Of a stretch of DNA of 31,676 nucleotides, positions 1 to 31,676 are shown piece after piece. A program made the translations under genes and the position numbers. The notes under the pieces are model-generated. The model was not told the DNA's origin and made no database searches. It saw only the letters and a program-made list of their open reading frames with translations. Each line of letters opens with the position of its first letter. Positions within the stretch are counted from its first letter, which is position 1. The stretch comes from a virus. The DNA is taken from positions 1 to 31,676 of IMG/VR virus record IMGVR_UViG_3300042691_005016. One strand, written 5' to 3'.

Positions 1-88
1 ACCAAAAATAAGATCACTTTTTATTTTACATTCGTGACGCCAAATGGGGGGGTAACCCAAAACTTCCGCATAAAAAAGCTAAAAAACC

Positions 89-192
89 ATGACGACTTTT
101 ACGATTTTATGACGACTTTTTCTAAATATGACAGACTTTTTACAAGGTCTGCCATGGTTAAACTACTGATAATTAACAAACTATGACGACTT
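89..192 (+). repeat. Direct repeats of ATGACGACTT
   Basis: Copies at 89-100, 109-120 and 183-192 plus a variant at 128-141. The first two start 20 bp apart, about two helical turns, which would put bound proteins on the same face of the DNA. Inverted copies follow at 337-347 and 389-400. Confidence 0.65.
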
Positions 193-280
193 CCAGACTT
201 TTTTCCCTTTTTTATAGAAAAAAAAATAAAAGAAGAAGAATAATAATAATAAAGATATAGAAAAAAATCTGTCAACTCTG

Positions 281-308
281 GATAACTGTTTATATAATAT
301 TAGTTATC
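281..308. repeat. Inverted repeat, 7-bp arms
   Basis: GATAACT (281-287) and AGTTATC (302-308) are exact reverse complements separated by a 14-nt loop of almost only A and T. It lies inside the repeat-rich region and has no T-run, so it is not a classic terminator. Confidence 0.45.
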
Positions 309-445
309 AGTGCATTACAGCGTGACAGCTTTTTTCAAGGTCGTCATAAGTGTGCCATAAAAAAGTTAATATACTGATAATGAGTTACAAAAGTCGTCAT
401 AAATAAAAAAATAATAAAATATTTTTTTTATTAAGTTATTATAAT

Positions 446-453
446 TAGTTTTG
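446..453 (+). promoter_or_regulatory. Bacteroidetes-type -7 element for the chaperonin operon
   Basis: TAGTTTTG fits the TAnnTTTG -7 consensus and lies 20 nt before the ATG at 474. The leader is A/T-rich (AAATTAAATTT before ATG), the usual substitute for a Shine-Dalgarno site in this phylum. No clear -33 TTG is seen. Confidence 0.5.
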
Positions 454-473
454 CGAATAATTAAATTAAATTT

Positions 474-881
474 ATGGACGAGAAGAGTTTTAATTTTTCA
501 CCACGTAAGACAAGGGATAAGAACACACGTAAGAAGCGTCGTTATACTCACTTCAACAGGTATAATGACACGAAGGCTGCTGTACACTTTTATCACAAGG
601 ACGGTGAGTATGACATTGACGACATTGTGTTTTCGTTAACTAAGGGTGAGTTGGGGATACTTGTGGTGTATAAGGACTTGGTTGAGATGATAGAAGCTGC
701 AAAGCTGCAGATAGATAAATTCAAGGAGTTGGACAAGTTGAGTGACGATCCGTCTAAGACTGTCAGGAATGGAGCTGGGAGACCGAGGGGGCGTAGGTCA
801 ATGATTGATCAATCTAAGCCTTTCAATACAATAAAAAAGTTTGACGAAAATGCAGGGGAAGAAGAGGATACCGAATCCTAA
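474..881 (+). CDS. Small basic protein with an AT-hook-like motif, function unknown
   Basis: 135 residues that I cannot assign to a family. The N-terminus (about residues 10-30) is rich in Arg and Lys, the middle (45-90) looks like a small alpha/beta or helical segment, residues 100-108 read GAGRPRGRR, which resembles the GRP core of AT-hook minor-groove binders, and the C-terminus is acidic. It is the first gene after the repeat-rich region and carries an A-rich leader with a -7 element just upstream. It precedes a small ORF and the chaperonin genes on the same strand. DNA binding is inferred from composition and the single motif. A role in acting on the upstream repeats is possible but unproven. 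Confidence 0.7.
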   Translation: MDEKSFNFSPRKTRDKNTRKKRRYTHFNRYNDTKAAVHFYHKDGEYDIDDIVFSLTKGELGILVVYKDLVEMIEAAKLQIDKFKELDKLSDDPSKTVRNGAGRPRGRRSMIDQSKPFNTIKKFDENAGEEEDTES

Positions 882-1035
882 TGGTGCGCCAAAGAAATCT
901 TTTGAGGATAAGAAGGTTCAGTTCAGTGTGTGTGTTAAGCGCAGCATAATGGATAAGGTTGGTGGGATGAAGATGGCACAGGAGATTTCAGTAAGGAGTT
1001 TAGAGGATGAGTCTGGGATGAGTAATAAAAGTTAA
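850..1035 (+). CDS. Small basic protein, possibly ribbon-helix-helix-like
   Basis: 61 residues from the ATG at 850; a TTG at 841 would add three. It overlaps the end of the previous gene by 32 bp in another frame and ends 22 bp before the chaperonin ATG, so it looks like part of one operon. The N-terminus is Lys/Pro-rich. The core has a strand-like stretch (VQFSVCV) followed by a helix (about KRSIMDKVGG), an arrangement that recalls small ribbon-helix-helix DNA binders. That is only a resemblance; no family is recognised with certainty. The gene could be a transcriptional or copy-control protein of this operon. Confidence 0.55.
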   Translation: MQGKKRIPNPNGAPKKSFEDKKVQFSVCVKRSIMDKVGGMKMAQEISVRSLEDESGMSNKS

Positions 1036-1057
1036 ATAAAATAAATAAACAAAACAA

Positions 1058-2632
1058 ATGATTGTAAAAGAGTTAAAATTTAAGGGTGAAGCAAGGGATA
1101 AGTTAATCTCAGGTATAGAGAAGATGGCTAGTGCTGTGAAATGCACTTTAGGGGCTAGAGGGAAAACGGTCTTGATAGAGTCGGAGAATATTATTGGTGG
1201 GATAACAGTGACTAAGGATGGTGTAACTGTTGCGAGGTCTATCACGTTGGAAGATCCAATAGAGAATGCTGCGGTGGTTTTACTTAGGCAAGCTGCGGAG
1301 AACACGGCAAAGAATGCTGGAGATGGTACATCAACATCTGTTGTGTTGACAGAGGCATTAGTGAAGAGTGCTACTGAGCTGATGACATCGGAGCATAATT
1401 CATCTGAGGTGGTTCGTTGTTTGCAGAATTACAAGGATCAGGTGGTAAATTTTTTGGATAAGAAATCTATCCGTGTTAGTAAGTCTAAGCTTCATGACAT
1501 TGCTACGATTAGTTCAAATGGCGACAAGGAGATAGGGAGATTAATTTCAAAGACCTATTCTGAGGTTGGTTCGAATGGTGTTGTTTTGGTTGAGAACAGT
1601 ACGAGTAACGATACGTATTCGGACATTATTGACGGTATGCGTATTCAGAGGGGATGGACGAGCAAGTATTTTGTAACTGACGAGAAGCGGAGCGAGTGTG
1701 TTTTGAATGATGCTTATGTTTTGGTTACAGACCAGGAGATAACGAACTTAATGAGTTTGGAGCATATCTTTGCTGAGTGCATTAAGAAAAACAAGCCGTT
1801 GTTGATCATTGGTGAGTTGAGCAGTAATGCTTTGGCTACATTGAACATGAATGTACTTAGGAAAACTATCAAGGCGTGCAACATTTTACCTCCACACTTT
1901 GGGTATAAGCGTAAGGACTTATTGCAGGACTTGAGTGTTGCTTTGGGTGCTAAATACTTTAGTGATGGTACGGGTGATGATATGCAGTTGATACGGTTCG
2001 AGGATTTGGGTAGGGTAAAGAAAGCTGTGGTTGGACAGGAGACGACATCCTTGGTAAACTATGATTCTGAGGAGTTAAATATATTATTGGTTGAATTGAA
2101 ATCAAGGTTAGATTCTGTAACAAAGAAGACGGAGATAGAGTTTTTGAAGGAGCGTATAGCTAACATCACTGGTTCTATAGGGATAATAAACGTTGGTGCT
2201 GATTCGGACATTGAGTTAAAGGAGAAGAGGGACAGGATAGATGACGCTGTGTGTGCTGTACAGGCGGCAATTGAGCAGGGTGTATTACCAGGCGGTGGGG
2301 TAGCGTTGCTTCGTGCTATTGGTGATTTGAATGTTATACCTACAAAAAATGGCGAGGTGGCATTTAAGATTATGATAAACGCATTGGAGTCACCGATTAG
2401 GCAAATAATTTTAAATGCTGGGTTGGATTCTGATGGGATAGTTAATACATTGGTTACTGACAACACTAATTTCAATATGGGGTTTGATGTTAAGATGGAG
2501 CGTTATTGTGATATGTTGGAGTCTGGCATTATTGATCCATCGAAAGTAACCAAGCAGGCAATTATAAATTCAGTTAGTGTCGCTACAACGATAATGAGTA
2601 CGGACGCTACGATAACAAATATAAGACAATGA
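1058..2632 (+). CDS. groEL: Phage-encoded GroEL-type chaperonin (Hsp60)
   Basis: 524 residues, close to the usual ~545, colinear with group I chaperonins. The nucleotide site is preserved: TLGARG (30-35, where bacterial GroEL has TLGPKG), TKDGVTVAR (52-60), GDGTST (88-93), and D396 in RIDDA matching the ATP-hydrolysing aspartate D398 of E. coli GroEL. The glycine-rich PGGGVAL (411-417) follows. The apical domain keeps RGWTSKYF (198-205), KPLLII (246-251) and FGYKRKDLLQD (281-291). The C-terminus ends in NIRQ and lacks the flexible GGM-rich tail. It should form a folding chamber in the host cytoplasm with the GroES encoded just downstream (ATGA overlap). G-ending codons (TTG, AAG, GAG, AGG) are commoner here than in the late genes, which hints at a separate origin. 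Likely clients are phage structural proteins; this is inference. Confidence 0.97.
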   Translation: MIVKELKFKGEARDKLISGIEKMASAVKCTLGARGKTVLIESENIIGGITVTKDGVTVARSITLEDPIENAAVVLLRQAAENTAKNAGDGTSTSVVLTEALVKSATELMTSEHNSSEVVRCLQNYKDQVVNFLDKKSIRVSKSKLHDIATISSNGDKEIGRLISKTYSEVGSNGVVLVENSTSNDTYSDIIDGMRIQRGWTSKYFVTDEKRSECVLNDAYVLVTDQEITNLMSLEHIFAECIKKNKPLLIIGELSSNALATLNMNVLRKTIKACNILPPHFGYKRKDLLQDLSVALGAKYFSDGTGDDMQLIRFEDLGRVKKAVVGQETTSLVNYDSEELNILLVELKSRLDSVTKKTEIEFLKERIANITGSIGIINVGADSDIELKEKRDRIDDAVCAVQAAIEQGVLPGGGVALLRAIGDLNVIPTKNGEVAFKIMINALESPIRQIILNAGLDSDGIVNTLVTDNTNFNMGFDVKMERYCDMLESGIIDPSKVTKQAIINSVSVATTIMSTDATITNIRQ

Positions 2633-2889
2633 GGGCAGTAAATGATTTTTTGATAATTGAGCCAATAGTTGAGGAGTTAAAGAGTGCTTCTGGATTGGTT
2701 TACGATAGTAAGACTAAAGATGAGTTGAGATATATGAAGGGCAGGGTTGTTTCTGTATCGAATCAGATAGACATGGGTCTTAATATTGACGATGTGATAC
2801 TATACGACAAGGTTCGTGCTTATGAGGCACGAATAGACGGTACAACCCATACAATTATCCGTAAAATAGACGTTGTGTTAGTGTTTTAG
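2629..2889 (+). CDS. groES: GroES-type co-chaperonin
   Basis: 86 residues. The start ATG overlaps the groEL stop in ATGA, so translation is probably coupled. The order of elements fits Cpn10: a first strand (NDFLIIEPI), a mobile loop with SASGLVY (about residues 19-25, where GroES has SAGGIVL), then KGRVVSVS, a GxxIDDVILYD strand and a C-terminal IIRKIDVVLVF that matches the GroES end. It is somewhat shorter than bacterial GroES (about 97). It would cap the chaperonin encoded upstream. The loop hydrophobic triplet is SGLV instead of GGIV, which may mark a match to its own phage GroEL. Confidence 0.9.
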   Translation: MRAVNDFLIIEPIVEELKSASGLVYDSKTKDELRYMKGRVVSVSNQIDMGLNIDDVILYDKVRAYEARIDGTTHTIIRKIDVVLVF

Positions 2890-2898
2890 TGTGTTTAT

Positions 2899-3519
2899 TT
2901 AGTTTTCGTCGCTATCATAACCTAGAAAGTCATTCTTTGCATCAAAGAGTGGCTTTTTTACGTTATGTCGTTCAAACTCTTTTCTAAAGTTCTTAACGGC
3001 TATACGTCCTCCACGAGAGAAAACTTGTTTAAGTTGTCTATCTTGGGAGAATGACTTAGGTATATTACGTTCCCCAGCAAGCATTTTGTACATTGATGTG
3101 ATGGTTGATTTGGCTTTAAACGTAAGTGTGTAAAGGGTTTTCTTTCCTGTTTTACCGCCTACTTGTCCGTACTGCATGATTATTCCTTTTTCAATATAAA
3201 TATCGAAACGTTTTCTATTGTAGGACATTGACCTTTCGAATACACGGAATCGTTCTTTAGTGAATAGGGATTCTGAGTACAGGAAAAGGACGAACTCAAA
3301 ATCTAGGTATTTAAGATTAGCGTTGGCACACGCCCATAGTCTGACGAGTCTAAAATACTTTAGGTAGTCATCAGTAATTTGTGTTGCTGTGATTGGTTTC
3401 TTTGATTTGTAGATTGTAGGTTCATCATTTTTTTTAACCACCTTTGGTTTAAGGGATTTAAAAAGTATAATAGTTTGTTTTTTAGACCTAGGCGTTCTTT
3501 TTCTTGGTATTTCCTGCAT
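2899..3519 (-). CDS. Probable winged-helix (MarR-like) transcriptional regulator
   Basis: 206 residues, the only minus-strand gene. It converges with groES (9 bp apart) and diverges from the virion genes at 3581. The N-terminus (1-45) is strongly basic. Residues 50-150 look like a winged helix: helices around DYLKYFRLVRLW and FEFVLFLYSE, a recognition-helix region near SMSYNRKRFDIYIEKGII, a wing with GGKTGKKTLYTLTF (121-134), then a long helix. This order fits MarR-type repressors, but overall similarity is weak. Its promoter region contains a perfect 20-bp palindrome and overlaps the promoter of the divergent operon, so it most likely regulates both itself and the virion genes. Confidence 0.7.
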   Translation of the reverse strand: MQEIPRKRTPRSKKQTIILFKSLKPKVVKKNDEPTIYKSKKPITATQITDDYLKYFRLVRLWACANANLKYLDFEFVLFLYSESLFTKERFRVFERSMSYNRKRFDIYIEKGIIMQYGQVGGKTGKKTLYTLTFKAKSTITSMYKMLAGERNIPKSFSQDRQLKQVFSRGGRIAVKNFRKEFERHNVKKPLFDAKNDFLGYDSDEN

Positions 3520-3525
3520 AATAAA

Positions 3526-3545
3526 TTGAATTAAAATTAATTCAA
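3526..3545. promoter_or_regulatory. Perfect 20-bp palindrome, candidate operator
   Basis: TTGAATTA (3526-3533), a four-base spacer AAAT, and TAATTCAA (3538-3545) form a palindrome with 8-bp arms between two divergent genes. It covers the expected start of the minus-strand transcript and part of its -7 element. Length and symmetry suit a dimeric winged-helix repressor. Its AT content raises the chance of coincidence. Confidence 0.55.
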
Positions 3546-3573
3546 AATTAGTTTTTTTTTATTATCTTTGCAA
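3543..3573 (-). promoter_or_regulatory. Promoter of the minus-strand regulator
   Basis: On the minus strand TTG (plus coordinates 3571-3573) is followed after 20 nt by TAATTTTG (3543-3550). This matches the TTG-N17-23-TAnnTTTG promoter of Bacteroidetes. The coding start is at 3519. Confidence 0.6.
3563..3570 (+). promoter_or_regulatory. -7 element of the virion accessory operon
   Basis: TATCTTTG fits TAnnTTTG and is followed by GCAAG and, after 10 nt, the ATG at 3581. The leader would be only a few bases, so the transcript may be nearly leaderless. The element lies inside the footprint of the minus-strand promoter. Confidence 0.6.
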
Positions 3574-3580
3574 GAAGTTT

Positions 3581-3838
3581 ATGAAAAGTAAGTCAGCAAA
3601 ATATTATTCGCTTAACGATTCGGCTCGAAAGAAGAAGAATGAGTACCAGAAGGAGTATAATAAAACTGACGAAGCGAAGAGACATAGAGCGGAGTGCAAT
3701 AAAGCTAGAAAAGAGCTAGGGCTAAAGAAGGGCGACAAGCGAGACGCATCACACACTAAGTTAGGTGGCTTTATTGCTGAGAGTAGAAAAACTAATAGAT
3801 CTCGTCAAGGGGCTAATGGGCGCAGTACAAAAAAATAA
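3581..3838 (+). CDS. Small very basic protein, probable virion or DNA-associated
   Basis: 85 residues, about a third of them Lys or Arg, with no hydrophobic core. A helical, Glu/Lys-rich N-terminal half (SARKKKNEYQKEYNKTDEAKR) is followed by a Gly/Lys/Arg-rich C-terminal part. It is the first gene of the plus-strand operon after the divergent promoter region. Small proteins of this composition recur among virion genes of large Bacteroidetes phages; I recognise the type but no function is known to me. DNA condensation or a structural role in the particle is plausible. Five more small basic proteins lie at 7058-8120. Confidence 0.65.
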   Translation: MKSKSAKYYSLNDSARKKKNEYQKEYNKTDEAKRHRAECNKARKELGLKKGDKRDASHTKLGGFIAESRKTNRSRQGANGRSTKK

Positions 3839-3845
3839 TTAAAAT

Positions 3846-4109
3846 ATGACAACATATAAAATTTACATTAAGAATAATTATTTACAGGTTGTGAATAATG
3901 ATAATGAGTTTATTACTGACATTAATCTTAAAGACGCAATGATTAATAGACATGACTTAACTCAAGATTGGTATGATGTATTTGACGGTAAAAATAAAAT
4001 TTTATCTAGAGTATCTACTGATGCTATTCAAGATGAGAATGGTGATAGCTATAGCGATGCTGATTTTTTAGATTTAAGAGTATCATTACATAAAAAAATA
4101 TTTAAGTAA
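3846..4109 (+). CDS. Stand-alone copy of the shared N-terminal fibre domain
   Basis: 87 residues that consist almost only of a domain shared with the next three genes: YKIY at the start, NNYLQV, a central INRH then WYDVFDGKNKILS, and DENGDSY near the end. It ends in LRVSLHKKIFK where the relatives have FEEFRT...GY, so the last part is lost or changed. There is no C-terminal effector domain. It could be a decayed receptor-binding gene, a decoration protein, or a partner that forms mixed oligomers with its relatives. Function unknown; membership of the four-gene family is directly visible. Confidence 0.7.
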   Translation: MTTYKIYIKNNYLQVVNNDNEFITDINLKDAMINRHDLTQDWYDVFDGKNKILSRVSTDAIQDENGDSYSDADFLDLRVSLHKKIFK

Positions 4110-4115
4110 CAACTT

Positions 4116-5042
4116 ATGCCAACTTACAAAGTATATAAGAGGGGGAATTATTTGGAGGTTATAGACACCGACAATAATGACTTATGGAACGTAAGGGTTG
4201 ATCATGCGTTTATTGAGCGTAAGAAGGATGACTTGGTGAAGTATGATTTTTTTGATTATTCATATTCAAGAGACGAGAAGTTTTTAGGTGACATTCAGTT
4301 AAGCTGGATGGTTGATGAGAATGATGCAGCTTGGGAGTTAGTTGACTTTGAAGAGTTTAGAACTTGTCAAATAGGCTATGTCCCGATTGACTATTCATGT
4401 GGAAGTGCTGCTGGTGGAGGCGGAGGTGACGATGGATTCGTTGTATTGAGTGGCAGTGGTAATTTTACTGTGCCAGCAGGGGTCTTTAATATTGAGGTAG
4501 AGATGTGGGGTGGTGGTGGTTCACCACAAAAATTTACACCTGTAAGCCCAGGTAGTTCAAAAGCTATATGTGGTGGTGGTGCAGGTAGCTATATAAGATT
4601 CAAAAAGATTGTCACTCCAGGTGATGTATTAGCTTATGTCGTTGGTGGTGCAACGTTAAATTTAGGTAACAACGGTAACAATACCACATTTGCTAGTAGA
4701 ACTGCAAGCGGTGGTTTAGCGGCTACAATAGTAGAAGGCACGCCAAATGTTATTACTGCAGGAAAAAAAGGTATATCTACAATAGTTTCTGGAGACGAAT
4801 TGATTGAGTCTTGTGATGCTGAAGTTATAGTTTGTGGTTCAAGTCTAGCTGTAGCTTTAGGGTCGGATTCACCTAAGGGCGGGATGAGTGCTAAATTTAG
4901 TGCTGGAACGGCAGATTTTACAACTGGTACACCCACAGCTTCATTGGTTGGTGCAGGCGGATCAATTAAATCAACAGCACTAGGTAGTCAATCATTTTTA
5001 CCAGGCGCAGCAGGTCGTATAGTAATAAAATATAATTTCTAA
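4116..5042 (+). CDS. Putative receptor-binding protein: shared N-terminal domain plus glycine-rich domain
   Basis: 308 residues. Residues 1-95 are the shared domain (YKVYKRGNYLEV, YDFFD, DEN, FEEFRT, GY). A Gly-rich linker (AAGGGGGDDG, about 99-108) leads to a domain typical of phage adhesins and surface proteins: GSGNFTVPAGV, a WGGGGS motif, CGGGAGSYIRFK, then Gly/Ala/Ser repeats and a final AAGRIVIKYNF. Such glycine-rich domains (polyglycine-II folds in some adhesins) bind host surface receptors at fibre tips. The first domain probably anchors the protein to the virion or to the partner proteins next to it. The gene overlaps the next one by one base (TAATG). Confidence 0.7.
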   Translation: MPTYKVYKRGNYLEVIDTDNNDLWNVRVDHAFIERKKDDLVKYDFFDYSYSRDEKFLGDIQLSWMVDENDAAWELVDFEEFRTCQIGYVPIDYSCGSAAGGGGGDDGFVVLSGSGNFTVPAGVFNIEVEMWGGGGSPQKFTPVSPGSSKAICGGGAGSYIRFKKIVTPGDVLAYVVGGATLNLGNNGNNTTFASRTASGGLAATIVEGTPNVITAGKKGISTIVSGDELIESCDAEVIVCGSSLAVALGSDSPKGGMSAKFSAGTADFTTGTPTASLVGAGGSIKSTALGSQSFLPGAAGRIVIKYNF

Positions 5043-5332
5043 TGGCTAATCAATATAAAATATATGTAGTTGGTAATTTTCTAGAGATAGAGGATATGAC
5101 TAATGGCTATTTTACAAATATTAGAAAACAAGATGTAAAGATTGTTAGACATAATAGTAGTAATCAGTGGTACGATATATTTGATAAAGGCAATAGTGTA
5201 TTGAGTAAAATATTTTTAAATCAGATATTAGACGAAAACGAAGACCCATATACATTTGAAGATTTTGAAGAATTTCGGGGGTGTAATTTTGGGTATTTAG
5301 TAATTGGTTGGGCTTGTAATCATAATAATTAA
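5042..5332 (+). CDS. Second stand-alone copy of the shared fibre domain
   Basis: 96 residues covering the entire shared domain: YKIYVVGNFLEIED, IVRHN, WYDIFDKGNSVLS, DENEDPY, FEEFRG, FGYLVIGWAC. Nothing follows the domain. Its start overlaps the stop of the glycine-rich gene (TAATG), so the two are probably co-translated. In contrast to the copy at 3846 its end is intact. A cap or adaptor that assembles with the longer relatives is a reasonable guess. Confidence 0.7.
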   Translation: MANQYKIYVVGNFLEIEDMTNGYFTNIRKQDVKIVRHNSSNQWYDIFDKGNSVLSKIFLNQILDENEDPYTFEDFEEFRGCNFGYLVIGWACNHNN

Positions 5333-5344
5333 AAAATAAAAAAA

Positions 5345-7021
5345 ATGACATATAAAGTTTACAGAAAAGGAAATTTTATCATAATTGAATCATCAAATGG
5401 GATAGATATTTTTAATGTCCCTGTTCAAAACATGGTAATAAATAGAGCTAATAATATTTATCCAGTTTATGATTTTTTCGATGATGGTAATTCAATATTA
5501 TCAGGAATATCTATTTCATATTTAAACGATGAGAATGGAATTAATTATTCTATAGATGAGTTTGAGAATTTCAGAACTACAGAATGTGGGTATGAGCCAT
5601 TAGACTTAAACGGAGGAAACGATCCTAATGCACCTGCTACTATTGATTTTGAAGCAAAAACATATTACGCTAAATTAGCTACAGCTGCACCTCTATTAAC
5701 GTGTGCTTACAATAATGGGGCTGGTACTTTAACTGGTAGTTCAAATGGTATTTTATCTCAGAATAACCAAACAGGTAAAATTGATAATGTTACTCCAGTT
5801 TTAAACGATAAGATTTTAGTAAAGAATCAAACTCCAGCTACTCAGAATGGTGTATATGTAGTTACACAGTTAGGTAATGGTTCAAATCCTTTTATCTTAA
5901 CTAGAGTATCTGATTATAATGAATCTAGTGAAATATATCCAAGCGTTGTGTTTATATCAGAAGGTTCTTTAAATAACTCTAAATACTTTACACAGGACAC
6001 AGAGAATCCGACTATTGGTACAGATCCAATAGTCTATAAAGTTTCTTCAGTTCCTTTTCCTGCATCTGTAATAGTTTTTGTTGATACAACTACATCTGCT
6101 GCATTGCCTGCTTGTACATACGCAAATGGAACAGTTTATTCTACTGCACCTGGTGTTGGAGCAACTTTAAAAGCAAATGCAAACGGTGTTTTGGGAACTA
6201 TTAACGGGGTGTCAATAGCATCAGGGAATAGAATTATAGTTAAGAATCAAGCGAATCAAGCACACAATGGAGTTTATACTGTTACAGATCCTGGTGTTGC
6301 AGGTGGTTCTGGAAGACCATGGATACTAACAAGAACAGTGGCTGACTCAAATTCACTTTATAGAAGTCGTGAATTTGCAGTAACTAATCCATCATCAACA
6401 TTATTTGGTTCACGTTGGACAATTATTTCGCCTTTGACAATGACAAATGCTAATTGGGGAACTACAAATATTGTTTTTAGTGATAAGGTTAAAATAATTT
6501 CAGATGCTAACGGAAGTGGAGATATACCTTTTCAAATTACTCAAGCAAATAGTACTGATAACCTTATGAAAGTATTAGGAGAGGGAACAGTTGAATTTAA
6601 TAGTATTGTAAACGTTATTTCAAGAACTTCAGCAAATGACAATTATTTAAACTTAAGAGCAAATGGAAGTTCTGGCGTAAACTATTTAAACTTTTACAAA
6701 AATAATAATACATTACAAGGAGGAGTAAGTGTTAATGATGTTTGTATAAATGCTTCTTATAATAATGGGATAAATTTATCAGTATTTAACACAGGTGTTA
6801 TAGTAGGAGGAAATGGAAGCATAGCACCAGCAACGAGCACAGCCTTAGATATTAATTCAACAACAGGAGCTTTATTATTACCAAGGTTAACAGCTACCGA
6901 AGCTTCTGCTTTAACTCCAACAAATGGACATTTAATTTATGTAACAAGTACAAACGGAACTTTTACAAGCGTTGGTTTTTGGGGTTATGATGGATCATGG
7001 AAAAAAATAACATTAGCATAA
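5345..7021 (+). CDS. Putative tail fibre: shared domain, two internal repeats, fibre-type C-terminus
   Basis: 558 residues. Residues 1-90 are the shared domain (YKVYRKGNFIII, YDFFDDGNSILS, DENGINY, FENFRT, GYEPL). Two related repeats follow, about 98-235 and 239-370; each has a TCAYNNG or ACTYANG stretch, an (I/R)xIVKNQ or ILVKNQ motif, NGVYVVT or NGVYTVT, and FILTR or WILTR. The remainder is Asn/Ser/Gly-rich and ends with ALDINSTTGALLLPRLT and GFWGYDGSWKKI, a C-terminal pattern seen in fibre-like proteins of Bacteroidetes phages. Role: binding to the cell surface or bridging between tail and tip proteins. Start chosen for the A-rich leader and similarity of the N-terminus to the neighbours. 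Confidence 0.75.
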   Translation: MTYKVYRKGNFIIIESSNGIDIFNVPVQNMVINRANNIYPVYDFFDDGNSILSGISISYLNDENGINYSIDEFENFRTTECGYEPLDLNGGNDPNAPATIDFEAKTYYAKLATAAPLLTCAYNNGAGTLTGSSNGILSQNNQTGKIDNVTPVLNDKILVKNQTPATQNGVYVVTQLGNGSNPFILTRVSDYNESSEIYPSVVFISEGSLNNSKYFTQDTENPTIGTDPIVYKVSSVPFPASVIVFVDTTTSAALPACTYANGTVYSTAPGVGATLKANANGVLGTINGVSIASGNRIIVKNQANQAHNGVYTVTDPGVAGGSGRPWILTRTVADSNSLYRSREFAVTNPSSTLFGSRWTIISPLTMTNANWGTTNIVFSDKVKIISDANGSGDIPFQITQANSTDNLMKVLGEGTVEFNSIVNVISRTSANDNYLNLRANGSSGVNYLNFYKNNNTLQGGVSVNDVCINASYNNGINLSVFNTGVIVGGNGSIAPATSTALDINSTTGALLLPRLTATEASALTPTNGHLIYVTSTNGTFTSVGFWGYDGSWKKITLA

Positions 7022-7057
7022 AATATTAAAAATTATAAACCATAAAACAAAAGTAAA

Positions 7058-7183
7058 ATGAAAATGGGTATGAAAGAGGGAAACAGCAAAATGACTAAAG
7101 GAGGTAAAGTAGCTGCAAAGACATCAAAAAAATCTATGGCAAAAAAAGCTATGGGTAGTAAAATGGGTAAAAAATCCTATTAA
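7058..7183 (+). CDS. 41-residue Met/Lys-rich basic peptide
   Basis: A short ORF with an A-rich leader (ACAAAAGTAAA before ATG). Of its 41 residues seven are Met and about thirteen Lys, in repeats such as KMGMK, KKSMAKKAMGSKMGKK. There is no acidic region apart from one Glu. It opens the run of small basic genes and is followed 14 bp later by the next. Peptides of this kind are known near virion genes of large phages, but without a known role. Coding potential is supported by position and composition only. Confidence 0.5.
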   Translation: MKMGMKEGNSKMTKGGKVAAKTSKKSMAKKAMGSKMGKKSY

Positions 7184-7197
7184 AAATTTTTGTACAA

Positions 7198-7380
7198 ATG
7201 GCTAAAAGTAAAGTTAATCAAGCTGGTAATTATACCAAACCGAGCATGAGAAAATCTTTATTTAATAAAATAAAAGCAAGTTCTAAGGGAGGTGATCCTG
7301 GGGAATGGTCAGCAAGAAAGGCTCAGCTTTTAGCCAAAGAGTACAAAGCTAAAGGCGGAGGATATAAAACTAAAAAGTAA
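7198..7380 (+). CDS. 60-residue basic protein of a conserved phage/virus type
   Basis: Starts MAKSKVNQAGNYTKPSMRK and continues FNKIKASSKGGDPGEWSARKAQLLAKEYKAKGGGY. The pattern NxAGNYTKPxxRKxxFxxIKxxxKGG...WSARKAQxLAKxYKxxGGGY is one I recognise from many phages, where it is annotated as hypothetical. Strongly basic; the aromatic and helix positions suggest a small folded unit, not mere low-complexity sequence. It sits in a run of five small basic genes on one strand and may be a virion or DNA-packaging accessory protein. Confidence 0.7.
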   Translation: MAKSKVNQAGNYTKPSMRKSLFNKIKASSKGGDPGEWSARKAQLLAKEYKAKGGGYKTKK

Positions 7381-7381
7381 T

Positions 7382-7558
7382 ATGAAAGGCGTACCACATT
7401 ATAAGAAAGATGGAACTCTTTACACGGGAAAGGGTACTCACAAAGATGATAAAGGAAATCTTATGACTGGTAAAACTCATACTAAATCAAGTGTGAATCT
7501 CTTTCATTTAAAAGACCTTAGTAAAAATATTCAAGCTAAAATTAAAACTAAAAAATAA
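7382..7558 (+). CDS. 58-residue basic protein (KGVPHYKKDG type)
   Basis: ATG is 1 bp after the preceding stop, and the stop overlaps the next ATG (TAATG). The sequence begins MKGVPHYKKDGTLYTG, continues GTHKDDKGNLMTGKTHT and ends NLFHLKDLSKNIQAKIKTKK. This hairpin-like pattern of HYKKDG, GxTHK, G(K)THT followed by LFHxxDL recurs in small proteins of phages and some large DNA viruses; no function is known to me. Tight packing with its neighbours shows it is expressed as part of the group. Confidence 0.7.
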   Translation: MKGVPHYKKDGTLYTGKGTHKDDKGNLMTGKTHTKSSVNLFHLKDLSKNIQAKIKTKK

Positions 7559-7824
7559 TGTCTAAAGACCCACAACAAAGTCTTAGAGATTGGACAGCAC
7601 AAAAATGGATGACTTCTGGAACTGCATCTAATAAAAAAAAGGGAAGTAGTAAAGAGGTAAAATCCGAAGGTAAAAAAAGATATTTACCAGAAAAAGCTTG
7701 GGATTCTTTATCGGATAGTGAAAAATCTGCCACTAATAAAGCTAAAGCGTCTGGAAATAAAAAAGGGAAACAGCTTGTTAAACAACCTAAAAGCATAGCT
7801 AAAAAGGTAGCAAAATATAGATAA
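7558..7824 (+). CDS. 88-residue basic protein, DUF5872-like
   Basis: The arrangement is a Trp motif (LRDWTAQKWMTSG), a Lys-rich link, then RYLPEKAWDSLSDSEKSATNKAKA and a basic tail GNKKGKQLVKQP. I link it to the DUF5872 type found in phages and viruses, from memory and not from a search. It overlaps its neighbours by one base at both ends (TAATG). Probably a small virion or nucleic-acid-associated protein. Confidence 0.7.
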   Translation: MSKDPQQSLRDWTAQKWMTSGTASNKKKGSSKEVKSEGKKRYLPEKAWDSLSDSEKSATNKAKASGNKKGKQLVKQPKSIAKKVAKYR

Positions 7825-8120
7825 TGGCAAAATTCAAGACACCTGCTTGGCAACGATCTGAAGGTAAAAATAAGAGCGGTGGGTTAAATGCTAAGGGTAG
7901 AGCATCTGCAAAAGCAGAGGGTTCGAACTTAAAAGCACCAGTTAAGTCTGGCACTAATCCACGTAGAGTTAGTTTTGCTGCAAGATTCGGGGGGATGGAA
8001 GGTGCTGAAACAAAACCGAATGGTGAGCCAACAAGATTAAAATTAGCATTAAAAGCTTGGGGGTTCTCAAGTAAAGCAGAGGCAAGGTCTTTTGCTAGTA
8101 AACATAAAAAAAATAAATAA
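7824..8120 (+). CDS. 98-residue basic protein, DUF6321-like
   Basis: Contains WQRSEGKNKSGGLNAKGRAS, a middle part with APVKSG.NPRRVSFAARFGGMEG (where relatives have SFCARMxGM), and a C-terminal LKLALKAWGFSSKAEARSFASKHK helix. The GGLNxKGR...PVxxxNPRRxSFxARxxGM pattern is a known small domain of phage proteins of unknown function (DUF6321-type, from memory). It is the last of the five small basic genes. Overlap with the preceding gene by one base. Confidence 0.7.
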   Translation: MAKFKTPAWQRSEGKNKSGGLNAKGRASAKAEGSNLKAPVKSGTNPRRVSFAARFGGMEGAETKPNGEPTRLKLALKAWGFSSKAEARSFASKHKKNK

Positions 8121-8128
8121 TTGTAGAT

Positions 8129-8755
8129 ATGAGTGCAAGACAGAAAAAAATAATTAATTTAAAAGTATCTGGTGTTAAAATAAATTATAAATCAGCAAAA
8201 GTTGATTTTACTACTGACCCAATAATATTTAATGAGCAGGGCGAGTTTTCACTTCAAGTTGATGCTCAAGCTACACGAGCTTTAACATTAACAGGTACAT
8301 CAGGTACTGCTAACGTTTCAGTTGGAGGGACAAACTATTTAGCTACATTTGCTACAAGTTTAACTCAAACAGGAACAAACTTTGTTACAGCTCATGCTAC
8401 AACAATTTTAGCTGACGAGGGTGTTTATGTTTATGCGGCTGCTGGTGTTATTACATTTACTGGTGAGAAAGAAATATTAGACGCTATTACAATTACAAAC
8501 GTAACTACTAATTTATCTGGTACATTTGCATCAGTTGGATACTCTATTGATGGGACAGCTAATATTACATTAAAAGCATCTAATGACTTAGACGCTCCGT
8601 TCCAGGATTTTGACAGCAACTTTGTAAATATTAATTTAGCTACAGCAGCAAATAGAATGATAACTAGAACGTCATTCCCATATAAGTATATGCAGATAGT
8701 TTATGACGCTACAAGCGTAAATGTTGGAGCGTTTAGAATGTTATTGTTTAAATAG
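8129..8755 (+). CDS. Putative virion structural protein
   Basis: 208 residues, low in charge and rich in Thr, Ala, Asn and beta-branched residues, with a pattern of alternating strands (for example VSVGGTNYLATF, GVITFTGEKEIL). After the first ~40 residues a domain of about 100 residues looks like an insertion or Ig-like beta sandwich, and the final part (ITLKASNDLDAPFQDF through YMQIVYDATS) resembles a beta-rich baseplate or fibre attachment unit. It lies between the small basic genes and a fibre gene. No specific family recognised. Confidence 0.65.
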   Translation: MSARQKKIINLKVSGVKINYKSAKVDFTTDPIIFNEQGEFSLQVDAQATRALTLTGTSGTANVSVGGTNYLATFATSLTQTGTNFVTAHATTILADEGVYVYAAAGVITFTGEKEILDAITITNVTTNLSGTFASVGYSIDGTANITLKASNDLDAPFQDFDSNFVNINLATAANRMITRTSFPYKYMQIVYDATSVNVGAFRMLLFK

Positions 8756-8757
8756 TC

Positions 8758-10050
8758 ATGTCAGTTGATCCAAAGACTAATTTACAATCTTCTATTGATA
8801 AAATAAGAAGGATAAAGGAAGAGCAAGATATAAACTCTTTAAACCAAATAGTCCCAGGGAAACAAGACAAGTTAATATCTGGAGTAAATTTAAAAAAAAT
8901 TAACAATCAAACACTACTTGGTAGTGGTAATATTACATTAGATCAATTAGGCTCGGAGAGTAAATTAGTAGCTGGTCAAAATATTACAATAGATAGAACA
9001 AATCCAAGTAGCCCTATAATAAGTTCTGAAAGTATTCCAAAAGGTACAGCTTCGGGAACAGATACGTATACCACAACTATTACAGGAGTAACTGCTTACA
9101 ATGATGGCGATGTTTATTTGATTCGATTTACAAATGGCAATACAACTTCATGTACTTTAAATATAAATTCAATTGGTGCTATTCCATTATTTAGAAATAA
9201 TAACGGTCAGTTAATTGGTGGAGATATTATAGATGGTGCTGAAATGCTTTGTATCTATAACTCAACTGCGGTAAACTTTCAAGTTATCGGAACTGCACCA
9301 AATACTTTATTGGCTTATGTAACAAATGCAGATAGCGTATCTTTGACAAAGGGAATGCCAGTGTATGCCTTTGGTGGAACAGGCGATAGAATGACTGTTA
9401 AAAGAGCGAACAATGTAGGAGACGCAACTTCTGCACAAACGGTAGGGCTTGTATTATCAACTTCAATAGCTTCAAATCAAAAGGGGTTAATAATGATGCA
9501 AGGTTTATTGGATGGACTTTCAATATTACCGACTTCAACTTATGCAGATGGCGACCCTATATTCTTAGGCGCAACTGCTGGAACGATTACAAACGTAAAA
9601 CCATACGCACCAAATCATTTAGTTTATTTAGGAGTGGTAACAACTGCTTCAAATGGTAGTGCTGGAAGGATGTACGTAAAAGTTCAAAACGGTTATGAAT
9701 TAGATGAACTTCACAATGTACAAGCGCAAAGTCCTACATTAAAAGATACTTTGTGGTATGATAACAGTGTAAGTCCTGCACAATGGAAAACAGCGTCCAT
9801 ATCAAATATATTAGGTTACACGCCTGAGAACACAACAAATAAATCAAGTTCATATACTGCAAGTTCAACTACTACGTATGCAAATACAAAAGCCTTAGTT
9901 GATGGATTAGCTACAAAACAAGATACTTTAGTAAGTGGAACGAATATAAAAACAATAAACGGTAATAGTGTTTTAGGGAGTGGTGATTTAGTTGTGTCTG
10001 GTGGAGCAGATGAATTACAAACCGCTTTAATAGCACAATCATTTAGTTAA
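8758..10050 (+). CDS. Putative tail fibre/receptor-binding protein with paired LGSG motifs
   Basis: 430 residues. A short helical N-terminus (1-35, Lys/Glu-rich, likely trimeric coil) is followed by KQDKLISGVNLKKINN with LLGSGNI (37-60). A related KQDTLVSGTNIKTING with VLGSGDL occurs again near 387-411. Such KQD...SGxNIKTING..LLGSGxI motifs are common in phage tail fibres, where they form short triple-stranded collar segments. Between them is a domain with DGDVYLIRFTNGNTTS and a VTNADSVSLTKGMPVYAFG unit typical of fibre shafts. The end is AQSFS. Likely a trimeric fibre. Confidence 0.72.
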   Translation: MSVDPKTNLQSSIDKIRRIKEEQDINSLNQIVPGKQDKLISGVNLKKINNQTLLGSGNITLDQLGSESKLVAGQNITIDRTNPSSPIISSESIPKGTASGTDTYTTTITGVTAYNDGDVYLIRFTNGNTTSCTLNINSIGAIPLFRNNNGQLIGGDIIDGAEMLCIYNSTAVNFQVIGTAPNTLLAYVTNADSVSLTKGMPVYAFGGTGDRMTVKRANNVGDATSAQTVGLVLSTSIASNQKGLIMMQGLLDGLSILPTSTYADGDPIFLGATAGTITNVKPYAPNHLVYLGVVTTASNGSAGRMYVKVQNGYELDELHNVQAQSPTLKDTLWYDNSVSPAQWKTASISNILGYTPENTTNKSSSYTASSTTTYANTKALVDGLATKQDTLVSGTNIKTINGNSVLGSGDLVVSGGADELQTALIAQSFS

Positions 10051-10053
10051 ATT

Positions 10054-10416
10054 ATGGGAAGCATAGCAAAATTACCTTTAAGTGGAAGTTCACAAGGAAA
10101 ACCGATACAGATTTCAGCAACAGCGTCAACAGGAACAACCGTTCATGCAACAGGTACGAGTTCAACAGTAATTGACGAGGTATGGTTATATTGCACAAAT
10201 AACGATACAATTTCAAGAAATATTACAGTAGAGTTTGGAGCAACAGGTACGGGCAATCAGATAACTGCTGCGATACCCGCAAAAAGTGGATTAAGCATAT
10301 TAGTAACAGGATTAGTTTTAACAGGCACAGGGTCGGTTGCTTCAACTATAACAGCTTTTGCAAGTGTTACAAATGTTATAAGTATTTCGGGTTATATAAA
10401 TAGATTAACACCATGA
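10054..10416 (+). CDS. Putative small virion protein, beta-rich
   Basis: 120 residues, nearly uncharged, Thr/Ser/Gly/Ile-rich. The pattern of strands (DEVWLYCTNNDTISRNITVEFG, KSGLSILVTGLVLTG) resembles a jelly-roll-like domain of the kind found in fibre and decoration proteins. It ends with a sequence ISGYINRLTP that is followed by an ATGA overlap with the next gene, so the two are translationally coupled. No family assigned. Confidence 0.65.
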   Translation: MGSIAKLPLSGSSQGKPIQISATASTGTTVHATGTSSTVIDEVWLYCTNNDTISRNITVEFGATGTGNQITAAIPAKSGLSILVTGLVLTGTGSVASTITAFASVTNVISISGYINRLTP

Positions 10417-11243
10417 GTGTAGCACGTTTTGGATTAAGAACAAGGAGCGGTCAAGTTAGTGGTATAGTTCAAGGAATATCTACAACTGATGCCGATGCTT
10501 TGGCTTTTATTAGTGCAACAGGAATTACAGACGATACGCAACAATACGCTATTATTGCTTTGGTAAATGATTTAAAAACCTATGGACTTTGGGCAAAGAT
10601 GAAAGCAATTTATCCTTTTGTTGGTGGCACAGCTTCAACACATAAATTTAACTTAAAAGACCCACGAGATTTAGACGTAGCATTTAGATTAACATTTAGC
10701 GGTGGGTGGACGCATTCAAGTACTGGAGCTTTACCAAATGGTACAACAGGCTTTGCGGATACATTTTATAATTTGTCTTTAAATAGCACGACTTCGAATG
10801 TTTCAGCGGGTATATATAGCAGAGTAAATTCAATCTTAGCGGGTGCAGATTTTGGTGGAGTTGATGCAAGTTTTAATGGTACACAAGTATTTTTAAAAGA
10901 CCTTTCATCAACAACTTTATTTTGTGCGAATAACTTTGCTACAAATGGTTCGGGTAATTTTATAACAGATACAAGAGGTTTGTTTGTAATAATAAAAGAG
11001 AATATTAACTCACAAAAAATGTTTCGTAATGGCACACAAATAAGACAATCTACTACAACTGGAAATACTGCTCCAAATGTTAGTGTAGTTTTAGGTGCAA
11101 GGAGAAGTAATGTAACGGTAAACAACTATAATTCAAGGGAGCATTCTTTTACATATTTCGGAGATACGTTAACAACTACTGAAATAACAGATTTATATAC
11201 CGCCGTACAAGCATATCAAACAAGTTTATCCCGAAATATTTAG
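10413..11243 (+). CDS. Putative virion protein with a LamG/concanavalin-like domain
   Basis: 276 residues. After an N-terminal helix-rich part (DADALAFISATGITDDTQQYAIIALVND, then LKTYGLWAKMKAIYPFVGG) comes a sandwich-like region: KFNLKDPRDLDVAFRLTFSGGWTHS, ISAxxYSRVNS-type strands and SRxHSFTYFGDTLTTTEITDLYTAVQAYQ at the end. This layout, with a final Thr-rich turn and helix (SFTYFGDTLTTTEI), is frequent in Bacteroidetes phage surface proteins and suggests carbohydrate binding. The assignment is by pattern. It ends the coupled pair with the preceding gene. Confidence 0.65.
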   Translation: MSVARFGLRTRSGQVSGIVQGISTTDADALAFISATGITDDTQQYAIIALVNDLKTYGLWAKMKAIYPFVGGTASTHKFNLKDPRDLDVAFRLTFSGGWTHSSTGALPNGTTGFADTFYNLSLNSTTSNVSAGIYSRVNSILAGADFGGVDASFNGTQVFLKDLSSTTLFCANNFATNGSGNFITDTRGLFVIIKENINSQKMFRNGTQIRQSTTTGNTAPNVSVVLGARRSNVTVNNYNSREHSFTYFGDTLTTTEITDLYTAVQAYQTSLSRNI

Positions 11244-11283
11244 GTAATATGCTTATATTGTTGTATATTTAAAACAAAATAAT

Positions 11284-11499
11284 ATGAAAGTAGGACTATT
11301 AACAATTGAACAAAAAGAAGAAATACAAGGCAAGGAATATGCTCCTGATAGTTATTTCAATTCGGTACAAGACGAGGACAATAATTGGATTATTTCAATA
11401 GAAGAAATGGAGCAATGCGTAAACGATGAATATATATGGGTAAAAGAATTACCATTGATAGATTACAAACCAAAACAAAGTATAATTAATATAGAGTAA
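11284..11499 (+). CDS. Small acidic protein of unknown function
   Basis: 71 residues with a very A-rich leader (AACAAAATAAT before ATG). The sequence starts MKVGLLTIEQKEEIQG, contains NNWIISIEEMEQC and ends in KPKQSIINIE. Many Asp and Glu residues, no membrane segment. Similar small acidic proteins (VGLLTxEQKExIxGxEYxxDSYFNPVQDxxxNWxISxEE) occur after fibre genes of Bacteroidetes phages and have been thought of as assembly helpers. The link to fibre assembly is inference from position. Confidence 0.6.
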   Translation: MKVGLLTIEQKEEIQGKEYAPDSYFNSVQDEDNNWIISIEEMEQCVNDEYIWVKELPLIDYKPKQSIINIE

Positions 11500-11529
11500 A
11501 ATGGCAAAGAAAAATATAAAATTTTTTAT

Positions 11530-11537
11530 TAAATTTG
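11530..11537 (+). promoter_or_regulatory. -7 element ahead of the lysis genes
   Basis: TAAATTTG matches TAnnTTTG and lies 4 nt before the ATG at 11542, so the start of the RNA would be at or near the start codon. No convincing -33 TTG is visible, so activity is uncertain. Confidence 0.4.
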
Positions 11538-11541
11538 TGGC

Positions 11542-11781
11542 ATGGAAAAGAGTATAGTTTTAGAAATTGCAAAAGGTGGATTTTTAGCGTTAGCATTATA
11601 TATTTTATGGGGTGCTTATTCAGAACAAAATGCGTTAACGAATAGAAGAGTTGACCGATTAGAGGCTAAAATAGAAGTTTGCAACGGTGAGCAAAGAATA
11701 GAGTTAACAAAGCAGTTAAACGAGAATACAAACGTATTAATCGAGAATAATAGAATACTAACTGAAATAAAAAACAGATGA
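11542..11781 (+). CDS. Small membrane protein, holin- or spanin-like
   Basis: 79 residues: one membrane segment at about 9-25 (KGGFLALALYILWGAY) then a charged, probably coiled-coil tail rich in Glu, Asn and Arg (RRVDRLEAKIEVCNGEQRI...QLNENTNVLIENNRILTEIKNR). This single-segment plus coiled-coil plan is that of BhlA-like holins, but an inner-membrane spanin is also possible. It overlaps the next gene by 4 bp (ATGA), which itself overlaps the peptidase, so the three form a lysis cassette. Confidence 0.6.
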   Translation: MEKSIVLEIAKGGFLALALYILWGAYSEQNALTNRRVDRLEAKIEVCNGEQRIELTKQLNENTNVLIENNRILTEIKNR

Positions 11782-12005
11782 ATCCAATCGAAAAAATCAA
11801 AGCCAGAAGTTCAAAGCGCAATAGACGTAAAGGACAGTTAGCAACTGCGGTGAGTGGTGCTGCTTTATTGATTGCTGAAAGTGGATTAGTAGAAGCGAAC
11901 CCTAAACTTAAGATGGTTTTGTGGTTAATTAGTGGTATAACTGGATTAATTGCAGGGAATAGAGCGTTAAAAACCGAAGAAACTTTAAAAGATGAAAATA
12001 ACTAA
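11778..12005 (+). CDS. Putative holin with two membrane segments
   Basis: 75 residues. A basic N-terminus (KARSSKRNRRKG) is followed by two hydrophobic segments, about 20-37 (QLATAVSGAALLIAESGL) and 46-63 (MVLWLISGITGLIAGNRA), with a short VEANPKLK link and a charged end. This is the layout of class II holins, which open the inner membrane so that the peptidase can reach the cell wall. Overlaps the preceding ORF by 4 bp and the peptidase by 14 bp. Confidence 0.65.
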   Translation: MNPIEKIKARSSKRNRRKGQLATAVSGAALLIAESGLVEANPKLKMVLWLISGITGLIAGNRALKTEETLKDENN

Positions 12006-12444
12006 GCACGTATCTTACGCAGAAGCTACTCAGACCAATACAGGTATTGAGAACATTCCAAGCGGTATGCAAATGGAAAACATTAAGCTACTTTGCGAAA
12101 AGGTATTTGAGCCGCTTAGGGAGTGGGTAGATGCACCAATAAAGATTAATAGTATATTTCGTAGTCCACGAGTTAATAATGCGATAGGAGGCTCTAAAAA
12201 TAGCCAACACATGGCAATGGATGGATGCGCTATGGATATAGATGACACATTTGGACATAAAACGAATAAAGAAATGTTTGAGTGGATCAAAGTAAATTTA
12301 ACTTTTGATCAGTTGATTTTTGAGTTCGGGGATGACAATAACCCAGCTTGGATTCATGTAAGTTACAGAAAGCATGGCAACCGTAAACAAGTATTAAGAG
12401 CAAAAAAAGTTAATGGAAAAACAGTATATTCCAAAATGAAATAG
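11992..12444 (+). CDS. Endolysin: M15-type D-Ala-D-Ala (L-Ala-D-Glu) peptidase
   Basis: 150 residues, about the normal length for a single-domain M15 endolysin. The start is inside the end of the holin gene. The zinc site is visible as SQH at 71-73 followed by GCAMD with D82, and H122 in WIHVSY at 120-125. The region PIKINSIFRSPRVNNAIGG (49-67) precedes the first His as in the family, and F109/E111 of LIFEFGD provides the probable catalytic acid. In most M15 enzymes the first His and Asp are 7 apart (HxxGxAxD); here 9 (HMAMDGCAMD), so two residues seem to be inserted. It should cut peptidoglycan cross-links or stem peptides at the end of infection. Confidence 0.85.
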   Translation: MKITKHVSYAEATQTNTGIENIPSGMQMENIKLLCEKVFEPLREWVDAPIKINSIFRSPRVNNAIGGSKNSQHMAMDGCAMDIDDTFGHKTNKEMFEWIKVNLTFDQLIFEFGDDNNPAWIHVSYRKHGNRKQVLRAKKVNGKTVYSKMK

Positions 12445-12452
12445 TATATTTG
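12445..12452 (+). promoter_or_regulatory. -7-like element directly after the endolysin stop codon
   Basis: TATATTTG matches TAnnTTTG. It is followed 37 nt later by a terminator hairpin, so any transcript started here would be only about 50-60 nt long. No -33 TTG seen. Confidence 0.4.
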
Positions 12453-12489
12453 TACAAATTTTTTCATAAAGTGTTTTAATAATAAGGAG

Positions 12490-12516
12490 AGCAGTATTTC
12501 GGTACTGCTTTTTTTT
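12490..12516 (+). terminator. Rho-independent terminator after the lysis cassette
   Basis: AGCAGTA (12490-12496) pairs exactly with TACTGCT (12503-12509) over a six-base loop TTTCGG, followed by a run of eight T. It ends transcription of the fibre and lysis genes. Confidence 0.85.
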
Positions 12517-12517
12517 G

Positions 12518-12525
12518 TATATTTG
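12518..12525 (+). promoter_or_regulatory. -7-like element immediately after the terminator
   Basis: TATATTTG follows the terminator T-run after a single G. The hairpin would lie where the -33 region of the promoter should be. No TTG at the expected distance. Confidence 0.35.
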
Positions 12526-12546
12526 TGCTAATCATATTTACCTTTT

Positions 12547-12576
12547 TTTGAGGTGTGTGCTATTTGTTTATATTTG
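12547..12576 (+). promoter_or_regulatory. Promoter with good -33 and -7 elements
   Basis: TTTG (12547-12550), 18-nt spacer, TATATTTG (12569-12576): the best match to the Bacteroidetes promoter in this window. A second terminator begins only 20 nt further on. Confidence 0.55.
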
Positions 12577-12596
12577 TTTTAAAACGTTAGGTAAGG

Positions 12597-12628
12597 AAAG
12601 GGGTTTTTACAGCCCCTTTTGTTGTTTT
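12597..12628 (+). terminator. Second terminator-like hairpin
   Basis: AAAGGGG (12597-12603) pairs with CCCCTTT (12613-12619), loop of nine bases, then TTTGTTGTTTT. Together with the promoter just upstream it would release an RNA of roughly 45 nt, or act as an attenuator for the packaging operon. Confidence 0.75.
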
Positions 12629-12643
12629 ATTAATTTGAACTAA

Positions 12644-12656
12644 TCGGAATTTCCGA
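12644..12656. promoter_or_regulatory. Short palindrome, possible operator
   Basis: TCGGAA-T-TTCCGA is a perfect inverted repeat with 6-bp arms between the second terminator and the promoter of the packaging operon. It stands out because GC pairs are scarce here. Confidence 0.4.
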
Positions 12657-12714
12657 ACAGTTGAGTGGAATTATTAAAATAATTAAAATATTTTTTTTAT
12701 TACAAATTTTTACA

Positions 12715-12722
12715 TACTTTTG
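12715..12722 (+). promoter_or_regulatory. -7 element of the packaging operon
   Basis: TACTTTTG matches TAnnTTTG and lies 20 nt before the ATG at 12743, with a leader of AAATTAAATTAAATATA, a typical A-rich translation start region. Confidence 0.5.
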
Positions 12723-12742
12723 TCTAAATTAAATTAAATATA

Positions 12743-12985
12743 ATGAGTAAAGGAAAACTAACAGATGAACAATATCAGTATGTTCTATCTTTAAATGAGC
12801 GATATCATTCGCAAAAAAGAGACCTAGCCGACACGGTTATACTGCTTGACGGTTTAGAATCAAAGAAGCAACGATTGATTGCTGAATCAAATATTACATC
12901 TGAAGATTTAAGAAAGTTTCAAGAGGAGATGTATAACCAATATGGTGAAATCAAAATAAATATGCAGACTGGTGAATACGATTAG
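12743..12985 (+). CDS. Small coiled-coil protein of unknown function
   Basis: 80 residues, mostly helical: SLNERYHSQKRDLADTVILLDGLESKKQRLIAE has regular spacing of Leu, Ile and Val, and a second helix EDLRKFQEEMYNQYGE follows. The end is NMQTGEYD. It is the first gene of the packaging operon. Possible roles are a chaperone or regulator of packaging; nothing in the sequence decides this. The end overlaps the next gene. Confidence 0.6.
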   Translation: MSKGKLTDEQYQYVLSLNERYHSQKRDLADTVILLDGLESKKQRLIAESNITSEDLRKFQEEMYNQYGEIKINMQTGEYD

Positions 12986-13196
12986 AAGAATAACAGTAGG
13001 TAATGAGTACACAAAAGGTATGCACTATATTTTAGGGCAAACTATTAATGTATTAGATGCTGAGTATAAAATTCATAGTTTTTTAAACAGTGATAATTGC
13101 TTTGATATATTTATTGAAAAAAACAAAGAGGTTGTAAAATGGAAAAGTTTATATAAATCATTACCATTAACAATTGAATACGATATTGATTTTTAA
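12972..13196 (+). CDS. Hypothetical protein with GTG start
   Basis: 74 residues from a GTG at 12972, which overlaps the preceding gene by 14 bp; the first internal ATG is at 13020 and would leave 58 residues. Sequence features: RRITVGNEYTKGMHYILGQTINV then IHSFLNSDNCFDIFIEKNKEVVKWKSL, with alternating strands as in a small beta barrel. The stop overlaps the ATG of the GroES-like gene (TAATG), so translation is coupled. No family recognised. Confidence 0.6.
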   Translation: MNTIRRITVGNEYTKGMHYILGQTINVLDAEYKIHSFLNSDNCFDIFIEKNKEVVKWKSLYKSLPLTIEYDIDF

Positions 13197-13756
13197 TGAA
13201 GCCATTATTCTCATTTTTAGTAAAACCACTTAACGGAAAAAGATATAACAACACTAAGAATATTGAGGGTGTTGAGTTTATCACATCTGTATCACAAGAA
13301 GACCATACAGCTACACAGCGATACGCAACAGTAGTTGAAACACCTATTGGATATAGTGGTGATGTTAAGATAGGTGATACTATAATAGTCCATCATAATA
13401 TATTTAGAAAATATTATGGAATGGGCGGAAATGAGAAAAGTGGATTCGGTCATATAATTGATGATTTATATTTAGTTGATTTAGATCAGGCATACTTGCA
13501 TACTCAAGAAAATAGTGAGTGGTACTCTATAGACGATTTTGTATTCATAAAACCAGTCGATTCTACATTGTCATTTTCAACAGACATATACGAGCCTAAT
13601 CATGGAGTAGTCAGATACACTAATAAAAAATTGCTTAGCCAGGAAGTTACAGCAGGTACAAAAGTAATATTTACACCGTACAGCGAGTATCAGTTCATCA
13701 TTGGTGAAGAAATGTTATATAGGATGAAGACAAAAGACATATCCATAGTATTATGA
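13196..13756 (+). CDS. GroES-like co-chaperonin with two barrel domains
   Basis: 186 residues, twice the length of GroES. The first unit (about 1-95) begins with FSFLVKPLNGKRY and contains ATVVETPIGYSGDVKIGDTIIVHHNIF (44-70), the strand and turn pattern of Cpn10 (GxVxxVGDxVxF). The second (108-186) has FVFIKPVDSTLSFS, HGVVRY (136-141), AGTKVIFTPYSEYQFIIG (153-170) and the GroES-like end LYRMKTKDISIVL. Similar double-domain proteins lie near terminase genes in other large phages and are annotated co-chaperonin. It lies two genes after a new promoter and overlaps the small terminase gene (ATGA). It may replace a GroES lid on the host or phage chaperonin during head assembly, like T4 gp31. Family by pattern; function inferred. 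Confidence 0.7.
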   Translation: MKPLFSFLVKPLNGKRYNNTKNIEGVEFITSVSQEDHTATQRYATVVETPIGYSGDVKIGDTIIVHHNIFRKYYGMGGNEKSGFGHIIDDLYLVDLDQAYLHTQENSEWYSIDDFVFIKPVDSTLSFSTDIYEPNHGVVRYTNKKLLSQEVTAGTKVIFTPYSEYQFIIGEEMLYRMKTKDISIVL

Positions 13757-14052
13757 GTGACTATAAATTAAAGCGTAAAGAAATACTTGATGCAGCTCAA
13801 AAGGGAATTGATGAGCTTATAAAAGTATTAAGAGATCCAATTATAGGCAATAGTGATGATTCAGATATATCTGCCGATAAAATGAAGAACGCAGCAGCAG
13901 CTAAAAAATTAGCGTTCAATGATGCTTTAGAGATGTTAAAAAGGATAGAGGACGAGGAGAATTTACTATATGAAAATTCTATTGATAAAAAAGACGTAAA
14001 AGAAATACCTTCTAGTTTCGCTGAGAGAAGAGCGGTAAAATCAAATAAATGA
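13753..14052 (+). CDS. terS: Putative small terminase subunit
   Basis: 99 residues, helical and highly charged. It starts with YKLKRKEILDAAQKGIDELIKVL and contains a middle helix ADKMKNAAAAKKLAFNDALEMLKRIEDEE, the kind of Ala-rich helix found in small terminase proteins of crAss-like and related phages. It lies directly before the large terminase with an ATGA overlap, the classic position. There is no recognisable HTH. It is expected to recognise the DNA for packaging and to stimulate the ATPase. The assignment rests mainly on position. Confidence 0.6.
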   Translation: MSDYKLKRKEILDAAQKGIDELIKVLRDPIIGNSDDSDISADKMKNAAAAKKLAFNDALEMLKRIEDEENLLYENSIDKKDVKEIPSSFAERRAVKSNK

Positions 14053-16274
14053 GTCAGTTATATAGAATAATAGAACCAATATCTGTAAAAGAAATTGATA
14101 GTCGTAACAAAAAGAAAAAATGGGAGTATGGCTACAATGAAGAGTTTGATATAGTTGTTATATCGAAAGATGGTACTATTGGGCAAATATACGAAATAAA
14201 CTCATTAAAAATAGCACTACCTTCTACACCGAATAGGGTAGATAATAAAAATAATAGATGGACACCAACACCATTACCTGATGAATTACAAAAGCTAAAA
14301 TCAGTATTTGAATGGAATAAAAGAGATAAATCTTTTAAATCTCAGTATGTAGACTTTATTGATAACGAATTTGATAAAAGGGAGTATGGGTATTGGTTTA
14401 TGAATAGAGGTGTAAAGACTTACATGACTGGCTCACAATACGTCTACTTGAATTACTCTAAGATAGATGTTGGGCTACCTGATTTTCGTGAATCAAACAG
14501 AATATTATTTATTTTTTGGGAAGCTTGCAAAGCTGATAAGCGTTCATTTGGAATGTGCTACTTAAAAAATAGACGTTCAGGATTTTCATTTATGAGTTCA
14601 TCTGAATGTGTAAACATAAGTACACTTGCTAAGGACGCAAGAATTGGGATACTATCTAAGACGGGTAGTGACGCTAAGATTATGTTTACCAATAAGGTTG
14701 TGCCAATATTAAAGAATTATCCGTTCTTTTTTAAACCTGTTCAGGATGGTAGTGACAATCCAAAAACCGAATTAGCTTTCCGTGTCCCTGCGTCAAGGAT
14801 AACTAAGCGTACCATGATGCAAGATCACGAAGAAGAGGTTGAGGGGCTTGACACGTCAATAGATTGGAAGAATACAGATGACAACTCATACGATGGTGAG
14901 AAGCTAAAGTTTTTAACGCACGATGAATCTGGGAAATGGATAAAGCCTAATAACATCTTAAATAACTGGCGTGTAACAAAGACTTGTTTACGTTTAGGTA
15001 GTCGCATTGTAGGAAAGTGTATGATGGGTTCAACATCAAATGCTAAATCAAAAGGTGGACATGAATTTAAGTCATTATATGAAGATTCAAATCCAAGGTA
15101 TAGAAGTGCCAACGGTCAAACAAAATCAGGTTTATATGCTTTGTTTATTCCAATGGAGCATAACTTAGAGGGTTTTATTGATGAATATGGCTATGCTATA
15201 GTTGAAGATCCAAAAGAGCCAATTAAAAATTCTGAAGGTGATTTTGTTGATATAGGTGCAATTACATATTGGGAGCGTGAGGCAGACGTATTAAAAAGAG
15301 ATCAAGATGCGCTAAATGAATTTTACAGACAGTTCCCAAGAACTGAACCTCATGCCTTCCGTGATGAATCTAAAGAGTCTATATTTAACTTAACAAAGTT
15401 ATATTCTCAAATAGATTTTAATGATGGTCAAATACACGCAAGGAATTTGACTAAAGGGAATTTTAGTTGGAAAAACGGATTAAAAGATACTCAAGTAGTA
15501 TTCACTCCAGACAATAAGGGTAGATTTTTAATATCATGGATACCTCCATTAAGACTACAAAATAGAGTAGCAAATCGTAATGGACAATTTATACCATTAA
15601 ATGAAAGTTTAGGGGCGTTTGGATGTGACCCTTATGATATATCTGGAACAGTAAGTGGGGGCGGATCTAATGGATCGTTACATGGATTAACAAGATTCTC
15701 AATGGATGATGACGTACCTCCTAATGTTTTCTTTTTAGAGTATATAGCTAGACCTCAAACAGCGGAAATATTCTTTGAGGACGTTCTTATGGCTTGTTTC
15801 TTTTATGGTATGCCAATGTTGTGTGAGAATAATAAACCAAGGCTATTATATCATTTTAAGAATAGAGGATATAGAAAATTCTCTATGAATAGACCTGATA
15901 AGAAGATTGAGCAGTTATCAAAAACAGAAAAAGAGCTAGGTGGAATACCGTCATCATCTGAAGATATAAAACAAGCCCATGCCGCTTCTATTGAAACTTA
16001 TATCGAAACACACGTTGGATATGATACAGAAGGCACATATAGAGATCCTGAAGAGATAGGTAATATGCCATTCAATAGAACGTTATTAGATTGGGTTAAT
16101 TTCAATATAACAAAGCGTGAGAAATATGATGCTTCGATTAGTTCTGGATATGCAATTATGGCAAATAATAAACATCAATTTCAAGTTGAACAAAAAAAGT
16201 CAAAAATAAGTGTTAACTTTGCAAGATACAATAACAAAGGAGGATTAAGTAGTAAATTAGCAGAGTATGAATAA
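14049..16274 (+). CDS. terL: Terminase large subunit (DNA packaging ATPase/nuclease)
   Basis: 741 residues, in the range of crAss-like terminases. N-terminal region contains YGYWFMNRGVKTYMTGSQYVYLNY and LPDFRESNRILFIFWE. The nucleotide-binding region is FGMCYLKNRRSGFSFMSSSE (167-186), a deviant Walker A with no classical GKT. The ATPase coupling motif is seen as MMGSTSNAKSKGG (about 325-337). The C-terminal nuclease domain has FGCDPYD with D527 as the first metal-binding Asp and a final LLDWVNFNI segment. The protein docks on the portal, encoded next with an 8-bp overlap, and pumps and cuts DNA. Confidence 0.9.
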   Translation: MSQLYRIIEPISVKEIDSRNKKKKWEYGYNEEFDIVVISKDGTIGQIYEINSLKIALPSTPNRVDNKNNRWTPTPLPDELQKLKSVFEWNKRDKSFKSQYVDFIDNEFDKREYGYWFMNRGVKTYMTGSQYVYLNYSKIDVGLPDFRESNRILFIFWEACKADKRSFGMCYLKNRRSGFSFMSSSECVNISTLAKDARIGILSKTGSDAKIMFTNKVVPILKNYPFFFKPVQDGSDNPKTELAFRVPASRITKRTMMQDHEEEVEGLDTSIDWKNTDDNSYDGEKLKFLTHDESGKWIKPNNILNNWRVTKTCLRLGSRIVGKCMMGSTSNAKSKGGHEFKSLYEDSNPRYRSANGQTKSGLYALFIPMEHNLEGFIDEYGYAIVEDPKEPIKNSEGDFVDIGAITYWEREADVLKRDQDALNEFYRQFPRTEPHAFRDESKESIFNLTKLYSQIDFNDGQIHARNLTKGNFSWKNGLKDTQVVFTPDNKGRFLISWIPPLRLQNRVANRNGQFIPLNESLGAFGCDPYDISGTVSGGGSNGSLHGLTRFSMDDDVPPNVFFLEYIARPQTAEIFFEDVLMACFFYGMPMLCENNKPRLLYHFKNRGYRKFSMNRPDKKIEQLSKTEKELGGIPSSSEDIKQAHAASIETYIETHVGYDTEGTYRDPEEIGNMPFNRTLLDWVNFNITKREKYDASISSGYAIMANNKHQFQVEQKKSKISVNFARYNNKGGLSSKLAEYE

Positions 16275-18696
16275 AAGATTAGTCGAGTCGGCTATTTTTC
16301 CATCTCATTCGATAAGTGACTTAGATAAAGCTACTGAAGAATATGGTCTTAGTGTAGGTAAAGCTATTCAATATGAATGGTTCAAACGTGCAGGCGCAAC
16401 TTGCAAGTACTATGATCAATGGAGAGATTACCATTTATTAAGATTATACGCTAGGGGTGAACAGCCAGTAGATAAGTATAAATCAGAATTTGCAATAGAA
16501 GGTGATTTATCTTATACTAATTTAGATTGGACACCAATACCTATTATATCAAAATTTGTCGACATTGTAGGAAATGGAATATCTAATCGTGATTACGAAA
16601 TTAAAGCTAGTGCTGAGGATGCGTTATCAGCAGAAAAAAAGAATAAGTTCCAAGAATTAGTAGAGTCTGATATGTTAACAAAAGACATATTAGAAATTAC
16701 AAAACAAGAGTGGGGTGTAGATGCTTATAACATTCCTCCAGAGGAGTTACCACAAAATGATCAAGAACTAGAATTATATATGCAAATCAAATATAAGCCG
16801 TCAATAGAGATAGCTTGTGAGATTTCAATATCTAATATATTAAACATGAATGATTTCGTATCTATCAAAGAAAGATGCGACATTGACGTTATTACACTTG
16901 GTGTATCTTGGGTAAAACATTCATTTAATAAAGATATAGGATTAAAAATAGAGTATGTTGATCCAGCTTATATAGTTCACTCATATACAGAATCACCTAC
17001 TTTTGATGACTGTTTTTATTTTGGAGAGGTAAAACAAGTTCACTATTCTGAGATTAAGAAAATAAATCCATCAATTACAAATGATGAGTTAGAGGAATTA
17101 AAAGCAGAGGGTATATTATGGGTTCAAGAATATGGTGGATACTATAGATACCATGATGAACTTTATAAAGCGGAGACAGTTCCGATGTTGTACTTTAATT
17201 ATAAAACAACAATAAATACTGTCTATAAGGAAAAAACATTAAATAACGGTGGCAAACGTGTTATAAAACGTGACGATCAATTCAATCCATCTGAAGATGA
17301 GATGATGGATAATAGATTCTCTAAGCTATCAAAAACAATTGACGTATGGTATGACGGTGTAATGGTTTTAGGTTCATGTAAGTTATTGAAGTGGGATCTT
17401 CAAAAAAACATGGTTAGACCTAAAGCTGCGACACATAAAGTTTACCCTAACTATATAGGCATTGCTCCAAGATCATATAAAGGGTCTTACGATTCGTTAG
17501 TAAGACGTATGATACCATTTGCAGACCAAATACAATTTATTCACTTAAAACTTCAGCATATATTATCAAGATTAGTTCCTGATGGTATTTATATTGATGC
17601 TGACGGTATTAATGAGGTTGACTTAGGCACGGGTGCTGCATATAATCCAGAGGACGCATTAAAATTATATTTCCAAACGGGTAGTATCATTGGTAGGTCA
17701 ATGACTCAAGATGGAGAATTTAATCATGGTAAAATTCCTATCCAGGAGATTGGTAAAGGTGATAGTTTAAATAAAATATCATCATTAATTAATCAATATA
17801 ATCACTACCTAAATATGATACGTGATGTAACAGGTATTAATGAGGCTGTTGATGGTTCGAGACCTGACTCATATTCATTAGTAGGGTTACAGAAATTAGC
17901 GGCAGCAAATTCAAATACAGCAACACGTCATATATTAAAAGGTGGGTTTACGCTTACAAAGAGATTAGCTGAGGCTTGTATTGTAAGAACGGCTGATATT
18001 TTAGAGTATGCCGACTTTAAGGATGAGTTTGCTATGCAAATAGGTAAATATAATGTTTCATTATTAAATGATATTAAAACGTTATATCTGTATTCTTTTG
18101 GTATATATTTACAAGTAGCACCTGACGAAGAAGAGAGAGCTAATATGGAGAATAATATCCAGATTGCTCTTCAGCAAGGTATGATAGACTTAGATGACGC
18201 TATTGATATTAGACAAATTAAAAACATCAAACTTGCAAACGAACTTCTTAAAGTTAAGAAGAAAAAACGTAACGAAGCTAGGATGGCTGAGGAGCAAAAG
18301 AAAATGGAGATGCAGACTGTTATGAATAGTCAGTCGGCTCAAGTTGCGTCTGAAGCTAAAATGCAAGCGTTACAATTAGAATCACAAGCTAAGCTACAAG
18401 CTATTAATGCAGAAGCTCAAGCTAAGATACAAGTTATGCAAGCTGAGGTAGAGGCTAAGAAACAATTAATGGATGTAGAGTTCCAATATAATATGAAGCT
18501 AAAAGGTATGGAATCACAAGCTTTGTCTCAAAAAGAAAAAGAGCGTGAGGACAGAAAAGATGAGCGAGTAAAGAAGCAAGGGACAGTTCAATCTAAGTTA
18601 ATAGATCAGCGTAAAAAAGAGTCTGAACCTATAGATTTCGAGAGTAATGAGGATACACTTGATGGATTTGATTTATCAGAATTTGAACCGAGATAA
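16267..18696 (+). CDS. Portal protein
   Basis: 809 residues, matching the length of crAss-like portals. Residues 1-650 form the portal body: an N-terminal part with KYYDQWRDYHLLRLYARGEQ, a central segment with PNYIGIAPRSYKGSYDSLVRRMIPFADQIQ (about 397-425) and RDVTGINEAVDGSRPDSYSLVGLQKLAAANSN (518-549), the typical stem and wing pattern. From about 655 a Gln/Ala/Lys-rich coiled coil (MQALQLESQAKLQAINAEAQAKIQ) runs to about 770 and ends in an acidic tail. Twelve copies are expected to form the ring through which DNA is packed and released. The start overlaps the large terminase gene. A -7 element and new gene follow. Confidence 0.88.
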   Translation: MNKRLVESAIFPSHSISDLDKATEEYGLSVGKAIQYEWFKRAGATCKYYDQWRDYHLLRLYARGEQPVDKYKSEFAIEGDLSYTNLDWTPIPIISKFVDIVGNGISNRDYEIKASAEDALSAEKKNKFQELVESDMLTKDILEITKQEWGVDAYNIPPEELPQNDQELELYMQIKYKPSIEIACEISISNILNMNDFVSIKERCDIDVITLGVSWVKHSFNKDIGLKIEYVDPAYIVHSYTESPTFDDCFYFGEVKQVHYSEIKKINPSITNDELEELKAEGILWVQEYGGYYRYHDELYKAETVPMLYFNYKTTINTVYKEKTLNNGGKRVIKRDDQFNPSEDEMMDNRFSKLSKTIDVWYDGVMVLGSCKLLKWDLQKNMVRPKAATHKVYPNYIGIAPRSYKGSYDSLVRRMIPFADQIQFIHLKLQHILSRLVPDGIYIDADGINEVDLGTGAAYNPEDALKLYFQTGSIIGRSMTQDGEFNHGKIPIQEIGKGDSLNKISSLINQYNHYLNMIRDVTGINEAVDGSRPDSYSLVGLQKLAAANSNTATRHILKGGFTLTKRLAEACIVRTADILEYADFKDEFAMQIGKYNVSLLNDIKTLYLYSFGIYLQVAPDEEERANMENNIQIALQQGMIDLDDAIDIRQIKNIKLANELLKVKKKKRNEARMAEEQKKMEMQTVMNSQSAQVASEAKMQALQLESQAKLQAINAEAQAKIQVMQAEVEAKKQLMDVEFQYNMKLKGMESQALSQKEKEREDRKDERVKKQGTVQSKLIDQRKKESEPIDFESNEDTLDGFDLSEFEPR

Positions 18697-18716
18697 TTTT
18701 ATTCAAAAATTTTTAT

Positions 18717-18724
18717 TAAATTTG
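18717..18724 (+). promoter_or_regulatory. -7 element before the scaffold gene
   Basis: TAAATTTG matches TAnnTTTG and is followed by a short AT-rich leader (TTCAATTAAAT) and the ATG at 18746. No -33 TTG at proper spacing. Confidence 0.45.
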
Positions 18725-18745
18725 CAATATTAAATTCAATTAAAT

Positions 18746-19849
18746 ATGTTTAAAGTAAAATCAATTGACGGAACAGAAGAGAAGTCAATACAAGAAAAAG
18801 AGGCAGAATTTTTAGCTCAAGCGGAGCAAGAAAATAAAAACCTTGGAAATAGTGAACAACAACGAGGTACTGAAAGTCAAGAGCAAGAACCAGAGGTTTC
18901 TGCTAGATATGAGGTAACAGATAATGACGTTCTTTCACATATAAAGACAAAATACAATAAAGAATTAAACTCTATTGAAGATTTGTTTAAAGAAAAAGAG
19001 GTTACAAATGAAATCCCTTTCGAAGATGTTAAAACTTTCTTGAAGTACAAGGAAGAGACAGGTCGAGGGATAGATGACTTCGTTAAATTAAGCAAAGACT
19101 ACGATAAAGTTAATGAAGATAGCTTATTGTTAGATTATTACAAAGAGTTAAATCCTGATTTAGAATTAGATGACTTACAGTTCGAGATGAGCGAAAAGTT
19201 TATTTACGATGAGGATTATGACGACGATAAAGTAATTAAATCTAAAAAATTAGCTAAGAAAAAAGAGCTTGCAAAAGCCAAGGATTATTTCAACAAACTA
19301 AAGGAACAATATAAAATTCCTCTTGAGTCAAGAGAATCATTTATTCCAATAGAAGAGAAAGAATCGTATGAAGCTTTTAAAAGAAGTACGAAAGAAGCAT
19401 CTGACTATGAAACAGAAGTTTTACGCAAGCAAACTTACTTCACTCAAAAGACAGACGAGTTATTTAATAGTAACTTTGATGGATTTGAATTTAGTGTAGA
19501 CGACAAGAAAATACTATATAAGGTAGCTGATCCAAAAGCAGTAAAAGAAAAGCAATCATCAATAAGTAACTTTATAGGTAACTTTTTAGATGAGCAAGGA
19601 TTACTGAAGGATGCTAAAGCATACCATAAAGCATTGTCAATAGCGTCAGACCCTGATGGGTACGCTAAGTTTTTTTATGAGTTGGGTAAATCTGAAGGCG
19701 TAACAGAAGTTACAAAAAGTCAGAAGAATATTGATATGAGCTCTGCTACACCTGCTAGTCAGTCACAGACAAGACAATCGGGAGCGGTGGTAAGAGCAAG
19801 TGGAGATTCTAGCGACGGACGTTTAAGAGTAAAAATTAGAAATGTGTAA
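18746..19849 (+). CDS. Putative scaffolding/head assembly protein
   Basis: 367 residues, acidic and helical with many Glu, Lys, Asp and Gln, no membrane segments. It begins with a Glu/Gln-rich region (AEFLAQAEQENKN, SEQQRGTESQEQEPE), then several charged helices (LFKEKEV, DDLQFEMSEKF), Lys-rich helices and a Ser/Thr/Gln/Arg-rich tail ending GRLRVKIRNV. This composition and its place between portal and capsid genes fit a scaffold or a capsid-lining protein. A basic C-terminal tail that binds the capsid protein is typical of scaffolds such as P22 gp8. The sequence itself is not diagnostic. Confidence 0.65.
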   Translation: MFKVKSIDGTEEKSIQEKEAEFLAQAEQENKNLGNSEQQRGTESQEQEPEVSARYEVTDNDVLSHIKTKYNKELNSIEDLFKEKEVTNEIPFEDVKTFLKYKEETGRGIDDFVKLSKDYDKVNEDSLLLDYYKELNPDLELDDLQFEMSEKFIYDEDYDDDKVIKSKKLAKKKELAKAKDYFNKLKEQYKIPLESRESFIPIEEKESYEAFKRSTKEASDYETEVLRKQTYFTQKTDELFNSNFDGFEFSVDDKKILYKVADPKAVKEKQSSISNFIGNFLDEQGLLKDAKAYHKALSIASDPDGYAKFFYELGKSEGVTEVTKSQKNIDMSSATPASQSQTRQSGAVVRASGDSSDGRLRVKIRNV

Positions 19850-19874
19850 CAATTAAACCCAAAAAAAAAGAAAA

Positions 19875-21269
19875 ATGGCTGGTAATTTAGAAGTGAGCCC
19901 AGGGATAAATATTACCCCTGCTCCAAGTCAAGTTACTCTATCGAGTAACTACATCACAAATTTCGACTTCTTGTCTCAATATCTTCCAGATATTATGGAG
20001 CAAGAGTTCGAGCGTTATGGAAATCGTTCTATAGCGGCAATGTTACGTCAAGTTGGAGCTGAGCTTCCAAGTGCGTCTGACCTTATCAAATGGACAGAAC
20101 AAGGACGTTTACATACAAAATACACTGATTGTTCTATCGCTTATGGAGGTGGAAATGATACTGCTGTTTTAACAGTAGATGGAGGTACTTGTAACTTCCG
20201 TGTAGGACAAACTGTGTTTTTATCTCATAATGCGTCAACTGCTGCTGACAAAGCTGTAATTACAGCTAGAGCTGCAAATGATACATTTACAGTAGCTTAT
20301 TATGCTGCAGCTGGTGGTACTATTCCTGATACTGGGAATGATGACATCACTGCTTTCGTTTATGGTTCTGAGTTCCGTAAAGGAGTTAACGGAATGGAAG
20401 GTGCATTAGAGGCAGAGTCTGAAATCTTTGAAGTAAACCCAATTATCATTAAAGATAAATATGAGGTTAGTGGATCTGATATGGCTCAAATCGGATGGGT
20501 AGAAGTAGAAGGTGATAATGGAACTGGGTACTTATGGTACATCAAGTCTAATCACGAAACTCGTTTACGTTTCGAGGACTACTTAGAAATGTCTATGGTT
20601 GAGGCAGTTCCTGCTGAAACTAACTCTGGTGTAGCTGCATTAACAGCAACTACTGACGTTGGTAACAAAGGAACAGAAGGTATGTTGTATTCTATCGAAG
20701 ATAGAGGAAATGTATGGTCTGGTGGTATTCCTGATTCATTAGGTGACTTTGATGACATCATCAAACGTTTAGATGGACAAGGTGCTATCCAAGAGAATAT
20801 GTTATTCGTTAACAGAGACATGGATCTTGACTTGAACGATATGTTAGCTGCTCAAAACTCTTATGGAGTTGGTGGAACTTCTTATGGAATGTTCAACAAC
20901 AGTGAGCAAATGGCATTGAACCTAGGTTTCTCAGGATTCAAACGTGGATATGAGTTCTACAAAACAGATTGGAAATACTTGAACGATGCTACATTAAGAG
21001 GTAATCTTGTTGGTGGTTCTGTGAATGGTGTTTTAGTTCCTGCTGGAACAACAACTGTTTATGACAACGTATTAGGTAAGAACGCAAAACGTCCTTTCTT
21101 ACACGTTAGATACCGTAAATCTGAAACTGAAGATAGACGTTACAAAACTTGGATTACAGGTTCTGCAGGTGGTGCGCAAACTAGCGATTTAGACGCTATG
21201 GAAGTACACTACTTATCTGAAAGAGCTTTATGTACTTTAGGTGCTAACAACTTCTTTATTTTTCAATAG
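19875..21269 (+). CDS. Major capsid protein
   Basis: 464 residues. The N-terminal part contains FLSQYLPDIMEQEFERYGNRSIAAMLRQVGAELPSASDLIKWTEQGRLH, recognisable as the start of capsid proteins of crAss-like and marine Bacteroidetes podoviruses. Further on are EGALEAESEIFEVNPIIIKDKYEVSGSDMAQIGW, and a C-terminal KTDWKYLNDATLRG with RPFLHVRYRKSETEDRRYKTWITG. The HK97-fold is inferred from the family and position after portal and scaffold. Codons such as GTT, ACT, TTC and CGT are more frequent than in the neighbours, consistent with strong expression. A strong terminator follows the stop. Confidence 0.87.
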   Translation: MAGNLEVSPGINITPAPSQVTLSSNYITNFDFLSQYLPDIMEQEFERYGNRSIAAMLRQVGAELPSASDLIKWTEQGRLHTKYTDCSIAYGGGNDTAVLTVDGGTCNFRVGQTVFLSHNASTAADKAVITARAANDTFTVAYYAAAGGTIPDTGNDDITAFVYGSEFRKGVNGMEGALEAESEIFEVNPIIIKDKYEVSGSDMAQIGWVEVEGDNGTGYLWYIKSNHETRLRFEDYLEMSMVEAVPAETNSGVAALTATTDVGNKGTEGMLYSIEDRGNVWSGGIPDSLGDFDDIIKRLDGQGAIQENMLFVNRDMDLDLNDMLAAQNSYGVGGTSYGMFNNSEQMALNLGFSGFKRGYEFYKTDWKYLNDATLRGNLVGGSVNGVLVPAGTTTVYDNVLGKNAKRPFLHVRYRKSETEDRRYKTWITGSAGGAQTSDLDAMEVHYLSERALCTLGANNFFIFQ

Positions 21270-21279
21270 TAGTTTTTAG

Positions 21280-21308
21280 AGAGGGGATTAATTTCCCCTC
21301 TTTATTTT
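21280..21308 (+). terminator. Rho-independent terminator after the capsid gene
   Basis: AGAGGGGA (21280-21287) pairs with TCCCCTCT (21294-21301) with loop TTAATT, followed by T-rich sequence (TTTATTTTTATTTT). The strongest hairpin in the window, placed to limit read-through from the highly expressed capsid gene. Confidence 0.88.
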
Positions 21309-21330
21309 TATTTTAATTAAATTAAATCTT

Positions 21331-22074
21331 ATGAGTAAAACAGAGTTAAAGGATAGAATATATCTATTGACAAACAATAAGTCTCCATTGAGTTATACAA
21401 TTCAATCAAAATCAACAAAGCGTAAAGCTTTATTATACTTCGATGAAAGTATTAATGAAAATAGAGCAATTCGTTACGCTAAAAACCAAAAATCACCATT
21501 TGAAGATGAGCAGGATGGCTACGTTGTAGTTGAGCCTATTACATTTATAGATGGCGCATTAATTGTACCAAAGAACAATCCATCATTACATAGATTTCTT
21601 GATATTCATCCAGGATTAGGGCATGAGTTTATTGAGAAGGATGATCAAAAAACAGCTATTGAGGAGATTGATAAAATTGGATTAGCATTAGAAGCACAGA
21701 TGTTAATCAAGCAAGCTGACATTAAAACACTTGAGCCTATTGGTAAAATATTATTAGGAGCAGTAAAAGTTAGTAAACTTGAATCGTCTGAATTAAGAAG
21801 GGATTTATTAATCTTTGCGGCAAACGAACCGAAAAAGATTTTAGATACGGTAAATGACCCTCAAATTGCTGTTAAACGAATTGTAGAGGATGCGTTCCAT
21901 AACAATTTAGTTTCATTCAGACCAAAAGAGAGAGCAATTTATTTCAATTTACCAAATAATAAAAAGAAAATAACGACTGTTCCTTTTGAACACGACTACA
22001 AAGATGTATTCCTATCATGGTTATTGACTGATGATGGAATTGATTTCTACAAATACCTTGAAAAGAATTTGTAA
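21331..22074 (+). CDS. Hypothetical protein of the head gene cluster
   Basis: 247 residues, mixed alpha/beta, leader AAATTAAATCTT before ATG. It begins KTELKDRIYLLTNNKSPLSYTIQSKS, includes a segment of repeated charged helices (EEIDKIGLALEAQMLIKQADIKTLEPIGK) and ends FLSWLLTDDGIDFYKYLEKNL. Proteins of this sort follow the capsid gene in related phages and are listed as structural or unknown. It has no recognisable catalytic motif. It lies after the capsid terminator and before another promoter, so it may be expressed at low level by read-through. Confidence 0.6.
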   Translation: MSKTELKDRIYLLTNNKSPLSYTIQSKSTKRKALLYFDESINENRAIRYAKNQKSPFEDEQDGYVVVEPITFIDGALIVPKNNPSLHRFLDIHPGLGHEFIEKDDQKTAIEEIDKIGLALEAQMLIKQADIKTLEPIGKILLGAVKVSKLESSELRRDLLIFAANEPKKILDTVNDPQIAVKRIVEDAFHNNLVSFRPKERAIYFNLPNNKKKITTVPFEHDYKDVFLSWLLTDDGIDFYKYLEKNL

Positions 22075-22083
22075 TAAATTTAG

Positions 22084-22091
22084 TATCTTTG
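22084..22091 (+). promoter_or_regulatory. -7 element of the 100-residue virion gene
   Basis: TATCTTTG followed by GCAAAAT is the same form found at 3563 and 22481. The ATG is at 22122 after a leader rich in A (AAAAAAAAATAGAA). Confidence 0.55.
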
Positions 22092-22121
22092 CAAAATAAA
22101 CTTATTAAAAAAAAATAGAAA

Positions 22122-22424
22122 ATGGCAGAGTTTTTAAGAGTAGCGGTAACAGATGAGGATACTCAGATATTTTCCGCACAAAATGTAAATTTAGTTGAGC
22201 AAGCATCAGCAACAACAACAGTTATTACCTATGGTGGTGGATCATCAGCAGGAGATGTACTTACTATCACGCACTCCACAACAGGTGGTACTGGGGTAGA
22301 GTCAATGAGAAATGCTGTGCAAGACGCATTAATTAAAGCATTCGATCAAAGTTATGGAAATGCACCAGTAATTGATATTCAATTACCTACAGGTATTACT
22401 GTATCAGGGATTGCAATTGCTTAA
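22122..22424 (+). CDS. Small virion protein, possible capsid decoration
   Basis: 100 residues, almost no charge after the first 30, rich in Thr, Ser, Val, Gly and Ile. It reads LVEQASATTTVITYGGGSSAGDVLTITHSTTGG followed by a helix AMRNAVQDALIKAFDQS-like segment and GITVSGIAIA. It has its own promoter-like element and its own terminator, so it is a single-gene unit expressed independently, which would suit an abundant structural protein such as a decoration or head fibre subunit. No homologue is recognised. Confidence 0.6.
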   Translation: MAEFLRVAVTDEDTQIFSAQNVNLVEQASATTTVITYGGGSSAGDVLTITHSTTGGTGVESMRNAVQDALIKAFDQSYGNAPVIDIQLPTGITVSGIAIA

Positions 22425-22450
22425 TTGATAATTTCTTAAATTACAAATGA

Positions 22451-22478
22451 GGGTGTGATGAAAATTACGCCCTTTTTT
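22451..22478 (+). terminator. Terminator overlapping the next promoter
   Basis: GGGTGT (22451-22456) pairs with ACGCCC (22467-22472), including one G-U pair, with a ten-base loop and a run of six T. Two bases after the T-run begins the -7 element of the next gene. Confidence 0.72.
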
Positions 22479-22480
22479 AT

Positions 22481-22488
22481 TATCTTTG
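22481..22488 (+). promoter_or_regulatory. -7 element of the connector operon (near-leaderless)
   Basis: TATCTTTG is followed by CATT and the ATG at 22493. The RNA start expected about 6-8 nt after the -7 element would fall at or inside the start codon, so the first gene is probably translated from a leaderless RNA. Confidence 0.55.
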
Positions 22489-22492
22489 CATT

Positions 22493-23212
22493 ATGATTAA
22501 TGAAATACGAAATACTGTCTTAGCTATATTAAACAAAGAGAACTATGGGTACATAACACCTGAGACGTTCAATCTTTATTCTAAGATGGCACAATTAGAG
22601 ATTTTTGAAGAGCATTTTTCTAAATTTGCTAGAGCAAAACAACAAAGGGTAATGCGCCAAATAGGCGAGGATTATTCCGATGATGTTAAGAAGCACCAGG
22701 AGGCAATAGAATATTTTTCAGGTAATATACAATTAGCTCATCCTGTTCCTTTTATCTTTATAATTCCTCCTGAAGTAAATACAGGAGTTAGACATATTAA
22801 TGCTATCACTTATGGTTATAATATAGGAAGCAATATAGAGGTTGAAATAGAGAAAGTTACAAGAAGAGAAATAATCCATTTAAACACATCATTACTAACA
22901 AAACCAAGCTTAACGTATCCTGTATGTATACAGTCTGGTAATTCATTTAGAGTTTATCCTGATGAAATAGATGACGATGTATTTATTGACTATATTAGAT
23001 ACCCGTTAGATCCTAAATGGACATACATATCATTAACTGGTGGCGAGCCTGTATTTAATGCTGGAGCTAATGACTATCAAGACTTTGAAGTTCCTTTATC
23101 TGATTACGCTGAGTTAACAATGAAAATATTACAACACTGTGGTGTTACAATAAGAGAGAATGTAGTAGCACAAGTGGCTGCTGCTGAAGAACAAATATTA
23201 AAATCTGTATAA
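22493..23212 (+). CDS. Putative head-tail connector/ring protein 1
   Basis: 239 residues. N-terminal helices (ILNKENYGYITPETFNLYSKMAQLEIFEEHF then a basic segment RAKQQRVMRQIG) are followed by beta-rich middle (VRHINAITYGYNIGSNIEVEIEKVTRREI) and a segment with YPVCIQSGNSFRVYPDEIDDDVFIDYIRYPLDPKW. It ends in a helix-rich part with AELTMKILQHCGVTIRENVVAQVAAAEEQIL. This arrangement is that of connector or adaptor proteins which form dodecameric rings below the portal in crAss-like phages. It is followed 3 bp later by a second protein of similar role. Confidence 0.68.
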   Translation: MINEIRNTVLAILNKENYGYITPETFNLYSKMAQLEIFEEHFSKFARAKQQRVMRQIGEDYSDDVKKHQEAIEYFSGNIQLAHPVPFIFIIPPEVNTGVRHINAITYGYNIGSNIEVEIEKVTRREIIHLNTSLLTKPSLTYPVCIQSGNSFRVYPDEIDDDVFIDYIRYPLDPKWTYISLTGGEPVFNAGANDYQDFEVPLSDYAELTMKILQHCGVTIRENVVAQVAAAEEQILKSV

Positions 23213-23215
23213 CGT

Positions 23216-24031
23216 ATGCCTTATTTAACTAATTACGAGTATTTTACCAACGGTACAGGAACATTAAATCCCGCTAACTGGGGGCGATATCAGTACCTTA
23301 CTTTGCGTGAAGTGGTTAACGCTTTTATGCTATATTACACTGGCGATGAGTCGCTAATTAATAATGTAAAGCGTACACAAGTTATATTTCATGCAAAACG
23401 TGCTGTCCAAGAATTAAACTATGATGCGTTAAAAGTAACCAAATCACTTGAACTAAGTATTGGAGACGCATTAAATATGATACTTCCCCCTGACTATGTT
23501 AATTGGGTAGGGGTGTATAATCTTGTAGATGGCAAATTAGTTCCAATTAAAGAGAATAAACGCATAAATACAGCTACATCATACCAGCAAACAGCAAATA
23601 ATGAAATATACATTGATGGAGTTGCTGATGATGTAGTAATAGAGGAGAGCACATTAGACGATACACGTGTAGCTGATTTTTATGGTGTAAATGGAACTGA
23701 TAACTCAAACAACATAACTTTCCTTATTGATAAGAAAGCAGGTGTAATTAATTTTAGTTCTGGAGCAAGTGGACTTAGAGTTGTGCTTGAGTACGTTACA
23801 GATGGATTAGAGAATGGTAACGATGCTGACATTGTAATAAACAAATTAGCTGAGGATTTCATTTACTCTTATATCCGTTGGGCAATACTTGATAACAAGT
23901 TAAATGTTCAGGAGTACATTGTAAGACGTGCTAGGGATCAGAAAAATGCAAGACTTAGAAACGCAAAGATTCGTATGAGTAATTTGCACCCATCAAGAAT
24001 AATTGGAATTATAGCAAGTAGAGGTAAATAG
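23216..24031 (+). CDS. Putative tail tubular/connector ring protein 2
   Basis: 271 residues. Starts with TNYEYFTNGTG and contains REVVNAFMLYYTGDESLINNVKRTQVIFHAKRAVQELNYDALKVTKSLELSIGD, a segment I recognise from crAss-like tail tubular proteins (a helix ending in AKRAxQELNYDAL followed by LPPDYVNWVGVY). A beta-rich middle includes NNEIYIDG and RVVLEYVTDGLE, and the C-terminal helices are LNVQEYIVRRARDQKNARLRNAKIRM. The protein probably joins the connector to the tail hub and closes the head. It ends 1 bp before the next start. Confidence 0.72.
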   Translation: MPYLTNYEYFTNGTGTLNPANWGRYQYLTLREVVNAFMLYYTGDESLINNVKRTQVIFHAKRAVQELNYDALKVTKSLELSIGDALNMILPPDYVNWVGVYNLVDGKLVPIKENKRINTATSYQQTANNEIYIDGVADDVVIEESTLDDTRVADFYGVNGTDNSNNITFLIDKKAGVINFSSGASGLRVVLEYVTDGLENGNDADIVINKLAEDFIYSYIRWAILDNKLNVQEYIVRRARDQKNARLRNAKIRMSNLHPSRIIGIIASRGK

Positions 24032-24032
24032 T

Positions 24033-27000
24033 ATGGCTACATTAACTAGAGGTTTTTTTAAGGGAAAGATGAATAAGGATGTGGACGACAGACTACTTCC
24101 TGATGGTGAATATAGAGACGCTTTAAATGTAGAGGTTGGAACATCTAGTGGCTCAAACTTAGGTTTAGCACAGAACATTCTAGGTAATACCTTGTCGTCT
24201 GATTTAGAGGACTTAGTTGATGGAGCTGATATAACTAATGCTCGATGTATAGGTGCTATATCTGTACCGCAAGAAAAAAAGATTTATTGGATAATCACAT
24301 CCGACTCTACTGATGGTATATATGAATATGATATAGCTACAAGTACCGCTACCCGTGTTTGTCAATCCGATAGAAACGGAAATAACGCACTAAATTTTAG
24401 TGTAGACAATCTAATAACTGGATTTAATTATATTAAGTTAAGAGATGATTCTGAATATTTATATTTCACAGATGCTTTAAATCCACCACGTAAAGTGAAT
24501 ATTGGGCGTGTAAAGACTTACGATGTAGATGATGAAAACTTATTTATTGATATTAATGTAATAGTAAGACCGCCATTATACGCTCCTGCAATCGTACCAA
24601 GTATTGCTGAGGTAGATGATGAGCAAAACAATTTGCTTGAGAAGTTCGTTCAAGTGGCTTATAGATGGAAATATATAGATGGCGAATGGAGCTCTTTAAG
24701 TCCGTTTACACCAGATATATTTGAGCCTAATGGAACAGACCCTGACTATTTCACAGGATCAATCCCTGACATGACTAACAAGTTCAATAGCTTCGAGGTG
24801 TTCTTTAATACTGGTAATGAGCTTGTTACTGATGTTCAGATAGTTTATGTAGACTCACGGGCGCAGAATCTATACGTAATTGATACGTTGAATAAAGCAA
24901 ATAACGCTTGGGCTGAAAACACAACACAGAGTATTGTCTTTAAGCACAACAAGATTTACAGTGTATTGCCTGCTATACAGTTAGAGAGATTATTTGATAA
25001 TGTACCTCTTTTAGCTAAAGCACAAGAGATTACTGGATCAAGATTAATGTACGGCAACTACACACAGTTTTTCGACGTTACAGAAGAGTTGTTAGATTTC
25101 ACTGTTGAGGTAAAATCTCAAGCATTAACGGTAGAAGAATATTTACCTACATTAAAATCAGGACGGAACTATGAGGTAGCATTACTTTATACTGATGAGT
25201 TCGGTAGGATGACTACTGCATTGGCTAAGTACGATGCAAATACCTTCATAAAATACAGCGACTCAGATAAAGCAAATTCACTTGAGGTTACAATTAGTCA
25301 TACGCCACCAGATTTTGCAACTAATTTTAGATTAGCAATAAAACAAGATAAAGAGGATTATTATAATGTAATACCTAGGGGGTATTTTTTAGACAATGTA
25401 TTTAGATGGTTCTTAATTAATGATTCAGATGTAGATAAAGTAGAAGTAGGTAAATATATTATTTTAAAAGCGTCTAATGATATTATTAGAGATGGAGAAA
25501 AATATAAGATACTTGAAAAAGTGTATCAACCTAACAGTTTTTTAGGTGAATCTGAACCACAAGGGCTTTATTTTAGAATAAAAGCAGAGGCGGATGAATT
25601 TACAGGTAATGATATAATTAATTATTCATATACTTACTCAGGGAATAGTGGAGTCATTTGGAAGCCTTTAAACCAATTTACTGAACCTGCTAAATTGCCG
25701 TACAGAAATATGCCTGTCCCCCACCCTATTGAAACATTTTTTTATGGAGATGGTGACAATACATTAACAGTTACTCCTGATTATGCTGTAATAAATCAAA
25801 CATCAAATAATAGTATTTTAAACGGCACTCTTTATGGTGATAAAAGAATAATAGTAGAGATTTTTGATGATGGACAGTTAAAGTTTAGATATAAAAATGT
25901 CCTAGCACAAGCTTTAAATGCTGGTGCGTATTCAACTGCTTTGGGGACAGGTTTTTTAGTATCTGACTATACTAATTTAACAACGCCAAAACAGATTAAA
26001 GAAATAACTGAAACAACTAATTTAGGTATTCAAATACAATTCTCTTCAACAGCTACATATAATCCTGGGGATTATTGGGTAATTAGAGTAAAAACAACTT
26101 ATCCAACATGGTATAATTTTGCTAATGCACCATTAGATCCAAATGAAGATCGGGGTGTTAATTATTGGCTCGAAGAGATTTGGACTGCAGGGTACAGACC
26201 AGCAGTTGGTGTTTTGCCTAGCTTTGGTTCTGTATCTAATGGGACTACAATAAGAATAAAAGCCACTCAATCACAAGTTGCGTCAACAGATTGGCAAGAG
26301 TTCACAGTAACAAATGATTATATTGACTTTGAAGAATGGTTTTATGAGTCGGGAGCTTATCAAAATTTTATACTTTATGATGACGATGGAAATCAAGGAT
26401 ATAAGAGAGTATTCTTCAGAAGAGCTGAAGTGACTGATTTTGCTGCAATACATAACCCATCTTCTTATGTGTCTATGTTTTTAGTTGGATATGAAGGAAC
26501 TACTGACTCACTTGACAACACACGTAACTTTATTGATGTATACTATACATATAATTCACTAACAAGCCAAATAGTATTTGAGACAGACCCTTTAGATGCT
26601 GATGTAGATATATACCATGAACTATCGCACACTTATGCAATAGACAATGGTAAACACATTGTAGGCTGGAAATATGACGACTGGGAGTTTGCAGGTGGTT
26701 TAACTAGGCTTACACAGTTAGGTGATAACCGTAATCCTCATTACTTTAATGTAGGTGATTCAATTTATGTACGTCACTCAAATACATCAAGGATACCTGA
26801 GGGATATTATGATGTAACAAATGCTGAAGATAGATATTCTATTATTATTGACTTTGGATTCCCAGGCTCAGGAGCTGCAGAAGTTGGGTATATTTACTTT
26901 AATGAGGATGATATAAATCAAGTAGGTTTAAGCCCTGCTGCAATAACATTAAACCATAAGAACGTAAACAACAACGTATTTAATGCGTTTACGTTTGGTA

Positions 27001-27644
27001 ATGGTATTGAGTCTAACAGAATTAGAGATGACTACAATGAGGCTACTACCAAGCTATCAAGACGTGTAACAACAACTATTGAAGACTACAGGCAAGAGAA
27101 TAGACGACACTCTATATGTTATAGTCAGCCATTCTCTGTAGAGACTGAGGACAATAGATTCAATGAGTTTATTTTAGCGAATGTAAATTATAAAAACTTA
27201 GAGATTGAGTTCGGATCAATACAGAAATTATTTGCAAGGGATACAGACTTGGTTGTTTTCCAAGAGAATAAAATATCAAGTGTATTAGTAAATAAAAACT
27301 TAATATCTAGCTCTGATGGCGGTGGTGAGATTGTAGCTTCATCAATAGTTTTAGGCACACAGTTGCCAAATTTAGGTGAATTTGGTATATCAAGTAACCC
27401 TGAAAGCTTCGCTTCATGGGGAGAAAGTATGTGGTGTATCGACAAAAGACGTGGGGCAATTATCCAAGTCCAAGGTAGACAGTCTTTCGATATATCAGAA
27501 CTTGACATGAAAGATTACTTTAGGGATATGTTAAACAACGAGACAGATCCTATAGTTGCGTTGATTGGAGGGTACGATGTTCACACTCATCAATTTATTG
27601 TAGCTAAGAAAACAGATTCAGACCAACCAGAAATAATAGAATAA
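24033..27644 (+). CDS. Large tail hub/stabilisation protein
   Basis: 1203 residues. The start (TRGFFKGKMNKDVDDRLLPDGEYRDALNVEVGTS, 4-37) is the diagnostic head of the stabilisation protein of crAss-like and related podoviruses. Further parts include NARCIGAISVPQEKKIYWII, KLRDDSEYLYFTDALNPPRKVNIGR and, near 1090-1160, EIVASSIVLGTQLPNLGEFGISSNPESFASWGESMWCIDKRRGAIIQVQGRQSF-like beta-propeller units. The middle (about 505-820) looks like an inserted beta-rich domain. It should form the multi-subunit tail tube and hub. It stops at IIE, with the following gene beginning on the last base of the stop (TAATG), where relatives seem to continue in one chain. Confidence 0.82.
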   Translation: MATLTRGFFKGKMNKDVDDRLLPDGEYRDALNVEVGTSSGSNLGLAQNILGNTLSSDLEDLVDGADITNARCIGAISVPQEKKIYWIITSDSTDGIYEYDIATSTATRVCQSDRNGNNALNFSVDNLITGFNYIKLRDDSEYLYFTDALNPPRKVNIGRVKTYDVDDENLFIDINVIVRPPLYAPAIVPSIAEVDDEQNNLLEKFVQVAYRWKYIDGEWSSLSPFTPDIFEPNGTDPDYFTGSIPDMTNKFNSFEVFFNTGNELVTDVQIVYVDSRAQNLYVIDTLNKANNAWAENTTQSIVFKHNKIYSVLPAIQLERLFDNVPLLAKAQEITGSRLMYGNYTQFFDVTEELLDFTVEVKSQALTVEEYLPTLKSGRNYEVALLYTDEFGRMTTALAKYDANTFIKYSDSDKANSLEVTISHTPPDFATNFRLAIKQDKEDYYNVIPRGYFLDNVFRWFLINDSDVDKVEVGKYIILKASNDIIRDGEKYKILEKVYQPNSFLGESEPQGLYFRIKAEADEFTGNDIINYSYTYSGNSGVIWKPLNQFTEPAKLPYRNMPVPHPIETFFYGDGDNTLTVTPDYAVINQTSNNSILNGTLYGDKRIIVEIFDDGQLKFRYKNVLAQALNAGAYSTALGTGFLVSDYTNLTTPKQIKEITETTNLGIQIQFSSTATYNPGDYWVIRVKTTYPTWYNFANAPLDPNEDRGVNYWLEEIWTAGYRPAVGVLPSFGSVSNGTTIRIKATQSQVASTDWQEFTVTNDYIDFEEWFYESGAYQNFILYDDDGNQGYKRVFFRRAEVTDFAAIHNPSSYVSMFLVGYEGTTDSLDNTRNFIDVYYTYNSLTSQIVFETDPLDADVDIYHELSHTYAIDNGKHIVGWKYDDWEFAGGLTRLTQLGDNRNPHYFNVGDSIYVRHSNTSRIPEGYYDVTNAEDRYSIIIDFGFPGSGAAEVGYIYFNEDDINQVGLSPAAITLNHKNVNNNVFNAFTFGNGIESNRIRDDYNEATTKLSRRVTTTIEDYRQENRRHSICYSQPFSVETEDNRFNEFILANVNYKNLEIEFGSIQKLFARDTDLVVFQENKISSVLVNKNLISSSDGGGEIVASSIVLGTQLPNLGEFGISSNPESFASWGESMWCIDKRRGAIIQVQGRQSFDISELDMKDYFRDMLNNETDPIVALIGGYDVHTHQFIVAKKTDSDQPEIIE

Positions 27645-28381
27645 TGAGCGTAACAATATCATACTCACATGACGATAAAGCGTGGACATCACGCCACTCA
27701 TACTTCCCTGAATGGATGGTAAGTATTGATGGGTACTTTTTCACATTTAAGAATGGTAACTTATACCAACACTTCACAAATGAGCTAAGGAATAATTACT
27801 ATGGCGTTCAATACGATTCATCTATCACCACTGTGTTTAACACAGAACCAGCAGTACCAAAAGTATTTAAGACTGTTTCGTTACGTGGGTCAAACGCATG
27901 GGATTTAACAGCTGAAACGAATTTAGAGGACGGATTAATATCGTCTGATTTCTTTGAGTACAAGGAGGGTAACTGGTATTCACATATCAGACGTTACGAG
28001 AATGACGATAATCTACAAAAGTTAAATGTACAAGGCATAGGTGCAATGGATGCTTATAACCCAACAGTTGGGATACGTGAATTGACATTTGAGTTTACTG
28101 TAAACCCATCAATATCTTCAGGTGATCGTATTTACTTAGTAGATAATGGAGATTTATTATTGATAGGTACGGTATTAAGTCATGATGCTGACTCTATTAG
28201 AATAACGGCAGCAGCTACAAATACGCCATCTCCAGGTGATGTAATAGTATTTGTTAAGAACTCTATGGCAGAGTCTTTTGGCTTACGAGGTGATTATATG
28301 ACAGTTGAGTTAACTAACACTAGCACATCTTATCAAGAATTATTTATAATTACATCAGAGACATTTAAAAGTTTTTCCTAA
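27644..28381 (+). CDS. C-terminal part of the tail hub encoded as a separate gene
   Basis: 245 residues beginning TISYSHDDKAWTSRHSYFPEWMVSIDGYFFTFKNGNLYQH, containing NYYGVQYDSSITTVFNTEPAVPKVFKTV and SSDFFEYKEGNWYSHIRR. In the stabilisation proteins I know, this segment follows the propeller part in the same polypeptide (WxSFxSYxPE...FTFKxGxLYxH..NxFYGxQY). The second half (GDRIYLVDNGDLLLIGTVLSHD) is a small beta barrel. Translation is coupled by TAATG. Role: closing and stiffening the tail hub. Separate origin is unlikely; I infer splitting of one ancestral chain. Confidence 0.7.
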   Translation: MSVTISYSHDDKAWTSRHSYFPEWMVSIDGYFFTFKNGNLYQHFTNELRNNYYGVQYDSSITTVFNTEPAVPKVFKTVSLRGSNAWDLTAETNLEDGLISSDFFEYKEGNWYSHIRRYENDDNLQKLNVQGIGAMDAYNPTVGIRELTFEFTVNPSISSGDRIYLVDNGDLLLIGTVLSHDADSIRITAAATNTPSPGDVIVFVKNSMAESFGLRGDYMTVELTNTSTSYQELFIITSETFKSFS

Positions 28382-28389
28382 AAATTTCT

Positions 28390-28397
28390 TATCTTTG
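28390..28397 (+). promoter_or_regulatory. -7 element for the acetyltransferase gene (near-leaderless)
   Basis: TATCTTTG, then TGAA and the ATG at 28402. As at 22481 the expected RNA start coincides with the start codon. Confidence 0.5.
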
Positions 28398-28401
28398 TGA
28401 A

Positions 28402-28821
28402 ATGGAATTTGAATTTAAAGCAGTCACAGAGGAAATTTACAACGATACATTAGTAAAATGGTGGGGAGATTGGAATTGGACAGCACCACCGTTTGATATT
28501 CTACCTGATACTGGATTTATTGTTTCTAAAGGTCATGCAGATATTTGTGCTGGCTTTATTTACTTTACAAATTCCAAAATAGCATGGCTTGAATATATAG
28601 TATCCAATAAAAAATATGTAGATAAAGACAGAAAAGATGCTTTATTATTATTAATAAACACACTATCTTTATTTGCAAAAGAGAATGGATTTAATTATAT
28701 TTACGCTTCGTTAAAGAATGAAAGTTTGATTAATAAATATGCAAAATGTGGATTCATTAAGGGTGACACAAATTGCACTGAAATGATAAAGATATGGCAG
28801 CAGCAACCACAACAATTGTAG
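28402..28821 (+). CDS. GNAT-type N-acetyltransferase-like protein
   Basis: 139 residues with the GNAT order: an N-terminal strand (FEFKAVTEEIYNDTLVKWW), a strand GHADICAGFIYFT (about 50-62), a strand IAWLEYIVSNKKYVDKDRKDALLLLI with a charged helix after it in place of the acetyl-CoA loop QxxGxA, then FAKENGFNYIYASLKNESLINKYAKCGFIKGDTNCTEMIKIW (93-134), the typical end with a Tyr/Lys near the C-terminus. The canonical RGxGxG/A is not evident, so acetyl-CoA binding may be altered. GNAT-like proteins within the tail cluster of crAss-like phages are known. The target is not known; modification of host or virion proteins are both possible. It overlaps the next gene by 28 bp. Confidence 0.65.
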   Translation: MEFEFKAVTEEIYNDTLVKWWGDWNWTAPPFDILPDTGFIVSKGHADICAGFIYFTNSKIAWLEYIVSNKKYVDKDRKDALLLLINTLSLFAKENGFNYIYASLKNESLINKYAKCGFIKGDTNCTEMIKIWQQQPQQL

Positions 28822-29660
28822 CTTTAGGAGGACTTGGGCTAAGTGCAGCACAGTACGCACAAGCTAACAAGAAACAAAAAGAAGCTCAGAAAGCAGCAGA
28901 ACAATTTACTAGCGAATTAAAAAACATTAGTAGAATAAACAACTACAAAGCATTAGGTGTCCCTACACTTGGATATGACCTAGCGAAAGAATCGCAAGCA
29001 CAATCCACTGTAGCGTCATTAGATGCTCTAAAAAGTATGGGTGCTGAGGGAGCTGGTTTAGTGCCAAGAGTTCAGCAACAAAACTTAGAGCAAGATTTAG
29101 CTTTGGCTGCTAAAATGGAGCAAGCACAAAACAGACGTGATATGCTTGTTATGCAAGAGCAATCGGCTATTGATTTAGAGAAGACAAATCGTGATGCTGA
29201 TATATTGACAGCACAAGCTACTGGAGCACAAGAAGCCGCTGCAGATGCACAAACACAAAAAACTAAAGCAATAGAGGGTATGGTAGGCTCTGCAGTAGCA
29301 GGGCTTGGTGCAATCAATCCAAAAGGTGTAGTTAATACAGGTGGTGCAGATGCTATGGCTGGGTTGACAGCGACGGATGCTAACGAGTTTAATACTAACG
29401 ACTATACAACTATCCCTTCTGTAGACGCAATGGAGCAATACAGTACAGAGGATTACGGTCTTCCTTTAGAAGAGGGGCAAATAGCATTACCTAAAGTAAC
29501 GACACCAAATCAAAAAATGGAATTACAGCAATTAAATAATAAAGCAGAATTATTAGGCTTAATGAGTTGGGAAGATTATACAGCTAAGAATCCTAAATTA
29601 AGTTTTGATGATGCTTTAATGTCTTATAAACAATTATTAGGTCTGCCTAAAATAAAATAA
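28794..29660 (+). CDS. Putative internal virion (ejection) protein, Ala/Gln-rich
   Basis: 288 residues. A hydrophobic N-terminus (residues 1-20, AAATTTIVALGGLGLSAAQYAQA) may insert in membranes. A long Ala/Gln/Lys-rich helical region follows (KKQKEAQKAAEQF, QQQNLEQDLALAAKMEQAQNRRDM, LTAQATGAQEAAADAQTQKT), then a second hydrophobic Gly/Ala patch (MVGSAVAGLGA), and an acidic tail with DYTTIPSVD and DYGLPLEEG. This plan matches ejected proteins of podoviruses such as T7 gp14, which form a channel for DNA through the host envelope. Starts inside the acetyltransferase gene. Confidence 0.65.
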   Translation: MAAATTTIVALGGLGLSAAQYAQANKKQKEAQKAAEQFTSELKNISRINNYKALGVPTLGYDLAKESQAQSTVASLDALKSMGAEGAGLVPRVQQQNLEQDLALAAKMEQAQNRRDMLVMQEQSAIDLEKTNRDADILTAQATGAQEAAADAQTQKTKAIEGMVGSAVAGLGAINPKGVVNTGGADAMAGLTATDANEFNTNDYTTIPSVDAMEQYSTEDYGLPLEEGQIALPKVTTPNQKMELQQLNNKAELLGLMSWEDYTAKNPKLSFDDALMSYKQLLGLPKIK

Positions 29661-29663
29661 AGT

Positions 29664-31175
29664 ATGGAGTATTTTAAATATAAAGCGCAGACAGACTTTT
29701 TAGATACTGGGAAATTAACAGGGGATTTAGTGTCCGCTGTTAGTGGTATTTCGGAGCGTAAGAAAGCAGCGTCTGCAGAAGTGCAAAAACAATTTGATGA
29801 TGTACAATCAGAATTAAATGCTTGGGAAGGTACTAAAACACAAAGCTTAGATGAGTTAGCTATTAAAGGCGTTAGTGCGTATCGTGTAGCTCTTAAAGAT
29901 GCGTCAGATAGATACAATAGAGGAGAAATAGACGCTACTCAATATAAATTATTTACAACAAATGCAAAAAACTCTTTTTCTTCTTGGGCGAAAGGAGCAC
30001 AAGGATTTGATGCACAACTACAAACTCTTATACAAAGACAAAGTAATGGTGAAGGAGGTAGAGATGAGGAGGCTAATATTAGGTATTTTGGTGAATATGG
30101 AAATATAGGGGCTCAAGAATTTAAAGTTCAAAATGATGGAACTTCATTGTTAGTCGAGAAAGATAAAGATGGTAGAATAATTAAATTCAATGACACTAAA
30201 TTTATCTTTAATCCTGGAAATAGTTTAGGTGTAAAAGTTAAGTTAGACGAAGATGTAAACAAAGTAACAAAAACATGGGGGAATTGGAAAGTAGGCACTA
30301 TTCAGCCTAATGGCACAAGTCTAACTATAGAGGATATACGTAAAAACCTAGAATACAAAAAAGCTAATATTGCTTTACAAAATCAATTTACAGCCACACC
30401 TCAACAGACACAATCTGTACTTGCTGATTTTGGTGGTTATCAAATAGCAAATAACGACGCTGAGGCTGGTAGATTCCTTGATGAGATGGTGATGACTGAA
30501 TTAGAGTTGAATCCTTCAATGACTGAGGAAGAAATACGTAAATTCAAAGAAGAAAATAAGCATAAGATAATTACAAGAAAACGTGACAAAACAGGACAGT
30601 TTATTCCTGATATTACTCCTAAGCAATTAGAAGAAGCTAAGAAAATGATCAATACGAAGATTGAGATGAACTTAGGTCATATCGAAGCTGAAAATAAACA
30701 GACAAGTGAAGAAAGAGAAGCGGCTAAGAAAGCTGGTAAATTCCCTCCAAAAGGTGGTAGTAAGTCTACTAAAACAGAAGATATAGCATTAAATGCTTAT
30801 ATAGCGTCTGTTGATGCAGTTACAAAAGGAGATTTTGAATCTTTCGATCAAGAAAACTACTCATACAAATCACTTACAGATGCAAATGGAAAAAAATATG
30901 TAGAGATTCAGCCATTAATAAAACAAACAATAAATGGTACAATAGAGATTGTACCAAAAGGAAACCCAATAAAAGTTTACAGCCCAGATGCAATGACATC
31001 TTATTTAAAGGATATTAAAGGAGCTAATTTAAGAATGTATCATAGTGGTAAAGATGATTATCTTAAACAATACGGAGAGTATTATTACGAAGAGCCTAAA
31101 AAGAAAACATCAGGGAAACCTAAAACAACAGGAGGGACAGGAAAACCAACAAACCCATTTGAGACAAAAAGCTAA
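29664..31175 (+). CDS. Putative internal virion or ejection protein, Lys-rich
   Basis: 503 residues, mostly helical and charged (Lys 13 percent or so by eye). An N-terminal region with KLTGDLVSAVSGISERKKAASAEVQKQFDDVQSELNAWEG is likely to form a long helix pair; the middle is mixed with KVQNDGTSLLVEKDKDGRIIKFNDT and a helical segment EEEIRKFKEENKHKIITRKRDK; the C-terminus is unstructured and basic (KKKTSGKPKTTGGTGKPTN). It follows the ejection-type protein by 3 bp and precedes a large repeat-start protein by 2 bp. A role in DNA ejection or the inner core is inferred from context; no enzyme motif. Confidence 0.62.
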   Translation: MEYFKYKAQTDFLDTGKLTGDLVSAVSGISERKKAASAEVQKQFDDVQSELNAWEGTKTQSLDELAIKGVSAYRVALKDASDRYNRGEIDATQYKLFTTNAKNSFSSWAKGAQGFDAQLQTLIQRQSNGEGGRDEEANIRYFGEYGNIGAQEFKVQNDGTSLLVEKDKDGRIIKFNDTKFIFNPGNSLGVKVKLDEDVNKVTKTWGNWKVGTIQPNGTSLTIEDIRKNLEYKKANIALQNQFTATPQQTQSVLADFGGYQIANNDAEAGRFLDEMVMTELELNPSMTEEEIRKFKEENKHKIITRKRDKTGQFIPDITPKQLEEAKKMINTKIEMNLGHIEAENKQTSEEREAAKKAGKFPPKGGSKSTKTEDIALNAYIASVDAVTKGDFESFDQENYSYKSLTDANGKKYVEIQPLIKQTINGTIEIVPKGNPIKVYSPDAMTSYLKDIKGANLRMYHSGKDDYLKQYGEYYYEEPKKKTSGKPKTTGGTGKPTNPFETKS

Positions 31176-31177
31176 AT

Positions 31178-31676
31178 ATGGAAGATAAAGGATTACAGTT
31201 TTATGAGTACTTAAAAAGTAAGGACATAACAGTACCTAATACTTATGATGAATTTAAAACTAAAATGCAAGATAAAAATATTGCTAATGATTTTCATTCG
31301 TTTGTATCATCAAAAGGTATTACTGTACCTGATAATGTAGATGATTTTCAATCTGTATTTATTTCACCATTAAAAAAAAAAGAAGATACTCAATCAGTAT
31401 CAGAACTTCTTACGGGGTCTTTTGCATCGGCTACAGATCAGCAGGCAACAGAAAAGCCTTCGGTATCTTCTGGTTCGGAAAGTAATATTTATACATTTGA
31501 CGACAAGTCTGAGTTTAAATTAAGCGATGAAGGTAAGTGGCTAAAGAGACCGAAAGGTAAAACACAGAAGTCATTAGAAGGAACTACACTAGCAGACGGT
31601 ACAGTACAAGTCCAAGCTGAAGAAAGTGTATGGAAGCCAGTTAATGAAGCCAGTAGAGTAGCTATCTTAAACAAAA
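31178..31676 (+). CDS. Large virion protein, N-terminal part only (cut by window end)
   Basis: The reading frame is open from ATG at 31178 to the window end (166 codons). Two tandem units are visible in the first 65 residues: QFYEYLKSKDITVPNTYDEFKTKM and the shorter DFHSFVSSKGITVPDNVDDFQSVF, sharing F..Y/F(L/V)xSKxITVPxxxDxF. A Ser/Thr/Gln-rich linker (about 75-105) and a segment YTFDDKSEFKLSDEGKWLKRPKGK then follow. N-terminal repeats of this kind begin very long internal virion proteins of crAss-like phages. Its full size and function lie outside the window. Confidence 0.7.
   Translation, partial: MEDKGLQFYEYLKSKDITVPNTYDEFKTKMQDKNIANDFHSFVSSKGITVPDNVDDFQSVFISPLKKKEDTQSVSELLTGSFASATDQQATEKPSVSSGSESNIYTFDDKSEFKLSDEGKWLKRPKGKTQKSLEGTTLADGTVQVQAEESVWKPVNEASRVAILNK

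Follow-up and report, generated by a model that had tools for sequence, protein, structure and literature searches.

What is known of phage chaperonins comes from T4 gp31, which is a lid only, and from the chaperonins of jumbo phages, which are barrels only. Phages T4 and RB49 encode GroES orthologues only (PMC9598537), namely gp31 and CocO, and rely on the GroEL of their hosts. According to published reports (PMC9598537, PMC7185714), the chaperonins of the jumbo phages EL, OBP and AR9 need no co-chaperonin, and a role as a holdase, preventing aggregation, has been proposed for that of EL. Plastids pair Cpn10 with the tandem co-chaperonin Cpn20, with mixed rings as the likely native form (PMC4242682, PMC5780408); one of these two reviews terms the Cpn20 type chloroplast-specific. 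In the Pervagoviridae, cpn10 is a core gene (PMC8776804), 36 of 78 phi38:1-like ocean genomes have GroEL (PMC5332604), and infected Cellulophaga cells were shown to contain the phi38:1 GroEL protein (PMC13288928). Our literature search found neither biochemistry for chaperonins of the phage lineage described here nor a paper in which a phage tandem Cpn10 is described as such; in databases, some members of the tandem family already carry the label “co-chaperonin GroES.”

We analyzed the whole of a 31,676-base IMG/VR virus record, IMGVR_UViG_3300042691_005016 (the window), which is a fragment. The terminase, portal and virion proteins (Table 1), together with an M15 endolysin gene, mark the contig as that of a tailed phage. 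Its terminase large subunit (TerL) shares 64% identity with that of Manatee Spring podovirus ctfjg026 (MW202828.1) and ∼42% with those of Flavobacterium elemoviruses, and also matches Cellulophaga, Maribacter and Tenacibaculum phages, which makes a member of the Bacteroidota the probable host. The virion structural protein listed in Table 1 is a candidate major capsid protein and a possible chaperonin client.

Table 1. Genes of the window that bear on the proposed folding machine.
Feature	Position	Strand	Evidence and remarks
groEL, group I chaperonin-like, 524 aa, without GGM tail	1058..2632	+	Pfam, PHROG and NCBIfam matches
groES, single-domain co-chaperonin, 86 aa	2629..2889	+	Pfam Cpn10; lineage profile match
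Tandem double-Cpn10, Cpn20-like co-chaperonin, 186 aa	13196..13756	+	phrog_13932; profiles; fold match
Terminase large subunit	14049..16274	+	phrog_6681, 564 bits; marks the late/packaging module beside the putative tandem lid gene
Portal protein	16267..18696	+	phrog_6547, 461 bits
Virion structural protein, 464 aa	19875..21269	+	phrog_13704 “virion structural protein,” 353 bits

The groEL product matches Pfam Cpn60_TCP1 (PF00118) over residues 24–521 of 524 (197 bits, cut-off 34.3), PHROG 5725 “chaperonin groEL” (phrog_5725, 415 bits) and NCBIfam PRK12849 (471 bits, over the cut-off of 352). Its score against the NCBI equivalog TIGR02348 (459 bits) lies under the curated cut-off of 582, and by these profiles it is a GroEL homologue outside that cellular equivalog. 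Equatorial, intermediate and apical parts are all present, and the closest solved structure is 9rwr_A, an ancestral Bacteroidetes-group chaperonin (E = 2.7e-116). In the numbering of Salmonella GroEL, the protein retains T30, L31, G32, K51, D52, G53, D87, G88, T89, T91, S151, D398, G414–416, I493 and D495, and with them the nucleotide site (D52, D87, D398, GGG 414–416 and D495 included); the motifs TKDGV, GDGTST and GGG are all there, and TLGARG is read as well. The substitutions are P33A, K34R, T90S, N479D, A480V, A481K and D83K, of which T90S, P33A and D83K fall at otherwise constant sites. The C-terminus reads TDATITNIRQ and thus lacks the GGM tail of a classical cellular GroEL. Near the gene, promoter-like matches were no more frequent than expected by chance, and a search for terminator-like sites gave none.

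The groES product matches Pfam Cpn10 (PF00166) at 37.7 bits, over the cut-off of 21.1, and a GroES profile built for the lineage matches the bacterial GroES profile with E = 5.5e-19. The two reading frames are intact and share an ATGA stop/start overlap (...CAATGAGG...), which suggests translational coupling. The first-pass annotation had described a complete GroEL-GroES pair with a coupled GroES, and our reading bears this out, as it does the details given there: TLGARG, an SGLV mobile loop, the missing GGM tail and the nucleotide-site motifs. The mobile loop, KSASGLVYD, contains the glycine and hydrophobic tripeptide expected of a GroEL-binding loop. Across 78 phage-lineage sequences the loop is kept as T-x-S-G-L-L-L, where bacteria have G-I-I-I; S-G-L is the usual form in the lineage, and the loop here runs S-A-S-G-L-V-Y. 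The conservation of this stretch indicates selection for GroEL binding. By a measure that gives 17 residues for the roof-hairpin segment of E. coli GroES, the segment spans 8 residues in 72 of the 78 phage proteins, 9 in the phage studied here and 12 in two Bacteroidota GroES proteins inspected; a more open GroES roof would be a gp31-like feature.

An alignment query on viral contigs returned hundreds of GroEL relatives, the best 80 of which were taken for neighborhood counts; these are close relatives, and the counts describe the phage lineage rather than all phages. With groES scored when it followed groEL within 1 kb and in the same orientation, 74 of the 80 carried the two genes in this order. 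In one, groES lay upstream, and in the remaining five no groES was seen beside groEL, one of the five ending at a contig edge. The same query on bacterial loci placed groES upstream of groEL in 77/80. The GGM motif was found within the last 25 residues in 0/80 of the best viral relatives versus 65/80 bacterial loci. Of 23 long related records, 22 encode GroEL. A single-protein scan of viral contigs with the phage GroEL found no relative, and tblastn with the phage GroES gave just three phage records (E≤0.1); taken alone, this last result creates a false impression of rarity, which the profile and neighborhood search corrected. In one viral relative (L057), groEL is followed by a 154-aa GroES-type ORF with a possible extra domain, and an immutovirus relative (L114) shows the bacterial order groES-groEL and a different tail, representing a separate acquisition.

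Thus, the pair is real yet ordinary within its phage lineage. Both genes had already been annotated in the records of elemoviruses, Callevirus, immutovirus and MW202828, and the earlier suggestion that such a pair is rare in phages does not hold. The same annotation had proposed a machine that works differently or is tuned to phage clients. The oddities named there are weak evidence: absence of the GGM tail and the SGLV loop are lineage-wide or ordinary and cannot serve as signs of a special machine, and A33, the change in TLGARG, recurs in 13 of 48 phage-clade GroELs. The part of this proposal that stands is tuning, which is fitted by the clade-wide changes of the apical groove described below.

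In MW202828.1, groEL is likewise followed by groES, a tandem Cpn10 gene lies just upstream of the terminase gene, and portal and structural genes come in the same order; it is nevertheless a different species (GroEL 45.5% and tandem protein 44% identical), and its tandem gene is annotated merely as hypothetical. In the Flavobacterium elemoviruses (NC_055853 and relatives), gp43 (groEL) and gp44 (groES) adjoin, and gp30, labeled “co-chaperonin GroES,” is the tandem protein, encoded upstream of the terminase gp29; their GroEL is only 37% identical (TerL 42%), and the domain-1 loop of their tandem protein is shorter (NGLILN). Cellulophaga Callevirus (phi38:1, phi40:1 and Calle; Pervagoviridae) has GroEL, Cpn10 and tandem Cpn10 genes, the last preceding a large gene that comes before the portal gene, but its order is Cpn10, small gene, GroEL, so that Cpn10 and GroEL are two genes apart. 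The immutovirus differs in having groES-groEL in the bacterial order. Cellulophaga phi13:2 (Pachyviridae) has a tandem Cpn10 gene upstream of terminase (record positions 40708–41310) and a single-domain GroES-like gene (30087–30314, E = 2.3e-13), whereas no GroEL was found at Pfam level in its complete 72-kb genome, and both of its tandem loops look canonical (KTESGLEL and SLIYIPED).

The tandem gene of the window was absent from the first-pass annotation. A match to phrog_13932, “co-chaperonin GroES” (83.8 bits), spans the full length of its product, while Pfam covers part of the second half only, at 15.9 bits, below the cut-off, and a profile searched against the sequences of solved structures reached E = 0.17. 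Both halves were identified only by profile-profile and fold comparison. Domain 1 (about residues 1–105, loop NNTKNIEGVEFI) matches the bacterial GroES profile with E = 2.4e-4, its loop aligning to the mobile loop, and domain 2 (about residues 106–186, with a short loop) does so with E = 1.6e-12. An AlphaFold2 model (pLDDT 72, pTM 0.69) is of low confidence mainly at residues 19–39 and 123–129, the sites of the two loops. Its best fold match is the algal Cpn20 chain 7ekq_R (Foldseek E = 3.3e-5; VIA-align Z = 10.2, rmsd 4.6 over 157 residues), the large rmsd over both halves leaving the domain-domain angle unsure. The next matches are single Cpn10s on either half: domain 1 matches 1wnr_A (Z = 7.8, rmsd 2.0), and the C-terminal domain matches T4 gp31 (1g31, Z = 6.5). 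With moderate confidence, we therefore regard the predicted architecture as a double Cpn10, with two Cpn10 domains head to tail. A plausible GroEL-binding motif occurs in domain 1 only, the domain-2 loop being short and devoid of a G-hydrophobic motif, and for this reason we describe the protein as built like Cpn20 rather than as a member of that type. The parallel with chloroplasts, where one single-domain and one tandem co-chaperonin serve one chaperonin, is likewise one of arrangement, the tandem protein being only 15–16% identical to chloroplast Cpn20.

Among the 23 long related records, 22 carry the tandem gene, and in every annotated relative read it lies directly upstream of terminase, or of the large gene that replaces terminase. 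This position could reflect a packaging or head-assembly protein that was recruited with its Cpn10 fold and is no lid at all, as could the domain-2 loop of this lineage, which is without a GroEL-binding motif; moreover, the Cpn20 chain of 7EKQ belongs, by the entry title, to a ClpP complex, so such lids can dock elsewhere. The conservation pattern argues otherwise, in that conservation within the family peaks in the domain-1 loop itself (RYNNTKNIE, invariant in 15/15), and canonical-looking loops are found in both domains of the phi13:2 protein, in domain 2 of Callevirus and in domain 1 of the elemoviruses. We judge a non-lid function unlikely, if still one to be reckoned with. In Callevirus the domain-2 loop is canonical (DNGLRVI) and that of domain 1 is lost, the opposite of the lineage studied here; it seems that either domain has lost its loop, depending on the lineage.

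We placed the phage GroEL in a maximum-likelihood tree of 99 GroELs, obtained by a quick search and containing some long branches. As the first-pass annotation had called for, this phylogeny included the Bacteroidota, and the protein falls in a viral clade rather than among host sequences: the smallest strongly supported group comprises six viral contigs (SH-aLRT 97), and the Manatee Spring phage GroEL joins in a larger supported group with 40 rows (99). Forcing the protein into the Bacteroidota clade cost 210 log-likelihood units and was rejected (p-AU = 4.65e-5). Its identity is at most 39% to bacterial GroEL versus 54% to viral relatives. The GroELs of DAC22 and of a 735-kb phage sit within the Bacteroidota clade and that of the immutovirus elsewhere, so that GroEL has probably entered phages on several occasions. 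Callevirus GroEL forms a separate long branch, and we make no claim on the placement of Callevirus and phi14:2.

The phage clade differs from bacteria at two surfaces of GroEL: the apical groove, to which both clients and GroES bind, and the contact between the rings. In E. coli GroEL, L234, L237 and V264 contact the GroES loop (PMC3514286). At apical groove position 234, a hydrophobic residue is found in 38/38 bacteria versus 2/48 phage-clade GroELs, with Glu in 36 of the 48, including the protein studied here; at groove position 263, the counts are 38/38 versus 5/48. Bacterially constant positions are replaced in most of the clade at 45 of 84 apical sites versus 21 of 85 equatorial ones. Position 464 is hydrophobic in 38/38 bacteria versus 8/47 phage-clade proteins (V464 being lost), and position 109 is Ala or Ser in 38/38 versus 7/47; these two positions belong to the ring-ring contact as it is known from GroEL and its SR1 mutant. 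From these patterns we infer that the pairing of barrel and lid is private to the phage, and the double ring is possibly weaker.

We propose, with a probability of about 0.68, that the window encodes a phage-owned folding machine with two lids, most likely for late proteins. The phage GroEL would hydrolyze ATP and bind unfolded phage proteins, its clients most likely being abundant late structural proteins. The single-domain GroES, made together with GroEL, would cap it, and the tandem protein, expressed along with the packaging and head genes, would serve as a second lid. Barrel and lids would have co-evolved for long enough that their contact surfaces drifted from the host versions, and the phage GroEL would be expected to cooperate badly, if at all, with host GroES. 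We favor this reading because GroEL is full length with its nucleotide-site residues intact; because groEL and groES adjoin in most of the relatives counted, and both the tandem protein and GroEL persist through the long records; because the GroES loop is conserved, the GroEL contact sites have changed as a clade and a host-clade placement is rejected; and because the related phi38:1 GroEL is made during infection. Against it stand T90S, P33A and D83K in GroEL, the co-chaperonin-free chaperonins of EL, OBP and AR9, and phi13:2, whose lids occur without GroEL and hence need not serve a phage GroEL. The jumbo-phage proteins are GroEL-like as well, and that of AR9 also lacks the GGM tail, but the AR9 chaperonin is just 20% identical to the one studied here, and the adjacent groES speaks against a comparable independence from a lid.

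A bolder form of the two-lid machine, and a possibility that we lean against, is that a plastid-like solution evolved independently, in which the phage GroEL would use mixed or alternative lids of Cpn10 and Cpn20 type on a barrel with weakened ring-ring contact. Three tandem proteins and one single-domain GroES would, for example, supply seven domains; alternatively, a two-layer dome of tandem proteins might enlarge the cage for head proteins. A tandem Cpn10 outside plastids would, if true, be an independent case of even-numbered lid domains on a seven-fold ring, and such proteins are found both in phages that encode a GroEL and in phages that do not. Beyond the known pair, this analysis adds the second kind of lid and the contact-surface changes shared across the clade, and the combination of Cpn10 and Cpn20-like lids is its interesting part. 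Since the lineage has two kinds of lid besides a barrel, and since relatives of it (elemoviruses and phi38:1) are in culture, co-evolution of barrel, lids and clients becomes testable.

Alternatively, the phage lids may mainly cap the host GroEL, as gp31 does, with the phage GroEL as a secondary anti-aggregation holdase. Precedents exist in T4 and RB49 and in phi13:2, where both lid types occur without GroEL and so do not depend on a phage barrel; by analogy with gp31, the phi13:2 lids could cap host GroEL only. The phage loop S-G-L-L-L also resembles the host form S/G-G-I-I-I. The phage studied here departs from the gp31 type in encoding a GroEL of its own, most of the lineage has groEL and groES either ATGA-coupled or close together, and the apical contact changes across the clade are those expected for a private partner, all of which renders this alternative distinctly unlikely. 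That this GroEL is decaying or moonlighting and does not fold proteins, as T90S, P33A, D83K and the long end branch in the tree (0.98) might suggest, is very improbable given an intact frame, retention of the catalytic aspartates D52, D87 and D398, and maintenance of the groEL-groES pair across the lineage. The idea that a host groESL operon was captured recently, for which the best solved match to an ancestral Bacteroidetes-group chaperonin could be cited, has next to no chance, being ruled out at the sampling used by a gene order opposite to that of bacteria, the tree and AU test, and the low identity to bacterial GroEL.

Other parts of the window carry probable tail-fiber genes. Positions 4116–5042 encode a glycine-rich probable tail-fiber protein with a weak “tail fiber assembly” PHROG match, and positions 5345–7021 a second one of 558 aa with repeated virion and tail-fiber PHROG matches. 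The stretch that follows (7022–7557), between two plus-strand genes, holds just a 60-aa ORF and a 15-base repeat (7125–7154) and shows a strong A-over-T skew (0.335 in 7001–8000).
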